Source: Rhodohalobacter halophilus
Lineage (GTDB): Bacteria; Bacteroidota; Rhodothermia; Balneolales; Balneolaceae
Length of the DNA stretch: 64,000 nt
Assembly: GCF_001715195.1 (NCBI RefSeq)
Contig: NZ_MDWE01000022.1
Location: forward strand, 1-64,000
Direction: 5' to 3'
Made by a program: the position numbers and the translations under genes. Under the pieces are notes generated by a model. The model was not told where the DNA came from, did no database searches, and saw only the letters and a list, made by a program, of their open reading frames with translations. Positions 1 through 64,000 of this stretch are shown here, one piece after another. The number at the start of each line of letters is the position of its first letter. Within the stretch, counting starts at the first letter, position 1.

Positions 1-2
1 CC

Positions 3-24
3 AAACCCTTGGAGGGTTTTAAAA
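3..24. terminator. hairpin at window edge
   Basis: An AAACCCT / AGGGTTT inverted repeat with a 3-base spacer is followed by TTTTAAAA. It lies just 3' of the VOC gene, which is on the minus strand. It could be a bidirectional terminator or part of a larger palindromic repeat cut by the window edge. Confidence 0.4.
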
Positions 25-34
25 ATCTAAATAA

Positions 35-529
35 TTAGTTATCCAATTCATTCAACAAATCTGCCAAATCAAGCGGTTCAGTAACCATCTTAATGGAGCC
101 ATCATCCCGATAGTGCCACTCCTCTTTGGGCCGGTCGCGATAGAGCTCCACTCCGTTTCCATCCGGATCATTCAGATAGATCGCTTCCGAGACACCGTGA
201 TCACTCGCGCCCGAAATCGGGTATCCTTCATCTATCAACCGCTTTACAATAACGGCCAGATCTTTTCGTGTTGGATAGAGAAAAGCGGTATGATAGAGTC
301 CTGCCGCACGCTGCGGTGACGGTGGACCTCCCTTGCTGTGCCACGTATTCAGTCCAATATGGTGATGATAACCGCCGGCCGATAAAAAGGCCGCCTGATC
401 CCCGTACATGGTAGTCAGTTCAAAACCGAGCAGATCACGGTAAAATTTCAGTGCACGATCCAAATCGGTCACTTTCAGGTGTATGTGCCCGACCGATGTT
501 CCGGCCGGGGCTTTGTATGGTGTTTTCAT
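35..529 (-). CDS. VOC family (glyoxalase/dioxygenase-like) protein
   Basis: A 164-residue protein of the vicinal-oxygen-chelate fold. Two beta-alpha-beta-beta-beta halves are visible: the N-terminal half has GHIHL followed by LDRALKFYRDLLGFEL, and the C-terminal half ends with DPDGNGVELYRDRP. The His in GHIHL, the His in the GLYHTAF segment and the Glu in GVELY are the usual metal ligands. The length and the opening resemble catechol-2,3-dioxygenase/CatE-type members, but VOC proteins share one fold over many reactions, so the substrate cannot be named. It is transcribed alone. A CCCCTCC palindrome separates it from the DsbA-like gene upstream on the same strand. Confidence 0.85.
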   Translation of the reverse strand: MKTPYKAPAGTSVGHIHLKVTDLDRALKFYRDLLGFELTTMYGDQAAFLSAGGYHHHIGLNTWHSKGGPPSPQRAAGLYHTAFLYPTRKDLAVIVKRLIDEGYPISGASDHGVSEAIYLNDPDGNGVELYRDRPKEEWHYRDDGSIKMVTEPLDLADLLNELDN

Positions 530-580
530 GATTAGTAATCGAAAATTAAATAGTAGTCTATGATAATTTATTTAACGATT

Positions 581-601
581 CCCCTCCTTTATAAGGAGGG
601 G
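581..601. repeat. CCCCTCCTT palindrome (C/G-rich repeat family)
   Basis: CCCCTCCTT and AAGGAGGGG flank a 3-base centre in the gap between the VOC and DsbA-like genes. It resembles the CTCCCC/GGGGAG palindromes at 2532-2557 and 5425-5452. It could act as a hairpin terminator for the DsbA-like gene. Confidence 0.6.
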
Positions 602-622
602 AGCTTATTTGTTCACTATTTT

Positions 623-1357
623 TCAGCAGTTCCCGTCAGGGCCGCAGACTTCACCTTCTATGGTAGAATCTGCTTCCTTTCTCTCCTCTTTTACTTTTTC
701 AAGAGCCTGAACAAACGCTTCAACCGGCTGAGCTCCGGAAACGGCATACTTCTGATCCAGCACAAAAAACGGAACCCCCTGTATTCCCAGTTTCCGGGCA
801 TGTTGGATATCCTCTTCAATCTCTTTTTCAATGTCATCACGATTCATAGCCGATCGGATCTCTTTCTCTTTCAAACCGGCTTCTTCTCCGACTTCAATCA
901 GATAGATATCATCATCTATATTTTTTCCATCTGTGAAATATCCTTTAAAGAGTAACTCCTTCACCTCATTCTGGACATCGTGTATCTTTGCCAGGTGCAG
1001 CAGCCGGTGTGCTTTAAAGCTGTTAGCGGGGATCGTTTTATCGAAGTTATAATCCAATCCCGACTCCTTTGCCCGCTGCTCCATCTGTTTGTGAATCTGC
1101 TTCGACTGCTCCATATTCCATCCTTTTCGTTTGGCAAGCTCTTTATAGATTGAAGCATCCGGATTGGTCTCTGCATCGGGCGCCAGCTCAAAACTGTGCC
1201 ACACGACTTTCACCGAATCCTTCAATCCGGACTGTTCCACTGCGTTTTCAAAGTTTCGCTTGCCGATGTAGCAGAACGGGCAGACAATATCCGACCAGAT
1301 ATCTACGTAGATCGGCTCATTTTTTGTTTCGGGATTCAGGCTTTTCAAGTTATTCAT
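623..1357 (-). CDS. DsbA family oxidoreductase, FrnE-like
   Basis: A 244-residue thioredoxin-fold protein with the CPFC active site in DIVCPFCYIGKRNFE (around residue 27) followed by the helical insertion typical of the DsbA/FrnE family, and a cis-Pro loop GVPFFVLD late in the protein. There is no signal peptide, so it probably acts in the cytoplasm, as described for FrnE proteins. The extreme C-terminus carries a second Cys pair (CGPDGNC, C-x5-C). FrnE of Deinococcus also has a second C-terminal pair, so this could be a second redox centre; that parallel is inference. The start overlaps the end of the doxX-like gene by 8 bases, which suggests one transcript. Confidence 0.88.
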   Translation of the reverse strand: MNNLKSLNPETKNEPIYVDIWSDIVCPFCYIGKRNFENAVEQSGLKDSVKVVWHSFELAPDAETNPDASIYKELAKRKGWNMEQSKQIHKQMEQRAKESGLDYNFDKTIPANSFKAHRLLHLAKIHDVQNEVKELLFKGYFTDGKNIDDDIYLIEVGEEAGLKEKEIRSAMNRDDIEKEIEEDIQHARKLGIQGVPFFVLDQKYAVSGAQPVEAFVQALEKVKEERKEADSTIEGEVCGPDGNC

Positions 1358-1823
1358 ACGTGCGTCCTATTTTGTTGTCGATGCTCCAGAAATTTGCATC
1401 CATATTCCAGAGCAGAAAAAATATGATGATTGCATAAATCAGGTTGTTTGCCGTGGTAGCGGGATCCACACCGATTACAGCGCCAAAAGTCAGCGCAACA
1501 ACCAATAAACCGGTAGCGGTTAATGTGAACACACTAAAAAGGCCCGCGATTAACATCAGACCAAGCAGTAGCTCAGCATAAGGCAATGTGTATACAAACG
1601 GAATCAGTAGAAATTCAGGTAACAGTCCCGAAAATTGATTCATCATATACTCGGCAAAATTACCGGTTCCCTGAATAAATATCTTGGATGCTCCGAATGC
1701 TGCAAACGTAACGCCGAGGGTTACTCTGAAAATGAAATAAGCAATTTTTTGTGGTGTCTTAATCGGTTGATTCAATGTAATTTTATTTGATTTTTGTGAA
1801 TAAAAGTAATGCCACGGAAGCAC
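1350..1823 (-). CDS. DoxX family membrane protein
   Basis: A small hydrophobic protein with about four membrane helices, beginning with FRVTLGVTFAAFGASKIF and containing PYAELLLGLMLIAGLF, which is the typical DoxX/DoxD-like pattern. DoxX members are often quinone-linked or partner with thiol oxidoreductases, so coupling to the overlapping DsbA-like gene is plausible but inferred. The listed start is a GTG that lies inside a dispersed palindrome (1811-1855). A TTG at 1775 gives a more normal N-terminus just before the first helix, so the start is uncertain. Confidence 0.75.
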   Translation of the reverse strand: MLPWHYFYSQKSNKITLNQPIKTPQKIAYFIFRVTLGVTFAAFGASKIFIQGTGNFAEYMMNQFSGLLPEFLLIPFVYTLPYAELLLGLMLIAGLFSVFTLTATGLLVVALTFGAVIGVDPATTANNLIYAIIIFFLLWNMDANFWSIDNKIGRTYE

Positions 1824-1855
1824 GGAAATGTAGATCTACTCCGTGCTTCCGTGGC
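1811..1855. repeat. 16-bp inverted repeat (CCGTGCTTCCGTGG type)
   Basis: The 16-base arms 1811-1826 and 1840-1855 are perfect reverse complements around a 13-base loop that contains AGATCT. The repeat sits between the yceI-like and doxX-like genes and overlaps the possible doxX start. It could be a terminator or a dispersed miniature repeat. Confidence 0.85.
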
Positions 1856-1889
1856 TAATATCTAATCAGCTTGAGATTAACTGATTCTC

Positions 1890-2465
1890 TTACTGAATCA
1901 TAAATTCGCCGTCTGCCTTGATCTCAACGCGATTGCTGATCATTGGCGGTGGAAATCCGTTTCCAAGGTTGAAGTCGGAACGGTCAATCACACCCGTGAT
2001 TTGGATACCGGCTACCGGTGCTCCATCGGCCATTGGATTCTCAATCGTTCCGCGATGCACCATCGTTACGGTTACCTCAAGTGTGGTTTCCAGCAGTGTC
2101 AGGTCTCCGGTCAGTTCATAGACTCCCTCTTCCACTTCTCTGATTGAGTGACTTTTGAAGGTCATCTCCGGATACTGCTCTACGTGGAAGAAATCGTCGC
2201 TTCTCAAGTGATCATCACGATCCTGTACCCGCGTGTTTACCGATGCGGTTTGAACCGTCAGCTCAACCTGTGCATCGCTAAAATCAGCTTCAGATGCGGT
2301 GATGACTACGTCAAAATCATCAAAAGTGCCCGGAACATCTGCAATACCCAGGTGGGTTACTGTAAATCCAAGAGCAGAGTGTGCCGGATCTTCAACCCAG
2401 GTATCCTGAGCGATGATCGTTAATGGTAGAATTAAAAATGTTAAAAGTGCTGTTATCTTCTTCAT
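1890..2465 (-). CDS. YceI family periplasmic protein
   Basis: A 191-residue secreted protein. The N-terminus (MKKITALLTFLILPLTIIAQ) is a clear signal peptide. The mature part starts with WVEDPAHSALGFTVTHLG and continues through DDHLRSDDFF and MTFKS, which are the hallmark YceI lipocalin-like segments. YceI proteins bind polyisoprenoids or amphiphilic molecules in the periplasm. The exact ligand here is unknown. Isoprenoid synthesis genes lie about 8 kb away, but no direct link is shown. Confidence 0.9.
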   Translation of the reverse strand: MKKITALLTFLILPLTIIAQDTWVEDPAHSALGFTVTHLGIADVPGTFDDFDVVITASEADFSDAQVELTVQTASVNTRVQDRDDHLRSDDFFHVEQYPEMTFKSHSIREVEEGVYELTGDLTLLETTLEVTVTMVHRGTIENPMADGAPVAGIQITGVIDRSDFNLGNGFPPPMISNRVEIKADGEFMIQ

Positions 2466-2531
2466 TATTGGTTTTTGGTTTGTGTTGTTTGTTTGATTGT
2501 TAGTTTTTTAAAAGCTTTTGTACACCCCTCT

Positions 2532-2557
2532 AAATCTCCCCTTGTTAGGGGAGACTT
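2532..2557. repeat. CTCCCC/GGGGAG palindrome
   Basis: TCTCCCCT (2535-2542) pairs with AGGGGAGA (2547-2554) around TTGT-like loop bases, flanked by AAA and CTTT. It matches the longer copy at 5425-5452 and lies 5' of the yceI-like gene and 3' of the nitroreductase. Confidence 0.7.
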
Positions 2558-2595
2558 TATCATATTTCATACAAGATTGGAGACGAAATCATACA

Positions 2596-3228
2596 TTAAT
2601 TCAGATGCAGAATCAGTTTCTCTTTCTCTCGGCGGACTTTTTTTGCACCGGCCAGGAAGTCATTCTCTTCATCCCGGTACCCTAATGCCATCATTGCGAC
2701 GCTGCGCAATCCTTTTTCACGCAGATTTAAAATCTCATCCACTTTTTCCGGAATGAACCCCTCCATTGGCGTGGCGTCCACCTGCTCCACGGCGGCAGCG
2801 GTCAAAGCGGTACCCAATGCGATATAAACCTGCCGCGCTGCCCATTCATATCTCTCTTCAGGTGTTCGGCTCTGCACTGTGTTGATCAATGAATTTCTGA
2901 AATCTGTCAGCGAATCGAGGGTTACACCGCGCACATCGGCGATATTTTGCATGTATTCGTCAATCTGCTGCTCGCTGATGTCATCCCAGGCCGCAAATAC
3001 AATCAGATGGGAACCTTCAACAATCTGCGGCTGGTTGTATGCAGCCGGTTGAAGTTTCTTTTTCAACTCTTCGTTTGTCACCGTAAAAATGGTATACGGC
3101 TGAAGTCCCATCGAAGAAGCTGAAAGCCGAATGGAATCTAAAATTTTTTCAATTTTCTCTTCAGGAACCTGTTGACCGTTCATGCGTTTTGTGGCGTATC
3201 GCCAGTTCAGTGCATCTATTAAGTTCAT
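2596..3228 (-). CDS. NAD(P)H-dependent nitroreductase-family oxidoreductase
   Basis: A 210-residue FMN-dependent nitroreductase (NfsB/YfkO type). It begins with LIDALNWRYATKRMNGQQVP, where the RYATK segment contacts the FMN phosphate. It has SMGLQPYTIFTVTNEE and a C-terminal section with PMEGFIPEKVDEIL and ALGYRDEEND, matching the family order. The reaction is NAD(P)H-driven two-electron reduction of nitro compounds or quinones. It is transcribed alone. The length is normal for the family. Confidence 0.88.
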   Translation of the reverse strand: MNLIDALNWRYATKRMNGQQVPEEKIEKILDSIRLSASSMGLQPYTIFTVTNEELKKKLQPAAYNQPQIVEGSHLIVFAAWDDISEQQIDEYMQNIADVRGVTLDSLTDFRNSLINTVQSRTPEERYEWAARQVYIALGTALTAAAVEQVDATPMEGFIPEKVDEILNLREKGLRSVAMMALGYRDEENDFLAGAKKVRREKEKLILHLN

Positions 3229-3305
3229 TGTTTCTATGATATATTTTTTAATGTTGAATCTTTGTACTGTAAATATTCTTGTCTAATCTTTTTCTTACCA
3301 ATTCC

Positions 3306-3812
3306 TTAGTGAGGCTTTAATTCTTTTAGAAGGGGCTTGAAACCGGCTTTCTCTACCATCTCCTTAACGGTTCGCAGAGCCCTTGTGTGCTTTGTCATCA
3401 GTTGAACAGACTCTTTATCGTAATCGGACGGAATAACTCCTACCACTTTTGAATGGGGAAAACCACGCTCCACCAACTCAAGCTGCTGCAAGTCGGTTTC
3501 TTTCAATAGAACTGCAACAATTTTCTGGGTTGCTACCTCTCGAATTTTTTCAGACAATCTGTTTATATCATTGACGGGGTTTGCAATAACAACAACATCA
3601 GCTTCCCAGCATGCCATATGCTGGCACTCAATCACTTCTACTTCTGCCCCTTCAATTTCAGCACATATCTGATCAGATAGTTGACCTGCAAATGTATCAT
3701 CTTCATCGAAGAGGAGCAGCTTGTAATTTTCACTGCATAACCCTTTTGCAATGGACACACCCAGTATCGATTTACTGCCTATAATAGCAACGGTCTGTTT
3801 TGTAATTGGCAT
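3306..3812 (-). CDS. Rossmann-fold NAD(P)-binding protein, probable Fnr-regulated
   Basis: A 168-residue protein with an N-terminal beta strand and glycine turn (TVAIIGSKSILGVSIAKGL), a second strand at KLLLFDEDD, and DVVVIANPVND. This is the layout of the NADP-dependent F420-reductase/prephenate-dehydrogenase-like Rossmann group. It lacks a recognisable C-terminal catalytic domain, so it is either a small dehydrogenase or a binding domain only. Two Fnr-type boxes lie 60-95 bases upstream and the Crp/Fnr gene is immediately upstream on the same strand. This suggests induction by low oxygen or NO. The function is otherwise unknown. Confidence 0.6.
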   Translation of the reverse strand: MPITKQTVAIIGSKSILGVSIAKGLCSENYKLLLFDEDDTFAGQLSDQICAEIEGAEVEVIECQHMACWEADVVVIANPVNDINRLSEKIREVATQKIVAVLLKETDLQQLELVERGFPHSKVVGVIPSDYDKESVQLMTKHTRALRTVKEMVEKAGFKPLLKELKPH

Positions 3813-3870
3813 GATTTGTTGAGTCTTTTTTTAATCTAACTTATGATAAAAACCATGCAGTGAGGCGACA

Positions 3871-3884
3871 TTGATACAGATCAA
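3871..3884. promoter_or_regulatory. Fnr/Dnr-type box, perfect
   Basis: TTGAT-N4-ATCAA is an exact match to the Fnr/Dnr consensus. Its centre is about 65 bases upstream of the start of the Rossmann-protein gene. This is compatible with activation from the -41.5 position if the leader is about 24 bases long. Confidence 0.7.
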
Positions 3885-3893
3885 GAAATTGTA

Positions 3894-3907
3894 TTGATCT
3901 ATGTCAA
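3894..3907. promoter_or_regulatory. Fnr/Dnr-type box, one mismatch
   Basis: TTGAT-N4-GTCAA differs by one base from the Fnr consensus. It lies 23 bases (about two helical turns) from the perfect box and overlaps the last codons of the Crp/Fnr gene. Confidence 0.5.
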
Positions 3908-4482
3908 GATTTAGTAAGACTGCGGCGCACACGACTTAGGGTTTCCGGTGTCATGCCAAGGAATGATGCAATTAAATGCTGGGGTACTCTCTCTTTTGTT
4001 TGAGGATAGTCTTCAAGAAAACGAGTGTATTTCTCTTCAGCCGAGAGACCAATGGTGTTTTTGATTCTGCGCTGTAGGGCCACAAATGCATTCTGAAATA
4101 GAATTCGGTTGTAATTTGCAAAAGCCGGCACCTTCTCCATCAGTTCATTATTCTGATCCCGGTCAATCATCAGCAGCTCGCTCTCTTCAAGTACTTCAAT
4201 GTTCAGTTCAGAAGGTTCATCCGTTAAAAAGCTGTAGAGATCGGCTATCCACCACCCTTCAAACCCAAACTGTATCACATTTTGATTCCCATTCTCATCC
4301 AGCGAGTAGGAAAAAAGCGCCCCTTTTTCGATAAAAGCAAGCCGACGGCAAACATCACCGCTCTGGAGCAGAAACTGGCGCTTTCGCATTCTTTTGGGAA
4401 TAAAACTCGCCTTACAGAGCTCCCACTCCTCCTCGCTCAGTGTAACGTGTTCATGAATACTATTATAGAGCTGTTCGTACAT
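3904..4482 (-). CDS. Crp/Fnr family transcriptional regulator
   Basis: A 192-residue regulator with an N-terminal cyclic-nucleotide-binding-like beta roll (FLLQSGDVCRRLAFIEKGALF) and a C-terminal winged helix (VPQHLIASFLGMTPETLSRVRRS). The recognition helix, TPETLSRVRR, keeps the Glu, Ser and Arg that read TTGAT half-sites in Fnr-like proteins. There is no N-terminal cysteine cluster for 4Fe-4S binding, so the signal could be heme/NO or another ligand. The matching boxes just downstream and the surrounding NO-related genes make it the likely local regulator. The start is ATG at 4482. Confidence 0.9.
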   Translation of the reverse strand: MYEQLYNSIHEHVTLSEEEWELCKASFIPKRMRKRQFLLQSGDVCRRLAFIEKGALFSYSLDENGNQNVIQFGFEGWWIADLYSFLTDEPSELNIEVLEESELLMIDRDQNNELMEKVPAFANYNRILFQNAFVALQRRIKNTIGLSAEEKYTRFLEDYPQTKERVPQHLIASFLGMTPETLSRVRRSLTKS

Positions 4483-4492
4483 GCGGGTCCAT

Positions 4493-4512
4493 CAGGTTCA
4501 AAAATCAACCTG
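4493..4512. promoter_or_regulatory. inverted repeat upstream of crp/fnr gene
   Basis: CAGGTT-N8-AACCTG lies 11-30 bases upstream of the Crp/Fnr start codon. A related sequence (AGGTTGAT with TGAACC) lies just upstream of the NnrS-like gene near 6565-6579. It could be an operator for autoregulation, but it does not fit the standard Fnr consensus. Confidence 0.35.
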
Positions 4513-4547
4513 AAAATATCAGTTTGCGGTATGGAATCACAGTACAA

Positions 4548-5006
4548 TTACTGAATTCTGGCCTGACGTATTTCGTTCTGAAACGCCGCATGGCAGCTCA
4601 CACAACCCTGCTCCACAATTCTGTACTGTTCAAGTACACGCCCCATATTCTTTTCAATCGCGGCATCACGGATAGAATCAGCGTAGCTATGGACCACATC
4701 ATCGAACTCTCCAAACTGTGCCATGCGCTCGCCCAGGGTGTCCATGACCAGCTGCCTGCTTTGGTCAGAGAGGGGCGCATGCTGATTAATATTTGCAGCA
4801 CCGGTCTCGATCAGATCAAAATTTTGAGTATAGATTCCTTCATTAATTGTGTGGATATCCAGCATCAGCAGCCGCATAATGTTGTGCAACTCCTGGGATT
4901 CAGGTTCTGCCTTCTCTGATTCGTTCGATTCATAGAGCGACATTCCCATAAAAATTGAAATGATAACTGTGACAACCCCAATTATTCCCATTCGATTATT
5001 CATCAT
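4548..5006 (-). CDS. cytochrome c'-like (class II) c-type cytochrome
   Basis: A 152-residue protein with an N-terminal membrane or signal segment (MGIIGVVTVIISIFMGMSLY), four predicted amphipathic helices, and one heme site, CVSCH, close to the C-terminus (about 10 residues from the end). A single C-terminal CxxCH after a helical bundle is the layout of class II cytochromes such as c', which bind NO at a five-coordinate heme. The surrounding globin, NnrS-like and Fe-S-repair genes fit a NO-binding role. The N-terminal helix may stay uncleaved and anchor it. A GGAGAAG ribosome site precedes the start. Confidence 0.75.
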   Translation of the reverse strand: MMNNRMGIIGVVTVIISIFMGMSLYESNESEKAEPESQELHNIMRLLMLDIHTINEGIYTQNFDLIETGAANINQHAPLSDQSRQLVMDTLGERMAQFGEFDDVVHSYADSIRDAAIEKNMGRVLEQYRIVEQGCVSCHAAFQNEIRQARIQ

Positions 5007-5023
5007 CTTCTCCTTTTTTAATA

Positions 5024-5407
5024 TTAATCTTGATTAAACTTGCCCGCCATGTCCATTCGCACTGAAAAAGACGCGGCGATGCGTCCCGCCAGATCTTTGG
5101 CAAATTCAGCTTTTTCTCCTTCAAAATATTCATCCACCGTCTCCCGAAACAGCCCATACCAAATGGAAAAATCCGCCGGTTTAATCGGTAACGGCATATG
5201 TTTCCTGAACGGCCGTCCACGATAACCCTCCGTTTGAAACAGCATTTTAGACCAGAATTCAACCATCTTCGGCAGGTGAGAACCCCAATCAACATTTGCC
5301 ACATCGTTGAAAATATATCCGAGGCGTTCATCCTCTCTTACTTTTCCGTAAAATGCATAGACCATCGTTCGGATATCTTCCTTGTTGCGGATGTCTGTTT
5401 TATTCAT
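5024..5407 (-). CDS. group III truncated hemoglobin
   Basis: A 127-residue globin. The family pattern is visible: MVYAFYGKVREDERLGYIFNDV at the N-terminus, HLPKMVEFWSKMLF in the middle, and the FRKHMPLPI segment that holds the proximal His. These are features of group III (P) truncated globins, which bind O2 and NO. It probably acts in the cytoplasm in NO or oxygen chemistry. It is in a compact run with the cytochrome c' gene (17 bases apart) and downstream of the NnrS-like gene, from which a 28-base palindrome separates it. Confidence 0.88.
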   Translation of the reverse strand: MNKTDIRNKEDIRTMVYAFYGKVREDERLGYIFNDVANVDWGSHLPKMVEFWSKMLFQTEGYRGRPFRKHMPLPIKPADFSIWYGLFRETVDEYFEGEKAEFAKDLAGRIAASFSVRMDMAGKFNQD

Positions 5408-5424
5408 GTGATTTGTTTTCAGTT

Positions 5425-5452
5425 AAAAATCTCCCCTCGAGGGGAGATTTTT
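5425..5452. repeat. 28-bp perfect palindrome CTCCCC/GGGGAG
   Basis: AAAAATCTCCCCTC and its exact reverse complement meet without a spacer. It lies between the NnrS-like gene and the truncated globin, both on the minus strand. It can act as a terminator or mRNA-stability hairpin and belongs with the repeats at 581-601 and 2532-2557. Confidence 0.85.
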
Positions 5453-5466
5453 GATTACTCATTATT

Positions 5467-6546
5467 TCATTCATATCGACTTCGGATCAGTTGAATCATA
5501 ATTCCTCCCAGGAACAGCAGTATTGCCGCAATATTTCCGTAGCTACCGATTTTCCTAATCATATCCCAAAAGAACAGGTCACCGGCAATTCGCAGAATCA
5601 AACAGCCGTGCAGCAGAATCAGCGGCAGATAGAAATATCGGCTATAGGGTACAATTTTTCCGGTTAATGAAGGGATGATCACGGCCGCATGGGCAAAGAT
5701 CATACTAAATACAAATCCTACAAAATAGATGTGCAGAATCGCATCATATAAAGCCCCGGCTTTGGGCATTCCAATAACAATCCCAATCATGCCACCGACA
5801 ATAATCCATCCGTAGCCAGTAAGCAGGCTCCAGGCACTGTATTTTGTCCATCCCGACATTTTGATTGTTTTTCGGGCAACATCATACCGGATCAGCCAGG
5901 CGGCAATTCCAATTAAAAAGAGCGAGCCGATCATCCAGAACAGGTTTCTTTGAAAATGAACACCTGCCAATGTCAGGAACCAGCCGATAATGAGAATAGA
6001 GAATAGATTTACGGCTTTCTGTGGCGGACGCATGATCCGGTTTAATTCCAGCCGTTCACCAAAAATGGTGAGGAGCGGAAAAGCAATCCACCAACCGATC
6101 AATCCATAAATTGGCACTTGAAAAATGAAGAGCAGATTACCAATTAGCAGAGCCAGTGCACCGCCGGCCATAATGTAGTGGTGGTTGACGCTCTGTATGT
6201 AACAGAGATAGCCCATTATCAGAAAAAGTGTGATGGTGCCAAGGATGAGAAAATAACCACCGAGTGGTGCAAACCCGACCATCAATAAAATGGTGGAGAG
6301 TGCAAATGACATTGGAGCGATGTAGGTCCACAGTTTTTCCAGGGCTGCGCCCCGTTCCAGGGAGATCAGCGTTCCCAAAAATCCGTTTATCATGAGCGGA
6401 CCGTGTGCCATCGCGCCGATCTCAAGAGCCGATGGAAGCAGAATTCCCAGCCTGATCAATCCGGCATAGAGTCCCAGCAGCAGCCCGATACCGGCCGTAA
6501 AAAGAAGAACTCCGAAAAGCGTATTCAGTACCGTTGTTTTGTTCAT
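5467..6546 (-). CDS. NnrS-like polytopic membrane protein
   Basis: A 359-residue very hydrophobic protein with about ten to twelve membrane helices. A conserved His appears in AMAHGPLMINGFLGTLISLER near helix 2, and further His residues occur in NHHYIMAGG and LHIYFVGFVFSMIFAHA. These features resemble the NnrS/heme-copper-oxidase-I-like group. NnrS proteins are heme- and copper-containing membrane proteins that protect against NO stress. Placement between the globin and the DUF59/DUF2249 genes supports that reading. It might instead be a distinct, unnamed family of HCO-I-like proteins. Confidence 0.6.
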   Translation of the reverse strand: MNKTTVLNTLFGVLLFTAGIGLLLGLYAGLIRLGILLPSALEIGAMAHGPLMINGFLGTLISLERGAALEKLWTYIAPMSFALSTILLMVGFAPLGGYFLILGTITLFLIMGYLCYIQSVNHHYIMAGGALALLIGNLLFIFQVPIYGLIGWWIAFPLLTIFGERLELNRIMRPPQKAVNLFSILIIGWFLTLAGVHFQRNLFWMIGSLFLIGIAAWLIRYDVARKTIKMSGWTKYSAWSLLTGYGWIIVGGMIGIVIGMPKAGALYDAILHIYFVGFVFSMIFAHAAVIIPSLTGKIVPYSRYFYLPLILLHGCLILRIAGDLFFWDMIRKIGSYGNIAAILLFLGGIMIQLIRSRYE

Positions 6547-6632
6547 TTTGGATAAAATTACTGTGGTTCAATCAACCTGAAAGCATCCGGAGGATCTGTG
6601 AGCGTTGGAATTAAAATCAAAAATTTCTGACG

Positions 6633-6673
6633 CTGACAGGAGGTTCAAAAAAGGCACAGAACCACGCTGTCAG
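6633..6673. repeat. CTGACAG ... CTGTCAG inverted repeat
   Basis: CTGACAG (6633-6639) and CTGTCAG (6667-6673) face each other just 3' of the DUF59 gene. They share the CTGACA core with the palindromes at 7031-7063 and 14748-14778. Confidence 0.5.
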
Positions 6674-6674
6674 A

Positions 6675-7013
6675 TCATCCCCTTGGCGGAGGCGGTACGG
6701 CAAAAAACTCCACGCCGGGTTTAATCATTTCAACTTTCCAGTCCGGTTTCATGACCATGTTCACTTCGAATGAAGATAGCTGTTCTTCTTCCTGGATGAT
6801 CTCCTTAACGGCTTTTTCAACCTGCTGTTGCAGATAACGACGCATAGGGCAGCCCGGCGTCGTGGTTGTGAACTCAACCGCGATCTTTTGATCATCGAAG
6901 CGGATCTGGTATACCAACCCCAGGTCAACGATGTTGACACCCAGCTCCGGATCGATGACACTCCTCAGTTTCCGGACCACCCTGCGTCGTATGTGTCCTG
7001 TTTGAATGGACAT
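6675..7013 (-). CDS. SufT/PaaD-like (DUF59, MIP18) Fe-S assembly protein
   Basis: A 112-residue DUF59 protein. The core VIDPELGVNIVDLGLVYQIRF is the family hallmark, and TTTPGCPMRRYLQQQVEKAV contains the conserved reactive Cys. DUF59 proteins help deliver or mature Fe-S clusters (SufT, MIP18, PaaD). The ATG at 7013 is preferred because the longer reading begins with a TTG inside a dispersed palindrome. The DUF2249 gene directly upstream on the same strand, with 50 bases between, suggests a shared transcript. The protein ends in a short proline-rich tail (VPPPPRG). Confidence 0.87.
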   Translation of the reverse strand: MSIQTGHIRRRVVRKLRSVIDPELGVNIVDLGLVYQIRFDDQKIAVEFTTTTPGCPMRRYLQQQVEKAVKEIIQEEEQLSSFEVNMVMKPDWKVEMIKPGVEFFAVPPPPRG

Positions 7014-7030
7014 TTTTTTATTACCAATTG

Positions 7031-7063
7031 AGACCTGACAAGTTTTCAAAACCTGTAAGGTCT
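7031..7063. repeat. CCTGACA/AAAACCTGT palindrome
   Basis: An imperfect palindrome of 33 bases, with outer arms AGACCT/AGGTCT and inner arms GTTTT/AAAAC. It lies between the DUF2249 and DUF59 genes. A second copy with the same core is at 14748-14778 and a half copy lies near 10050-10063. Confidence 0.8.
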
Positions 7064-7064
7064 A

Positions 7065-7310
7065 TTACTTATAAGATATAATTTTACTGATTCTCACTCT
7101 CCATTTCTCAGGACCCTCTTGGAGATAATCCCATTCAAACTGCCCCTCCCTTTCAAATTTAAATTGAAATTTCAGTGGTCTGGGATCGTGATCATTTTTG
7201 ATGATAAATGCATCTCCCGGATTCAATTCATCAAAAGTCTGAAAAATGGTTGAATGCTTTTTGGGAGGAGCAATTTTTGTTACATCAAGGATCTGTTCTG
7301 TTTCTGCCAT
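7065..7310 (-). CDS. DUF2249 domain protein
   Basis: An 81-residue single-domain DUF2249 protein. The family core is visible: LDVTKIAPPKKHSTIFQTFDEL, then the FIIKNDHDPRPLKFQF segment with the conserved DHDP, and GPEKWRVRISK. DUF2249 proteins are small TusA-like folds often found beside RIC, hemerythrin and NO-reductase genes. Their activity is not established. It is divergent from the RIC-like gene, so both may share the regulatory region 7311-7521. The triple-domain relative lies at 9291-10040. Confidence 0.85.
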   Translation of the reverse strand: MAETEQILDVTKIAPPKKHSTIFQTFDELNPGDAFIIKNDHDPRPLKFQFKFEREGQFEWDYLQEGPEKWRVRISKIISYK

Positions 7311-7498
7311 AATTCGAATTTAAAATTTGGTATTTCTTGCTTGAAACTCTCGGCCAGCTCCATCTTTGGATCCAACCCGCCCCTACTTTTATATCCAAAT
7401 GAAAGGTATTGAGAGCTTCAGATATTTTCAACTTTAAAATCGGTTTTTTACGTTTTTATTGATTTTACCTGAATCTCCTCTTATTTTATGTGAGTGAA

Positions 7499-7513
7499 AA
7501 AAGACGAAATCTT
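7499..7513. promoter_or_regulatory. AAAGA-N5-TCTTT inverted repeat
   Basis: A short inverted repeat directly upstream of the degenerate RIC-like gene. It loosely resembles the AAGACA/TGTCTT repeats ahead of the nirK cluster. It is weak evidence for an operator. Confidence 0.25.
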
Positions 7514-7521
7514 TCTGCACT

Positions 7522-8259
7522 ATGAAAACAAGAGCTTTACACCAACTAAAAACACACTCTACCCTTCAGGAGATTATCTCTGCCCATGAGACAACCGAAG
7601 ATTTACTTCGCTCCATAGGAATTCAAACAGAATTGAATGAGAATAAAACCCTTCTGCAAATCTGTTCTGAAAAGCAGTGGAATGAGGAGGAATTGCTCAA
7701 GTGGTTAAGAAAACAGGCCAGGACAGACAAAAATCAATATCAGAATCAAGAGAAGGACTATAAAATACGGTCACCGAAAGAGTTAGAAACAACCCTCAGG
7801 GGGTACGAGAAGGATTTAATCAAACAGTGTCGAGATTTAGAATCAAACTTTCACCGTGTGTGCAAAGTTCACGGCATTCAATATCCCATCATCAAAAAGA
7901 TGCACTGGCACCTGAATGAGATCATACAAAAGATTCAGCTGATTTTTATGATGTTGAATAAAACAATCAATCCACTATTAACTTCAATCCAAGCGAGCAA
8001 CAGTGCCATACTGGATAGGGATGCAAAAAATTATAATCGAACCATCGAATTGATCGTCCAGGATGAGCATCAGATCACAGATCACATCCAAAAAATCAAT
8101 GAGATAAATTCTCACCCTGAGCGGGTTGAGGGAGTATGCGCAACGATGAAAACGGTATTTCAGGATATGGAGAACTTTTTCTCACAAACGGATGCACTGT
8201 TTCGACTTCTTCGCACCGGGATTATCCCGAAACTGAATCGTGAAATAAATAAAAATTAA
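7522..8259 (+). CDS. RIC/ScdA-like protein without metal ligands
   Basis: A 245-residue protein that follows the layout of RIC (YtfE/ScdA) proteins. The N-terminal segment LQEIISAHETTEDLLRSIGI matches the ScdA_N helix, and a hemerythrin-like helical bundle follows. Where the canonical copy at 19628-20350 has FCCGGG, this one has QTELNE. Where that copy has the HLESEE metal-binding helix, this one has IFMMLNK. The late HxHLE helix is also lost. A DEHQ segment remains. It therefore probably cannot hold the di-iron site and may be structural or regulatory. It is followed 11 bases later by the SufR-like regulator gene. Confidence 0.65.
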   Translation: MKTRALHQLKTHSTLQEIISAHETTEDLLRSIGIQTELNENKTLLQICSEKQWNEEELLKWLRKQARTDKNQYQNQEKDYKIRSPKELETTLRGYEKDLIKQCRDLESNFHRVCKVHGIQYPIIKKMHWHLNEIIQKIQLIFMMLNKTINPLLTSIQASNSAILDRDAKNYNRTIELIVQDEHQITDHIQKINEINSHPERVEGVCATMKTVFQDMENFFSQTDALFRLLRTGIIPKLNREINKN

Positions 8260-8270
8260 ACCCTGACAAA

Positions 8271-8891
8271 ATGATGGTATCCGGATCAAAAGAGGAGATT
8301 TTAAATCTGATAAAAGCACGGGGCACACTTCAGCTTGATGAGGCCGTTGAGCTAACCGATCTTGCGAAAACGACGTTGAGAGAACACTTTTTACAACTTG
8401 AACGGGATGGGTACATCATCCGCGAATTTGTACGATCGGGCCCCGGCCGCCCCAGCCTGCAGTATTCACTTTCACAAAAGGGACAGCAACTTTTTCCAAG
8501 TCAGGAGTCTAACATGCTGCGAGATCTGATTCAGTTCCTGAAAGAGAACGGAAATGATGAGGAGATTGAGCAATTTTTTACTCGTTTTTGGGACAAGAGA
8601 TTTCAGCGGGCTTCATACCTGATGGAGAACGAACCGGATCAGGCGTCAAAGCTTATAAAGCTGAATGAGATGCTGAGTGAAGAGGGGTTTATGCCGGAAC
8701 ATGAAATCAATGAAGACAAGGTTACGATTAAGGAGTGCAACTGCCCGTTTAGTGAAGTGATTAAAGAGACCCGCCTGCCCTGCCGGCTTGAAGCTGAGTT
8801 TTATGAAAAGCTCTTTGACGGACCCGTGGAACGGACAAAATTTATTGCTGAAGGTGACCATTCGTGTACCTACTGCATCAAGATAAGATAG
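8271..8891 (+). CDS. SufR-like winged-helix regulator with Fe-S cysteine motif
   Basis: A 206-residue regulator. Residues 5-60 form a winged helix (ILNLIKARGTLQLDEAVELTDLAKTTLREHFLQLERDGYI), with GPGRPSLQYSLS as the wing. The C-terminal part has Cys158, Cys171, Cys199 and Cys202. The spacing C-x12-C-x27-C is that reported for the [2Fe-2S] ligands of cyanobacterial SufR. It is thus probably an Fe-S or redox sensor controlling nearby Fe-S repair/NO genes, though no operator is proven. There are two adjacent ATG codons, and either could be the start. It is probably co-transcribed with the RIC-like gene. Confidence 0.78.
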   Translation: MMVSGSKEEILNLIKARGTLQLDEAVELTDLAKTTLREHFLQLERDGYIIREFVRSGPGRPSLQYSLSQKGQQLFPSQESNMLRDLIQFLKENGNDEEIEQFFTRFWDKRFQRASYLMENEPDQASKLIKLNEMLSEEGFMPEHEINEDKVTIKECNCPFSEVIKETRLPCRLEAEFYEKLFDGPVERTKFIAEGDHSCTYCIKIR

Positions 8892-8929
8892 AAATTCATC
8901 CTAAAACCTTACATACAATATAGATAGTT

Positions 8930-9256
8930 ATGAAAATTGTCATCCTGCTTAATCTCTTTTTATTAGGAACGTCATTCTCCATATTCGCTCAACAGACAGA
9001 AAATCCAAATCAGGAGGAGAAGCAATCGTTAAGTCTTATTACAGAAACAGCTGAAGAGGGATTTGAAGTTGCGATACAACTAGCCCGTAAAGGAGTCACC
9101 TCCACCCAGCCCGATAAAGATGTGCTTTTTATGCTGCGTGATGTCTATTCAAAAGATCCCGATGCATTGATTGCCAGTTCCCAGGTTATTGCGATCCATT
9201 TTCAAACCGTAGCTGCCGCAAATAACTATTGGCGTCAGGAAAACGAAGATCAGTAA
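8930..9256 (+). CDS. small secreted protein, unknown function
   Basis: A 108-residue protein with a signal peptide ending near FSIFAQQ. The mature part is about 85 residues, polar and mostly helical, with no cysteines or histidine cluster. I do not recognise a family. It lies between the SufR-like regulator and the triple DUF2249 gene, all on the plus strand with gaps of 38 and 34 bases, so it may belong to the same stress-response transcript. Confidence 0.6.
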   Translation: MKIVILLNLFLLGTSFSIFAQQTENPNQEEKQSLSLITETAEEGFEVAIQLARKGVTSTQPDKDVLFMLRDVYSKDPDALIASSQVIAIHFQTVAAANNYWRQENEDQ

Positions 9257-9290
9257 CAGAAACAAAACTATTCATCATTATCAGTTTACT

Positions 9291-10040
9291 ATGAACAAAA
9301 TTAAAGACGTTCTCGATGTACGGACACTCGTACCCATCAAACGACATGAAAAGCTTCACAAATTATTTTCTGAACTACCTGCGGGAGAGAGTTTTACGTT
9401 CATCAATGATCACGACCCCAAACCGCTCTATTACGAATTCAGATCCGTTTTCGGCGATGTGGTAGACTGGGAGTATATTAAACGAGATCCTGAAGAGTGG
9501 AAGGTTAAAGTAACGCGAACGGCTGATTCAGAATCAGACAAATCCGATAACGTTTCAACTCTGATTGATCTTCAAAAAGCGGACAAAAAGGATTGGAAAT
9601 ACACCATCTTTCACCGCTACGGGATGATGTTGCCGGGTGATACGATGGAGATCAGGGCTTCTGAAAGTCCGGAGGAGATCCACTCTATCTTTCAAAAGAA
9701 ATTTGAAGGCGAGCATAGCTGGGAATACAAAAAACAGGATGAGAGTGAAACCGTTATTCATATCACAAAGAATGCCGAAAATGATATCGATGCAACGGAT
9801 ATCACCGTGGTAAACAAGTTCGATGTTCGCCCCTTCCCTCCCGCTAAACGGCACGATATGGTATTTGATGCGTTTGAGGAACTGAAACCGGGAGAAGCAT
9901 TTGTGTTTATTAATGACCACGACCCCAAACCGCTCTACTACCAGATGGAGGCTGAGAACGATACCCCCTTCAAATGGGAATACCTGATGACACTCCCTGA
10001 AGAGTGGAAAGTGAAAGTGATGAAGCTGAAGGATAAGTGA
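9291..10040 (+). CDS. triple DUF2249 domain protein
   Basis: A 249-residue protein made of three tandem DUF2249-like units at about residues 3-75, 85-165 and 172-249. Units 1 and 3 are close copies: both have an RHxxL/RHDMV helix, FINDHDPKPLYY and EEWKVKV. The middle unit keeps the fold pattern (GMMLPGDTMEIRA, SWEYKKQD) but lacks DHDPKPLYY, so it is degenerate. DUF2249 is associated with NO and Fe-S stress gene sets, with unknown biochemistry. It ends the plus-strand group that begins at 7522. Confidence 0.82.
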   Translation: MNKIKDVLDVRTLVPIKRHEKLHKLFSELPAGESFTFINDHDPKPLYYEFRSVFGDVVDWEYIKRDPEEWKVKVTRTADSESDKSDNVSTLIDLQKADKKDWKYTIFHRYGMMLPGDTMEIRASESPEEIHSIFQKKFEGEHSWEYKKQDESETVIHITKNAENDIDATDITVVNKFDVRPFPPAKRHDMVFDAFEELKPGEAFVFINDHDPKPLYYQMEAENDTPFKWEYLMTLPEEWKVKVMKLKDK

Positions 10041-10233
10041 AAGTCAGAACTGTCAGGTTTTCATCATTTAGTAGAACATGTGTCATCAAAATGATTAACG
10101 ATGATTTTTAGACGATACTCTTCCAATGTCTGCCGAACGATTTCCAAACCTATTGATGTTCAAAAAGTCCTACCGATGCTGATGAAAATCACGTATCTTA
10201 GTAAGTCTATTTTGATATCACGAAGCAACGTTT

Positions 10234-11280
10234 GTGAACAGCAAAAGGAAACGAATCATCGCAGATTTTACATACAATCCGGTTACAGCAAAGGCTCATG
10301 CCAATATTGCCCTGATTAAGTATTGGGGAAAGCGATCCGTTGATTTAAATCTGCCGGCTGTCGGTTCTATCTCACTCACCCTCGACGCCCTTCAGACAAC
10401 CACAACACTTCAGTTTGATGACCACCTGGAAAATGACATCCTGCAACTGGATCATCGTATTGTAGCAGGTGAACCGCTGGAGAGGGTTTCAACTTTTCTG
10501 GATCTAGCGGCAGGTACCATTAAGCGGCCCCGAGCAAAAATTTCTACTTCCAATAATTTTCCTACCGGAGCCGGACTGGCATCATCAGCATCCGGTTTTG
10601 CAGCACTTGCAATCGCGGCCAATCAAGGTATGAATTTACAGTTAACGGATAAGGAGTTATCAAAATTGGCCAGGCAGGGTTCCGGATCTGCCGCCCGTTC
10701 AATTTATGGCGGTTTTGCTGAAATGAGGTGCGGTAGCTCCCTCAACGATGATTCAGATGATTTTGCCCAGGGTCTTTATAACGACTCTTACTGGGATTTA
10801 CGCCTGCTGATAGCCGTCACATCAGCCAATAAAAAGGAGATCGGTTCAACCGAAGGAATGGTTCGAACTGCAAAAACTTCCCCTTTTTATCGGGGGTGGG
10901 TGGAGAGTCAGAATGAGGATCTGGACGAGATGCGGCGTTCCATCAGCAATAAAGATTTTGAAAAGGTTGGAGAACTAACCGAACATAGCTGTTTTAAAAT
11001 GCATGGACTGGCAATGTCTGCAAGAAGCCCCATTCTATATTGGAATGCTGCAACTACAAAAATGATTCATACCATCTGGAACCTGAGAAAAAAAGGTATA
11101 GCAGCCTATGTAACAATGGATGCCGGCCCTCAGGTGAAAGTATTGTGTCTGCCGGGACGAGCCGAGCTGGTTAAACAGGCGATGTTATCCGTTGAAGGTG
11201 TGAAACAAATTATTGAAGCAAAACCGGGACCGGGTGCCACCATTGTATCTGATGATCAACAAACCGTAAAGAATAATTAA
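10234..11280 (+). CDS. mvaD: diphosphomevalonate decarboxylase
   Basis: A 348-residue GHMP-superfamily enzyme that converts mevalonate 5-diphosphate to isopentenyl diphosphate with ATP. Diagnostic segments are AKAHANIALIKYWGKR at the N-terminus, PTGAGLASSASGFAALA (ATP loop), RQGSGSAARSIYGGF, and TMDAGPQVKVL, which carries the catalytic Asp region. The start is GTG. No strong ribosome site is seen. It is the first gene of the mevalonate operon, and only 4 bases separate it from the phosphomevalonate kinase gene. Confidence 0.93.
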   Translation: MNSKRKRIIADFTYNPVTAKAHANIALIKYWGKRSVDLNLPAVGSISLTLDALQTTTTLQFDDHLENDILQLDHRIVAGEPLERVSTFLDLAAGTIKRPRAKISTSNNFPTGAGLASSASGFAALAIAANQGMNLQLTDKELSKLARQGSGSAARSIYGGFAEMRCGSSLNDDSDDFAQGLYNDSYWDLRLLIAVTSANKKEIGSTEGMVRTAKTSPFYRGWVESQNEDLDEMRRSISNKDFEKVGELTEHSCFKMHGLAMSARSPILYWNAATTKMIHTIWNLRKKGIAAYVTMDAGPQVKVLCLPGRAELVKQAMLSVEGVKQIIEAKPGPGATIVSDDQQTVKNN

Positions 11281-11284
11281 CAGA

Positions 11285-12361
11285 ATGCACGAATCATCCA
11301 TTTGCGTAAAATCACCCGGCAAGCTAATTCTACTTGGTGAATATGCCGTTCTTGAACACGCTCCGGCACTCGTTACCGCTGTTGATCGCCATTGTATTGT
11401 AAAAGTAGCACCGCTCTATAACAGCACATTTCAGATTCGTACTAAAAACCTGAAACTCCCGGAAATTCAGTTTACCCTCGATTCCGACGGTGATGCACAT
11501 TTCCGGAATCCACTCTCAACAAAAGAGGCGAATCAGCTTCGATTCGTACTCTCGATGATTAAGTATGTAACGCAGAGATACGGTAAAATTCCCGGTGCTT
11601 ATATCGAAATAGATACCGTTCCATTTTATCACAAAACCACCGGGCATAAGTTCGGCCTCGGTTCAAGCGCAGCCCTGACAGTCTCTATCCTTTCAGCTTT
11701 GATGGAGTACATGAATCAACATATTGAACCTGAGGATCTTTACAGGGAAGCTTTTTTGGCCCATCGGCATGCCCAGGGTAAACTCGGAAGCGGAACCGAT
11801 ATTGCAGCCAGTGCAACCGGCGGTGTGATGAGTTACACCATGCCGGAATCGATCGATAAACTGAATGGCCAGGTGGTACCGCATGAGTGGCCGGACGATC
11901 TTCATATGGTTACAATCTGGGCCGGTTACGCTGCCTCTACTCGAAGCTTCGTAAACAATGTAAACGAGTTTCGCGATCGGAACCCACTCCGTTACGACTC
12001 TATTATGAGAAGTATGATGGAGCTTTCATACCGGGGATCTGAGGCATTTGCCAATAGCGATACGGATTCCTTTCTCGAGATTGTAAATCTATTCAAGGAT
12101 CAGGAGTATCTACTTGGTAAAGAGAGTGGTACGGAGATCATCTCAGATGTTCATCAAGAGATTTGCCGGTTGGTACAGCGCTTTGGCGGAGTGTACAAGC
12201 CGTCCGGTGCCGGTGGCGGTGATATCGGTGTGGCCTTTTGCAAAAGTGCAGCTGTTGCCGATCAAATCCGACAGATTATTGGTGAAAGTATGTTTGATGT
12301 GATGGATCTCCGAATGAATCCGACCGGTATGAAAGTTGTACATACCATGAATATTGAGTAA
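11285..12361 (+). CDS. phosphomevalonate kinase (GHMP kinase)
   Basis: A 358-residue GHMP kinase. It begins with VKSPGKLILLGEYAVLEHAPAL, has the ATP loop KFGLGSSAALTVS, and ends with KPSGAGGGDIGVAF. The GEYAV and PSGAGGGD forms are those of phosphomevalonate kinases rather than mevalonate kinases. It phosphorylates mevalonate 5-phosphate to the diphosphate, supplying MvaD. Operon position and the presence of a mevalonate kinase domain in the next gene support the assignment. A GYDIA-type GHMP kinase label would be the alternative, but the role would be similar. Confidence 0.85.
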   Translation: MHESSICVKSPGKLILLGEYAVLEHAPALVTAVDRHCIVKVAPLYNSTFQIRTKNLKLPEIQFTLDSDGDAHFRNPLSTKEANQLRFVLSMIKYVTQRYGKIPGAYIEIDTVPFYHKTTGHKFGLGSSAALTVSILSALMEYMNQHIEPEDLYREAFLAHRHAQGKLGSGTDIAASATGGVMSYTMPESIDKLNGQVVPHEWPDDLHMVTIWAGYAASTRSFVNNVNEFRDRNPLRYDSIMRSMMELSYRGSEAFANSDTDSFLEIVNLFKDQEYLLGKESGTEIISDVHQEICRLVQRFGGVYKPSGAGGGDIGVAFCKSAAVADQIRQIIGESMFDVMDLRMNPTGMKVVHTMNIE

Positions 12362-12432
12362 CTCTTCGCTGAATTCACCTAACTCTCCCCTTTTCGAATT
12401 GATTTAAATTTAACGCCTGGCTGAATTTACAA

Positions 12433-14712
12433 ATGAGCAACAACGACAAATCCCGAATCCCCAAGTTCTACAAGTACAGTGTTGAAAACCGCCTTGACGT
12501 ACTCCGCGAGAAAGAGATTCTGAACCAGGAAGATTATGTAGCTCTCCGTGAACAGATGCATCTTCTCTCTCAAGATGATGCCGACAAGATGATTGAAAAT
12601 GTAATCGGGGTGTTCGGCCTGCCGATGGGACTCGGCCTCAATTTTCTGATTAATGAAAAGCCCTATGTGGTGCCGATGGTTGTTGAGGAACCCTCTATTC
12701 TGGCTGCGGTAAGCTCTGCTGCAAAAGTAGTCCGAAATGCCGGTGGGTTTGAGTCAGAATCGGATGATCCGATCCTGATCGGGCAGATTCAGCTTGTGGA
12801 TGTTCGGCATCCGATGAAGGTTCGTCACGCTATTCTGCAGGAGAAGCAGGAAATTCTGAATCTAGCCAACAGTCTCCACCCCAACATGGTGAAGCGCGGT
12901 GGTGGCGCAATCGATCTCGAGGTGATGATTCATCAGCAGGATCGTCATCCGGGCAGCATGGTTGTGGTTCACCTGTTGGTGGATACGCGCGATGCAATGG
13001 GAGCCAATTTGGTGAACAGTATGTGTGAGGGAGTTGCCCCACTGATCGAGAAGACGTCGGGATCAAAAGTGTATCTTAGAATACTCTCCAATTTGACCGA
13101 TCGCGCCATGGTTCGGTCAAAGTGCGTAATTCCAACTCAATATCTGGATTTCAACGACTCCTCAGGAAAAGAGGTACGCGATGGAATTATCCGTGCTGCA
13201 GAATTTGCAGCAATCGATCCCTACCGGGCTTCGACCCACAATAAGGGAATCATGAATGGAATTGATCCGCTGGCCATTGCCACAGGAAATGACTGGCGCG
13301 CCATTGAAGCGGCAGCTCATGCCTATGCTGCCCGGAGCGGACGATACACATCGCTCACCAACTGGTACAAAAACGAGAACGGCGATCTGGTCGGCACCAT
13401 CGATATACCGCTGAAAGTCGGAACCGTTGGCGGGTCTCTGAAATCAAATAGGGCTGTAGGGATTGCTCATCGAATATTGGGAATTGAATCTGCCACTGAA
13501 CTGGCCGAAGTGATGGGAGCTGTGGGGCTGGCGCAAAACTTCTCCGCACTTCGCTCTCTCGGCACGGAGGGTATCCAGCGCGGACACATGACCCTCCATG
13601 CGCGCAGTGTGGCCAGCACTGCCGGTGCTCCGGCTGAACTCTTTGAAAAAGTATTGGAACGGCTTGTAGAAAGCGGGGAGATCAAAGTCTGGAAAGCGAA
13701 GGAAATTATTGAAGAGCTGAAGGGAGAGCAGAAAGTTGGTGCAACCGGAAAAATTTCCCTGCCTGATGATGACAGCGAGATGTCTTTCGGTTATGGAAAA
13801 ATAATTCTGACCGGTGAGCACTCAGTCGTTCACGGTACACACGCTGTTGCAGCTCCCATCACCCTGAAGATGAAGGCAAAGGTTTGGGATCACGATAAGG
13901 GTGTGCGGCTTTTGATTCCAAGATGGGGAGTGGAGCAGACCATAGAATTTGGAGCGGATCACAAATACTCAATCTATAAATCCCTGGAGATGATGTTGGA
14001 TCATCTGGATCTGAGAAACAGACCAATGAATATAGAGGTGTTTCCCGAGGTACCCCGTGCTATGGGTATGGGTGGATCGGCAGCACTTGCTGTGGCCATT
14101 ATCCGGGCACTGGATAAGCATTTTGAGCTTGGCTTAGGTGATGACGATGTTCGCCGACTCTCGTTTGAATCTGAGAATATTGTGCATGGCGGCGCATCCG
14201 GTATAGACAACACCGTCTCCACCTATGGAAACCTGATCATGTTTCAGAAGGGAACACCTCCCAAAATGGAGACACTCTCCCTGAATGAGCCAATACCAAT
14301 CGTCATCGGATTGAGCGGTGTGGAGAGTATGACATCCAAAATGGTGAAACAGGTAAGAGAACAGGCGCAGAAATATCCGCAGTGGTATGAAAAGATATTT
14401 AAGCAGATGGATGAGCTGGCACTTGCCTCCAAACTGGCAATTGAGAAACGTGATCTGAATGAATTAGGTATGATTATGAATATGAATCACGGCTATCTCA
14501 ATACATTGGGTGTCTCCTATCCTGAAGTTGAGGATTTGATTGAAATCGCCAGAAACAGTGGCGCTCTGGGAGCCAAACTGACCGGTGGCGGTGGCGGCGG
14601 AGCCATGATTGCCCTTTGTGATTCAGACAAGATGCAGAAGAAAATTCAGAAGAAGATGCATGAAGCCGGATATGACGCGCTGATTGCCGAAATCAAACCA
14701 TCAACACCCTAA
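12433..14712 (+). CDS. HMG-CoA reductase (class II) fused to mevalonate kinase
   Basis: A 759-residue two-domain enzyme. Residues 1-430 are a class II HMG-CoA reductase: MGLGLNF near the start, the catalytic Glu in VVEEPSI (residue 85/86), Lys271 in THNKG, Asp287 in GNDWRA and His389 in LHARS. A linker of about 20 polar residues (432-450) leads to a mevalonate kinase domain (451-759): GYGKIILTGEHSVVHG, AMGMGGSAALAVA, HGGASGIDNTVSTYG and KLTGGGGGGAM. It would make mevalonate from HMG-CoA and phosphorylate it in one polypeptide. The reading frame is open through the junction. It is the last gene of the operon. Confidence 0.93.
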   Translation: MSNNDKSRIPKFYKYSVENRLDVLREKEILNQEDYVALREQMHLLSQDDADKMIENVIGVFGLPMGLGLNFLINEKPYVVPMVVEEPSILAAVSSAAKVVRNAGGFESESDDPILIGQIQLVDVRHPMKVRHAILQEKQEILNLANSLHPNMVKRGGGAIDLEVMIHQQDRHPGSMVVVHLLVDTRDAMGANLVNSMCEGVAPLIEKTSGSKVYLRILSNLTDRAMVRSKCVIPTQYLDFNDSSGKEVRDGIIRAAEFAAIDPYRASTHNKGIMNGIDPLAIATGNDWRAIEAAAHAYAARSGRYTSLTNWYKNENGDLVGTIDIPLKVGTVGGSLKSNRAVGIAHRILGIESATELAEVMGAVGLAQNFSALRSLGTEGIQRGHMTLHARSVASTAGAPAELFEKVLERLVESGEIKVWKAKEIIEELKGEQKVGATGKISLPDDDSEMSFGYGKIILTGEHSVVHGTHAVAAPITLKMKAKVWDHDKGVRLLIPRWGVEQTIEFGADHKYSIYKSLEMMLDHLDLRNRPMNIEVFPEVPRAMGMGGSAALAVAIIRALDKHFELGLGDDDVRRLSFESENIVHGGASGIDNTVSTYGNLIMFQKGTPPKMETLSLNEPIPIVIGLSGVESMTSKMVKQVREQAQKYPQWYEKIFKQMDELALASKLAIEKRDLNELGMIMNMNHGYLNTLGVSYPEVEDLIEIARNSGALGAKLTGGGGGGAMIALCDSDKMQKKIQKKMHEAGYDALIAEIKPSTP

Positions 14713-14747
14713 TCCACCCTCGTCAGACGAGTTTATGATACAACGGA

Positions 14748-14778
14748 GGCCTGACAAGTTACCGAAAACCTGTCAGAT
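14748..14778. repeat. CCTGACA/TGTCAG palindrome
   Basis: GGCCTGACAAGTT and AAAACCTGTCAGATC form an imperfect inverted repeat 3' of the mevalonate operon. The core is the same as at 7031-7063. Confidence 0.75.
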
Positions 14779-15027
14779 CTGGGCTATTTAAAATTTGTTT
14801 GGCCAATGAACCCTCACCGACGGCTACAGCTCTTAAGACTTGTAATATATTAATGGTGCCCGGTTTACGCTGTACATTAATTATAAGTTCCTACTTCACC
14901 CGTCTCACATCAAACTTCCTGCCTTTGATTTTCTCACTTTCTGTCTCTTCTTTCACTCTCAATGGGTTATCTCAATTAGACTTTTGATATATCGTAGATA
15001 ATACCCCAATTGACTCTTTTCAATGAG

Positions 15028-15046
15028 TGATGTTTACAAGACATCA
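15028..15046. promoter_or_regulatory. TGATGT-N7-ACATCA inverted repeat
   Basis: A perfect 6-base inverted repeat about 135 bases upstream of the first gene of the nirK cluster. Its right arm overlaps an AAGACA half-site at 15038-15043. It may be part of an operator region. Confidence 0.35.
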
Positions 15047-15144
15047 AATAGTTGTTTCCACTCTTTCAATGATTTATTTATTAGAATAAAAAGATAAGAT
15101 TGTCTTTTATCTTTATAATCTCTTAACATTCAATTGCGATATTT

Positions 15145-15160
15145 AAGACAAAGATGTCTT
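15145..15160. promoter_or_regulatory. AAGACA-N4-TGTCTT operator candidate
   Basis: A perfect 6-base inverted repeat centred about 28 bases upstream of the ATG at 15181. It overlaps an earlier in-frame ATG (15154), which argues for the later start. Further half-sites TGTCTT (15101-15106) and AAGACA (15038-15043) lie upstream. The Rrf2 regulator of this cluster is a natural candidate to bind it. Confidence 0.45.
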
Positions 15161-15180
15161 TTAATGGTTCACAGCAAACA

Positions 15181-15555
15181 ATGAAACGCATTTACTCAAT
15201 CATATTAATTCTCTCAATAGCAGTGGGCACAATTCAGCCGGCCTTGCCTATGATTGAGTCTATACTGAATCACCACGATTTCAGCAGATTAATACAAGTT
15301 GATCTTTCAGAAAGCGAAGGAGTTGTTTGTGCTTTACAGTGTGCCCTGACGAATATTCAGAAAGAGTGTGAGATGGATCATGAGGAGGATGAAAAACTAC
15401 TGGATGTAGACTACTATCCGATTCCGCTCAAAATGAGCAACTCACCGGCTTTGGGCTTGCTGCCAAGTCAAAATGGAAGATACATTCAAATTGGAGAGAA
15501 TCTGCTTACGAATTACATACTGCCCAATGCACCCCCTCCCCGGCATCATAGCTGA
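15181..15555 (+). CDS. small secreted Cys/His protein
   Basis: A 124-residue protein with signal peptide MKRIYSIILILSIAVGTIQPA. The mature part contains LNHHDFSRLI, a Cys pair with a third Cys nearby (CALQCALTNIQKEC) and a terminal PPPRHHS. The layout, PMIES-hydrophobic-Cys-Cys, recalls small periplasmic proteins found near copper genes in Bacteroidota, but the match is weak and function is not established. It starts the copper/nitrite cluster, 58 bases before nirK. The ATG at 15181 gives a clean signal peptide. An earlier ATG at 15154 lies inside an operator-like repeat. Confidence 0.55.
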   Translation: MKRIYSIILILSIAVGTIQPALPMIESILNHHDFSRLIQVDLSESEGVVCALQCALTNIQKECEMDHEEDEKLLDVDYYPIPLKMSNSPALGLLPSQNGRYIQIGENLLTNYILPNAPPPRHHS

Positions 15556-15613
15556 TACATAACCTTTTCACTACAAACATCCGCTTTTGCGGAAATAACA
15601 AAAGATATTAGCT

Positions 15614-16828
15614 ATGAAATTTTTCAAAAACATATCAATTATAACGTTCATCCTATTTTTTATCGCGGGCTTGATGAACCTGCAGGCGCAAACACAGGAG
15701 TACAAAATAGATGGCATGACCTTTGGTATGCCGGAAGCAAAAGTCTATACCGACGACTACGACGGACCACCTGTTGTGGGTGAGTATGTAACGATGCTGC
15801 CAAAACTTGCAAAACTGGATTATGAGGGTAACAAGCATCATCACGTTCGTCTCGACACATTTACACAGGAAATAGAAGTAGCCAGCGGAGTCCGTTACCG
15901 CGCATGGACATTCGGAGGAATGGTGCCGGGTCCGGTTATTCATGTGAAAGAAGGTGATCGAATCACCTTTACCATGAAAAACCGTTCAGACGAGATGGTT
16001 GAAATCACTCAGCCTATTGCTGAAATGATGCAGCAAAGTGAAGGACAGGGAGGACCCAGTGCAAATCTTGAGGTTCAGGCAAGTGTGAACGGATCTGAAT
16101 CTGCCGACCCATCCCCTTACCTTCGACAAATTCGTGAGAATAACTACATGGGGACAAAGTCTGCAATCATGCCGATGCCCCACTCCATGGACTTCCACTC
16201 CGGAACCGTTGCAAAAGATGATAAGTGGAGAACAATTGCTCCGGGTGAAACAATTGAGTTTGACTGGGTGGCAAACTATCCGGGAACATATATTTATCAC
16301 TGCGGAACTCCCAGTGTGTTGATGCATACTGCAATGGGTCAGCACGGTGTTGTGGTTGTTTCACCAAAAGACGGTTACGAAACCGATGAAAAAGTAGACG
16401 AAGAGTACGTAGTTGTTCAGTCTGAATATTACCTGAAAAAAGGATCGGGCGATCTCTACCAATACGACTTTGATGCTGCCCAGAATAAAAGACCGTCACA
16501 TGTTGTATTTAACGGTCACCAAACCATTCTTCACGATCAGCCGCTCACTGCCAATGCAGGAGAAAGAGTACGGATTCACTTTTCAAATAACGGCCCTAGC
16601 CTTACGTCCAGTTTCCACGTAATTGGCGGAATTTTCGATCGCGTCTGGATGGAAGGACATCCATTTAATGAAATGCGCGGAATGCAGACCGTTCTTCTTG
16701 GCGCTTCAAATTCAGCTACGATTGAATTTATAGTTCCTGAAGAGGGCAAATATATTCTCATTGACCACGAATTCGCCGATGCCGAAAAAGGTGCAACCGG
16801 AACCCTGGTTGCCGGCCCTAAGAAGTAA
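15614..16828 (+). CDS. nirK: copper-containing nitrite reductase (NirK family)
   Basis: A 404-residue two-cupredoxin enzyme with a signal peptide (cleavage near LQAQ). It reduces nitrite to NO in the periplasm. Type 1 copper ligands are His190, Cys230 and His238. Type 2 ligands are His195, His229 and His335. Asp193 and His296 sit at the catalytic Asp and His positions. The position five residues after His238, normally the axial Met, is Gln243 (MHTAMGQHG); Met241 is close by. A segment of about 50 residues rich in Glu/Gln/Ser, between ITFTMKNRS and PMPHSMDFH, is longer than in classical NirK. NirV-like, SCO and cupredoxin genes follow. Confidence 0.87.
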   Translation: MKFFKNISIITFILFFIAGLMNLQAQTQEYKIDGMTFGMPEAKVYTDDYDGPPVVGEYVTMLPKLAKLDYEGNKHHHVRLDTFTQEIEVASGVRYRAWTFGGMVPGPVIHVKEGDRITFTMKNRSDEMVEITQPIAEMMQQSEGQGGPSANLEVQASVNGSESADPSPYLRQIRENNYMGTKSAIMPMPHSMDFHSGTVAKDDKWRTIAPGETIEFDWVANYPGTYIYHCGTPSVLMHTAMGQHGVVVVSPKDGYETDEKVDEEYVVVQSEYYLKKGSGDLYQYDFDAAQNKRPSHVVFNGHQTILHDQPLTANAGERVRIHFSNNGPSLTSSFHVIGGIFDRVWMEGHPFNEMRGMQTVLLGASNSATIEFIVPEEGKYILIDHEFADAEKGATGTLVAGPKK

Positions 16829-16832
16829 AGTC

Positions 16833-17624
16833 ATGAAACTGCCTTTCAAGACATATCATCGACTGATACCTGTCCTGACTCTCCTGCTTCTAATTCTGGC
16901 AGCAGGAGTACAGGCACAGGAACGCGCGGTAACCATACCGGAAGGCAGTTTTCACTCAGTACTTCCGGAAGTTGAAGGGGAACCCCATCAGATTGATGCA
17001 TTCAAACTCGATACTACCGCAGTAACAAATGGAGAGTATCTGCAATTTCTGAAAGCCAACCCTGAATGGAGACGATCACAAATTTCTCCCCTCTTTGCAG
17101 GCAGCGACTATTTGCGGCATTGGGAAGAGGATCTTCGGATTGGCGATAAAGAGAGTCCGGATCAACCCGTAACCCGTGTCTCGTGGTTTGCAGCTAATGC
17201 TTATTGCGGCTGGCAAGGCGGAAGACTTCCAACTCTTAATGAGTGGGAGTTTGCAGCACAGGCAATGGACTTTGAAAACTCAACCGAAGCCAACCGATTT
17301 AGCAGTGAGCTGATTGGGTGGTACTCGGCTGTGGATACCAACTCAAAAAGTGAGGTGGGATCAACGGGAATTGAGAATCAATACGGAGTGAAAGATCTCT
17401 TCGGTTTGATCATGGAGTGGGTCGAAGATTTTAACCCTCCGGTGGCAGATGACATCTCTCTCGATTGCGGGACTGTCGGACGCATGCAGGGTGACCCAAC
17501 TGTTTACAGTTACGCCATGTCTATCCGGTACATTACCCGTATGAGCTTCAAACCTAAAAGCACAACCGGTATGTTAGGATTCCGATGTGCTTACGATATG
17601 AGCGCCAATGAAAAGGAGATTTAA
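16833..17624 (+). CDS. nirV: NirV-like formylglycine-generating-enzyme-fold protein
   Basis: A 263-residue secreted protein (signal MKLPFKTYHRLIPVLTLLLLILAAGVQA). The mature part has the FGE-sulfatase fold markers: FKLDTTAVTNGEYLQFL, PVTRVSWFAANAYCGWQGGRLPTLNEWEFAA, and a C-terminal GFRCAYD. NirV proteins of this fold are commonly encoded next to nirK; their role is unsettled. The ATG at 16833 is chosen because it begins the signal peptide directly after the nirK stop; the longer frame overlaps nirK. The terminal FRCA segment is conserved, but catalytic Cys pairs of true formylglycine enzymes are not evident. Confidence 0.82.
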   Translation: MKLPFKTYHRLIPVLTLLLLILAAGVQAQERAVTIPEGSFHSVLPEVEGEPHQIDAFKLDTTAVTNGEYLQFLKANPEWRRSQISPLFAGSDYLRHWEEDLRIGDKESPDQPVTRVSWFAANAYCGWQGGRLPTLNEWEFAAQAMDFENSTEANRFSSELIGWYSAVDTNSKSEVGSTGIENQYGVKDLFGLIMEWVEDFNPPVADDISLDCGTVGRMQGDPTVYSYAMSIRYITRMSFKPKSTTGMLGFRCAYDMSANEKEI

Positions 17625-17625
17625 C

Positions 17626-18258
17626 ATGAAATTTTTAAAAGCCATTTCAATATGGATGTTACTTGTTTCGGTCACTGCCGTAACTGCCCAGCACAGTCAC
17701 TCAGACGGGCACGATCACGGTCAGGCCGCGCATCACGCTAAAGTGATGGAGTCTGACAATACATTTCACTCTGAATCACTCTATCAGGTTCCGACTTTAT
17801 GGATGAACCAGAACGGAGAAGAAGTACAGATTCAGGATTTTGCCGGTCAACCTTTGATCGTGGTGATGTTTTATGGTAAGTGTACCGAAACCTGCCCGAT
17901 GTTGATTCAGCGAACCTGGAAACTCTACTCCTCTCTGAGTGAAGAGACTCAGGAGAAAGTCCACGTTCTGGCAGTCAGCTTTGATTACAAAAATGACACA
18001 CCAGAGGCACTGAAAAAGTATGCAGAGTACGAGCAGCTCGATCTGCCCGGATGGAATTTTGTAACCGCCGGCCAGACGGATATCCGTCAGCTTGCCGCCC
18101 TTTTGGGAGTTCAATACCGTGAACGCAGCGACGGTCATTTCGATCACTCAAACCTGATTACGGTTTTAGACAAGTTTGGAAATATCAGCCGCAGGATTGA
18201 AGGAATTATCGGAGATCTGAATGATGACTTAAAATTTATAGAATCGCTGGTTCAGTGA
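17626..18258 (+). CDS. SCO family copper chaperone/thioredoxin-fold protein
   Basis: A 210-residue protein with signal peptide, then a His-rich stretch (HSHSDGHDHGQAAHH) that can bind metal. The thioredoxin-like domain has the SCO motif KCTETCPML (C-x3-C) and the distal His in HFDHSNL. SCO proteins deliver copper or reduce cysteines at copper sites, usually for cytochrome oxidase. Here the neighbours suggest NirK or the cupredoxins as clients, which is inference. The ATG at 17626 has AAGGAG seven bases upstream and is preferred to the ATG at 17608. It overlaps the next gene by four bases (GTGA). Confidence 0.9.
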   Translation: MKFLKAISIWMLLVSVTAVTAQHSHSDGHDHGQAAHHAKVMESDNTFHSESLYQVPTLWMNQNGEEVQIQDFAGQPLIVVMFYGKCTETCPMLIQRTWKLYSSLSEETQEKVHVLAVSFDYKNDTPEALKKYAEYEQLDLPGWNFVTAGQTDIRQLAALLGVQYRERSDGHFDHSNLITVLDKFGNISRRIEGIIGDLNDDLKFIESLVQ

Positions 18259-18641
18259 GATGGATCATCTTCCATATTGCCCTGATGTTTCTGACCTCTA
18301 ACGAAGTGAACGCACAACAAATTCAACCAACAGAAACAGATACCGTTACCATCCGAATTGTGGGATCAATGGCAGATTCCAGGTTTGTACCGGCTGAAAT
18401 TGAAATCCGTAAAGGAGACCTGCTAAAGTTTATTGTGGAGGAAGGTGTACATACTGTTACGGCTTACCACCCCGATAACCGCAGACCAATTGGTATACCT
18501 GAAGAGGCAGAGTCCTTTGATTCCGATATTCTTCAAAAAGGTGAGGTTTGGTTTTATCAGCCGAATGTAGCCGGAGAATACAACTACTTCTGCCGCCCCC
18601 ACGAACGAATGGGACACAAAGGAAAATTTATCGTCCGATAA
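18255..18641 (+). CDS. plastocyanin-like cupredoxin with altered axial position
   Basis: A 128-residue secreted single-domain cupredoxin. Copper ligands expected are His66 (GVHTVTAY), Cys113 and His116 (YFCRPHERMGHKG). In plastocyanins the axial Met lies eight residues after the Cys. Here that residue is His121, while Met119 lies two residues earlier. Either a Met shift or a His ligand is possible. It probably carries electrons in the periplasm for NirK or other acceptors. The GTG start overlaps the sco stop codon, indicating translational coupling. Confidence 0.82.
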   Translation: MRWIIFHIALMFLTSNEVNAQQIQPTETDTVTIRIVGSMADSRFVPAEIEIRKGDLLKFIVEEGVHTVTAYHPDNRRPIGIPEEAESFDSDILQKGEVWFYQPNVAGEYNYFCRPHERMGHKGKFIVR

Positions 18642-18690
18642 CCGGACAAAATCAAAGAAACAGTTTACTAAATCTAAATTTAACAGAATC

Positions 18691-19158
18691 ATGAAACGTA
18701 CAATTAAAACACTTATCACACTATTTACAGCACTTATAATCGCTCTACCAGCTTTTGCCACAGGTGAAAGTGATGAAATCAGAACTGTTCACATCAAAGG
18801 ACAGGACAACATGAAATTTGATGTGGAACTGATTGAAGCAAAACCCGGTGAAACGATTAAAATCATCTTTGAGACAGTGAGCAATATGCCGCCTCAGGCG
18901 ATGTCTCATAACATAGCTATTGTAGATCTTGGAACAGATACGGATGCGTTTGCACAAGCTTCCATGTCGGCCCGTGACAATGAGTTCATCGCGCCAGATT
19001 ATGAAGATCAGGTAATTTTCAACACCCCAATGCTTGGTGGCGGTGACTCTGTAGAGATGGAATTTACCGTGCCCGAAACCAAAGGTGACTACGACTTTGT
19101 CTGCACCTTCCCGGGGCACTATATGGCCGGAATGGTAGGTATTCTTCGGGTACAGTAA
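18691..19158 (+). CDS. azurin/auracyanin-like cupredoxin
   Basis: A 155-residue blue copper protein with signal peptide (cleavage near AFATG). The copper ligands are His in QAMSHNIAI, and Cys and His in CTFPGHYMAGMVG, with Met residues at the axial end of the loop. The segment between, with DTDAFAQASMSARDNEFI, is the helical flap of azurin-type proteins. It is a natural electron donor for NirK. It follows the plastocyanin-like gene by 49 bases. Confidence 0.9.
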   Translation: MKRTIKTLITLFTALIIALPAFATGESDEIRTVHIKGQDNMKFDVELIEAKPGETIKIIFETVSNMPPQAMSHNIAIVDLGTDTDAFAQASMSARDNEFIAPDYEDQVIFNTPMLGGGDSVEMEFTVPETKGDYDFVCTFPGHYMAGMVGILRVQ

Positions 19159-19189
19159 CCGTTCAATTATTCCTTTACACTGAACACCT

Positions 19190-19621
19190 ATGCTTGCTGA
19201 ATCAGGTATATACGCAATAAAAGCCTGTGAGTATCTGGCCAACATCGGAGAGGATGAAGTCTGTCCGACCCGGAAAATCAGTCATCAACTTGGCTTGTCA
19301 AATGAATACCTGGTTAAAGTATTTCAGAAACTGAAAAAGAATGGCATTATCCGGTCGCAAAAGGGAGCGGCCGGAGGTGTTCAATTAAACATGAATGCCG
19401 CATCCATTACGCTTTATCGAATCATCAAAGCGACAAACCCCTCTTATTTGGAGATTATAAACCCGGTTGATATCCATGTGCTAAAAAATAGACACGACAA
19501 ACTTTACACATCGTTGATTACCCATGTTCATGATGTTCAGAATTTCCTCAAAAATACAACTTTAAAAGAATTTGCAGATAGCCGTTCCGGCGGTCTGCCT
19601 ATAACCACTAAAAATCCTTAA
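19190..19621 (+). CDS. Rrf2 family regulator lacking cluster cysteines
   Basis: A 143-residue Rrf2 winged-helix protein. It begins SGIYAIKACEYLANIG, with the recognition region KISHQLGLSNEYLVKVFQKLKKNGIIRSQKGAAGGVQL typical of NsrR/IscR. The three cysteines that bind the cluster in NsrR and IscR (around residues 90-106) are missing; the only cysteines are in the first 25 residues. The part after the winged helix has LEIINPVDIHVL instead. It could be a cluster-free Rrf2 type or use another signal. It lies inside the cluster it may regulate, and the AAGACA repeats upstream of 15181 are candidate sites. Confidence 0.85.
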   Translation: MLAESGIYAIKACEYLANIGEDEVCPTRKISHQLGLSNEYLVKVFQKLKKNGIIRSQKGAAGGVQLNMNAASITLYRIIKATNPSYLEIINPVDIHVLKNRHDKLYTSLITHVHDVQNFLKNTTLKEFADSRSGGLPITTKNP

Positions 19622-19627
19622 ATATCT

Positions 19628-20350
19628 ATGAATCAGAAGAACTTATCAGAAATGACCGTAGGCGATATTGTAGCAGAAAATTACAATGCTGCGGGCGTAT
19701 TAAAAGAGTATGGAATTGACTTTTGCTGTGGAGGAGGACTTCCACTCGCAACTGCTTGCGAAAAGAATGGCGCTGATGTAGATCAAGTTACCTTCAAAAT
19801 TGTAAATCTTACAGATGAACGTAATTCAAATCATAAATTCACAGCTTGGGAACCCGATTTTCTCATCGATTACATCATAAATAATCATCACTCCTATGTC
19901 CGTAAAAAGGTGGATGAAATTTCGGCCTACGCTGCGAAAGTAGCCAAAGTGCACGGTGAACGGTATCCTGAAAACATTGAGATTTACCAGCACTTTATAA
20001 CTCTGGCTAATGAAATGATTGAACACCTTGAATCAGAAGAGTTGCGAGTCTTCCCTCTTATCAAAAATATTCATGAACGCTTGAAGAGTGGAGAAACTCC
20101 GGACGAGGAGTTGATTAAGAAGCTCAAAAAGGAGCTTGAACTGATGGAAGATGAACATGAAACTGCCGGAGATCTGATGAAAGCGATTCATGAGCTCAGC
20201 AACGGTTTCACACCGCCTGCTGATGCCTGTGCCACTTATCAAATCCTTTATCAGAACCTGAAAGGGTTTGAGGAAGACCTGCACCGACACGTTCATCTCG
20301 AGAACAATATTTTATTCAAGAAGGCTGAACGGTTCATACCCGCAGCTTAA
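19628..20350 (+). CDS. ric: iron-sulfur cluster repair di-iron protein RIC
   Basis: A 240-residue RIC (YtfE/ScdA) protein that repairs Fe-S clusters damaged by NO or oxidants. The ScdA_N domain carries YGIDFCCGGGLPLATACEK. The hemerythrin-like part has NNHHSYVRKK, EHLESEELRVFPLI, EDEHETAGDLM and HRHVHLENNILF, which provide the His and Glu ligands of the di-iron site. All ligands appear to be present, unlike in the copy at 7522-8259. It is 6 bases downstream of the Rrf2 gene, so the two are probably co-transcribed. Its length is normal. Confidence 0.93.
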   Translation: MNQKNLSEMTVGDIVAENYNAAGVLKEYGIDFCCGGGLPLATACEKNGADVDQVTFKIVNLTDERNSNHKFTAWEPDFLIDYIINNHHSYVRKKVDEISAYAAKVAKVHGERYPENIEIYQHFITLANEMIEHLESEELRVFPLIKNIHERLKSGETPDEELIKKLKKELELMEDEHETAGDLMKAIHELSNGFTPPADACATYQILYQNLKGFEEDLHRHVHLENNILFKKAERFIPAA

Positions 20351-20432
20351 GAGACGATTGCTGTAAATGACTATCGGGCCGGATTTGAAAGGCCGGTCCG
20401 ATTTACCAATTAATATCACAAAAGCGATCTAA

Positions 20433-20921
20433 ATGTACGTTTGGTCTGCACTGATTCACATCATCATTGCCTGCTTCTGGATCGGTGGAATGCTCTTTAT
20501 GGTAGCTATTCTGGTTCCGGCCACCCGAAATAAACTTGCTTCACAACGCGGACTACTATTCACTGAACTGGGCACTCGTTTTAGCCGAATGAGCTGGCTT
20601 CTCTTCCCTATTCTTTTTATTACGGGAATCACCGCGCTGCTTGGCCGCGGATACTCCATCCAGGATCTACTGTCCATGTCCTTTTGGAAAAGCATGTATG
20701 GCACTACCCTGCTAAATAAACTGACTGTATTCTCGCTGATGCTGATTGTAACGGCGATCCACGATTTCTGGCTAGGTCCCAAAGCGGCAACGCTGATGGA
20801 TAGTAAACCGGATAGTGACCTCACCAAAACATATCGAAAGGCATCCAGCTGGGGTGGCAGAATAAATTTAGTTCTGGGGCTCGTTATCCTGTACTTTGCA
20901 GTATCTTTGGTGAGATGGTAA
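20433..20921 (+). CDS. CopD-like four-helix membrane protein
   Basis: A 162-residue membrane protein with four helices. It starts WSALIHIIIACFWIGGMLFMVAILVPATR, which is the CopD/YcnJ-type pattern with a His in helix 1 and a Gly/Met-rich turn, and contains LLNKLTVFSLMLIVTAIHDFWLGPKA. CopD-family proteins handle copper across the inner membrane or hold heme b. It follows RIC after 82 bases and fits the copper context. The precise role is not fixed by sequence. Confidence 0.7.
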   Translation: MYVWSALIHIIIACFWIGGMLFMVAILVPATRNKLASQRGLLFTELGTRFSRMSWLLFPILFITGITALLGRGYSIQDLLSMSFWKSMYGTTLLNKLTVFSLMLIVTAIHDFWLGPKAATLMDSKPDSDLTKTYRKASSWGGRINLVLGLVILYFAVSLVRW

Positions 20922-20971
20922 CTTTTATGCCAACTGATACTTACAAATTCTATTAATAAATTTTCTAACCC

Positions 20972-21421
20972 ATGCCTACATCCACGCGCTGGTTTGTCCG
21001 TTCCGGAATGGTTTATTTTCTGCTTGGAGTAATTCTCGCTTTTTTAAGTGAGTTTGAACTTTTCAGTAAAATCTCACTCCTGCCCGTTTACTGGCACATG
21101 CTAGTGATTGGGTGGATTACACAGTTGATCATTGGTGTATCCGTCTGGATGTTTCCTCGAAAATATCGCGACAAGAAAAAGAGAGAGTCTATACTGGTCT
21201 GGACTACGTTCTGGTCCCTCAACCTCGGGTTGATTTTACGTTTCATCTCTGAACCGATCTTGCACCTCTATCCCGGCAGCACTCTGCTCAATGGAGTTGT
21301 CATTCTATCTGCTCTTCTCCAGGTCACAGCATTTCTTTGTTACATCGCCGAAATCTGGCCAAGGCTTCAACCCAGGAAGAAAAGACGGCAAAAATCAAAG
21401 AAAAGAGAGGTAAACGCATGA
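20972..21421 (+). CDS. four-helix membrane protein, member A of a paralogous pair
   Basis: A 149-residue protein with four membrane helices and a basic C-terminal tail (KKRRQKSKKREVNA). The segment YWHMLVIGWITQLIIGVSVWMFPRK resembles one helix pair of heme-copper oxidase subunit I and NnrS proteins, with a conserved His. The next gene encodes a close layout match (VHYELAIWGWMVQFIIGTAYWMFPK). They share four bases (ATGA) and probably form a heterodimer. A heme-binding or NO-related membrane role is inferred from motif and context. Confidence 0.65.
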   Translation: MPTSTRWFVRSGMVYFLLGVILAFLSEFELFSKISLLPVYWHMLVIGWITQLIIGVSVWMFPRKYRDKKKRESILVWTTFWSLNLGLILRFISEPILHLYPGSTLLNGVVILSALLQVTAFLCYIAEIWPRLQPRKKRRQKSKKREVNA

Positions 21422-21834
21422 TGCCGCTTCAATCGATATGGATGATGAAAATCTCCCTGATGTGGCTTCTTATCTCGATTTTCATAGGAGGACTGATACT
21501 CATTGAGAAAGCCGCTGGAGTTCTTCCGGCTGTCTGGGGATTACTCTCAGTTCATTACGAATTGGCTATTTGGGGATGGATGGTTCAATTTATCATCGGT
21601 ACTGCCTACTGGATGTTCCCCAAATTCCTGACAGGAACCAGAAGAGGCCCCGAATGGGCTGCGTGGTCTGTTGTCGTCCTTCTAAATGCAGGAGTGATTT
21701 CCCTGATTAGTTCTGTGTTGCCACAGTTTGGTTATCTGCCAAAACTAGGGCGAGGTCTGATTTTGTTGAGCATTCTTGCTTTTGTTACCCTGACCTGGAA
21801 ACGGGTTGTTACCTACCGTAACCACTCTCATTGA
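21418..21834 (+). CDS. four-helix membrane protein, member B of a paralogous pair
   Basis: A 138-residue protein starting at the ATG that overlaps the stop of member A. It has four helices, an HYELAIWGW motif aligned with WHMLVIGW of member A, and a shared YWMFPK ending to the second helix. The longer frame starting at 21337 is not used because it lies inside member A. It is the last gene of the plus-strand copper/nitrite cluster. No family name can be assigned from the sequence. Confidence 0.62.
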   Translation: MMPLQSIWMMKISLMWLLISIFIGGLILIEKAAGVLPAVWGLLSVHYELAIWGWMVQFIIGTAYWMFPKFLTGTRRGPEWAAWSVVVLLNAGVISLISSVLPQFGYLPKLGRGLILLSILAFVTLTWKRVVTYRNHSH

Positions 21835-21840
21835 AAGACT

Positions 21841-21981
21841 TCATCGGTCATTCTGCCTGAAAATCGGCACCGGAATTCTCTCTTTGATTCGCAGTGTCAG
21901 CAGCTGAACCGAAAGTTTCGCGATGTATCGAATGATGTCGATCAACATATAGAGTCCGAGTAAGCGTGTGAGCAAATCCAT
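21841..21981 (-). CDS. possible 46-residue small protein
   Basis: The open frame encodes MDLLTRLLGLYMLIDIIRYI followed by a basic amphipathic tail. It is shorter than typical gene callers report. It has ATG and a proper stop, but no clear ribosome site, and lies between convergent genes. The hydrophobic start could be a membrane anchor. It remains speculative. Confidence 0.25.
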   Translation of the reverse strand: MDLLTRLLGLYMLIDIIRYIAKLSVQLLTLRIKERIPVPIFRQNDR

Positions 21982-22091
21982 AAGTAAATTGTTTTGTGTA
22001 GCAATAAAGAGTTTTCAGGGGATGAACTGTTACAAAACAATTGCTATGTACCCGGAATCTAATCTAACAGAATCAGATTCTTGCCTTTGAA

Positions 22092-23459
22092 CTATTCCGC
22101 TACATAAACAGTCTTAATATTCACAAATTCCCGTATCCCAAAATGTGACAGCTCGCGTCCGTAACCACTCTCTTTAATACCGCCGAACGGAAGTCTCGAA
22201 TCTGATTTCACCAGAGAGTTCACAAAACAGTTTCCGGCATTCAATTTTTTGGATGCGATCTCCTCTCCTTTTTCCAAATCTTCTGTGAAGACAGAAGCCC
22301 CCAGTCCAAAGATAGAATCGTTTGCAATTCGAACGGCATCCTCTTCATCCCGTGCTTTGATGATTGCAGCCACCGGGCCAAAAAGTTCCTCTTCGTAGGC
22401 AGCCATACCCGGATTCACATCTGTAAGAACAGTAGGCGGATACCAGGCACCTTTTTGATCCGGTATCTTTCCACCCAACAGGCATTTAGCACCTTTATCT
22501 ACACTTCGCTTAACCTGATCATGAAGCTCATCCCGAAGATCATTTCGTGCCTGAGGGCCTAAATCATAATCACGGCTCATCGGATCACCCATCGTTCTTT
22601 TTTTCATCTCTGATACAAAACGTTCTTCAAACGCTTTCAGTTTGGACTCCACAACAATAAACCTTTTGGCTGCAATGCAGCTCTGCCCGTTGTTGATGAG
22701 CCGGCTGTTTACACATGTTGGAATTGCCTTCTCAAGGTCTGCATCTTCCAGAATCAAGTAGGGATCACTACCGCCCAATTCCAATACAGTTTTCTTGAGT
22801 TCTGCTCCTGCCTTCTTCGCCACCGCTTTACCCGCAGGCACACTTCCCGTAAGCGTTACAGCCTTCACGATTGGACTCTCAATAACGCGCGCTACATCAC
22901 TGCTGCTTATTTTAAGAGTACTGAAGAGATTTTCAGGAAATCCGGCATCTTTAAATATCTCTTCAATTGCCAGCGCGGATCCGGTGACGTTTGACGCGTG
23001 CTTTAAAACTCCTGCATTGCCTGCCATCATTCCGGGTACAGCAAACCGAAAAACCTGCCAGAATGGAAAGTTCCAGGGCATCACTGCCAGTACAGTGCCC
23101 AAAGGCCGGAACGTTACAAAACTCTTTTTTGCATCTGTTTCAATTATCTGATCCGCAAGAAATGATTCTCCATTTTCTGCGTAATAATCGCATACCCATG
23201 CACACTTTTCAACTTCTGCTTCAGCCCCGGCAATCGGCTTTCCCATCTCCAGAGTCATGAGTTTCGCAAACTCAGCTTTTCGATTCCTAAGAATCTCCCC
23301 TGCTCTTTTTAACAGATCAGATCTTTCGCTGAAGGGAACACTTTGCCATTCCCGGAAAGCCTCTTCACTGTTGTTGAGAATTTGATCAACTTCGGCATTT
23401 GTGTGAGGCTGATACTCAGCAATTACTTCTCCGGTTGCAGGGTTTATGGATTTCATCAT
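22092..23459 (-). CDS. NAD(P)-dependent succinate-semialdehyde dehydrogenase-like ALDH
   Basis: A 455-residue aldehyde dehydrogenase. It has PWNFPFWQVFRFAVPGMMAGN, the general base Glu in ELGGSDPYLILED, and the catalytic Cys in NNGQSCIAAKRF. The C-terminal LPFGGIKESGYGRELSHFGIREFVNIKTV is typical of bacterial succinate-semialdehyde dehydrogenases of this length. It oxidises an aldehyde to an acid with NAD(P). The aldehyde used cannot be fixed by sequence. It is on the same strand as the tryptophanase gene, 90 bases away. Confidence 0.86.
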   Translation of the reverse strand: MMKSINPATGEVIAEYQPHTNAEVDQILNNSEEAFREWQSVPFSERSDLLKRAGEILRNRKAEFAKLMTLEMGKPIAGAEAEVEKCAWVCDYYAENGESFLADQIIETDAKKSFVTFRPLGTVLAVMPWNFPFWQVFRFAVPGMMAGNAGVLKHASNVTGSALAIEEIFKDAGFPENLFSTLKISSSDVARVIESPIVKAVTLTGSVPAGKAVAKKAGAELKKTVLELGGSDPYLILEDADLEKAIPTCVNSRLINNGQSCIAAKRFIVVESKLKAFEERFVSEMKKRTMGDPMSRDYDLGPQARNDLRDELHDQVKRSVDKGAKCLLGGKIPDQKGAWYPPTVLTDVNPGMAAYEEELFGPVAAIIKARDEEDAVRIANDSIFGLGASVFTEDLEKGEEIASKKLNAGNCFVNSLVKSDSRLPFGGIKESGYGRELSHFGIREFVNIKTVYVAE

Positions 23460-23549
23460 TTTTTACTCTAAGAATTTCGATTGATAATTTTTCTAATAAC
23501 AAATGTAACAGTTCAGTCACTCCATTTCATGGAAAGTTGAAAACAACAT

Positions 23550-24944
23550 TCACGATTCAAACGGTTCAAGCCTTGCAGAAAAATGTCTCAATACCGGAGG
23601 GGCTGATACAATCTTGTATCCATTCAGTTTCTCCCTTTGCTCAAATGTGTTGATAACTACCTCCGCCAAATAATCGATGTGACTCTGCGTATAAACTCTC
23701 CGTGGAATAGCAAGTCTCACCAGTTCCATCGCAGCGGGCTTCTCTGTACCATCCGGCTGTAGTCCAAACATTACACTTCCAATCTCTACGGCACGAACAC
23801 CGCCAATCAGATATAGAGCATTCGTCAAACTCCAGGCAGGATACTCCAGTGGTTTGATATTCGGAAGCATCTCCCTCGCATCAATATATACGGCATGACC
23901 GCCGGTTGGCTGAACAATTGAGATCCCTGCATCTGTCAGTTTTTCCCCGAAATAGGCTGTTGAACGAATCCGATACCTGAGGTACCCTTCATCCAATGCC
24001 TCATACAGACCTGCTGCTACCGCTTCCATATCATAACCGGCCATGCCGCCATAGGTCGGGAAACCTTCCGTTAAAATTGTGAGACTGCGACATTCTTGCG
24101 CAATCTGATCATCATTCAGAGCTAAGAATCCACCGATATTTGCCATTCCATCTTTCTTGGCACTCATTGTGCAACCGTCTGCATAGCTAAAAATTTCCCG
24201 TGCAATTTCAATGGGAGACTTGTCTGCATATCCATCTTCCCTGGTTTTGATAAACCAACTATTTTCCGCAAATCGGCAGGCATCAATAAAAAATGGAATA
24301 TCAAATTCCCTGGCAATCTCAGAGACCTCCTTGATGTTCTGCATGCTAACCGGCTGTCCGCCGCCTGAGTTGTTGGTAAGCGTGAGCATAATGACAGGTA
24401 TTCGTTCACGGCCGATTGATTCAATGGTCTCCCTTAATTTTTCAACATTCATATTCCCTTTAAAAGGGTGAATTGTGAGCGGTTGTCTGCCCTCATCAAT
24501 GACAAGGTCCAGAGCTTCAGCACCATTGTGTTCTACATGAGCACGGGTTGTATCAAAATGTGTGTTGCTGGGAATGACATCCCCTTTCCGGGCGATGGTG
24601 GTAAATAGAATATTTTCAGCCGCTCTTCCCTGGTGAGTGGGAATAACGTGCTCAAAACCGGTGATATCCCGGACTGCCGCTTCAAACTTATAGAACGATT
24701 CCGAGCCCGCATACGACTCGTCACTGCTAATCATTCCGGACCACTGGTTGGATGACATTGCTCCGGTTCCGCTATCCGTTAACAGATCAATCAATACATC
24801 TTTGGCTTTCAGCAAAAAGGGGTTATAGCCGGCTTGTTGCAGAAGCTCTTTTCTCTGTTCAAGGCTGGTAAACCGGATCGGTTCAACCGACCGGATGCGA
24901 AATGGTTCGATAATCGTATTCGGGGTAAAGTCGTTTAGCTCCAT
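23550..24944 (-). CDS. tnaA: tryptophanase / tyrosine phenol-lyase family beta-eliminating lyase
   Basis: A 464-residue fold-type I PLP enzyme. The PLP Lys lies in MSAKKDGMANIGGFLAL. Also visible are YAGSESFYKFEAAVRDITG, PTHQGRAAENILF, NTHFDTTRAH and TLTNNSGGGQPVS, all shared by tryptophanase and tyrosine phenol-lyase. Length and sequence suit tryptophanase (L-tryptophan to indole, pyruvate and ammonia), but tyrosine phenol-lyase cannot be excluded without alignment. No TnaC-like leader peptide was seen upstream. It is divergent from the acyl-CoA synthetase gene. Confidence 0.8.
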   Translation of the reverse strand: MELNDFTPNTIIEPFRIRSVEPIRFTSLEQRKELLQQAGYNPFLLKAKDVLIDLLTDSGTGAMSSNQWSGMISSDESYAGSESFYKFEAAVRDITGFEHVIPTHQGRAAENILFTTIARKGDVIPSNTHFDTTRAHVEHNGAEALDLVIDEGRQPLTIHPFKGNMNVEKLRETIESIGRERIPVIMLTLTNNSGGGQPVSMQNIKEVSEIAREFDIPFFIDACRFAENSWFIKTREDGYADKSPIEIAREIFSYADGCTMSAKKDGMANIGGFLALNDDQIAQECRSLTILTEGFPTYGGMAGYDMEAVAAGLYEALDEGYLRYRIRSTAYFGEKLTDAGISIVQPTGGHAVYIDAREMLPNIKPLEYPAWSLTNALYLIGGVRAVEIGSVMFGLQPDGTEKPAAMELVRLAIPRRVYTQSHIDYLAEVVINTFEQREKLNGYKIVSAPPVLRHFSARLEPFES

Positions 24945-25134
24945 ACTTTATATAAGTTTATTGATGAATGATGTTTCAAATAACAAATTTCTTTGAAAGT
25001 GCCGTTACTAAAAATTCATTTCCAATCAATGAATCGCATACTTAACAAAGTCTTCTAATACTGCTATCAAAATTTTGCCTTTTGTACGTACACTATCTAA
25101 TTTAAGATAAAAATATCCTAATAACTTTTTCACA

Positions 25135-27192
25135 ATGATTGAATCCTTCTTTACCCCGAAAAAAATAGCGGTTATCGGCGCATCAAGAGATCCCCATAAA
25201 CTTGGGTACGGAGTGATCCGAAATCTTCTGAAATACAATTTTAAAGGCAACATCTACCCTGTAAATCGCAGTGCAACGGAAATTCTAAATCTACCTTGTT
25301 ACCCATCTATTGATGAACTACCTGAGGGTATAGATTTAGGAGTTGTTGTGGTACCGGCTGTTCACGTACCAAAAGTCATTCAACAGTGTGGAGAGAAAAG
25401 AATCAAAACGGCGATAGTGGTGAGTGGCGGGTTCAGTGAAACAGGAGAGGATGGCCGCGAACTTGAAAAAAGACTCAAAGAGAGTGCGAATAAGTATGGG
25501 ATTCGCATTATTGGGCCGAATTGTATTGGCTCTATTGATACGCATACACCGGTTAATACCACTTTTGTGGTTGGTATGCCCGAACAAGGAGGCATTGGCT
25601 TTATATCCCAGTCCGGTGCAATGGTGGCTGCAGTAATTGACTGGGCACGAGGTGCCGGTGTTGGATTCTCCAGAATTGTCAGTCTTGGAAATCAAATGGA
25701 TGTTACCGAAACGGAAATGATTGAGCTGATTGGAAACGATCGCCAGACTGAAGTGATCACAGCCTATGCAGAAGGAATTTCTGATGGCCGTAAATTTCTC
25801 AATATTTCAGAGAAAATTTCGCGGAAGAAGCCATTTGTAATTCTGAAAGGCGGTCAAAGTGAGAAGGGTGCCGAAGCGGTCTCATCTCATACAGGTGCAC
25901 TCTCGGGCAGCAAAGAAGCCTACTCCGCAGCGTTTCGAAAGTCAGGGGTGCTGGAAGCCCGTACGATGGAAGAGATGTTTGACTGGGCTCGTGCGCTTGC
26001 ATGGCAGCCTCTTCCAAAGGGAAAACGCGTAGCCGTTCTAACAAATGCGGGTGGGCCGGCTATTCTTGCCGTTGATGCATTGGAAAAGGCCGGATTGGAG
26101 CTCGCCGATCTAACTCAAACCACTCGGGATTACCTGAAAAGCCGTCTTCCAAAAGCGGCCAGTTCCAAGAACCCTGTTGACGTATTAGCGGGTTCCGGTC
26201 CCGCAACTTATACCCTTGCACTCGAAGCACTGTTAACCGATGAAACAGTGGATGCGGTTGTAGTTATTCAGGCTCCACAAGACTGGTTTTTGCCGGCAAG
26301 CCTGGCGGAGGTTGTCGGGGAAACGGCCGGTCTTCATAAAAAGCCGGTCATTGCCTCCATTATGGGGAAAGCATCCGTTGATGAAGCTCTGAATATCCTC
26401 CATAAGCGAAGAGTACCGAATGTGGCTTTCCCCGAGCGTGCTGCATCCATTCTCTCTGCAATGGTACAAAGAAAAGATTGGCTGAATTCGGTAAGTGAAC
26501 AGCCGGGGAAATCATCTTCTCATCTGCCTCCGGATACGGATCGGCTGTTAGCTAACAACAATTTCGAGGAGTTGGTAGAAGCTTATGGAATTCACCTTCC
26601 ACCTCAGCAAACGGTTACCACTGAACAAGATTTAATTGAGGCGGCGAAGAAGGTCGGCTATCCAGTCGTTCTAAAGTTGTTATCTCCCAATCACAGTCAT
26701 AAATCGGATATCGGTGGGGTTATTACCAATATTTCAGACGAGAATGAGCTCATAAATGGCTGGAATAGATTCATTGACATCGCCAAATCAAACAATATAG
26801 AAATGAGCGGGGCTCTGGTTCAAAAAATGCTCCAAAACGGACAGGAAGTCATCATAGGTATGAAAAGAGATGAACAATTTGGTCCCATGGTTATATTCGG
26901 AACAGGGGGAACCGACGTTGAGCTGTACAAAGATGTTTACACGTCACTCGCTCCGTTAAGTGAACAGGAAGCCCGCGAAATGATCGAATCTACAATTGCA
27001 GGTAAAAAGCTAAAAGGATGGCGAAATCTGCGGCAGGCTGATATCGACTCAGTGATCAATGCCCTCATAAACATGAGCCATCTGGCCGTCAATCATCCTG
27101 AAATTACTGAGCTCGAGATCAATCCGCTCTATGTATTGAAAGATGGAGAGGGTTCGTTTGCCATTGATGTGCGTGGAGTGGACAACCGCTGA
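25135..27192 (+). CDS. ADP-forming acetate/acyl-CoA ligase, fused alpha-beta subunits
   Basis: A 685-residue protein. The N-terminal part is a CoA-binding domain (KKIAVIGASRDPHKLGYGVI), then ligase-CoA domains with IGPNCIGSID, GFISQSGAM and SSHTGALSGSKEAY, the last being the region of the phospho-histidine. The C-terminal part (from about residue 460) is an ATP-grasp domain with GYPVVLKLLSPNHSHKSDIGG and LEINPL. It interconverts acyl-CoA, ADP and phosphate with free acid, CoA and ATP. The fused order alpha then beta is one common bacterial layout. Substrate not determined. Confidence 0.88.
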   Translation: MIESFFTPKKIAVIGASRDPHKLGYGVIRNLLKYNFKGNIYPVNRSATEILNLPCYPSIDELPEGIDLGVVVVPAVHVPKVIQQCGEKRIKTAIVVSGGFSETGEDGRELEKRLKESANKYGIRIIGPNCIGSIDTHTPVNTTFVVGMPEQGGIGFISQSGAMVAAVIDWARGAGVGFSRIVSLGNQMDVTETEMIELIGNDRQTEVITAYAEGISDGRKFLNISEKISRKKPFVILKGGQSEKGAEAVSSHTGALSGSKEAYSAAFRKSGVLEARTMEEMFDWARALAWQPLPKGKRVAVLTNAGGPAILAVDALEKAGLELADLTQTTRDYLKSRLPKAASSKNPVDVLAGSGPATYTLALEALLTDETVDAVVVIQAPQDWFLPASLAEVVGETAGLHKKPVIASIMGKASVDEALNILHKRRVPNVAFPERAASILSAMVQRKDWLNSVSEQPGKSSSHLPPDTDRLLANNNFEELVEAYGIHLPPQQTVTTEQDLIEAAKKVGYPVVLKLLSPNHSHKSDIGGVITNISDENELINGWNRFIDIAKSNNIEMSGALVQKMLQNGQEVIIGMKRDEQFGPMVIFGTGGTDVELYKDVYTSLAPLSEQEAREMIESTIAGKKLKGWRNLRQADIDSVINALINMSHLAVNHPEITELEINPLYVLKDGEGSFAIDVRGVDNR

Positions 27193-27203
27193 AAGGTGTG
27201 TTT

Positions 27204-27839
27204 TTAAAATTCCCCTCTTCGGTCCTTCAGCTCTTTGTAGAGCATTTCACGAGCCCGAAAAATATGCGCTTTGACGGTTCCCAAAGGCAGATCAAGCTGT
27301 TCGGATATTTCATCATAGCTGAGCTCCTCAAAATGACGGAGTTTTATAACAACCCGGTACTTTTCCGGCAGATCTTCAATCGCTTCATGGATAATATCAC
27401 TACGCTGCTTTCGGATGATCTTTTGATCTGATGATGCGTGCTCATCCTCCAACTGAATATTCATCTCACCGTCTTTGGTTTTCACCGGCTCATTAATAGA
27501 TGTCGTCTGCAGCTTTTTTTTTCGCAGATAATCGATGGCGTGATTTGTGGTAATACGATAGAGCCAGGTAGAAAATGCGTAATTGGTATTGTATAACTCA
27601 AGATTATCGAACGCTTTGATGAAAGCTTCCTGAACTAAGTCGCGCACTTGCTCTTTGTCTTTCACCATTTTCAACACATGAAAATAGAGCGGTGTCTCAT
27701 ACTTTTCGGTGAGTGTTCGAAATGCCACTTGATCGCCGGAAACGGCTCTCAATACCAGCTTATCGTCTTCTAAACTGCTGGCAGATGCGTTTTCCCTGGT
27801 TGACAGTTGCTGGTTGTTATTCTTCGTTTCGTCCGGCAT
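27204..27839 (-). CDS. ECF-type RNA polymerase sigma factor
   Basis: A 211-residue sigma-70 family protein. Region 2 is at YETPLYFHVLKMVKDKEQVRDLVQEAFIKAFDN with YAFSTWLYRITTNHAIDYLRKKK. Region 4 is LPEKYRVVIKLRHFEELSYDEISEQLDLPLGTVKAHIFRAREML. About 25 extra polar residues precede region 2. No anti-sigma gene is next to it, so how it is controlled is unknown. It is divergent from the small outer-membrane barrel gene (27969). Convergent with the acyl-CoA ligase gene, 11 bases apart. Confidence 0.92.
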   Translation of the reverse strand: MPDETKNNNQQLSTRENASASSLEDDKLVLRAVSGDQVAFRTLTEKYETPLYFHVLKMVKDKEQVRDLVQEAFIKAFDNLELYNTNYAFSTWLYRITTNHAIDYLRKKKLQTTSINEPVKTKDGEMNIQLEDEHASSDQKIIRKQRSDIIHEAIEDLPEKYRVVIKLRHFEELSYDEISEQLDLPLGTVKAHIFRAREMLYKELKDRRGEF

Positions 27840-27968
27840 CTAAAATTATTTCAAAAAAATGAGGTCGATGGATGACAGTTTATATCAATTCATTACGCAT
27901 AACAATAATAGAGACTCAATCTACAGAAGAATAAGTCTAACCGAAAAAATAAACATAACATTACCACA

Positions 27969-28496
27969 ATGAAAAAATTACTTACAGCATTATTCGTAAT
28001 AGCACTCGCTTTTGGATTTCACTCGACAGCAACTGCGCAGGTACAGGAAGGAGATTTTAAACTTGGAGCCGGTTTAAGCTTTGGCTCAGGCGTTGGCTTT
28101 GGAGGTTTAGATAATGACTTAGGTATTAGAGTGGACGGATACTACTCCTTTACCGATGAAATTCGGGGGGGTGGTGATTTTACTTTTTATCTACCGAAAA
28201 GCGAAGGTGGAGTAGACGTAACCGTTTGGGAGCTTAATTTGAACGGAAACTATGTTTTTTATAATGAAACTGACTTAGTGGCTTATGGTTTAGCCGGTAT
28301 TAACATTACAGGACTGAATATTAGCGGAGATGGTGGATTTGACGATAGTGACACAGAAATCGGTTTAAATTTAGGAGCCGGCCTAGAGTATGACCTAGAT
28401 TTTGCAGATCTGTTTGCTGAAGCGAAATTAGGAAATCTTGGAGGAAATGCCGATCAGTTTGTGCTTTCTGCAGGTTTGCGATTTCCAATTAACTAA
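27969..28496 (+). CDS. small outer-membrane beta-barrel protein
   Basis: A 175-residue protein with signal peptide (cleavage near TATAQV). The mature part alternates glycine/aromatic and polar residues in about eight strands: FKLGAGLSFG, IRVDGYYSFTDEIRGGGDF, YVFYNETDLVAYGLAGI, GLNLGAGLEYDLDFADLF and FVLSAGLRFPIN. This is the outer-membrane protein beta-barrel (OmpA/OmpX-like) pattern. No ligand is known. A strong intrinsic terminator follows 23 bases after the stop. Confidence 0.85.
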   Translation: MKKLLTALFVIALAFGFHSTATAQVQEGDFKLGAGLSFGSGVGFGGLDNDLGIRVDGYYSFTDEIRGGGDFTFYLPKSEGGVDVTVWELNLNGNYVFYNETDLVAYGLAGINITGLNISGDGGFDDSDTEIGLNLGAGLEYDLDFADLFAEAKLGNLGGNADQFVLSAGLRFPIN

Positions 28497-28519
28497 CGGT
28501 CTTTAATCAAGGCAGAGTC

Positions 28520-28553
28520 GGGCGTTTATCGAGCAGGTAAACGCCCTTTTTTT
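28520..28553 (+). terminator. intrinsic terminator of the outer-membrane barrel gene
   Basis: GGGCGTTTA pairs with TAAACGCCC around a 9-base loop, followed by seven T. The T-run reaches the stop codon of the ppx/gppA gene on the other strand. Confidence 0.9.
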
Positions 28554-29469
28554 ATATTAATATTCCGTGCCGGATTCCACCTGTGGAAACAGTAAGTTCA
28601 TCAAATCCATAGATACTCATAAATTCCTCCAGGATTATCAATCCGCCGGTTATCACATCTCCTCGACCGGTTAGAAATGGTGCGTACTTCGTTTCAATGT
28701 CTTCGGCAATCATCTTTGAAAATTCCTGAATGAAACTTGAAATCTGACCTCTCTTTACCTTGAAACCGTTTACCCTATCTGCATCATAAAAATCCAACGT
28801 TAACAAAATCGCTGCAATGGATGTAACGGTGCCTGCTACTCCAACCAATTGATAGGATTTAAGCTCCTGATGGTTCTCCTTTATCAACTTCCGGGCTGCG
28901 GTTCGGGCTTCCATCACTTCCACTTCCAACGGCGGATTTTGTTTCAAATATCGCTCAGAGAATCGGACACTTCCCATGTCAAGAGAGAGTCCCCTTTCAA
29001 ATTTCTCCCCACTTCCAATTGCGATTTCAGTACTTCCGCCGCCGATGTCTAACACAGCAAAACGGTGACTCCGATCTTTCAATACCGAGATAGCTCCCTT
29101 ATAGGTTGTTTCAGCCTCTGCATCACCGCTAAGCAGTCTTACCCGCCAGCCTGTCGCTTCCATAATCTCATTCAAAAACTGATCCCGGTTTAAGGAATCA
29201 CGAACGGCACTGGTAGCAGTAACCATGGTGTGGTCTACAGATGAAGGATAGTTTTTTTCAAGATAATGGCGATAGTCGGACAAAACATTCAGAACACGAT
29301 TTCTGCTATCCGGATGAAGTTTACGATCTTGATCCACTCCTCTGCCAAGACGCGGTATCTCCTGTTTTTCTTCCAAAATTTTAAGCTTTCCTTCAGAAAT
29401 CTCAGCCACCAGTAAAAGTACTGAGTTTGTTCCGATATCTATGGAAGCCCTTACTTTTCTCGATTCCAT
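28552..29469 (-). CDS. Ppx/GppA phosphatase (exopolyphosphatase/pppGpp phosphohydrolase)
   Basis: A 305-residue ASKHA-fold phosphatase. It starts RASIDIGTNSVLLLVAEI, has TATSAVRDSLNRDQFL, VLDIGGGSTEIAIG and GVAGTVTSIAAILL, ending GGLIILEEFMSIYG. These match the Ppx/GppA phosphate-binding and catalytic segments. It hydrolyses polyphosphate or pppGpp; the sequence does not decide which. The ATG at 29469 is preferred over one at 29511, because the longer reading overlaps prmA and adds a non-conserved N-terminus. Confidence 0.88.
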   Translation of the reverse strand: MESRKVRASIDIGTNSVLLLVAEISEGKLKILEEKQEIPRLGRGVDQDRKLHPDSRNRVLNVLSDYRHYLEKNYPSSVDHTMVTATSAVRDSLNRDQFLNEIMEATGWRVRLLSGDAEAETTYKGAISVLKDRSHRFAVLDIGGGSTEIAIGSGEKFERGLSLDMGSVRFSERYLKQNPPLEVEVMEARTAARKLIKENHQELKSYQLVGVAGTVTSIAAILLTLDFYDADRVNGFKVKRGQISSFIQEFSKMIAEDIETKYAPFLTGRGDVITGGLIILEEFMSIYGFDELTVSTGGIRHGILI

Positions 29470-29474
29470 TTCCG

Positions 29475-30317
29475 TCACGATTCGCTTTTTGTAAGATGAA
29501 ATAAAATCCACTCATCTTCTCCTGTAATTTTCACAATCTCAACAGGTTGAACATTCAGTGCATTAGTAACAACCTCTTCATCGGTGTCGAGTAACCCGGT
29601 CAGAAAGATTGTACCCCCAGGATTTGTCTTCTTTACAAGAAACGGAATGATTTCCAGAATTACGTTGCGATTGATATTTGCCAGTGTGATATCAAATTGC
29701 TCACGCTCCGATACGGTCTCTACGCTGCCATGGCGAATATCCACTTTCTCATTTACCTCGTTGATCAATGCATTCTCTTTTGCATTAATTTCACTCCAGC
29801 TATCCACATCAAATCCAACGGCATACGTAGCTCCAAGTTTGATTGCTGCAATTGCCAGGATTCCGGTTCCGGTTCCGGCATCGAGTACAAATTTATCTTT
29901 AAAATTGATGGAGCTAAATCGATTCAGCATCAAACGCGTTGTGGCGTGATACCCGGTTCCAAACGCCATTTTCGGATCAATTTCCAACAGCGTCTGACCT
30001 TTTGAGGGAGAAACTGTAGACCAGGTTGGCCTCACCAAAAACTTCCCGATTACCTGAGGTTGGATTGTCTGCTCCCACTGCTCATTCCAGTTTCTATCCT
30101 CCACATCCTCGGTTTCGATAAACTCCGCATCCGGATAAATTCCGATTAACTGCTCTATCTTCTCCCTGTTAGAGTCGTTATAGCGAGGCTTTTGCACATA
30201 AGCAATCAGACGATCATCAAACTGTTCAAAACCGTAAAAGTCCATCTCCATCAGCTCCGCAATCAGCGGTTCCTGATAGCGGTCATCTATTTTAAACACC
30301 AGTTTGATGTAATCCAT
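29475..30317 (-). CDS. prmA: ribosomal protein L11 methyltransferase
   Basis: A 280-residue SAM-dependent methyltransferase. An N-terminal recognition domain is followed by WEQTIQPQVIGKFLVRPTW, IDPKMAFGTGYHATTRLML, VLDAGTGTGILAIAAIKLGA and ITLANINRNVILEII. These are PrmA signatures. It trimethylates L11 in the cytoplasm. Its stop lies 5 bases before the ppx/gppA start on the same strand. Confidence 0.94.
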   Translation of the reverse strand: MDYIKLVFKIDDRYQEPLIAELMEMDFYGFEQFDDRLIAYVQKPRYNDSNREKIEQLIGIYPDAEFIETEDVEDRNWNEQWEQTIQPQVIGKFLVRPTWSTVSPSKGQTLLEIDPKMAFGTGYHATTRLMLNRFSSINFKDKFVLDAGTGTGILAIAAIKLGATYAVGFDVDSWSEINAKENALINEVNEKVDIRHGSVETVSEREQFDITLANINRNVILEIIPFLVKKTNPGGTIFLTGLLDTDEEVVTNALNVQPVEIVKITGEDEWILFHLTKSES

Positions 30318-30381
30318 GGTCGTTGTTTTGTTTTTTATGATCCGAAGAAAGAGAGGTTTTTTAAAGAAGAATCTTTCTCTA

Positions 30382-30876
30382 TCAAACTTTTACTTTACTC
30401 TCCTGTTTAGGGTCGAGGTCGTGAAGAGAAGATACGGTGGCCTGTATGGTTTTGTACCACTCATTTCCATACTTGTCATTAATTTCATAAAAGTCGGAAA
30501 AGTCAGGCTTTCGAACTTTCATTTTCCACTCTTGGTTTTTCGCTTTAAAGACCGGGTCGATATGCAGAAGCTGGTGATAGAGCAACATCATTTTTGTATC
30601 CTTATCGAGCATATCCCATAAGTCTCCTGAGATTTCAATCAGATAGTCGTTGCCGGAGTAGTGCTTTACTTCCCGAGTCGCCTTCATACACTTTGCGGCA
30701 CGTGTCTTACTGATGTTCGGATAAACCAATAGATATCCTATTTGGGACGGTCCCAATTCAATTTTGTGTGTTTCGATCACCTCTTTAGCAATCTCCTCAA
30801 TTTCAGGAGCTTCCATTAACTGTTTATCAGTCAGTTTGATTTCGCCTTCAGGTTTTAAAAAATCGTTATCGGCCAT
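30382..30876 (-). CDS. putative metallopeptidase-like protein with altered HExxH
   Basis: A 164-residue protein that resembles the putative phage-type metallopeptidase domain: GPSQIGYLLVYPNISKTRAAKCMKATREVKHYSGNDYLIEI, then LWDMLDKDTKMMLLYHQLLHI and SDFYEINDKYG. In relatives the core is H-E-x-x-H; here it is HQLLH (about residues 101-105), with Gln in place of the catalytic Glu. The protein may bind a metal but should be a poor protease. It is alone between terminators and may be a substrate-binding or regulatory relic. Confidence 0.6.
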   Translation of the reverse strand: MADNDFLKPEGEIKLTDKQLMEAPEIEEIAKEVIETHKIELGPSQIGYLLVYPNISKTRAAKCMKATREVKHYSGNDYLIEISGDLWDMLDKDTKMMLLYHQLLHIDPVFKAKNQEWKMKVRKPDFSDFYEINDKYGNEWYKTIQATVSSLHDLDPKQESKVKV

Positions 30877-30973
30877 ACGTCAAATAGATCGTTTAAAATT
30901 AAAAATATCTCGTTCTGTTATTTGGATGCCGAAGATATCAAAAGATCAAAAGAGTAGCGAACATTCCGAATAT

Positions 30974-31010
30974 TAAAAAAGGCCGTAAACGCTATCAACG
31001 CTTACGGCCT
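30974..31010 (-). terminator. intrinsic terminator of the lipoprotein gene
   Basis: AGGCCGTAA (30980-30988) pairs with TTACGGCCT (31002-31010). Read on the minus strand the hairpin is followed by a run of six or seven T. It lies 28 bases after the stop of the lipoprotein gene. Confidence 0.85.
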
Positions 31011-31037
31011 ACTTTTAGGTGTTCACTCTAATGCCCG

Positions 31038-31844
31038 TTAGTACCCAAGTTCACTGCAACTTGTTGTTACAAAGCTGTCGTTCCAGCAAGTGCGCTCTCC
31101 ATTTTCGTCGAAATAGCCGGTTAAACTTTCTGAGTTCCAATACACTGTCGTTAAACCGCTGCCATACATATTGTTTGACTCAACAGTGTTGTTTGGGCCA
31201 TTTTTAACATAGGATAACGTAACCTGTTCATTTGCCCCGTCTTCTGTAAACGTCAATTCCATCCAATAGTCATCGTCCGAATCGTAATTCCATTCATAAT
31301 AGATAACCGGAGTGGTTTGAGAAGTTTCGGGATCGTAGTACGCCCACTCCCCATTGTCATTATCAGCAGAAGTAAAACCCGACATAAGTCTCACATTATC
31401 ATAATTTTCACCCGTTTCAGGATCGCTTCCGTCTAAATACATATTCCACTCAGAACCGGCATTGGTTTGCTCCAATGTGTATCGAATGGTTATGGTATCA
31501 TACGTGTATTCCCAAACCCACATTCCATTTTCATAATTGGCGTCATCGGTAGACTCAATCATTTGATAGTAGAATCCACCTAAATTCAGATAACTCTGTA
31601 AAGCAGAATTTGCTGATGCTGAGTAGTTATCAGCCGAATTAAAAGTGTAATACTCTTCTGAAGTGCCTGCATCAGCACTTTCAAAGTAGGATCGATCGAC
31701 TGTAATCTCCTCCACTTCAGGAATTTCCGGCGGATCAGATTCATCCGGGCCAGTTGAGGTGTCATCCGAACAAGCAGTTGCCAACAAAAAGGCAACTGTA
31801 CTGATGGCTAACAGTTGTATTAATCTATTTGTGAACTTCATCAT
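31038..31844 (-). CDS. acidic lipoprotein, unknown function
   Basis: A 268-residue protein with a lipoprotein signal (FLLATACSDD, lipobox LATAC). The acidic linker DDTSTGPDESDPPEIPEVEE is followed by a domain rich in Tyr, Trp, Asp and Asn (YEWNYDSDDDYWMELTF, GEWAYYDPE). No catalytic motif is visible. The repeated aromatic-polar strands suggest a beta-rich outer-membrane or periplasmic surface domain. No family recognised. Transcribed alone with its own terminator. Confidence 0.65.
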   Translation of the reverse strand: MMKFTNRLIQLLAISTVAFLLATACSDDTSTGPDESDPPEIPEVEEITVDRSYFESADAGTSEEYYTFNSADNYSASANSALQSYLNLGGFYYQMIESTDDANYENGMWVWEYTYDTITIRYTLEQTNAGSEWNMYLDGSDPETGENYDNVRLMSGFTSADNDNGEWAYYDPETSQTTPVIYYEWNYDSDDDYWMELTFTEDGANEQVTLSYVKNGPNNTVESNNMYGSGLTTVYWNSESLTGYFDENGERTCWNDSFVTTSCSELGY

Positions 31845-32111
31845 CTACTGAGTTAATTTTTACTTAAAGATTGTCTTCTGTTTTTATATGCGAAAGACAG
31901 TTCCGGAAGGTGTCATATATTATTGAATTTTTATTTTTAATCGGTTCCACCCTTTTCCCCGGCTTTCATATTGGTTTATCCATTAAGTTCATATATACTT
32001 AACGGTTAGCCACTATCTTTAGAATGCTTGTTTTAACTATCTGCCACATCATGCAAGAGAAAATCAACGTTCAGAAAATTTTATAGACTCACACTAAACT
32101 TCGGGGACTTT

Positions 32112-33383
32112 ATGAAAATAGTATCATCAGAAGAGGCTGTTAAACAGATTCAATCAAAGAGTAACGTTTATATTCACACAGCTGCAGCAGCGCCTTTAAA
32201 ACTAATTCAGGCGATGACTGATCGTCACGAAGAGCTGAGAGAGGTAAACATTTATCATTTACACACCGAGGGACCGGCACCGTACGTGCAGCCGGAGTAC
32301 AAAAACTCATTCAACACGAAAGCTTTCTTTGTAGGATCTAATGTCAGAAAGGCAATCATTGAGGGGTATGCAGATTACATCCCAATCTTTTTAAGTGAAG
32401 TTCCACATCTCTTTAATCGGGGCATTATTCAGCTGAATGTGGCCATGATCTCGGTAAGCCCGCCCGACAAACACGGTTTCTGCTCTCTCGGGGTTTCTGT
32501 TGATGCTTCGCGGGCGGCCGTTAACAATGCTAAAACTGTCATTGCTCAGATCAACCCGAATATGCCAAGAACGCATGGAGACGGTATTATCCATGAAAGT
32601 GAAATAGATTTTGGCTCAGAAGTAAAGGATTCACTGCCCGAACACCAGCCTGCTGATTTAACTGATATTGAACTTCAGATAGGAAAGAACTGTGCAGAAC
32701 TGATTGAGGATGGTGCCGTTTTGCAGATGGGAATCGGTAGTATTCCTGATGCAGTTCTCGCATCACTCAAAAATCATAAAAATTTGGGTGTTCACACCGA
32801 AATGTTTTCCGATGGTTTGATCGACCTGGTTGAATCGGGCGTGATTAATAACAGTAAAAAGAAAATTCATCCAAATCGTATCGTTTCATCATTTGCAGTG
32901 GGAACGCGTAAACTGTACGATTTTATGGATGATAACCCAAACCTGGCTATGCTCGACTGTGCCTACGTAAACGATACGGCCGTTATCCGAAGAAACCATA
33001 AAGTAACCGCAGTAAACAGTGCAATTGAAGTGGATTTGACCGGACAAGTATGCGCAGATTCAATCGGTACGATACAGTACTCCGGTGTGGGCGGACAGAT
33101 GGATTTTATCCGCGGAGCATCTCTTTCAAAAGGCGGGAAACCAATTATCGCCCTCCCGTCAACAACCCGAAAGGGAATCTCCAGAATTGTACCCTTTTTA
33201 AAAGAGGGTGCCGGTGTCGTTACCACCCGTGCTCACGTACACTATGTTGTAACGGAATTTGGTGCGGCAGACCTATATGGCAAAGGCTTAAAGGAACGTG
33301 CCATAGAGTTAATTAAGGTTGCACACCCTGACCACAGAGAGGAGTTGAACAAGCGTGCGCACGAGAGGTTCAAGTCGCTATAA
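32112..33383 (+). CDS. acetyl-CoA hydrolase/transferase family CoA-transferase
   Basis: A 423-residue class I CoA-transferase of the 4-hydroxybutyrate/succinyl/acetate type. It has VNIYHLHTEGPAPYV, VSPPDKHGFCSLGVSVD, LQMGIGSIPDAVL and VHTEMFSDG, in which the Glu is the catalytic nucleophile, and QVCADSIGTIQYSGVGGQMDFIRGA. It moves CoA between short-chain acids such as acetate, succinate, propionate or 4-hydroxybutyrate. Another acyl-CoA enzyme is at 25135. It precedes the AAA-like gene by 56 bases. Confidence 0.87.
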   Translation: MKIVSSEEAVKQIQSKSNVYIHTAAAAPLKLIQAMTDRHEELREVNIYHLHTEGPAPYVQPEYKNSFNTKAFFVGSNVRKAIIEGYADYIPIFLSEVPHLFNRGIIQLNVAMISVSPPDKHGFCSLGVSVDASRAAVNNAKTVIAQINPNMPRTHGDGIIHESEIDFGSEVKDSLPEHQPADLTDIELQIGKNCAELIEDGAVLQMGIGSIPDAVLASLKNHKNLGVHTEMFSDGLIDLVESGVINNSKKKIHPNRIVSSFAVGTRKLYDFMDDNPNLAMLDCAYVNDTAVIRRNHKVTAVNSAIEVDLTGQVCADSIGTIQYSGVGGQMDFIRGASLSKGGKPIIALPSTTRKGISRIVPFLKEGAGVVTTRAHVHYVVTEFGAADLYGKGLKERAIELIKVAHPDHREELNKRAHERFKSL

Positions 33384-33439
33384 TTCACTATATTGGTTAA
33401 CGGTAAACGAATTTTAAAAACTTTAATCTCTATAGAACC

Positions 33440-33994
33440 ATGAACAGTTCTAAACATAAAAAACGAATTCCTGCAGGCTCCAAAGAGGCGAATGACATTA
33501 GCAACAACTTTAAGAGCGACAGCAGCGGTAAATTGCTCGTTTTTGCCGGTAAAAACAGGTCCGACAAAAAGCGTTATGTGGACAAGCTTAGTAAATCAGT
33601 AAAAAAGATCGATTTGCGGGACATTGTATCTACGGTTGAGGAAGAGACGTATGAAAATATCGAAGCACTTTTCAATTCTTTTGACGGTGACAATCTGATC
33701 TATCTGGAAAATGGCGATGTATTGAACGGTGAGTATACCGGAAACACATACTCTTTTCGCCGTTATGCCACTCCTCAAGAGAAATTTCTCCTAAAAAAGA
33801 TTGAGGAAAGTAAGGGTAAATTTATTTTAGATCTGCTCGATGAAGCAAACGTAACCAATCGTCTTGAGAGAATATCCGATGCTGTTATTACTTTTCATGC
33901 ACCTGAAGGTGGATTGGGAAGACTGTTCTGGAACTTGAAGAACGTAAGTGTACATGGTCACACGTTTGAGAATAAGAGGCCTCTCAAAAAATAA
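33440..33994 (+). CDS. degenerate AAA+ ATPase-like protein
   Basis: A 184-residue protein. The central 110 residues follow the order of an AAA+ ATPase core: KLLVFAGKNRSDKKRYVDKL where a Walker A (GxxGxGKT) would be, KKIDLRDIVSTVEEETYENIEALF as the sensor-helix segment, NLIYLENGDVL where Walker B (hhhhDE) would be, EKFLLKKIEESKGKFILDLLDEANV as the post-Walker strand with sensor 1, and a final ISDAVITFHAP. Neither Walker A nor Walker B residues are kept, so ATP hydrolysis is unlikely. A nucleotide-free scaffold or partner of an active AAA+ is plausible. No known name. Confidence 0.55.
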   Translation: MNSSKHKKRIPAGSKEANDISNNFKSDSSGKLLVFAGKNRSDKKRYVDKLSKSVKKIDLRDIVSTVEEETYENIEALFNSFDGDNLIYLENGDVLNGEYTGNTYSFRRYATPQEKFLLKKIEESKGKFILDLLDEANVTNRLERISDAVITFHAPEGGLGRLFWNLKNVSVHGHTFENKRPLKK

Positions 33995-34007
33995 ACTCTA
34001 TCGAAAT

Positions 34008-34036
34008 AGAAGCTCCACAATGTGGAGCTTCTTTTT
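34008..34036. terminator. bidirectional intrinsic terminator
   Basis: AGAAGCTCCACA (34008-34019) and TGTGGAGCTTCT (34021-34032) form a 12-base stem followed by TTTT. It lies between the convergent AAA-like gene and the M28 peptidase gene, overlapping the peptidase stop. Confidence 0.9.
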
Positions 34037-35016
34037 TAGTTACTCTCCTCTTTCGGAATTCGATTGTAGATCAGCTCCAGCATAACCTCACCTACAGCCT
34101 GCAGCACATCACGGTCTATGATATCAATATTATCACGATGAGTATGCCAATAAGGTGGAAACTCAATCACTCCGTTCTCATTTAAATTGTGGTGAATGAT
34201 GTTGATCATCGGGATTCCGGTGTACTGCTCAACAATAATGTGATCATCTGCTACTCTCCCACCACGTTCATCTAAAAACAGATCTTCAAATCCTTTTTTG
34301 GCTGCAATTGCCCAAATTTCATCCACCAAATTTGGTGCAAATGAAATGGAGTGTCCCTCCTTTGGAAACCGTGCACCCTGTCCGCCAACCATATCCAGTA
34401 GAATTCCAAACCGTGGACTGTAGCCGGGTACAGGAGGATTTTGCGACCAGTACCTTGAACCGATAAAGTAATTTGCCAGATCCCCCTCTTCGCCGTAGTC
34501 CTCCCCATCAAACAGAATGATATCTACACCGATGGGTAGATCGTGTTCAGAAAAAATATTTGCCAACTCCATCAAAACCGCTACACCACTTCCACCGTCA
34601 TCAGCCCCCAAAATAGCCTGATCCCGGTCTTGGCTGTCTTTATCAGCGCGAGGTCGGGAATCCCAGTGAGCAGCTAATACGATTCGATCCTGATTGGCTC
34701 CTCCAAATGATGCGAGAACATTGTAAAATGGAAGTGTATCACCATAGATCTCCTGTTCAAACTGCTGAATATAAACGGCCCGGCTTCCGGCGGTAGCTTG
34801 AAAGTGATCTCTAAAATATTCTACTGCATTTCGGTGAGCTTCCGTTCCCGGTACCCTCGGCCCAAAGGCAAGCTGCTCTTCAATATATTGGAAGGTATTT
34901 TCAGAACGAAACTCCGGCACTTCGTTGCCCTGTTCTCTGAACTCCAGCCTCTCTTCTGACGCCGAACAGGAGAATAGAAATAGAGCAACTACAATCAAGC
35001 TGAACGTTCGTTTCAT
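34036..35016 (-). CDS. M28 family metallopeptidase lipoprotein (glutaminyl cyclase-like)
   Basis: A 326-residue lipoprotein (signal MKRTFSLIVVALFLFSCSA, lipobox LFSC). The M28 zinc aminopeptidase fold is shown by FGPRVPGTEAHRNAVEYFRDHF, IVLAAHWDSRPRAD, GADDGGSGVAVLMELA, DIILFDGEDYGEEGD, and IINIIHHNLNENGVIEFPPYWHTHRDNIDIID. The zinc ligands (His in AHWDSR, Asp in GADDGG, Glu in DGEDYGE) are present. Some members act as glutaminyl cyclases. The ATG at 35016 starts the lipoprotein signal. The longer frame overlaps the SDR gene. Confidence 0.9.
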   Translation of the reverse strand: MKRTFSLIVVALFLFSCSASEERLEFREQGNEVPEFRSENTFQYIEEQLAFGPRVPGTEAHRNAVEYFRDHFQATAGSRAVYIQQFEQEIYGDTLPFYNVLASFGGANQDRIVLAAHWDSRPRADKDSQDRDQAILGADDGGSGVAVLMELANIFSEHDLPIGVDIILFDGEDYGEEGDLANYFIGSRYWSQNPPVPGYSPRFGILLDMVGGQGARFPKEGHSISFAPNLVDEIWAIAAKKGFEDLFLDERGGRVADDHIIVEQYTGIPMINIIHHNLNENGVIEFPPYWHTHRDNIDIIDRDVLQAVGEVMLELIYNRIPKEESN

Positions 35017-35017
35017 A

Positions 35018-35788
35018 TTATTCCGACCTGTGAACCATGGTTGATGATGACTGCGCAGTGGGCAGAACAATGGTGTCCATAATATTTACATGAGGCGGAC
35101 GTGATGCGGTAAAGAAAACGATCTCTGCGATATCATCGGCAGTAAGAGGCTGTAAATTGTTATAAACCTTATCAGCGGCCTCTTTATCCCCATGGAAACG
35201 CACTTCACTAAATTCAGTTTCGACCAGCCCGGGAGAAACTGCACTAACGCGAATTTCAGTTCCGTGCAAATCTTTCTTTGTAGCTTCAGTAATTGCCTTT
35301 ACAGCATGTTTGGTTCCGCAATATACAGAGCCGCCCGGGTAAGATTCATGCCCGGCTATAGATCCAATATTGATGATATGCCCGCTATTCTGCTCTCTCA
35401 TTTTTTCAGATACAAAACGGGTCATCGAGAGTAAACCTTTGATATTGGTATCGATCATTTTATCCCAATCGTCAAAATCAGCTTGATCAATCGGATCCTT
35501 ACCCGAAGCTAAACCCGCATTATTCACAAGAATATCAATTGGCTGGGAAATGGAATCTACACACTGTTTACAGGCATCTCTATCTCTAACATCAAACGCA
35601 AACGTACTAATTTGAACAGCAAGTTTTTCATTGATCTCTGTTGAGATCGCTTTGAGTCGGTCTTTCCGTCTGCCGGTCAGTATCAGGTTTGATCCTGCCT
35701 CAGCGAAATGATAGGCACACGCTTTTCCGATTCCGGATGTTGCTCCTGTAATCAGAACCCATTTCCCCTTCAACCGTTGGTGTGCCAT
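35018..35788 (-). CDS. SDR family oxidoreductase
   Basis: A 256-residue short-chain dehydrogenase. It has the cofactor motif ITGATSGIGKACA, the NNAGLASG strand, and the catalytic Ser-Tyr-Lys in NIGSIAGHESYPGGSVYCGTKHAVKAI. The Arg in LTGRRKDRLKAI suggests NADP use. It resembles YdfG/serine-3-dehydrogenase-type enzymes. The substrate is not determined. The stop overlaps the start of the M28 gene region and the start lies three bases from the gatA stop, so the three may be co-transcribed. Confidence 0.9.
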   Translation of the reverse strand: MAHQRLKGKWVLITGATSGIGKACAYHFAEAGSNLILTGRRKDRLKAISTEINEKLAVQISTFAFDVRDRDACKQCVDSISQPIDILVNNAGLASGKDPIDQADFDDWDKMIDTNIKGLLSMTRFVSEKMREQNSGHIINIGSIAGHESYPGGSVYCGTKHAVKAITEATKKDLHGTEIRVSAVSPGLVETEFSEVRFHGDKEAADKVYNNLQPLTADDIAEIVFFTASRPPHVNIMDTIVLPTAQSSSTMVHRSE

Positions 35789-35791
35789 TTG

Positions 35792-37321
35792 TTACCCGTT
35801 TAGCTGTTCAATTCTTCTGCCTGCTCTTAAGATATCTGCCTCTCTGAAACTATTACCGAGGAATTGAATTCCAACCGGAAGCCCATTAGAGTGCGTGCCT
35901 GCGGGAACGCTAATGCCGCAAATTCCGGCCAGATTGGCCGTTGTAGTATAAATATCATTGAGATACATCTGTACAGGATCGTCCTGGTTTGAGCCAAGAT
36001 CAAACGCTGTAGTTGGTGCTGTTGGGGATACAATTACATCAACGTTATCAAATGCGTTTTCGAAGTCCTGCTTGATGAGCCGGCGAACTTTTTGAGCTTT
36101 TGCATAGTAAGCGTCATAATAACCGGAACTGAGAACGTATGTACCCAGCATGATTCGTCGTTTCACTTCACTGCCAAACCCCTCTGTTCGGGATTTTTTA
36201 TACAATCGTGCCAGTGGAGAGTCAACTTTACCAAGTCTCTCAAGCGCCTCCTCTTTATCAGCTCCAACAGCTACTTTTATCTCTTTCTCAATTGCTTCGC
36301 GCTCTTTACCCAGCTCCTTTTCAATCTCTTTGAAATCTGCCCGGTGCCCGTATCGAACTCCATCATATCGGGCAAGATTACTGGACGCCTCGGCAGTTGC
36401 TAAAATGTAATAAGTGGCAATTCCATATTTGCTGTGAGGAAGGTTGATCGGAACCAGTTCCGCCCCATCACGCTCCATACCCTTCAACCGGTCATTGATC
36501 ATCTCGCGGATTTCATCATCCAATCCATCCCCAAAATACTCTTCAGGAACTCCGATTCGAAGTTTACCGCTGTCACTTTTGATCGCTTCCGCATAATTTT
36601 CAACCGGCACATCAGCCGAGGAGTTATCCATGGGATCATGACCTGCAATATGTTGAAGCATCAAAGCTGCATCTTCCACACTGTTTGAAAAGGGACCGAT
36701 ACAATCGAATGATGAGGCAAACGCTACCAGACCATACCGAGAAACCCGGCTGTATGTTGGCTTCAAACCGACAACCCCGCAATAGGAAGCAGGCTGACGA
36801 ATAGAACCGCCCGTGTCTGACCCCAGGGATACGTTACACATTCCCGCTGCAACAGCTGCCGCACTTCCACCGCTCGATCCGCCAGACACTTTTGAGGTAT
36901 CGTGGGGGTTTTTAGTAGCACCGTGGATAGAGTTCTCCGTTGATGAGCCCATGGCAAATTCATCCATGTTGAGCCGGCCAATTAAAAGAGCATCTTCCGC
37001 GTGCAGTTTATCAATAACGGTTGCGTTATAGACAGCTTCAAAATTTTCAAGCATCCGGCTTGAGCAGGTCAGCTTTTTTCCTTTTTCGCTGATTACATCC
37101 TTCACACCGACTACTGCACCGGCAAGGTCTCCTGCCGAACCGCTGTCAATCTTTTTCTGAATGTCAGCAGCCTGCTTCAGCACAGACTCCTCATCATACG
37201 CTACAAAAGCATTGATGTCAGAGTTTTTAGATTTGATTACATCGAGATAAGTTTGCGCAAGGTCCGGAAGTTTAATCTTGCCGGATTTAAGTTGCTCTTG
37301 AGTCGAGAGCAGATTCTTCAT
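35792..37321 (-). CDS. gatA: Asp-tRNA(Asn)/Glu-tRNA(Gln) amidotransferase subunit A
   Basis: A 509-residue amidase-family protein. The Lys of the Ser-cisSer-Lys triad is in VGVKDVISEKG. KVSGGSSGGSAAAVAAGM holds the cis-Ser and GSDTGGSIRQPASYCG the nucleophile. The later GLKPTYSRVSRYGLVAFASS is typical of GatA. It makes Gln-tRNA(Gln) (and possibly Asn-tRNA) in the GatCAB complex. asnS is also present in the window, so Asn-tRNA(Asn) is probably charged directly. It lies 12 bases after tatA. Confidence 0.95.
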   Translation of the reverse strand: MKNLLSTQEQLKSGKIKLPDLAQTYLDVIKSKNSDINAFVAYDEESVLKQAADIQKKIDSGSAGDLAGAVVGVKDVISEKGKKLTCSSRMLENFEAVYNATVIDKLHAEDALLIGRLNMDEFAMGSSTENSIHGATKNPHDTSKVSGGSSGGSAAAVAAGMCNVSLGSDTGGSIRQPASYCGVVGLKPTYSRVSRYGLVAFASSFDCIGPFSNSVEDAALMLQHIAGHDPMDNSSADVPVENYAEAIKSDSGKLRIGVPEEYFGDGLDDEIREMINDRLKGMERDGAELVPINLPHSKYGIATYYILATAEASSNLARYDGVRYGHRADFKEIEKELGKEREAIEKEIKVAVGADKEEALERLGKVDSPLARLYKKSRTEGFGSEVKRRIMLGTYVLSSGYYDAYYAKAQKVRRLIKQDFENAFDNVDVIVSPTAPTTAFDLGSNQDDPVQMYLNDIYTTTANLAGICGISVPAGTHSNGLPVGIQFLGNSFREADILRAGRRIEQLNG

Positions 37322-37333
37322 TGAGAATTGACT

Positions 37334-37558
37334 TTAATTTTTTGATTCTTCTTTTGTCTTCTCGCCAGAGTCTTGAACCGAGCTGTTTACGTCGTCTTTG
37401 CCACGGTCAATCTCTTTTTTAATATCGTCAGAAGCTTTGCGGAACTCCTGAATGCCCTGACCAATTCCACGAGCAAGTTCAGGAATACGTTTTGCGCCAA
37501 AAAGAAGTAAAATCGCCAGGATGATTAACACCCATTCGAAACCACCTATAGAACCCAT
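37334..37558 (-). CDS. tatA: twin-arginine translocase subunit TatA/TatE
   Basis: A 74-residue Tat pore protein. One N-terminal membrane helix (WVLIILAILLLFGAKRIPELARGIGQGIQEFRKA) is followed by an amphipathic helix with the FGxxRIPEL motif, and an acidic/charged tail. It forms the Tat translocation pore in the inner membrane. It sits 12 bases upstream of gatA. tatC is not in this window. Confidence 0.93.
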   Translation of the reverse strand: MGSIGGFEWVLIILAILLLFGAKRIPELARGIGQGIQEFRKASDDIKKEIDRGKDDVNSSVQDSGEKTKEESKN

Positions 37559-37752
37559 ATGGTATAAAACTTAGGTTTTTGAAATTGTTTATCTGATTGT
37601 TTGAAGATAAAAAATATTTATGACCCATTTGCATCAGAAACCAAATTCTTTTGAAGAGCGGATTGGGCATTTTAAAACAAAACAGCGCCGGTTTGGGGCT
37701 TTTCTAAAACATTGAATCTTCCGTTTATGGTAAACACCGAGGAAGAAGGTGG

Positions 37753-39736
37753 TTATTCACCTTTTACATAGTGATCAAACCACTCAAGGTATCGTTCATA
37801 ACGATCTTTTTGAAACGAAGGTCTTCGAATTCCATGATGTTCGCCGGGGTAAACCACCAGCTTGGACTCAATTCCCAGCCGTCTCATGGCTTGGTACATC
37901 TGCTCTGAACCAAGAATAGGCACGTTCCAATCTTCTGCACCGCCTATCCAGAGGGTGGGTGTGGGTAACATTGGCAACAGCGTTAAACGGTGATATTCTC
38001 TCCCATTTTTCAGGTGTTTCCCATGGAAGACCCAGCTCTTTTTCCCAATACTGCTGGTAGTGATCGTGCCCATAATTTGAGCGATAGAGTGTTTCACTGG
38101 CACCGGAGATGGCTCCTTTGAATCGTCCTGTTTTTGTAATCACATAATTGGTTAGAATTCCACCATAGGACCATCCGCCTACTCCCAATCTTTCGGGATC
38201 GGCAACCCCCATCTCAATTGCATGATCCACACCGGCCATCACATCTTCAAAATCCTTGTTGCCCCAATCGGCAAAAAGTACCTCTGAGAACTCCTGTCCA
38301 TAACCTGAAGAACCTCTGGGATTCACCATCACCACAGCATATCCTTTGGAGGTAAATAGCTGGGGTTCAAAACCGTAACTGTGCTCAAACTGTGCAACCG
38401 GTCCACCGTGAATCCATAGAATCGTTGGATAGCGCGTTCCTTCTTCGTATCCGATCGGTTTAACTAAGAAACCATGAACTTCTGTACCGTCTTTACTATT
38501 AAACCGGATCTCCTCAACATCAGGCGATGCAATTTGAGCTAAAAGTTCTCCATTTTCATCAGTAAGCTGCGAAAGGTTGTTTCCATTAACGGCATAAATT
38601 TCATGTGGCTTGTTGAATCGTCCCATTAAGATGGCTGTGGTGGAGCCATTTATATCAAAACTTCTCACACTCACTTCATCACGGATCACTCGCTCAAATC
38701 CCGTTCCGTTTCTGTTTACGGTAACCAGCTGACGCTCTCCGCCATCCTCAAACAGGAACCAGATCTGATTTCCATTCTCTGAAAAAACGGGGCTGCTCAC
38801 ATTTCGATCCAGCTCCTGTGTAATCAACCGTTCAGGACCGCTGCCATCTGCACGTGTGATGGCAAGGTGTGTCGTTGCATACCAGATTTTCTCCGGCTCA
38901 ATCCCTGTGGTATATGCAATGTGCCGCCCATCAGGACTCCAGGAAGGCGATCCGTCACTTCCTTCATTTTTTGTAACCTGAACAAGTCCGCCCTCTTCCC
39001 CCCGATTGGCATCAACCACCCAGATATCTGAGTTGTCATTACTGTCAGGTTCTTCGGTTCTGTTACTGACAAATGCAATCTTTGTTCCATCCGGACTCCA
39101 GGTTGCGGATGAGTGATCATAATCTCCAAATGTGAGCTGAGTAGCTGTGCTGTCGCCGGGGGTGTAGGTGTATAGGTGAACCCTTCTTCGATCCAGATAG
39201 CCGACATAATCTCGTTTAAACTGAAGTCGATCTATCACATACGGCTGAGGATCTTCACTCTCGTTTTCATCCTTATCCCGGATCATCAAAAGTAGCCTGG
39301 AACCATCAGGGCTCCACTCAAACCCGTTGATCCCCTGCTCAATGTCCGTAACTTGCTGCGCTTCGCCGCCACGCATATCGAGCTTCCACACCTGGGTTTT
39401 ACTCTCATTTCTGGAAGCACTGAATGTCAGATAGTTTCCGTCAGGCGTCCACTGCGGGCTGCCTGCTGAGTATCCTTTTGCGGTCATAGGCAAACGAACA
39501 GAGCCATCTTTTGAGACCATCCAGATTCTTGACTCGGAGGATCCTTCATCATAATCCGTTTCGGATACTGTGTATGCTATCCAATTGCCATCCGGACTTA
39601 CAGCGGGAGATCCAACCGATTTTAAACTAAAATAGTCTTCAATTTCAACCGGCCGTTGATCTGTTTGAGCAAATAAGGTGGAAAAGGTGAGAAATAGAAT
39701 GAGCGTGGTAAACAGTGAGCAACGTAATATTTTCAT
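37753..39736 (-). pseudogene. S9 family prolyl oligopeptidase with one-base frameshift
   Basis: A secreted S9 peptidase (signal MKILRCSLFTTLILFLTFSTLFAQ), with N-terminal TolB-like propeller repeats (SPDGNWIAYT, SPDGTKIAFVSNRT, SPSWSPDGRHIAYT) and an alpha/beta-hydrolase domain. The nucleophile Ser in VGGWSYGG is in the first frame (through about 37966). The Asp in GAEDWNVP and the His in GEHHG, both needed for the catalytic triad, follow in another frame (37753-38103). An extra G in the GGG at 37963-37965 (plus strand) explains the shift; removing it restores VTTPTLWIGG. Either the gene is broken or this is a sequencing error. Confidence 0.85.
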
Positions 39737-39818
39737 CAGTAAATTTTACTTTGTTGTGAGTACCCTTAAGGTTACACAATGCTGATGAAATTTGCTAAGG
39801 GGAGAAACATCATTCCAA

Positions 39819-39842
39819 GCAGAGTGCATACATACACTCTGC
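39819..39842 (-). terminator. GCAGAGTG/CACTCTGC hairpin after asnS
   Basis: A perfect 8-base stem with an 8-base loop, 25 bases after the asnS stop. The following T-run is weak, so it may be an incomplete terminator. Confidence 0.5.
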
Positions 39843-39866
39843 TCAAAATGAATAAAGAAATAAATA

Positions 39867-41363
39867 TTAAGGTCTAAGTCGTCCTAGCATTCTTGGAAAT
39901 GGGATGGTTTCTCTTACATGAGACAATCCGCAAATCCACGCAACCGTTCTCTCAATTCCAAGGCCAAATCCAGAGTGAGGTACAGAACCATATTTTCGAA
40001 GATCCAGATACCAGCTAAAGAGATCCTCGGGAAGATCGTGCTCCGCAATTCTCTCTTTCAGAACATCGATATCTTCCTCCCGCTGACTGCCACCGACAAT
40101 CTCACCGTACCCTTCAGGTGCAAGAACGTCGAGTGCAAGAGCCAGTTTTTCATCTTCCGGATCTCGTTTCATGTAAAATGCTTTCACTTCCGCCGGGTAT
40201 CTGTGAACCAGAACCGGTGTATCATACTGCATGGTTAGAATGGTTTCATCACTACCGCCAAAATCGTTCCCCCACTCAAAGTTCGCGGCAGATTCTTTCC
40301 ATACCGGAATATTTCGCAGATCCTCTTCAACCTGATCAATTCGGGCATGAATCTCTTTGATTCTCTGATCAATTTGAGCTTTGCGCCATTTTTTGGCAGA
40401 TCCGTGCTCCTTTTTAATCTCTTCCAGCTCATTTTTGATGGAACCCAGCTCCTCTTTTCGATCTTTCTCCATCGTTTCGAGCAGCTTCCTGGTCTCATCA
40501 CTTTTAAGCTGCTCAACAGCTTCGGTGTATGAAATTCGTTTGAAAGGTTCATCCGCTGTTTTTTTCAGAAGCGTGGTATCACGCTGCAGGATGTTCAATT
40601 CGTTTTCATGTTTATCGAGTACACTCTTCACGATAAATCGGATAAAACTCTCCGCCAGGTCCATATTCATGTCCAAATCATAAAACGCCATTTCCGGCTC
40701 AACCATCCAGAATTCCGTCAGATGTCGGCGGGTTTTACTTTTTTCAGCACGGAACGTTGGTCCGAAGGTATAGATTTTACCATGCGCCATTGCCATCGCT
40801 TCACCATAAAGCTGACCCGATTGTGTCAAATAGGCTTTCTCATCAAAGTAATCCGTTTCAAAAAGAGTGGTTGTTCCCTCTGCCGCGTTTCCTGTAAAAA
40901 TCGGGGCGTCCATTCGGATAAATCCCTCTTTTTGAAAAAACTGATGTATGGCAAACTGTATGGTGTTCCGTACCTGCATGGCTGCCCACTGGCGCTGGCT
41001 TCTCAGCCAGAGATGACGATTTTCCATCAGAAATTCCACGCCGTGATCTTTTGGCGTAATAGGATAATTTTCTGCAACCTGGAGAATCTTTACATCCGTT
41101 GCATGTAGTTCATATCCGCCAACACTCCGATCATCCTTTACAACCTTCCCGCTAATTTCTACTGAACTCTCCTGCTTCAGCGTACCGGCGGCTTCAAATA
41201 TCTCCTCTCCCACCTCATCAAGTGAGACAATACATTGGCAAAGTCCGGACCCGTCGCGCAGTTCAATAAAGTGAAGAGCCTTACTGCTTCGGCTGTTATA
41301 CACCCAACCCTTTAATGTCACAATTTCATCTTGATGATCAGCTAACTGTTTGATGTAGGTCAT
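39867..41363 (-). CDS. asnS: asparagine-tRNA ligase with helical insertion
   Basis: A 498-residue class IIb synthetase. The N-terminal OB-fold ([26 protein letters not shown]) leads to motif 2 ([27 protein letters not shown]) and motif 3 ([16 protein letters not shown]). Charges tRNA(Asn). Residues 288-351 are a highly charged, probably coiled-coil stretch ([20 protein letters not shown] and following) not expected in standard AsnRS of about 435-470 residues. It lies between the [14 protein letters not shown] segment and [12 protein letters not shown], so it is an insertion rather than an extension. Confidence 0.94.
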
Positions 41364-41472
41364 GTCTGATTTTGTAAAGTTTAGATGTTGATTAAATTAT
41401 TTATCAAAAATCGTTTTGGAGAAAGCCAAATATCGGGATTAATTCATAAAATATCCGAATGGTAAATGATAT

Positions 41473-41501
41473 CCGTCAGACCGCTTGAAGCGGCCAGACG
41501 G
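41473..41501. terminator. CCGTC/GACGG hairpin after the M16 gene
   Basis: An interrupted stem CCGTC-aga-CCGCTT / AAGCGG-cca-GACGG lies between asnS and the M16 peptidase gene, 9 bases after the M16 stop. No T-run follows, so it may be an RNA-stability hairpin rather than a terminator. Confidence 0.5.
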
Positions 41502-41509
41502 ATAATAAC

Positions 41510-42763
41510 CTATCGATTTTCAGGCAGCAGTAGTGCCTCTGAATAATCTTCTGGATTAAAGAAATCTTGGGAAAAAGATAGCAGTGAATCTGCCGTCACA
41601 GAATCGATATTCTCCACCAGTTCATCGAGAGTGACAAATCGGTTGAAATAAAGTTCACTTTTCGCCAAACGGTTCATTCTGTTGCTTGTACTTTCCTGAG
41701 AGAGCAGCAACTTTCCTTTTAATTGAGATTTGGCTTCACTCAGCTCTTTTTCTCCCACTTTTTCGTTTCGGATTATCTCAAACTCTTTGTTGATCAGATC
41801 CCTTACGTGAGTTACATAATCTTTATCTGTACCGATGTATACGCCGAAAAGACCACTGTCTGTATACGACTGATTAAATGTACCGATCGCATAACAGTAC
41901 CCATATTTCTCCCGAATGTTCTGATGCAGACGTGAACTCATTCCTCCGCCCAAAACCGTATTGGCTAACAACAAGAGATATTTATCCGGATGATCGAAGT
42001 TCAGGGCTCGCTTCCCGATTACCATGTGAGTCTGTTCAATCGCTTTCGATTCCTTAATTTGAAATTTTTCGTATGAGGTTAACGGCTGTTCCTCATCAAC
42101 AGTAGGTTCAGCTCCGTTCAACTCTAACTTTTCATCCAAAAGCTTCAATACATGGTCGTGGTTCACATTACCTGCAACGGCTACCAACAGGTTATCCGGC
42201 CGATAACGATCCGCCATATAGTCAAACAAATCCTCTCGGGAATAGTTGGAAACCGTATTTTCAAACCCAATGATTGGCCTGCCAATAGGATGATCTTTAA
42301 ACGCATTGTCACTGAAAATTTCGAAGATATAATCATCCGGACTGTCCTTATACATTTTCATCTCTTCCAGAACTACCTTTTTTTCCTTCTGTAGTTCATC
42401 CTCAGGAAATTGTGAATTCTGTATCATATCGCTTAATACATCAATTGCGCGATCAAGCTGTGTATCGAGGCATCGGGAGTAGTAGCAGGTATATTCTGTA
42501 GATGTGAACGCATTCAGGTAACCGCCAACCGATTCCATGCTTTGAGCGATGTCATAGGACGATCGTTTTTCGGTTCCTTTAAACAGCATGTGTTCCAAAA
42601 AGTGCGTTACACCGGCCAGTTCATTCGATTCGTGGCGGCTTCCGGTTTTCACCCAAAAACCAACCGTTACACTTTTCACGCCGGGAATATTTTCTGTGAC
42701 TACCTTCAATCCATTGGACAAAACGGTTTTTTGAATATCGGTAAGGCTCTTTTCAGTTTGCAT
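41510..42763 (-). CDS. M16 family zinc peptidase (mitochondrial processing peptidase-like)
   Basis: A 417-residue pitrilysin-family protein. The inverted zinc motif HFLEHMLFKGTEKR (HxxEH) is present, with the second Glu further on in EMKMYKDSPDDYIFE region as in active members. The C-terminal half has VLGGGMSSRLHQNIREKYGYCYAIGTFNQSY. No signal peptide is visible, so it is probably cytoplasmic. It is a single-domain-size member similar to YmxG-type peptidases, which often lie near pnp, as here (115 bases downstream of the pnp terminator). Confidence 0.9.
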   Translation of the reverse strand: MQTEKSLTDIQKTVLSNGLKVVTENIPGVKSVTVGFWVKTGSRHESNELAGVTHFLEHMLFKGTEKRSSYDIAQSMESVGGYLNAFTSTEYTCYYSRCLDTQLDRAIDVLSDMIQNSQFPEDELQKEKKVVLEEMKMYKDSPDDYIFEIFSDNAFKDHPIGRPIIGFENTVSNYSREDLFDYMADRYRPDNLLVAVAGNVNHDHVLKLLDEKLELNGAEPTVDEEQPLTSYEKFQIKESKAIEQTHMVIGKRALNFDHPDKYLLLLANTVLGGGMSSRLHQNIREKYGYCYAIGTFNQSYTDSGLFGVYIGTDKDYVTHVRDLINKEFEIIRNEKVGEKELSEAKSQLKGKLLLSQESTSNRMNRLAKSELYFNRFVTLDELVENIDSVTADSLLSFSQDFFNPEDYSEALLLPENR

Positions 42764-42823
42764 AAATTTATAATTGATGAACTTCTAATTATGGAAAAAT
42801 TGTAATCATACATTGGTATGTAA

Positions 42824-42857
42824 AACAAAAAAAGCGCCACCGGATTCCGATGACGCT
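42824..42857 (-). terminator. intrinsic terminator of pnp
   Basis: AGCGCCACCGG and CCGATGACGCT form an 11-base stem with two mismatches. On the minus strand it is followed by seven T. It lies 22 bases after the pnp stop. Confidence 0.85.
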
Positions 42858-42878
42858 AATCTTTTAAAGCCGGTAGAT

Positions 42879-44996
42879 TTAGTTTTCGTCCGGCTTAGGA
42901 AGCAGTGCCTTTCGTGAAAGTCTCAGCTTTCCTCCATGCTCAACTTTCAACAGTTTCACATCGATCTGATCTCCTACGGAAATCACATCTTCCACTTTTT
43001 TCACATGACCATGCTCAAGCTCGGAGATGTGAAGCAATCCTTCTTTTCCGGGCACGATTTCAACAAACGCTCCGTACTCCTTGATCGCTTTCACGGTTCC
43101 TTTGTAAGTAGCACCTTCATCGAGCTGACCGGCAACTGCCTGAATACGTTTTTTGGCAGCTTCTGCTTTTTCAAGGTCGTCAGCAGAAATGGTAATTTGT
43201 CCTTTACCCTGTTCATCTTCCTCAATCCAGATTTCTGTGTCGGTCTCTTTTTGAAGTGCTTGAATTACTTTACCGCCCGGTCCAATCACTGCGCCAATAC
43301 TGTCGCCGTCAATGGTCATTTTAATAAACTGAGGCGCATATTGTGAGAGTTTCTCTTTTGGCTTGGAGATGGTTTCTGCCATTTTTTCAAGAATGTGCAT
43401 TCGTCCCTCTTTTGCCTGAGCAAGAGCCTTTTCAATCACTTCGAAACTGATACCCTGAACTTTCATGTCCATCTGGGTAGCTGTAATTCCGTCTGCAGTA
43501 CCGGCAGTTTTGAAATCCATATCGCCCATGAAGTCCTCTTCGCCGCGAATATCTGAAAGTACAACGGTGTCGTCTCCTTCCACAATCATACCCATTGCAA
43601 TTCCTGCAACCGGTTTTGGAAGCGGAACACCTGCGTCCATCAGTGCCATGGAACCACCGCAAACGGACGCCATGGACGAAGAACCGTTGGATTCGAGAAT
43701 GTCGGAACGCACCCGAATCACATAGCTAAAGTCTTCAAAAGATGGCATTACCTTCTTCAGTGCTCTCTCGGCGAGGTGGCCGTGACCAATTTCACGACGA
43801 CCCGGTCCGCGCATAAAACCTGCTTCACCTACACAAAACGGTGGGAAATTGTAGTGCAGCATAAAGGTTTTATCCTCTTCATAAAACAGTGTATCAACGC
43901 TTTGCGCATCACGCTTGGTACCTAAAGTAACAGATACAAGAGATTGCGTTTCTCCGCGTGTGAATACCGACGAACCGTGTGCTCTTGGCAGGTAATTGAT
44001 TTGAGTCCAGATATCACGAATGTCTTCCGGATTACGTCCATCAATTCGGCGTCTTTTCGTAACAACCATGTTACGGAGTTCACGTTTCTCAATTTTACCA
44101 AAGATGTCGGAAATTTCTCCACCGAGTTCTTCGTATTCTTCAATTGCGGTCAGTTCTTCAATAACTGCGTCTTTCAATTCGCGGAGCTTACCGTTGTAGT
44201 CCTCTTTATTGAGGCCCATTTCAACAATCTCCTTTATTTTCGAAGTTGCAGCATCTTCTACTTTTTGTACAAGTGTTTCATCCTTCTTCTCAGGAACAAA
44301 CTCGCGTTTTTCCTTTCCATATTCTTTTCGAAGTTCTTCCTGAAATTCACAAAGTTTCACAATCGATTTATGAGCTTCCTTGATCGCATCAAGCATCTCT
44401 TCTTCGCTCACTTCACTCATTTCACCTTCAATCATAATGACACTGCTGGCAGTACCCGCAACAATCAAGTCCATTTCGCTCTCTTTGAGCTCATCAATGG
44501 TAGGATTGATGACAATATTGCCGTTCACACGACCAACTTTAACCTGAGCCATTGGTCCGTCAAAAGGCACATCTGAAATGTGCAGTGCGGCAGATGCTCC
44601 TACGGCACCTAAAACATCTGCTTCATTCTGTCCGTCAGATGAAAATACCTGACAGATAATTTGAGTATCGTTATAGTAACCATCCGGAAACAGAGGGCGT
44701 AAACTTCTGTCAATTAATCGGCTGGCCAATGTTTCACCATCAGATGGACGGCCTTCTCTCTTTAAAAATCCACCGGGAAATTTACCACCGGCTGTAAAAC
44801 TTTCTCTTAAATCAACTACGAGTGGAAAAAAGTCCTGTCCGGGCTTTGCCTCTTTGGCGCTAACCGCAGTACAGAGTACCATGGTATCTCCCATTCTTAC
44901 CACAACTGCACCGTCCGCTTGTTTGGCTAATCGACCGGTCTCTACCGATATCGTTTTACCGGGTGCAAATTCAACACTTTTAAAATCTTCTTTCAT
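42879..44996 (-). CDS. pnp: polyribonucleotide nucleotidyltransferase (PNPase)
   Basis: A 705-residue exoribonuclease. Two RNase PH-like domains are visible (FFPLVVDLRESFTAGGKFPGGFLKREGRPSD; MRGPGRREIGHGHLAERAL, SSMASVCGGSMALMDAGVPL), then a KH domain (IGAVIGPGGKVIQALQKET) and an S1 domain (GATYKGTVKAIKEYGAFVEIVPGKEGLLHISEL). It degrades RNA phosphorolytically in the cytoplasm. It follows rpsO (142 bases with a terminator between), the order common in bacteria. Confidence 0.97.
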   Translation of the reverse strand: MKEDFKSVEFAPGKTISVETGRLAKQADGAVVVRMGDTMVLCTAVSAKEAKPGQDFFPLVVDLRESFTAGGKFPGGFLKREGRPSDGETLASRLIDRSLRPLFPDGYYNDTQIICQVFSSDGQNEADVLGAVGASAALHISDVPFDGPMAQVKVGRVNGNIVINPTIDELKESEMDLIVAGTASSVIMIEGEMSEVSEEEMLDAIKEAHKSIVKLCEFQEELRKEYGKEKREFVPEKKDETLVQKVEDAATSKIKEIVEMGLNKEDYNGKLRELKDAVIEELTAIEEYEELGGEISDIFGKIEKRELRNMVVTKRRRIDGRNPEDIRDIWTQINYLPRAHGSSVFTRGETQSLVSVTLGTKRDAQSVDTLFYEEDKTFMLHYNFPPFCVGEAGFMRGPGRREIGHGHLAERALKKVMPSFEDFSYVIRVRSDILESNGSSSMASVCGGSMALMDAGVPLPKPVAGIAMGMIVEGDDTVVLSDIRGEEDFMGDMDFKTAGTADGITATQMDMKVQGISFEVIEKALAQAKEGRMHILEKMAETISKPKEKLSQYAPQFIKMTIDGDSIGAVIGPGGKVIQALQKETDTEIWIEEDEQGKGQITISADDLEKAEAAKKRIQAVAGQLDEGATYKGTVKAIKEYGAFVEIVPGKEGLLHISELEHGHVKKVEDVISVGDQIDVKLLKVEHGGKLRLSRKALLPKPDEN

Positions 44997-45097
44997 AATA
45001 ACTATCTATTCTGTTTTTCTTACGTCGACTATCCTTTTAGTAAAGCAGTTCAAACAAACAATGAGAATATGATTTTACCAACACTGTTTGAGGATAT

Positions 45098-45125
45098 AAA
45101 AAAGGGTACGCCGGTAAGCGTACCC
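45098..45125 (-). terminator. intrinsic terminator of rpsO
   Basis: GGGTACGC (45104-45111) pairs with GCGTACCC (45118-45125). On the minus strand six T follow. It is 13 bases after the rpsO stop and separates it from pnp. Confidence 0.9.
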
Positions 45126-45138
45126 AATAGAGAAATGC

Positions 45139-45408
45139 TTATTTACGAATACCGAGCTCCTTAATCAGCTCACGGTATTTTACAATATCGTTCTTCATAA
45201 GGTAATTGAGAAGTCTTCTTCTCTTACCTACTAATTTCAAAAGGCCCCTTCGCGAAGAGTGATCTTTACTGTTCTCTTTGAGGTGCTCAGTCAGATCGTT
45301 GATCCTCGCTGTCATGATAGCGATTTGCGATTCAACTGAACCACTGTCTCCGGCTTCTTTGCCGTGTTTTTCAATAATTTCTGCTTTTTGTTCTTTTGTA
45401 ATACTCAT
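45139..45408 (-). CDS. rpsO: 30S ribosomal protein S15
   Basis: An 89-residue protein, complete for S15, with [49 protein letters not shown] as the rRNA-binding core. It binds 16S rRNA early in assembly. It precedes pnp, the usual arrangement. Confidence 0.97.
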
Positions 45409-45458
45409 CTGTTGTTTATGAAGGTTCTATTAAACTCTTATAGCGTGATAAAATAAGC

Positions 45459-46421
45459 TTATTTAAATTGTTTTGCAATATCCGGAGAATGCTTCTTCAG
45501 TAACCGGCGACTGGCCTTCTCATCATTTTTTAACTGCTCTGTAAGTTGCTCAACTCCGCTAAAACCGCGTTCATCACGGATTCTGTCCACGAACTGAATT
45601 TGTACACTTTTTCCATATAGATCCCGGTCAAAATCAAAAATGTTCACTTCCAGTGTTTCCTGTTCGCCATCAAACGTTGGACGAACTCCAATGTTCATCA
45701 TCCCACCGTGGTATTTCTCATCCACCCTAACCCATACGGCATACACCCCGCGTTTTGGAATAATTTTTTTTGAATTTTGAGGTGATATATTTGCTGTTGG
45801 ATAGCCAATCTGTTTTCCCCGTTTATCGCCATGTACAACAGTACCGTTTAATATGTAGTATCGCTCCAGGAAGGTTGATGCCAGCTGCATATCCCCCTCT
45901 TTCTGAATAGCGTTGCGAACAGCCGTGCTGCTCACGGTCCTGTTTCCTACTTCCTGTTTAGAAACTACCTTAGACTCAAAACCCAGCTCCTTACCAAGTT
46001 TCTGAACCGTCTCAATGGTTCCTTCCCGGTTTCGACCAAAATGATGATCATAACCAATTACAAACTCTGACACCCCAATCTTTTGCCAGATGATATCCCG
46101 AACAAACTCTTCAGATGTGAGAAGCGAAAAATCACGGTCAAAAGGAATGACCACCATCTCATCAACACCGAGATCGGCCAAAAGTTCAGCCCTCTCCTCG
46201 AGTGTACTCAGCAGACGAATGCCATCGCTGCCCGGATTGATAATATCTCTCGGGTGTGGATCAAATGTAACAATTACACTTCGTGCATCCTCATTTCGGG
46301 CTCTATTCACAACCGTTTCAATCAAAACCCGGTGGCCGGCATGAACCCCGTCAAATGTTCCAACCGTTAGAACCGTATTGGGATTTCGACGAACATTCTG
46401 TAAAAAAACTATATCAGACAT
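45459..46421 (-). CDS. ribF: bifunctional riboflavin kinase / FAD synthetase
   Basis: A 320-residue protein. The N-terminal nucleotidyltransferase has VLTVGTFDGVHAGHRVLI (HxGH motif) and FVIGYDHHFGRNREGT. The C-terminal riboflavin kinase has GDKRGKQIGYPTANI and NIGVRPTFDGEQETLEVNIFDFD. It makes FMN and FAD. It is in the conserved run between truB and rpsO. Confidence 0.95.
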   Translation of the reverse strand: MSDIVFLQNVRRNPNTVLTVGTFDGVHAGHRVLIETVVNRARNEDARSVIVTFDPHPRDIINPGSDGIRLLSTLEERAELLADLGVDEMVVIPFDRDFSLLTSEEFVRDIIWQKIGVSEFVIGYDHHFGRNREGTIETVQKLGKELGFESKVVSKQEVGNRTVSSTAVRNAIQKEGDMQLASTFLERYYILNGTVVHGDKRGKQIGYPTANISPQNSKKIIPKRGVYAVWVRVDEKYHGGMMNIGVRPTFDGEQETLEVNIFDFDRDLYGKSVQIQFVDRIRDERGFSGVEQLTEQLKNDEKASRRLLKKHSPDIAKQFK

Positions 46422-46474
46422 TATTTTTTATCTGTTGGTTAAGGCAGATATGATCAAATAAATTTTTACACAGT

Positions 46475-47221
46475 TCAGGTTTCATACGTTTTCATGAAAT
46501 CCCTAAACTCATCAGTGGTAAATGCATCCTCTACATGAAACGATCCAATGGCTGTCCGTTCAAGTCCCGACATATAAGCCCGGCTATTCAAAGAGATCCC
46601 TAAATCGTGAGCTATAGAACGAATATATGTTCCTTTACCGCATTTCACTCGCAGCGTAATCTCAGGCAAATTCACATCCAAAAGCTCTGTTTCATAAATT
46701 TGAACAGGCCGGGCTACAATTTCCACTTTTTCTCCGCGGCGGGCTTTTTTATAAAGTCGCTCCCCTTTAATGCGAATGGCTGAATAGATAGGCGGCTTTT
46801 GCATAATCTCTCCGCTAAACTCCTCACCCAACTTCTGTTCTATCTTCTCTTTTGTGATATGCTGCCATGGTGCTGTTTCATCGGGTTCTAAGGCACCGTC
46901 ATACGATGGAGTTGATGAACCAAACGTGATTCTTGCGATGTACTCCTTCGGCATCTTCTGAACCTGCTCAATAGACTTTGTGGCTTTACCGGTACAAATA
47001 ACAAGAAGGCCCGTTGCAAGCGGATCGAGCGTGCCGGCATGCCCTACTTTTTTTGGAGGCACCCGATAACGAACAAATTTCACAGCATGAAAACTACTCC
47101 ATTCCAGCGGTTTATCGATTAAAATAACCGCTCCTGTCGAAAAGTTCTCTTTAGAAAAGTCTGCCGGATCCGTATGTCGATCCACAACAGGCAACTCAGA
47201 GAGTGGGATGGCTTTTGCCAT
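46475..47221 (-). CDS. truB: tRNA pseudouridine(55) synthase
   Basis: A 248-residue TruB. It has [40 protein letters not shown], where the Asp in GTLDPLATG is catalytic, and a C-terminal [28 protein letters not shown] segment. It makes pseudouridine 55 in tRNA. The ATG at 47221 (MAKAIPLSE) is preferred, because the longer frame runs back into rbfA. The start lies one base from the rbfA stop, showing coupling. Confidence 0.94.
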
Positions 47222-47222
47222 A

Positions 47223-47594
47223 TTACTCTTCGTCTTTGTTGTTCTCTTCTCTCTGCTTGCGAACCTTGCTAAAAAGGTTCTCAATTTTGTTTACATACTC
47301 AGCCGTATCATCTTCGTAGAATAGAAGTTCCGGAATTCGGCGTACCTGGTTCTTGATTTTTGAGGCAAGCTCATATCGAATCTCATCCTGATGATCATCG
47401 ATATATTTATACACCGATTCAACTTCTCGGTTTGGAGAAAATACACTCAAATATACTTTGGCAATCGACAAGTCATCGGTCATTCTTACCTGTGTTACCG
47501 TAATAAATGTACCGGATGGCTGGTAGTTTCTCTGCAGAATTTGCCCCAGATCCTTTTTAATAACAGAACTGAGTCTCTCTGTTCGAATACTCAT
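47223..47594 (-). CDS. rbfA: ribosome-binding factor A
   Basis: A 123-residue KH-type protein with RTERLSSVIKKDLGQILQRNYQ, FITVTQVRMTDDLSIAKVYLSV and RRIPELLFYEDDTAEYVNKIENLFSKV. It matures the 30S subunit. It lies in the infB-rbfA-truB order typical of this operon, with a charged tail (KQREENNKDEE). Confidence 0.94.
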   Translation of the reverse strand: MSIRTERLSSVIKKDLGQILQRNYQPSGTFITVTQVRMTDDLSIAKVYLSVFSPNREVESVYKYIDDHQDEIRYELASKIKNQVRRIPELLFYEDDTAEYVNKIENLFSKVRKQREENNKDEE

Positions 47595-47685
47595 AATAGT
47601 GATGGCTTAGATTACATGAATGTGTGCAGGTTCAAATTGCACACATTCAGTCATTCAAATTACTGATACAGATGTGATGGACCGT

Positions 47686-50502
47686 TTACCGGGCATCATC
47701 CAGGCTTCGTTTCTCTTCTACCACTTCATAGCTTTCAAATTCATCACCAACTTTGATGTCGTTGAATCCTTTGATGCTGATACCGCATTCGTAACCGGCC
47801 TGTACTTCTTTCACATCATCTTTGAATCTCTTCAGAGAGTCAATTTCACCGTCGTAGATTACTACACCGTCACGAATAATTCGTACCGGATTGTTACGAT
47901 TCAGTTTTCCTTCTGTAACATAGCAACCGGCAATAGTACCAACCTTCGATACTTTGAAGACTTCACGAACGGTAACCATCGCTTTCATCTCTTCCGAAAT
48001 TTCAGGGCTCAGCATACCTTCAAGTGCATCATGTACCTCATCTACAGCATCGTAAATCACACTAAAGAGTCGAATATCAATGCTTTCTGCCTCTGCAAGT
48101 TTTCTTGCACCGGCTGATGGCCGTACCTGGAAACCGATGATAATACCATCGGAAGCAGAAGCAAGCAGCACGTCAGATTCGGTAATCGCACCGGAACCTG
48201 TATGAATAATGTTCACAGACACCTCTTCTGTACTCAGTTTCTGAAGTGCTCCGGAAAGTGCTTCAATCGAACCGTCAACATCCGCTTTGATAATTATGTT
48301 CAGCTCAGATACTTCACCAAGCGCCATTCTTCTGGAGAGATCGTCCAGTGTCATATGTTTCACACGACGCAGAGACTGTTCTCTTCTGATCTGTTGACGC
48401 TGATTCGCAACATCTTTGGCTGTTTTCTCATCCTGCGGCACAATCAGTCGATCACCGGCTTGCGGTGTACCGTCGAAACCGATAAGCTGAACAGGAGTAG
48501 ACGGGCCGGCTTCCTGCAGTCGTTGACCATGCTCATTTTCCATCGCTCGTACACGGCCAAATACCGGCCCCGCAACAAATGGATCACCAACTTTCAGTGT
48601 ACCGTTTTGTACCAGAATATTCGCAACTGTTCCTTTCCCTTTATCTACCCGTGATTCGAGTACAATTCCCTGTGCCAGCCGATCGGGGTTAGCTTTCAAT
48701 TCAAGCAGTTCAGCTTCAATCAATACCTTTTCAAGCAGATCATCAATTCCCTGACCGGTATGGGCTGAGACCTCTGCAGCCTGATTTGTTCCACCATACT
48801 CCTCAACTATTACACCGTGCTCAGATAGCTGCTGCTTAATCTTATCCGGGTTTGCCTCCGGCTTATCCATTTTGTTGATCGCAACAACTATAGAAACACC
48901 TGCAGCCTTGGCGTGGTTAATCGCCTCAATTGTTTGCGGCATCACAGAATCATCCGCCGCAACAACCAGAATTACAATATCTGTAGCTTGGGCACCACGA
49001 CTACGCATAGCTGTAAATGCTTCGTGACCGGGTGTATCCAGGAATGTAATTTTCTTGTTGTCTTCGGTTACGACCTCATAAGCACCAACGTGCTGGGTAA
49101 TACCACCAGCCTCACCGGCTGCTACTTTAGCTTTACGGATGTAGTCAAGCAGAGATGTTTTACCGTGGTCTACGTGTCCCATTACGGTAATAATCGGAGC
49201 TCGTGGAAGCAGATCTTCCGGATCGTCCTCCTCAACCTCGATCTCCTCTTCAATCATCTCTTCGGCATCCACAAATTTCACTTCGTGGTCATACTCTGCA
49301 GCCACCAACTCTATAGTAGAAGCATCCAGGCGCTGATTTATAGAAACCATCATACCGAGATTCATACATGTGGTAATCACATCGGTTGGCTTCACATCAA
49401 GTTCATCAGCAAGGTCACTTACCGTGATAAACTCAGCAACTTCAAGAATTTGATCTTCAAGCTGCTCCATCTCTTCCTGAAGCTGACGCTCCTCTTCGCG
49501 CTCCTCTTTTCGCTGTCGACGACGCTTCTGACGCTTACTACCGACGGTATCACCGGTCTTCATCTTCTGCATCGTCTCGCGCATTTTCTTCTCTACATCC
49601 TCCTCATCTACACGAGAGCGTCGGCCCTTCTTTTTGCTCTTCTTCGTTTTCTTGGATGACTTCTCTTCTTTAGCTGGTAGAGACTTTTTCTTTGTATCGG
49701 AACCGTCGTCCTTAAGATCTTTTTTACGCTTACGCGTTTTACGTTTTTTACGTGGCTCTTTCGAAAACTCTACTTTACCGACAACCTTTGTACCGGTCAA
49801 TTTGCGAGATGAACGACCTCGGATAATCTCTTCTTCATCAGATTCGTCCTCTTCACTCTCTTCTTCGTCGTCCTCATCTTCATCATCATCGATGTCTTCA
49901 TCATCTTCCTCTCCCTCATCATCTTCATCATCGATGTCATCATCCTGTTCATCAGAATCTTCGTCTTCCTCTGAATCGTCTTCTTCTAACTCCTCGTCGT
50001 CTTCGTCATCATCAGACTCTTCAACATCTTCTGCTTCATCTGGCGACTCCTTTTTGGCAACAGGTTCTTGCTCCTCTTCGGGTTCTTCAGCCTCTTCTTC
50101 CTGTTGATCCTCTTCCTCAGTTTCATCCTGTGGCTCTAAAGATGGTTCCTGCGATTTTTCTTCAACGTCCTGTTCTGCCTCTTCCGGCTCTTCGTCTTCA
50201 GGTTCAAGAGTCTCATCTATAGGCTCCAGAAAGCTATCTATCGATACACTTTCGTTTCTGCTTGACAGGATTTGATTCCGACGGCTTTCATACTCTTCTC
50301 TGGCTTTCTCATGCTCCATACTCTTGGCTTTGTCATCACCATATACACCTTCCAGTACATCGTACATTTCAGGTGTAATCTTGGAGTTAGGCCTGTTAGC
50401 AACATCGAAGCCGTTATCACTCAATGTATCTACAATAGATTGAGTGGCAACGTTAAATTCTGATGCTACCTTAAAGAGCTTTTTCGGTTTTTGGTCCGTC
50501 AT
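47686..50502 (-). CDS. infB: translation initiation factor IF-2 with long acidic linker
   Basis: A 938-residue IF-2. An N-terminal helical domain precedes a linker of about 150 residues very rich in Glu and Asp (around 95-235) and then a Lys/Arg-rich stretch ([11 protein letters not shown]). The G domain shows [26 protein letters not shown] and the SAHTG loop, followed by domains II-IV ending [32 protein letters not shown]. It brings fMet-tRNA to the 30S. An unusual degree of acidity in the linker contrasts with the basic stretch next to it. Confidence 0.97.
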
Positions 50503-50570
50503 ATATATCTGTTTGCGTCGGTTGTCAAATTATAAACTAAAAGAATCGAGACTGAAAGGTACGATCAATC

Positions 50571-51824
50571 TTATTCGTCCTCAAATTCATAAGCGATGAT
50601 ATCGATGATTTTTTCCGCTTCCTCTTTGGTGATTTTACCTTCGGTTCGGCGAACTATTTCATCTTCATCAAGATCGAGAACTGCGCGAGCACTGTCGCAG
50701 CCAATTTCAAAGAGCAGATCGATCGTCTCTTTGCCAAAATCAACCTCAAATTCAGCCAGGTCGATATCGTCTTCTTCTTCTACTTCTCGATATACGTCAA
50801 TTTCGCACCCAACAAGCTTAGAAGCCAGCCGGATGTTTACACCGCCTTTACCAATAGCCTTGGAAACTTCATCAGCCGGCACAAGCACATTCGCTTGCTT
50901 TCCATCTTCGCTGATTTCAACTTTTACAACTTTTGCAGGCTGAAGTGCACGCTTAATAAATTCAATTTTGTCATCACTGTAGTTAATGACATCAATATTT
51001 TCGTTCTGAAGCTCACGAACAATGGCATGGATCCGAATTCCCTTCATACCAACACAAGCCCCAACCGGATCAACACGCTCGTCGTAAGAAACAACAGCAA
51101 CTTTAGATCGATCTCCCGGCTCACGAGCAATTCGCTTCAATTCAATAATTCCATCAAATACTTCCGGAATTTCATTTTCAAACAGTCGCTCCAAAAACAG
51201 CGGGGATGTTCTTGAAATAATAACCGTAGGATTTCCACCAATTCGTTTCACTTCAGATACAACCGCACGAATGGTATCTCCTTTTCGATAACGGTCTTTG
51301 TAAATCTGCTCATTTTTGGGGAGCAGCAGTTCCACGCCATTGTGGTTTACAAGAATATCTTTATTATGCCGCACCTGATATACATCCCCCAGAACAATTT
51401 CCCCAACCCTGTCGGAGTACTCTTCAAATACGTTATCTTTTTCTATCTCACGAATACGCTGGGCAAGCTGCTGACGTGCCATGGATACTGCTCGCCGACC
51501 AAAATCGGTAATGGAAATCTCCTGGGCATACTCATCATACAGCTCCAAATCAGGATCGTGCTTTTGAGCTTCCTCAAGAGAAATTTCCGTTACCGGATCT
51601 GTCAACTCCTCGGCAGGTACAACCTCACGAATATGAAGAATCTGAATCTCTCCACGATCTGCATTTAAAATCACTTCAAAAGACTCGTCTGACTCATACT
51701 TCTTCCGAATCATAGTTCGGAATACATCCTCGAGAATCGATAAAAGCAGATCTTTATCAATGCCTTTATCTTTTGCAATTTCTGCAAACGACTGGATTAT
51801 TTGCTTTGAAATTTCGTTTTGCAT
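50571..51824 (-). CDS. nusA: transcription termination/antitermination factor NusA
   Basis: A 417-residue NusA. An N-terminal RNA polymerase-binding domain (LLSILEDVFRTMIRKKYESDESFEVILNADRGEIQI) is followed by an S1 domain (GEIVLGDVYQVRHNKDILVNHNGVELLLP), KH1 (DPVGACVGMKGIRIHAIVRELQNENIDVINY) and KH2 (VSKAIGKGGVNIRLASKL). A short acidic C-terminal region follows. It controls pausing and termination. It is between rimP and infB, the conserved order. Confidence 0.96.
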   Translation of the reverse strand: MQNEISKQIIQSFAEIAKDKGIDKDLLLSILEDVFRTMIRKKYESDESFEVILNADRGEIQILHIREVVPAEELTDPVTEISLEEAQKHDPDLELYDEYAQEISITDFGRRAVSMARQQLAQRIREIEKDNVFEEYSDRVGEIVLGDVYQVRHNKDILVNHNGVELLLPKNEQIYKDRYRKGDTIRAVVSEVKRIGGNPTVIISRTSPLFLERLFENEIPEVFDGIIELKRIAREPGDRSKVAVVSYDERVDPVGACVGMKGIRIHAIVRELQNENIDVINYSDDKIEFIKRALQPAKVVKVEISEDGKQANVLVPADEVSKAIGKGGVNIRLASKLVGCEIDVYREVEEEDDIDLAEFEVDFGKETIDLLFEIGCDSARAVLDLDEDEIVRRTEGKITKEEAEKIIDIIAYEFEDE

Positions 51825-51854
51825 CTGAAAATAGGTTTTAACGTTCGTTGCCGG

Positions 51855-52313
51855 CTAAATTTTCGGTACTATTTTAGTTTCCACTATATGATCAAACGGA
51901 ATAGTAACCGTTTTATCATCTTTCGGTGTAATTTCAATCTGCGTATCCGATACGGATGTCAACACGCCTTCCACCGTCAGGTAATTTTCCTGATCCTTAT
52001 ACTTTACCTTGGCGATACGCCCTTCATTTTTTGGATACTGCCTCTTATCGCTAAGCGGCCTGCTCAAACCGGGAGATGATACGTTCAGCCTGTAGGCTTT
52101 TGAAAATACCTCCTCTTCTTCCAACAAGTGGCCTAACTCCCTGCTCACACGTCCGCAAGTATCCAGGTTTACACCGCCCTTTTCCGAATCAACCAGAACC
52201 CAAACTTCCATCACCTTGGCATTTTTCACCTCTACATCCACAAGAAAGATCCCTTCCTGCTCTACAATAGGCTCTACCAACTCTAAAATTCTGTTTTTAA
52301 CGGTCTGGTTCAT
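51855..52313 (-). CDS. rimP: ribosome maturation factor RimP
   Basis: A 152-residue RimP. It has RILELVEPIVEQEGIFLVDVEVKNAKVMEVWVLVDSEKGGVNLDTCGRVSRELGHLLEE and LNVSSPGLSRPL, the family hallmark, followed by the C-terminal SH3-like domain. It assists 30S maturation. It is the first gene of the rimP-nusA-infB group. A terminator-like leader is just upstream (52332-52376). Confidence 0.93.
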   Translation of the reverse strand: MNQTVKNRILELVEPIVEQEGIFLVDVEVKNAKVMEVWVLVDSEKGGVNLDTCGRVSRELGHLLEEEEVFSKAYRLNVSSPGLSRPLSDKRQYPKNEGRIAKVKYKDQENYLTVEGVLTSVSDTQIEITPKDDKTVTIPFDHIVETKIVPKI

Positions 52314-52331
52314 ATCGCTATTTGATCTAAG

Positions 52332-52376
52332 TACAAAAAAAAGTGAGGGCCTGCTACGGCGCTCACTTTTCAGGCC
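52332..52376 (-). promoter_or_regulatory. terminator/antiterminator-like leader of rimP-nusA-infB
   Basis: On the minus strand, the order of segments is GGCCTG, AAAAGTGAG, an 8-base spacer, CAGGCC, CTCACTTTT and more T. AAAAGTGAG/CTCACTTTT is a perfect 9-base stem followed by T, a terminator, while GGCCTG/CAGGCC is a perfect 6-base stem that would hold the 5' terminator arm in its loop. The two pairings exclude each other or form a pseudoknot. It lies about 20-60 bases before rimP. Confidence 0.6.
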
Positions 52377-52535
52377 TGAAAATTAAGCCTAATTGTTGAA
52401 AAAACCAACTAATAAAACTTGAGAATTCACCTCTTTAGATGTACTATTCAGATCTGTTTCCACAGATAGCAGGTACATCCAATTGAGAACCACAAACTTT
52501 TTGTACTGTACTGAACCACAGCAATAACAGAATCC

Positions 52536-53018
52536 ATGTTTAAATTTATTACCTCGATCCTTTTTGTATCACTATTGATTACAGCATGTGGTGAAGAATC
52601 GCCCCGGAATGAGCAGACTACCGAAACCCGGCAGCTCGACTACACAGCCGATGTGGCATTCATAAATAGTGCCGGTGAAGAAGTTACATCTATTCGAGCT
52701 GCAGTGGCTGATGATGATCACTCCCGAAGTGAAGGTTTAATGAATGTACACAACTTACCTTCAGATGCCGGCATGATTTTTATTTTTGATGAAGATGCAC
52801 CCAGAAGTTTCTGGATGGCAAATACACCAATTTCACTGGATATCATCTACGTAAATTCAGAGATGGAGATTGTGAGGATACACAGAAATACTCCACCCTA
52901 TTCTCATGAAAATATTCGTTCTGAAGCACCTGCAAAATATGTTGTTGAAGTAAATGCCGGTTATACAATGGAACATGACATCACTGAAGGGATGATGATT
53001 CAACTCACACGTCAGTAA
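52536..53018 (+). CDS. DUF192 family lipoprotein
   Basis: A 160-residue lipoprotein (signal FVSLLITACGEE, lipobox ITAC). The DUF192 domain is visible as DDDHSRSEGLMNVHNLPSDAGMIFIFDEDAPRSFWMANTPISLDIIYVNSEMEIVRI. Function is not established. It is divergent from rimP and convergent with fbp, with only 2 bases between the stops. Confidence 0.9.
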   Translation: MFKFITSILFVSLLITACGEESPRNEQTTETRQLDYTADVAFINSAGEEVTSIRAAVADDDHSRSEGLMNVHNLPSDAGMIFIFDEDAPRSFWMANTPISLDIIYVNSEMEIVRIHRNTPPYSHENIRSEAPAKYVVEVNAGYTMEHDITEGMMIQLTRQ

Positions 53019-53020
53019 GG

Positions 53021-54052
53021 CTACGTCTCTTCGGTATACTCCTCTAACATGGACTGAACCTTTTTCACATTCTCGGGCGACCCGATGTAGATCGGGCAGC
53101 GCTGATGAATGGACGTGGGTTGAATCTCCATTATTCGACCTTTGCCATCAATCGCTTTTCCGCCGGCCTGTTCAATAATAAAACTGAGCGGATTACACTC
53201 GTACATGAGCCTCAATTTTCCATTTGGGTATTTTGTACTGGCTGGATAGATAAAAATCCCCCCTTTAATAAGTGTACGGTGAAGATCTGCAACCATCGAG
53301 CCGATATAGCGTGCAGTATAGGGCCGATTAGTCTCTTCATCTTCAACCTGGCAATATTTGATGTACTTCTTCAATCCCAATGGCCAGGAGTTGTAGCTCC
53401 CCTCATTTATGCTGTAAATATTTCCTTTCTCGGGGATCTTGAAATTATCTTCAGAAAGAATAAACTCTCCGATACTCGGATCAAGTGTAAAAGAACTCAC
53501 GCCCAAGCCTGTTGTATAAACCATGATAGTACTGGATCCATATAGAACATAACCGGCTGCAACTTGTCGAATTCCCGGCTGCAGTGCATCATCTTCAACC
53601 AGCTTTCTATCAAATCTCGGCTGGCGCATATAAATTGAGAAAATACTGCCGATCGAAACATTTACATCGATGTTGGATGACCCATCAAGTGGATCCATAT
53701 ACACAATATATTTTCCCCCTTCGCTATTTAGCCTTACGATACCGTCATTCTCTTCAGAGATCACCATACAGGTAATCATTGAACGGTCTAATGCAGAAAT
53801 AAGCTGTTGATCTGCAAATAGATCCAGACGTTTTACAGATTCACCGTGGACATTCTTTGATCCGTCAACTCCTAACAAATTTGTGATACCCGCTTTGTTT
53901 ACCTCACGAGAGATAATCTTGGCAGCAAGCCCAATATCACGTAAAAGCTGAGAAAGTTCTCCGGTTGCACCGGGAAACTTATTTTGTGCCTGAATGATGT
54001 ACTCATCCAGTGTTACCAGTTTTCTGGATTTAGCGGTAGACGTAGCTTCCAT
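53021..54052 (-). CDS. fbp: fructose-1,6-bisphosphatase, class I
   Basis: A 343-residue class I FBPase. It has VISEENDGIVRL, YIVYMDPLDGSSNIDVNVSIGSIFSIY with the metal-binding Asp-Pro-Leu-Asp-Gly motif, and YIGSMVADLHRTLIKGGIFIYPA. It hydrolyses fructose 1,6-bisphosphate in gluconeogenesis. Length is typical. The gene precedes coaE in the opposite order (fbp downstream by 55 bases). Confidence 0.96.
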   Translation of the reverse strand: MEATSTAKSRKLVTLDEYIIQAQNKFPGATGELSQLLRDIGLAAKIISREVNKAGITNLLGVDGSKNVHGESVKRLDLFADQQLISALDRSMITCMVISEENDGIVRLNSEGGKYIVYMDPLDGSSNIDVNVSIGSIFSIYMRQPRFDRKLVEDDALQPGIRQVAAGYVLYGSSTIMVYTTGLGVSSFTLDPSIGEFILSEDNFKIPEKGNIYSINEGSYNSWPLGLKKYIKYCQVEDEETNRPYTARYIGSMVADLHRTLIKGGIFIYPASTKYPNGKLRLMYECNPLSFIIEQAGGKAIDGKGRIMEIQPTSIHQRCPIYIGSPENVKKVQSMLEEYTEET

Positions 54053-54107
54053 AGCTGCAGTTCAGTTGTTTTCAACTTCCTTAATAAGCTTGGCTATCTG
54101 CTATGGC

Positions 54108-54716
54108 TTACACAGCATCCCGATAGTCTTCCAATACTCTATAAAAAAGCTCCTTTGATTTCTGTTTAAACTCTTTTAGCGTACCAATATTTTCGACGGT
54201 ATAATCGGCAATACTTTTTAAATTTTCAAAGTCGGGTTGCTTCTCCATTCGGCTCATCACATCCAACTCAGAAATGTCGTCTCTCTGTTTAACTCTTTCA
54301 ATTTGATCATTTTTTGGAGCGAGCACTAAAATAACGATATCCAGATCCTCAGGACGCCCTTTATTCAGCAAAAGAGCAGCCTCTTTAACAAGAATTTTCA
54401 CATCCGTTTCGGATGCCTTTCTTGCAATCTCCCTAAATTTTCTTGCAACAGCCGGATGAACAATCCGGTTCAGCTCTTCAACTCTTCCCTGTTGAAATGC
54501 TTCGCGAATTAAATGCTGTTTATTTAGAGTGCCATCCCGGTGGTAGGTCTTCTCACCAAATGTTCTCTTTAACTCGTTGATAACAGCCTCATCCTCTACC
54601 ATCAACTTTTTTGCGAGATCGTCTGCATATACAATTTGAGCGCCTAAAGATTCCCACACTTTACAGAGTGTACTTTTTCCTGACCCAATCCCTCCGGTAA
54701 CCCCGGCTACAATCAT
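54108..54716 (-). CDS. coaE: dephospho-CoA kinase
   Basis: A 202-residue P-loop kinase with GVTGGIGSGKSTLCKVWESLGAQIVYADDLAK at the start, the phosphate loop typical of CoaE, and IVHPAVARKFREIA later. It phosphorylates dephospho-CoA to CoA. The start overlaps the prfB stop by four bases (ATGA), so the two are translationally coupled. Confidence 0.95.
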   Translation of the reverse strand: MIVAGVTGGIGSGKSTLCKVWESLGAQIVYADDLAKKLMVEDEAVINELKRTFGEKTYHRDGTLNKQHLIREAFQQGRVEELNRIVHPAVARKFREIARKASETDVKILVKEAALLLNKGRPEDLDIVILVLAPKNDQIERVKQRDDISELDVMSRMEKQPDFENLKSIADYTVENIGTLKEFKQKSKELFYRVLEDYRDAV

Positions 54717-55838
54717 GCGGCCTCTCCAACATTGGTGGCCAGCAGATACGCCTTCATAAATTCATCCAGGTCACCATCCATTACTCCTTGAACATCACCT
54801 GTTTCATGATTGGTACGGTGATCCTTCACCATATTGTAGGGATGGAAAACATAGGAACGTATTTGTGATCCCCACTCATTACTGCTTTTTGAGTCTTCGA
54901 GTTTCTGTTTCTCCCGCTCTTTTATCTGTTTCTCAAGCTCATACACTTTTGATTTCAGCATCACCATCGCCTTCTCACGATTCTGAAGCTGAGACCGCTC
55001 CTGCTGGCATTCCGCCACTACACGATCTTCAGATCCGTCACTCAACTTTCCTGACCAAATCAGTCGGACACCGGTCTCAACCTTGTTCACATTCTGACCA
55101 CCCGCACCGCTGGCATGAAAACGCTGCAGCTCGATGTCCGAATCATTCAGGTTCACTTCTATCGTATCATCGATGATAGGCGATACAAAGACTGAACTAA
55201 ACGATGTGTGACGACGTGAATTACTGTCAAATGGCGAAATTCGAACCAAACGGTGGGTTCCGCTTTCCGATTTCAGATATCCGTAGGCATTGGGACCGCT
55301 CACTTCTATCGTTGCACTTTTTAAGCCTGCAACATCGCCATCCTGATACTCCACAACAGAAACTTTATAGCCTTTCTTTTCGGCCCATCGTGTATACATT
55401 CTGTACAACATCGATGCCCAATCCTGGCTCTCCGTTCCCCCGGCTCCCGGGTTAAACGTTACAATCGCGTTACGATGGTCATCCTCACCGCTTAACATGT
55501 TCTGAAGCTCGAGATCTTCCAGTTTCTTTCTGAATGAAGAGAGTTCTGATTTCAGATCATCTACAACCTCTTCCCCCTCCTCCAGAAATTGCTGAAACAC
55601 CCGGATACTTTCCCGGAGTTCATCCAGTTCATCCCATTTATCAACCAATCCTTTTTCCCGGTCCAGCTCTTGCATAATTTGTTGAGCCTTATCCGGATCA
55701 TTCCAAAAATTGGGGTCCTGAGTCTGATCAGTAAGTTCTATGATTCGGACTTTTCGTTTATCGTAGTCAAAGATACCCCCTGAGCGTGTCCAGGCGCTCA
55801 AATAATTCGTTGATTTTGTCTGACTGGATGTTCTCCAT
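54713..55838 (-). CDS. prfB: peptide chain release factor 2, programmed +1 frameshift
   Basis: RF2 in two frames. The first frame runs 55838-55770 and encodes 23 residues (MENIQSDKIN to RGYL), ending at TGA (55767-55769). The second runs 55768-54713 (351 residues), starting with FDYDKRK. At the junction AGGGGG lies before TAT-CTT-TGA-C, the classical RF2 autoregulatory site. The total is 374 residues. The SPF specificity motif is in RISPFDSNSR and the GGQ in GAGGQNVNK. The frame that begins with TTG at 55801 is not the real start. Confidence 0.95.
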
Positions 55839-55846
55839 TTGTAAAA

Positions 55847-56098
55847 TTATCGGTTTAAAATTTTTGCGATTATAATTCCTGCTACAAGTCCGCCTGCAAG
55901 TGCAGCTCCAAGGCTCACTTCCGGATTCTTCTTCACATATTTTTTGGCTTGCTTATATTCACGCCTCAACTCCTTTTGAAGTCTGTCGCGCTCTTTTTGA
56001 AGTTTGATCACCAAATCATCATACGCTTCATTCAGAGCTTCTTTCTCTCTATCAATTACATCTTTTAGTTCTTTCTCAAGCTTTTTTACGTTGTCCAT
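55847..56098 (-). CDS. YqjD/ElaB-like (DUF883-like) membrane-anchored protein
   Basis: An 83-residue protein. Residues 1-55 are a highly charged helix (KKLEKELKDVIDREKEALNEAYDDLVIKLQKERDRLQ), followed by KNPEVSLGAALAGGLVAGIIIAKIL, a C-terminal membrane helix with a glycine zipper. This is the layout of YqjD/ElaB proteins that tether ribosomes to the membrane in stationary phase, an assignment by layout. The ATG at 56098 has GGAGG upstream. It ends 9 bases before the prfB start. Confidence 0.7.
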   Translation of the reverse strand: MDNVKKLEKELKDVIDREKEALNEAYDDLVIKLQKERDRLQKELRREYKQAKKYVKKNPEVSLGAALAGGLVAGIIIAKILNR

Positions 56099-56264
56099 AT
56101 TGGGCCTCCGTGAATGGTTATTATCTCTGTTTAAAAATCTACTTTTATCAGCTTCTATGCAAAAGAAACTGCATGAGTTTCTTACAATTAACAAATCGAT
56201 CTTTCAAAAAGTTTACCTCCACCAACAGCCTCTTGCAGGGAGCACAAATACTCAGATCTGCTGA

Positions 56265-58046
56265 TTAGTCTGCTGTGGTTACATCCTGGTCGCGATACTG
56301 CAGCTCATAGAGTTTACGGTAGATTCCATCCTGCTTCTCCATCAACTCTTTATGCGCCCCCTCTTCTCTGATTTTGCCCTTGTGCATCACCAGAATTTTA
56401 TCGGCACCGCGAATCGTTGAAAGCCGGTGTGCTATAACGATAGAAGTCCTTCCTTTCATCATTTTTTCACACGCTTTAGAAACCAGTTCTTCGGTTTCTG
56501 AATCGACACTGGAAGTAGCCTCGTCAAGTATCAGAATTTTAGGGTCGTAAACCATTGCCCGGACAAAGCAGATCAGTTGTCGCTGCCCCATCGAAAGGGA
56601 TGCTCCGCGTTCATTCAGGACGTAATCATATCCTCCCGGTAATTTTGATATAAAGCGATGGCAATCCACCTCTTTAGAAGCCTTAATAACATCTTCACGG
56701 GATATATCAGAATTGCCAAGTGTGATATTCTCCAGAACTGTCCCTGAAAAAAGTGCATTATCCTGCAAAACAAGACCGAAATTTTTTCTTAAATCTTTAA
56801 GGGATAACTGTTTGATATTTTGACCATCCAGCAATATTTCTCCTTCATTGATGTCATAATACCGCATCAACAGATTAATGATTGTAGATTTACCTGCACC
56901 GGTAGCTCCCACTATCGCAAGAAGTTCTCCCGGTTTTGCAGTAAAGGATACATCTCGCAAAATAACTTCATCATCCTTATTGTAAGAGAACCAGACACGA
57001 TTAAAATCGATCCTCCCTTTAACATTCTCAATCTCAACCGGCTGGTCCGATTCAACAACCTCTTTTTCGGTATCCAGTACATCAAAAATTCGTTCTGAGG
57101 ATGCCAATGCAGATTGAAGTGTGTTATACTTTTCAGAAAGACCCCGAATTGGATTAAAAAATTGCCTTACATATTGAATAAAAGCCAGAAGCACACCGAA
57201 CGACACCTGGTCCATCAGTGCCCTTGCCCCGCCATACCACACCACAAGAGCCATTGCCAGACTTGCCAAAACCTCAACCACCGGCCAGAAAATCGAAAAG
57301 TAGAAGATGGTTCTGATATGGGCTTCCCTGTGCTGCTTATTCAAGGATTCAAACTGCTGCTTCTGCTTATTTTGCCTGTTGAAAAGCTGAACAACCGACA
57401 TACCGCTTATGTGCTCCTGAACAAACGAGTTTAGTCTTGCAATCTGATCGCGTACGTCCAAAAATGCGGAACGAACCTTACCTTTAAACCAGAAAGTGGA
57501 GTAAAAGAGAATAGGAAGTACAAGAATGGCAATCACGGTCAGTTCCCAACTCATCGACAACATAAAGTAGAGGATGAAGAAGATTCTGAACAGATCTCCG
57601 ATCATATTCACTATCCCGTCCGAAAGAAGTTCACTTAGTGCTTCTATATCGTTGGTTGTTCGGGTAATGAGCCGGCCGATCGGGTTCTTGTCAAAAAACT
57701 GAACGTGCAGAGACTGAATTTTTTCAAACACCGAATTTCTTAATCGGTATAGTGCGCCCTGTCCGAACCATCGGGTAAGGTAGGTATTGGCTACAAGAAT
57801 GATGAACTCCCCGATAAGTGCCATACCCAAAAGAGCGATAATCCAGAGAAGACCTGAGTAGTCATCAACTGCTATGTAATCATCAACAGCTATCTGGGTA
57901 AGTTTTGGGCGAATGGTGCCAAGGAAGGCGGCAGACAACGTAAGCACGATTGCCAATACCGCCCACCATTTGTAGGGTTCAAAAAAGTAGTAAAGCCGTC
58001 GAATCAGTACAGAATCGACGGCTTTAGAGTCCTGTTTATTACTCAA
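56265..58046 (-). CDS. ABC exporter half-transporter, BmrD/YheH-like
   Basis: A 593-residue fused TMD-NBD exporter. Six membrane helices come first, then Walker A (GATGAGKST), a changed signature LSMGQRQL in place of LSGGQ, Walker B ILILDEATSSVD with the catalytic Glu, and H-loop AHRLST. In BmrC/BmrD-type heterodimers one subunit has this changed signature. Its partner is the gene at 59383-61185. RNase Z lies between the two. The substrate is unknown. Confidence 0.88.
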   Translation of the reverse strand: MSNKQDSKAVDSVLIRRLYYFFEPYKWWAVLAIVLTLSAAFLGTIRPKLTQIAVDDYIAVDDYSGLLWIIALLGMALIGEFIILVANTYLTRWFGQGALYRLRNSVFEKIQSLHVQFFDKNPIGRLITRTTNDIEALSELLSDGIVNMIGDLFRIFFILYFMLSMSWELTVIAILVLPILFYSTFWFKGKVRSAFLDVRDQIARLNSFVQEHISGMSVVQLFNRQNKQKQQFESLNKQHREAHIRTIFYFSIFWPVVEVLASLAMALVVWYGGARALMDQVSFGVLLAFIQYVRQFFNPIRGLSEKYNTLQSALASSERIFDVLDTEKEVVESDQPVEIENVKGRIDFNRVWFSYNKDDEVILRDVSFTAKPGELLAIVGATGAGKSTIINLLMRYYDINEGEILLDGQNIKQLSLKDLRKNFGLVLQDNALFSGTVLENITLGNSDISREDVIKASKEVDCHRFISKLPGGYDYVLNERGASLSMGQRQLICFVRAMVYDPKILILDEATSSVDSETEELVSKACEKMMKGRTSIVIAHRLSTIRGADKILVMHKGKIREEGAHKELMEKQDGIYRKLYELQYRDQDVTTAD

Positions 58047-58058
58047 ACCAGATTAATT

Positions 58059-59351
58059 TTAGAATCTGTCAAAATCGTCGAAGGGTGTCCTTGGTGTAAT
58101 GTGTTTTGGAGGCCTCGACGTTCCCTGATTACTGTCATTTTGCTCACGCCTGTCACGATTGTCATTGTAATCGCGACTGGGACGCTCCTTTCTTTTTCTG
58201 CCTTGATCACTTCGGCTTCGCCTGCTGCTGGATCCGCGATCGGAACTTCGTCCCCTTCCGGAGGAAGACTTTCGTTTTCTGAAATTCTTTTTTCCTTTAT
58301 CATTTCCACGCCTGCTGCCTCCACTGCGAGAACTGCCGCTCTTATTGTCATCTATCTCCTTCAGATAAACTTTGGCCTGAACAATTCCCTTCTCCTGTGA
58401 CGGATTGGTAAAAATTGGGCGTAATTCGGTAGCAAGCCATGCCGGGAAGAATTTCTCTCTGGCTTCCCGTAGCAAGATAAATGGGTTTGTATAGCGTGCA
58501 GAGAAATGACTGATTACCAAAAGCTTGGTTTGAGCTTCATTGGCTACACGTGCAGCATCTACAGAAGTGGAGTGTCCCGTCTCCGCCGCTTTATCTGCGA
58601 GGTTTTCACTAAATGTTGCTTCGTGATACAGGATGTTCGTGTTCATTGCCAGTTTCACAGAGTTCGGGCAATACTTGGTGTCGGTAATGTAAGCAAAACT
58701 GTCACCGGGCCTTGGATGTCCCACAATTTCATAAGACTTTACAACCGTTCCATCTTCCAGTTCAACGTCTTCGCCGGCTTTCAATGCCTTATACTGTTCA
58801 TCCTCAGTAATGCCAAGTCGTTCAGCTTTTTCTGCATCCACTTTACCGGGTTTATCTTTCTCCTGAAAGCGATACCCAAGGCAAAATTTGGTATGGTTCA
58901 ATGGACGAGCCTCAACATAATACTCATCTTCATCCACCACACGTGTAGATTCTGCATCTTCCTCAACTTCTACGTAATTGATTCCAAATCCGAGTTCCAG
59001 TTTAGCAAACTGAATGTTCCACTCCATAAATTCCTGAATGCCTTTTGGGCCCACAATGGTTAAGTCGCGATCACGCCGCTGAAGCTGCAGAGTGGATATA
59101 AGGCCAATGAGACCGGAATAGTGATCCACATCAAAATGCGATATAAAAATGTTTTCAATTTTTGATCGCTTTAAGCCGGCTTGGAGCATTCTCATCTGAG
59201 CGTTTTCACCACAATCGAATAGGTGAACATCGCCTTCGCGCCATAGCGCTACTGATGAAAGGTGTCTGGTGGCTGTTGGGGTTGCTGAAGCAACACCTAA
59301 AGGTACAATGATCATAGTATCTCCCGCTGTATGTTTTAGGCCTTTTGCCAT
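58059..59351 (-). CDS. rnz: ribonuclease Z with disordered basic tail
   Basis: A 430-residue metallo-beta-lactamase-fold tRNA 3'-processing endonuclease. The fold has ISHFDVDHYSGL (residues 72-77 are HFDVDH), RPLNHTKFCLGYRF, ITDTKYCPNSVKLA, ILYHEATF and VISHFSARY. The second His of the usual HxHxDH is Asp74. The last 110 residues (about 320-430) are rich in Arg, Ser, Gly and Asp (SGSSRSGGSRRGND, RRSRSDQGRKRKERPSRD) and probably disordered; a normal RNase Z ends near residue 305-310. It may bind RNA. Confidence 0.88.
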   Translation of the reverse strand: MAKGLKHTAGDTMIIVPLGVASATPTATRHLSSVALWREGDVHLFDCGENAQMRMLQAGLKRSKIENIFISHFDVDHYSGLIGLISTLQLQRRDRDLTIVGPKGIQEFMEWNIQFAKLELGFGINYVEVEEDAESTRVVDEDEYYVEARPLNHTKFCLGYRFQEKDKPGKVDAEKAERLGITEDEQYKALKAGEDVELEDGTVVKSYEIVGHPRPGDSFAYITDTKYCPNSVKLAMNTNILYHEATFSENLADKAAETGHSTSVDAARVANEAQTKLLVISHFSARYTNPFILLREAREKFFPAWLATELRPIFTNPSQEKGIVQAKVYLKEIDDNKSGSSRSGGSRRGNDKGKKNFRKRKSSSGRGRSSDRGSSSRRSRSDQGRKRKERPSRDYNDNRDRREQNDSNQGTSRPPKHITPRTPFDDFDRF

Positions 59352-59382
59352 TCAAACAAAAGGTACCCGTTTTGCATTTACT

Positions 59383-61185
59383 TTATATTTGAGCTAATTC
59401 TTGTTCGAGTAGTTGTTTTTCGTACATCCTTGCGTATTGTCCTTTCCGTGCAAGTAATTCGTCATGAGAACCTTCTTCGGTTATTGAACCGTCCTGAATA
59501 TAAAAAATTATATCGGCGTTTTTAACAGTAGATATCCGATGGGAAATCATAATCGTGGTTCTGCCGCTCAGTTTTTCATTCAGGTGATTTAAAATTGCTT
59601 CTTCAGTATTTGTATCTACAGCGCTTAAAGAGTCGTCTAAGACTATAATTTTAGGGTCTTTAATGAGCGCCCTTGCAATTGCGATTCGCTGCTTTTGTCC
59701 GCCGGAAAGTGTTATACCCCGTTCACCTACCATGGTCTCAAATTTTTTCTCAAAATCCAAAATATTCTCAAGTACCTGCGCATTTTCTGCCGCCGCTTCA
59801 ACCATCTCCATCGAAGCATTCTCAACGCCAAACGCTATATTCTCTTTTATGGTCGTTGAGAAAAGAAATGTCTCCTGAGGTACATAACCGATTATATCCC
59901 TGAGCTGAACCAGATTCCACTCCTTGATATTTACACCGTCCACAATCACTTCACCCTTGGTCGGATCAAACAGGCGCGGTATCAAATTTACCAGAGTTGT
60001 TTTACCTGAACCGGTTCTTCCCACTACAGCTATTTTACTGCCCGGTTCAATTGTCATATTGATATTCTTTAAAGCATATTCATCAGCACCCGGATATTTG
60101 AAACTCACATTTTTAAGCTCGATTCTTCCATTCACCTTCTCATTTATATTATCTGCAGTTTTTTCTGTATCTCTGATCTCAACAGGTTCTGTAAGGAGCT
60201 TATCGATTCTCTCCCACGATGCAAGTGATTTTTGAAGTGTATTTACAGTGTAACCTAAAGAAGCTACCGGCCAGGTAAGATAGGCTACGTAAATTACAAA
60301 CTCCGCAATATTTCCGATCGTAATTGCTCCATCTATGACCATCAACCCACCCTGCCATATAACAATAACGATTGAAGCACCAATCAGGAGATTTAATGTT
60401 GGATGAAAAAGGGATTCAACCAAATCGAGTCGAAGTTTTTTCTTTCTGTAGGAGTCACTGATTTCCTCAAATCTCTCCTGTTCATACTCCTCTCTGTTAA
60501 AGGCTTTGATGAGTCGGATGCTGCTAAATGTTTCCTGCGCTCTGCCGGCCACCTCGGAATACTGCTCCTGAATAATTAGCTGATATTTATTGATGAAACC
60601 GCTCACCCAATAAGCGAAAGCCGATAAAAAAGGAAGCGGCACCAAAGCCCAGAAAGTTAGTTCGGGGCTTACAATTACCATCATTGTTATGATAAAACCC
60701 GCTCTTGTGAATGTATTGATGGTGTACATCAAAACAGGGCCAAAATATTCCCTCACCCGCCCAACATCTTCCGTGGCACGAACATAAACATCTCCGGATT
60801 TATTGGAAGCGAAATAGCGCTGAGGAAGCGAAAACAGTTTATCGATAATTCGATTTCGTATATCGAATTCAATTTTACGAGAACTGACGATTAACGTCTG
60901 GCGAGTGGCAAACAACAAAATACCGTACATCAGCACGGTGCCAATTAGCAGAAGAGAATTATAAGCCAGTAAAACACCTGCCTCACTGCTAAAGAGAACT
61001 TCAAATATTGAGGAGTATTGACCTGAATAGTCTCCGACGAGAGCCTCAACTTCATCCATTGTTTTACGGATAAATACAGGTATCCAAATCAGAAAAAAGT
61101 TGGAACCTGTGAGAAACAGAGCGCCCAGGAAAATGATGCCCTTGTAATCCCGTAAATATCGATTCAGTTTTTTAAATGAATCCAC
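59383..61185 (-). CDS. ABC exporter half-transporter, BmrC/YheI-like
   Basis: A 600-residue fused TMD-NBD exporter. Walker A is GRTGSGKTT, signature LSGGQKQ, Walker B IIVLDDSLSAVD with Asp in place of the catalytic Glu, and H-loop SHRIST. Together with the partner gene (56265), which has the opposite changes, it would form one active and one degenerate ATP site, as established for BmrCD, LmrCD and TM287/288. The start of the protein (FKKLNRYLRDYKGIIFLGAL) resembles YheI. The substrate is unknown; drugs or lipids are usual for this type. Confidence 0.88.
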   Translation of the reverse strand: MDSFKKLNRYLRDYKGIIFLGALFLTGSNFFLIWIPVFIRKTMDEVEALVGDYSGQYSSIFEVLFSSEAGVLLAYNSLLLIGTVLMYGILLFATRQTLIVSSRKIEFDIRNRIIDKLFSLPQRYFASNKSGDVYVRATEDVGRVREYFGPVLMYTINTFTRAGFIITMMVIVSPELTFWALVPLPFLSAFAYWVSGFINKYQLIIQEQYSEVAGRAQETFSSIRLIKAFNREEYEQERFEEISDSYRKKKLRLDLVESLFHPTLNLLIGASIVIVIWQGGLMVIDGAITIGNIAEFVIYVAYLTWPVASLGYTVNTLQKSLASWERIDKLLTEPVEIRDTEKTADNINEKVNGRIELKNVSFKYPGADEYALKNINMTIEPGSKIAVVGRTGSGKTTLVNLIPRLFDPTKGEVIVDGVNIKEWNLVQLRDIIGYVPQETFLFSTTIKENIAFGVENASMEMVEAAAENAQVLENILDFEKKFETMVGERGITLSGGQKQRIAIARALIKDPKIIVLDDSLSAVDTNTEEAILNHLNEKLSGRTTIMISHRISTVKNADIIFYIQDGSITEEGSHDELLARKGQYARMYEKQLLEQELAQI

Positions 61186-61239
61186 TGATGGATTTTTAGA
61201 TAATTAGCAGATGCTAAAAGAACCTGCAGTATGTCGTTA

Positions 61240-62283
61240 TCATTCCCAGCCTTTAAACTTCTCTTCCCAATGTTTTCCAAGCTTATAACCGGACCGGTAA
61301 GCCGCATCAATATCATCCCCCTCATAGTAGTCCCCAATTAGTGCAAGCGGCGTCTCTTCCACCTCAATTTCAAAGTAAGGCCTGTTGAGTGATTTAACCG
61401 GCTGACTGAATTTCCAGTAGTGTAACTGACTCCAGTTGGGGGTTACGCTCCAGCCGCCGGCAATATCAGCTAATTCAGACAGCAGAGCTTTCTTAATCGT
61501 TTCTTCGTCTGATTTTCTGTGTTTCCGGGCAAAATCAGCCGTTGAATGCACGACTAGAGTACACTCATCTTGATCTTCACGCTTGGATGTTTCGTTGGAG
61601 ATAAAGCGAATAGAGCTATTTGAAGCGTGAATCCCATCCCAATCAGGAGTATTGGATTTATCATACCCCAGCATCAGAGAGATGGAAGGGTTGTAAGAGA
61701 TTTCATCAATCTCACGGATAATTTTCAGTGTGGACACTTCATCAACAGTTGTGTTAAGAAGCCCGTAAGCCTGCGGTGCAGGGGTCGCGATAATCACAGC
61801 ATCCGCTTCAAAGGTATCACTCGAAAGCAGGTTGATCATCCAGGAACGTTTCTTTCGCCTATTCTCCCCAATGTGAGTCAAACCACCGGCCTGAGTGTTA
61901 TTTTTCACGTCTACCCAACGGCTCAAATATTTCCCGATACTGTTCATTCCACTGGCTGCAGTAAAGGTAACACCCTCTTTCTGATTAGGATTACGTTCAA
62001 GAATTTTTTCACCATCATAAAAAAGAAAGTTGTCTCCCCATAATTTGATGATTTTCTTTTCGAGAAGTTCTGCAGTAAACTTCTGAAATTCAGGCGATTT
62101 GGCCGTGAAGTATGAAATACCGTGATCAAGCTTCAGCTGAAGATCTTTACCTGCATAACGGGTAGCCATTCTGCCGCCAAATCCACTGCTCTTCTCAATA
62201 ATTGTCACTTCATGTCCCGCTTTTGAGAGAATTCGCCCGGCTGTTAATCCTGCAATTCCTGCTCCGATAATCCCAATAACCAT
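61240..62283 (-). CDS. renalase-like FAD-dependent oxidoreductase
   Basis: A 347-residue flavoprotein. The N-terminal dinucleotide-binding motif is IGAGIAGLTAGRILSKAGHEVTIIEKSSGFGGRMATR, and the C-terminal FAD contact is PLALIGDYYEGDDIDAAYRSGYKLGKHW. The layout and length match renalase-like/amine-oxidase-like oxidoreductases. The physiological substrate is unknown. It is transcribed before the ABC/RNase Z group on the same strand, with 54 bases between. Confidence 0.82.
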   Translation of the reverse strand: MVIGIIGAGIAGLTAGRILSKAGHEVTIIEKSSGFGGRMATRYAGKDLQLKLDHGISYFTAKSPEFQKFTAELLEKKIIKLWGDNFLFYDGEKILERNPNQKEGVTFTAASGMNSIGKYLSRWVDVKNNTQAGGLTHIGENRRKKRSWMINLLSSDTFEADAVIIATPAPQAYGLLNTTVDEVSTLKIIREIDEISYNPSISLMLGYDKSNTPDWDGIHASNSSIRFISNETSKREDQDECTLVVHSTADFARKHRKSDEETIKKALLSELADIAGGWSVTPNWSQLHYWKFSQPVKSLNRPYFEIEVEETPLALIGDYYEGDDIDAAYRSGYKLGKHWEEKFKGWE

Positions 62284-62531
62284 AAAAATCCTTAATGCCA
62301 GTTAGTAATTAATGATCGTAGAAAAATGTAAATCTAAAGTTAAAGAACTATTCACTCTACTTCTTGTCTAATTTTTTAAATTTTCCGGTCGAATAGTACC
62401 CTGCTTTCAAAGCCCCAATCATACATTAAAATAGTTACCCCCTTTACTGCATGATGAGATGAGACCGAGTCCCTGCAGTATTAGTAAAAATTCATCAGAA
62501 ATTGGAATCTCAACTTACCGTTTTCAAAACA

Positions 62532-63899
62532 TCAGACTTCAAAAACTGTAACCCGTGGTTCTGCAACCTCTTTATCAAGCAGAGCGGGCCAGTAGGCTAC
62601 CACTTCACTTGCCTTGGGTCTACCGCCTGCAAATCCGGTCACCCCGCTCGGACCGGTTAAAATTAACGGCGCGATCTCCATTCCAAAACGATTCAGATCA
62701 TCGCGGGAATCGCCATGAACCGAGATCCGGAGCTGCACTTCATTCATCTCACTTAAGTTATCATTCAGAAGGTCCGAATCTTCATTACAGGCGTTAAGTC
62801 CTACATATTCTACATTTGTATCCCTGAATTTAATGCCAATTTTTTCAGCTCGCTTCAATAATATTTCTCCTGCAGCCCGGGCCTTTTTCACGGCATCCGG
62901 CCAGCTATAAACCAATGTGGAAGAGAGTTTATATCCGTCTATGTAACTGGCAGATATTTTATAAGTTGGTGTGGCGGGTTTTCCGGTAATTCCCCAAACT
63001 TTCACACGATTCTTGCCCTCCTGTTTTAACCGGATTGAAGTAAAATCGGCGATACAGTCAGGAGTAATGTAGCTTGACGGATCTCCAATCTCATACAAAA
63101 GCTGCTCTTTGACGGTCTTTTCAGAAACCAGCCCGCCTGTGTTGTCGTGTTTGGTCACATAAAAGGTTCCATCCGGATGTGCTTCAATAATCGGAAACCC
63201 GATATCCACAAAATCCTCTACCTCTTCCCAGTCGGTGAAATTCCCGCCGGATACCTGTGCCCCACACTCAATGATGTGTCCGGCAATTGTACCGGTCGAC
63301 ATCAAATCATAGTCTTCAAAATTCCATCCAAATTCATACACCATGGGAGCTAAAGTTAAACCTGTATCGGTTACCCGGCCGGTAATCACAATATCTGCAC
63401 CCTCCTCAAGGGCCTGAACAATTGGGCGGCAACCGAAGTAGATATTAGCGCTGAGCAGTTCATCTTTCACTTTTGCGATGGGCTCTCCCGTCTCCATATT
63501 GTTGAGCTCATGGCCATTACCGATAATCTGATCCAGGTCGGGCAGAATATCATCGCCATCTACCACAGCCACTTTCAATCCGGATACACCTTTCTCTTTT
63601 GCCACTTTCAGGATGGCATCTTTACAGGCGTTTGGGTTTACACCGCCTGCATTTGAGATCACTTTAACACCGTCATTGCTGATCTCATCCAGTGTTCGTT
63701 CAATCACGGTTACAAAATCCCGGGCGTAGCCGAAATTTTCGTTTCTCATGCGCTGTTTCTGCATGATTGACATAGTCACCTCGGCGAGGTAATCCATCAC
63801 CAGGTAGTCAATTTCGCCTCGTTTAACCTGCTCAACAGGTGCATCGGGCAGATCACCCCAGAACCCCTGACCAGACGCAATTCGTATATACTCTTTCAA
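62532..63899 (-). CDS. AtuA (DUF1446) family protein
   Basis: A 455-residue protein of the acyclic terpene utilization AtuA family. The N-terminal half has IRIASGQGFWGDLPDAPVEQVKRGEIDYLVMDYLAEVTM and VISNAGGVNPNACKDAILKVA, followed by ADIVITGRVTDTGLTLAPMVYEFGW, all DUF1446 hallmarks. AtuA is tied to citronellol/geraniol or branched acyl degradation in Pseudomonas, but the family is broad. It lies at the window edge, on the minus strand, with its upstream gene outside. Confidence 0.88.
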   Translation of the reverse strand: MKEYIRIASGQGFWGDLPDAPVEQVKRGEIDYLVMDYLAEVTMSIMQKQRMRNENFGYARDFVTVIERTLDEISNDGVKVISNAGGVNPNACKDAILKVAKEKGVSGLKVAVVDGDDILPDLDQIIGNGHELNNMETGEPIAKVKDELLSANIYFGCRPIVQALEEGADIVITGRVTDTGLTLAPMVYEFGWNFEDYDLMSTGTIAGHIIECGAQVSGGNFTDWEEVEDFVDIGFPIIEAHPDGTFYVTKHDNTGGLVSEKTVKEQLLYEIGDPSSYITPDCIADFTSIRLKQEGKNRVKVWGITGKPATPTYKISASYIDGYKLSSTLVYSWPDAVKKARAAGEILLKRAEKIGIKFRDTNVEYVGLNACNEDSDLLNDNLSEMNEVQLRISVHGDSRDDLNRFGMEIAPLILTGPSGVTGFAGGRPKASEVVAYWPALLDKEVAEPRVTVFEV

Positions 63900-64000
63900 A
63901 ATAGCTCCATTTTTTATTTAGACATCGTAGTAAAATATCGGAATTTTCCCCAAAGTTGCGAAACGGGAATTGAATTAGATCAAGTCCGGTAAACGCTTCT

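Follow-up and report, generated by a model that had tools for sequence, protein, structure and literature searches.

A two-domain copper nitrite reductase homologue of Rhodohalobacter halophilus with glutamine at the axial position of the type 1 copper site

The nirK gene and its neighbours

The window, that is the whole 64,000 nt stretch of Rhodohalobacter halophilus DNA analysed here (positions 1 to 64,000 of contig NZ_MDWE01000022.1), contains a cluster of seven genes in the order nirK-nirV-sco-cupredoxin-cupredoxin-rrf2-ric. The genes, and one notable segment of the first, are as follows.

15614..16828, + strand: nirK-type gene, 404 aa, two cupredoxin domains and an N-terminal signal peptide (matches to TIGR02376, PF07732 and 3wkq)
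15986..16174, + strand: insert of variable length in NirK, residues 125-187, directly N-terminal to the type 1 ligand His190 and unmatched in solved NirKs
16833..17624, + strand: nirV-like gene, FGE-sulfatase domain (PF03781), the usual companion of nirK
17608..18258, + strand: SCO1/SenC-type copper chaperone (PF02630), conserved in the operon
18255..18641, + strand: plastocyanin-like cupredoxin (PF00127), possible electron donor, with Cys113, His116, Met119 (+3) and His121 (+5, the axial place)
18691..19158, + strand: azurin-like cupredoxin (PF00127; TIGR02695, 64.7 bits) with an ordinary axial Met (CTFPGHYMAGM), alternative donor
19190..19621, + strand: Rrf2-family regulator, NsrR/IscR-like (PF02082)
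19628..20350, + strand: RIC/ScdA-type iron-sulphur cluster repair protein (TIGR03652, 229.5 bits, above the cut-off)

The product of the first ORF (15614-16828, + strand) scores 193.9 bits against TIGR02376, below the curated cut-off of 296.3, which is an annotation rule and not a biochemical definition of NirK, and the match is split into two stretches that flank the insert. Since such a gene falls short of the NirK threshold, nitrite reduction in the Balneolaceae may be undercounted. The Pfam matches are to Cu-oxidase_3 (PF07732) and Cu-oxidase_2, the top match of known structure is the Geobacillus NirK 3wkq (E 4e-66), and the nearest named relatives by this gene are species of Gracilimonas, Fodinibius and Balneola, which places the genome in the Balneolaceae. 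No second nirK was found when the assembly was searched, and this ORF is the sole nirK. The protein stops 19 residues past His385, without a C-terminal cupredoxin domain. Comparison with closer relatives gave pN values of 0.09-0.18 and pS values, which are saturated, of 0.74-0.79; the gene is under strong purifying selection. The insert, which is approximately 63 aa here and 35 aa in most relatives, varies in length within the clade and may cover the donor-docking or the substrate face.

The nirK-nirV order is also seen at the nirK loci of S. meliloti and Sagittula and in most relatives. Relatives commonly carry nirK, nirV, a SCO gene and a plastocyanin-like and/or an azurin-like cupredoxin gene, often with the Rrf2 and RIC genes downstream. 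Three further features of the region were recorded. A small protein without a Pfam or NCBIfam match is encoded just upstream of nirK (15154-15555), and homologues occupy the same place in several relatives (L032 and L116-L119). At 20972-21834, beside the RIC and CopD genes, lie the genes for two adjoining small proteins of 149 and 138 aa, which weakly resemble COX1 and are kept in some relatives. Upstream of the cluster, 9291-10040 encodes a protein with three DUF2249 domains.

Copper ligands and the axial position

The residues of NirK that correspond to metal ligands and catalytic residues are listed below (all + strand).

16181..16183: His190, type 1 copper ligand (alignment)
16190..16192: Asp193, catalytic Asp (in the HSMDFH sensing loop)
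16196..16198: His195, type 2 copper ligand (alignment)
16298..16303: His229 (type 2) and Cys230 (type 1), the His-Cys bridge (alignment)
16325..16327: His238, type 1 copper ligand (alignment)
16334..16336: Met241 (His238+3), probably second sphere; invariant in the clade
16340..16342: Gln243 (CAG), probable type 1 axial ligand (His238+5); invariant in the clade and in the place of Gln130 of TsNirK, the Thermus scotoductus enzyme
16616..16618: His335, catalytic His (aligned with the His of RPHLIGG in S. meliloti NirK and with TsNirK His216)
16766..16768: His385, type 2 copper ligand from domain 2 (alignment)

By alignment, the equatorial ligands of the type 1 site (His190, Cys230 and His238) and the three His ligands of the type 2 site (His195, His229 and His385) are complete. 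Asp193 and His335 are present, together with Ile337, Gln358 and Thr359, which correspond to the other catalytic residues. The catalytic His of AcNiR, His255, falls in the column of His335. In TsNirK the catalytic set is His216, Val218, Gln239 and Thr240 (PMC6400189), and their fixed spacing identifies His335, Ile337, Gln358 and Thr359 as the counterparts. The original prediction that the type 2 ligands and Asp193 are kept was thus correct, but its choice of His296 as the catalytic His was not. His335 lies in SSF-H-VIGG and His296 in PSH-VVFNG, and His296 is ruled out as the His of the latter motif is missing in the sister subclade (PTVVAFNG).

The type 1 loop reads Y-H229-C230-G-T-P-S-V-L-M-H238-T-A-M241-G-Q243-H-G, and the usual axial Met of NirK is absent, its column being occupied by Gln243. 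The alignment with solved Met-type NirKs has no gaps between His238 and Gln243 or in the strand that follows, which bears out the earlier reading of the loop as H-T-A-M-G-Q with Gln five residues past His238 in the NirK Met place. Among 74 NirK cores, sampled thinly beyond the Bacteroidota (plasmid records only), the axial column contains Met (44) or Gln (30) and nothing else. Gln243 is invariant in all 26 distinct homologues, and conversion of ATG to CAG involves two base changes. This conservation, the need for two changes and the purifying selection together rule out chance or an assembly or sequencing error as the source of Gln243.

The decisive precedent comes from TsNirK. In its 1.63 Å structure (6HBE), the ligands of the N-terminal type 1 copper are His75, His125 and Cys115, together with Gln130, which binds through its side-chain oxygen; the enzyme is intensely blue and active at 65 per second (PMC6400189). 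Gln130 is at His125+5, with Gly at +3, and the TsNirK loop HTMGGQFG aligns with HTAMGQHG of the window protein. As a solved NirK with Gln exists, the axial Met is usual for NirK and not a defining feature. AlphaFold models of the window protein and of a Met-type control (from Fodinibius roseus, locus L034), built from alignments of 9-10 rows, had pLDDT values of 35 and 42, too poor for use, and the ligand was therefore assigned by homology. On this basis, Gln243 is very probably the axial ligand of the type 1 copper, in place of the usual Met, as was predicted.

Amicyanins, with the short loop Cys-x2-His-x2-Met, bind copper through a Met at His+3, and this raises the question of whether Met241 (His238+3), the alternative ligand named in the original prediction, is the axial ligand and Gln243 a bystander. 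Met241 is present in 17/17 representative rows that combine the catalytic Asp with the axial Gln (Asp/Gln), and the column does not contain Met in Met-type rows. Because the clade shows no variation at Met241 either, comparison of its sequences does not by itself decide between the two residues. However, the next strand (x-G-V-V-V) is in register with Gln243, as it is with the ligand in Met-type NirKs and in plastocyanin, and TsNirK ligates copper by the Gln at +5 and has Gly at +3; because of the fixed register and the TsNirK precedent, we consider ligation by Met241 improbable. Also against it, the pseudoazurin loop HYAMGM uses the second Met as the ligand, and the plastocyanin-like cupredoxin encoded nearby varies at +3 and is fixed at +5.

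Distribution of the axial Gln and the His-axial cupredoxin

All 26 distinct Asp/Gln homologues are from the Balneolaceae, and none was found outside this family among 244 genomes of the class; the alignment proposed with the original prediction thus reveals a Gln shared by a whole clade. The clade is made up of two subclades, HTAMGQHG and HMSMGQYG, and its support in the trees is 99/96 and 98/93. At the two loci of the HMSMGQYG type whose flanks are complete (L115 and L116), nirV and SCO genes were not found next to nirK. The sister of the window clade is a Met-axial clade (HMISGM) from another Bacteroidota family, approximately 50 % identical, and the grouping of the two has support of 99-100/94.

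Gln also occupies the axial column in a second and distant group, most of whose members are long proteins in which Ser replaces the catalytic Asp (HGASIH, GHAIPMHVMFGQYG). This group includes a Thermus protein and is also present in further species of the genus to which the window belongs. Loci from other members of that genus and of its order (L010-L025 and L075) carry a long HGASIH NirK with Gln as the axial residue, of the Thermus type, in place of the window type. In Fodinibius roseus (L034), a Met-type NirK (2519-3955) adjoins a Gln-type NirK (5986-7116); both have a nirV and a SCO gene of their own downstream, and the Met-type protein has a C-terminal extension that resembles cytochrome c (CQACH).

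The best trees include two Met/Gln changes, whether the ligand columns were in or out. Forcing all Gln sequences into one clade gave a tree that was only 9.5 log units worse (AU test, p-AU 0.058), which is the argument for the Balneolaceae enzymes and the Thermus type sharing one Gln ancestor, with the window gene as a branch of the TsNirK kind. Set against this are the pairing of the window clade with the Met-axial Bacteroidota clade at 99-100/94, the two changes found by parsimony, and the differences in domain count, catalytic residue (Asp or Ser) and loop length (Cys+8 vs Cys+10). A single origin is disfavoured, and we regard it as unlikely; the window clade is separate from the Thermus type, with two origins of Gln in the best tree.

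The plastocyanin-like cupredoxin (18255-18641) also has an unusual axial residue. Its PHERMGHKGK aligns without gaps with PHQGAGMVGK of plastocyanin, placing His121 at the axial Met of the latter. A search of 238 genomes of the class at E < 1e-30 gave close homologues in 20, all of them Balneolaceae with a Gln-type NirK, although in one (G444) nirK is present only as a fragment at a contig end. These homologues share the motif CxPHExxGHxG[RK], with His at +5 in 20/20 and Met (12), Leu (7) or Val (1) at +3; in distant cupredoxins of the class, the +5 residue is Met. As six of the 26 Gln-NirK genomes lack the His-axial cupredoxin, it is not the sole reason for the Gln, and we note that the two genes share an operon and were inherited together, so their co-occurrence reflects common descent in addition to function. 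Tentatively, Gln ligation may have arisen a second time in a two-domain, Asp-keeping NirK and been matched by a change from Met to His at the axial position of the donor cupredoxin, both ends of the pair being retuned together. The operon would be a natural test of joint tuning of donor and acceptor copper potentials.

Function and comparison with known systems

Judged from its sequence, the protein is probably (probability roughly 0.8) a working periplasmic copper nitrite reductase in which Gln243 binds the type 1 copper and which is fed by a cupredoxin of the operon. The side-chain oxygen of Gln243 would bind the type 1 copper as in TsNirK and stellacyanin, the cupredoxin would hand electrons to this copper, and the electrons would reach the type 2 copper by way of the Cys230-His229 bridge and reduce nitrite to NO there. 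With less confidence, we suggest that Gln tunes the potential to the His-axial plastocyanin-like donor where this is encoded (20 of 26 genomes), and that the remaining genomes use the azurin-like protein or another donor. Given the kept catalytic set, the cluster neighbours and NosZ in the genome, a role in denitrification appears likely. NosZ is full length (897 bits; contigs C9, C17 and C53 examined, loci L162, L165 and L166). No NorB-type NO reductase was evident in a heme-copper oxidase family search of the assembly, which is 97.8 % complete; that search yielded only two proteins resembling oxidases, plus two matches that were short and weak.

The TIGR02376 score below the cut-off, the altered type 1 site and the lineage insert close to the active site would also be consistent with an oxidase or other copper enzyme of the NirK fold that has lost nitrite reduction. 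This is very unlikely, however, in view of the complete type 2 and catalytic set, the neighbouring nirV, RIC and Rrf2 genes and nosZ in the genome, and the activity of TsNirK despite its Gln and Ser changes.

For the potential of the type 1 copper in a nitrite reductase with Gln, a lowered value, also part of what was first proposed, is plausible by analogy: the M148Q substitution took rusticyanin from 667 to 563 mV (PMC11881046). Values of 240 mV for AcNiR, with axial Met, and 265 mV for stellacyanin are given in the same paper (PMC11881046); the ordinary AcNiR potential is already at the stellacyanin level. Stellacyanin shares with the window NirK a Gln axial ligand at a type 1 copper, but it is a plant electron carrier and no enzyme, and is kin by the cupredoxin fold only.

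The prediction that the enzyme is of the NirK type and has Gln at the axial position is supported by the alignment, the clade-wide conservation and the solved Gln-NirK 6HBE. Its novelty is reduced. A Gln-ligated NirK was already known from TsNirK (PMC6400189), and the main surprise is gone. As far as found, what is new is the setting, namely two domains, a retained Asp193, a Gln fixed across the family, a clade apart from the Thermus type and a His-axial partner. Our literature search for Gln-axial NirK in the Bacteroidota or Balneolaceae returned only PMC6400189, but subscription papers were mostly not covered and an earlier report is possible.

By score, the closest solved relative is the Geobacillus NirK (3wkq, 3wi9, 3x1e), which has the same Cys+8 spacing (YHCGTKPVLQHIANGMHG) and the catalytic Asp and His but differs from the window protein in its axial Met and in lacking the insert ahead of the type 1 His. 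The NirKs of the Met-axial sister clade (L051 and L108-L110; loop GTPMVLLHMISGM) likewise differ in the axial residue, and no nirV, SCO or plastocyanin-like genes were found near them. TsNirK has the NirK core and the His2-Cys-Gln type 1 site in common with the window protein, the likeness of the Gln at His+5 being one of position by sequence. However, TsNirK carries an extra cupredoxin domain at its C-terminus, three in all against two in the window protein, and it has Ser where the window protein has Asp193 (Ser is found in 13/13 rows of the TsNirK-type clade), and a His at Cys+10 and no insert where the window protein has Cys+8 and the 63-aa insert. Because its active site is otherwise textbook, the window NirK would allow the effect of the axial Gln to be separated from those of the extra domain and the Ser catalytic residue of TsNirK.
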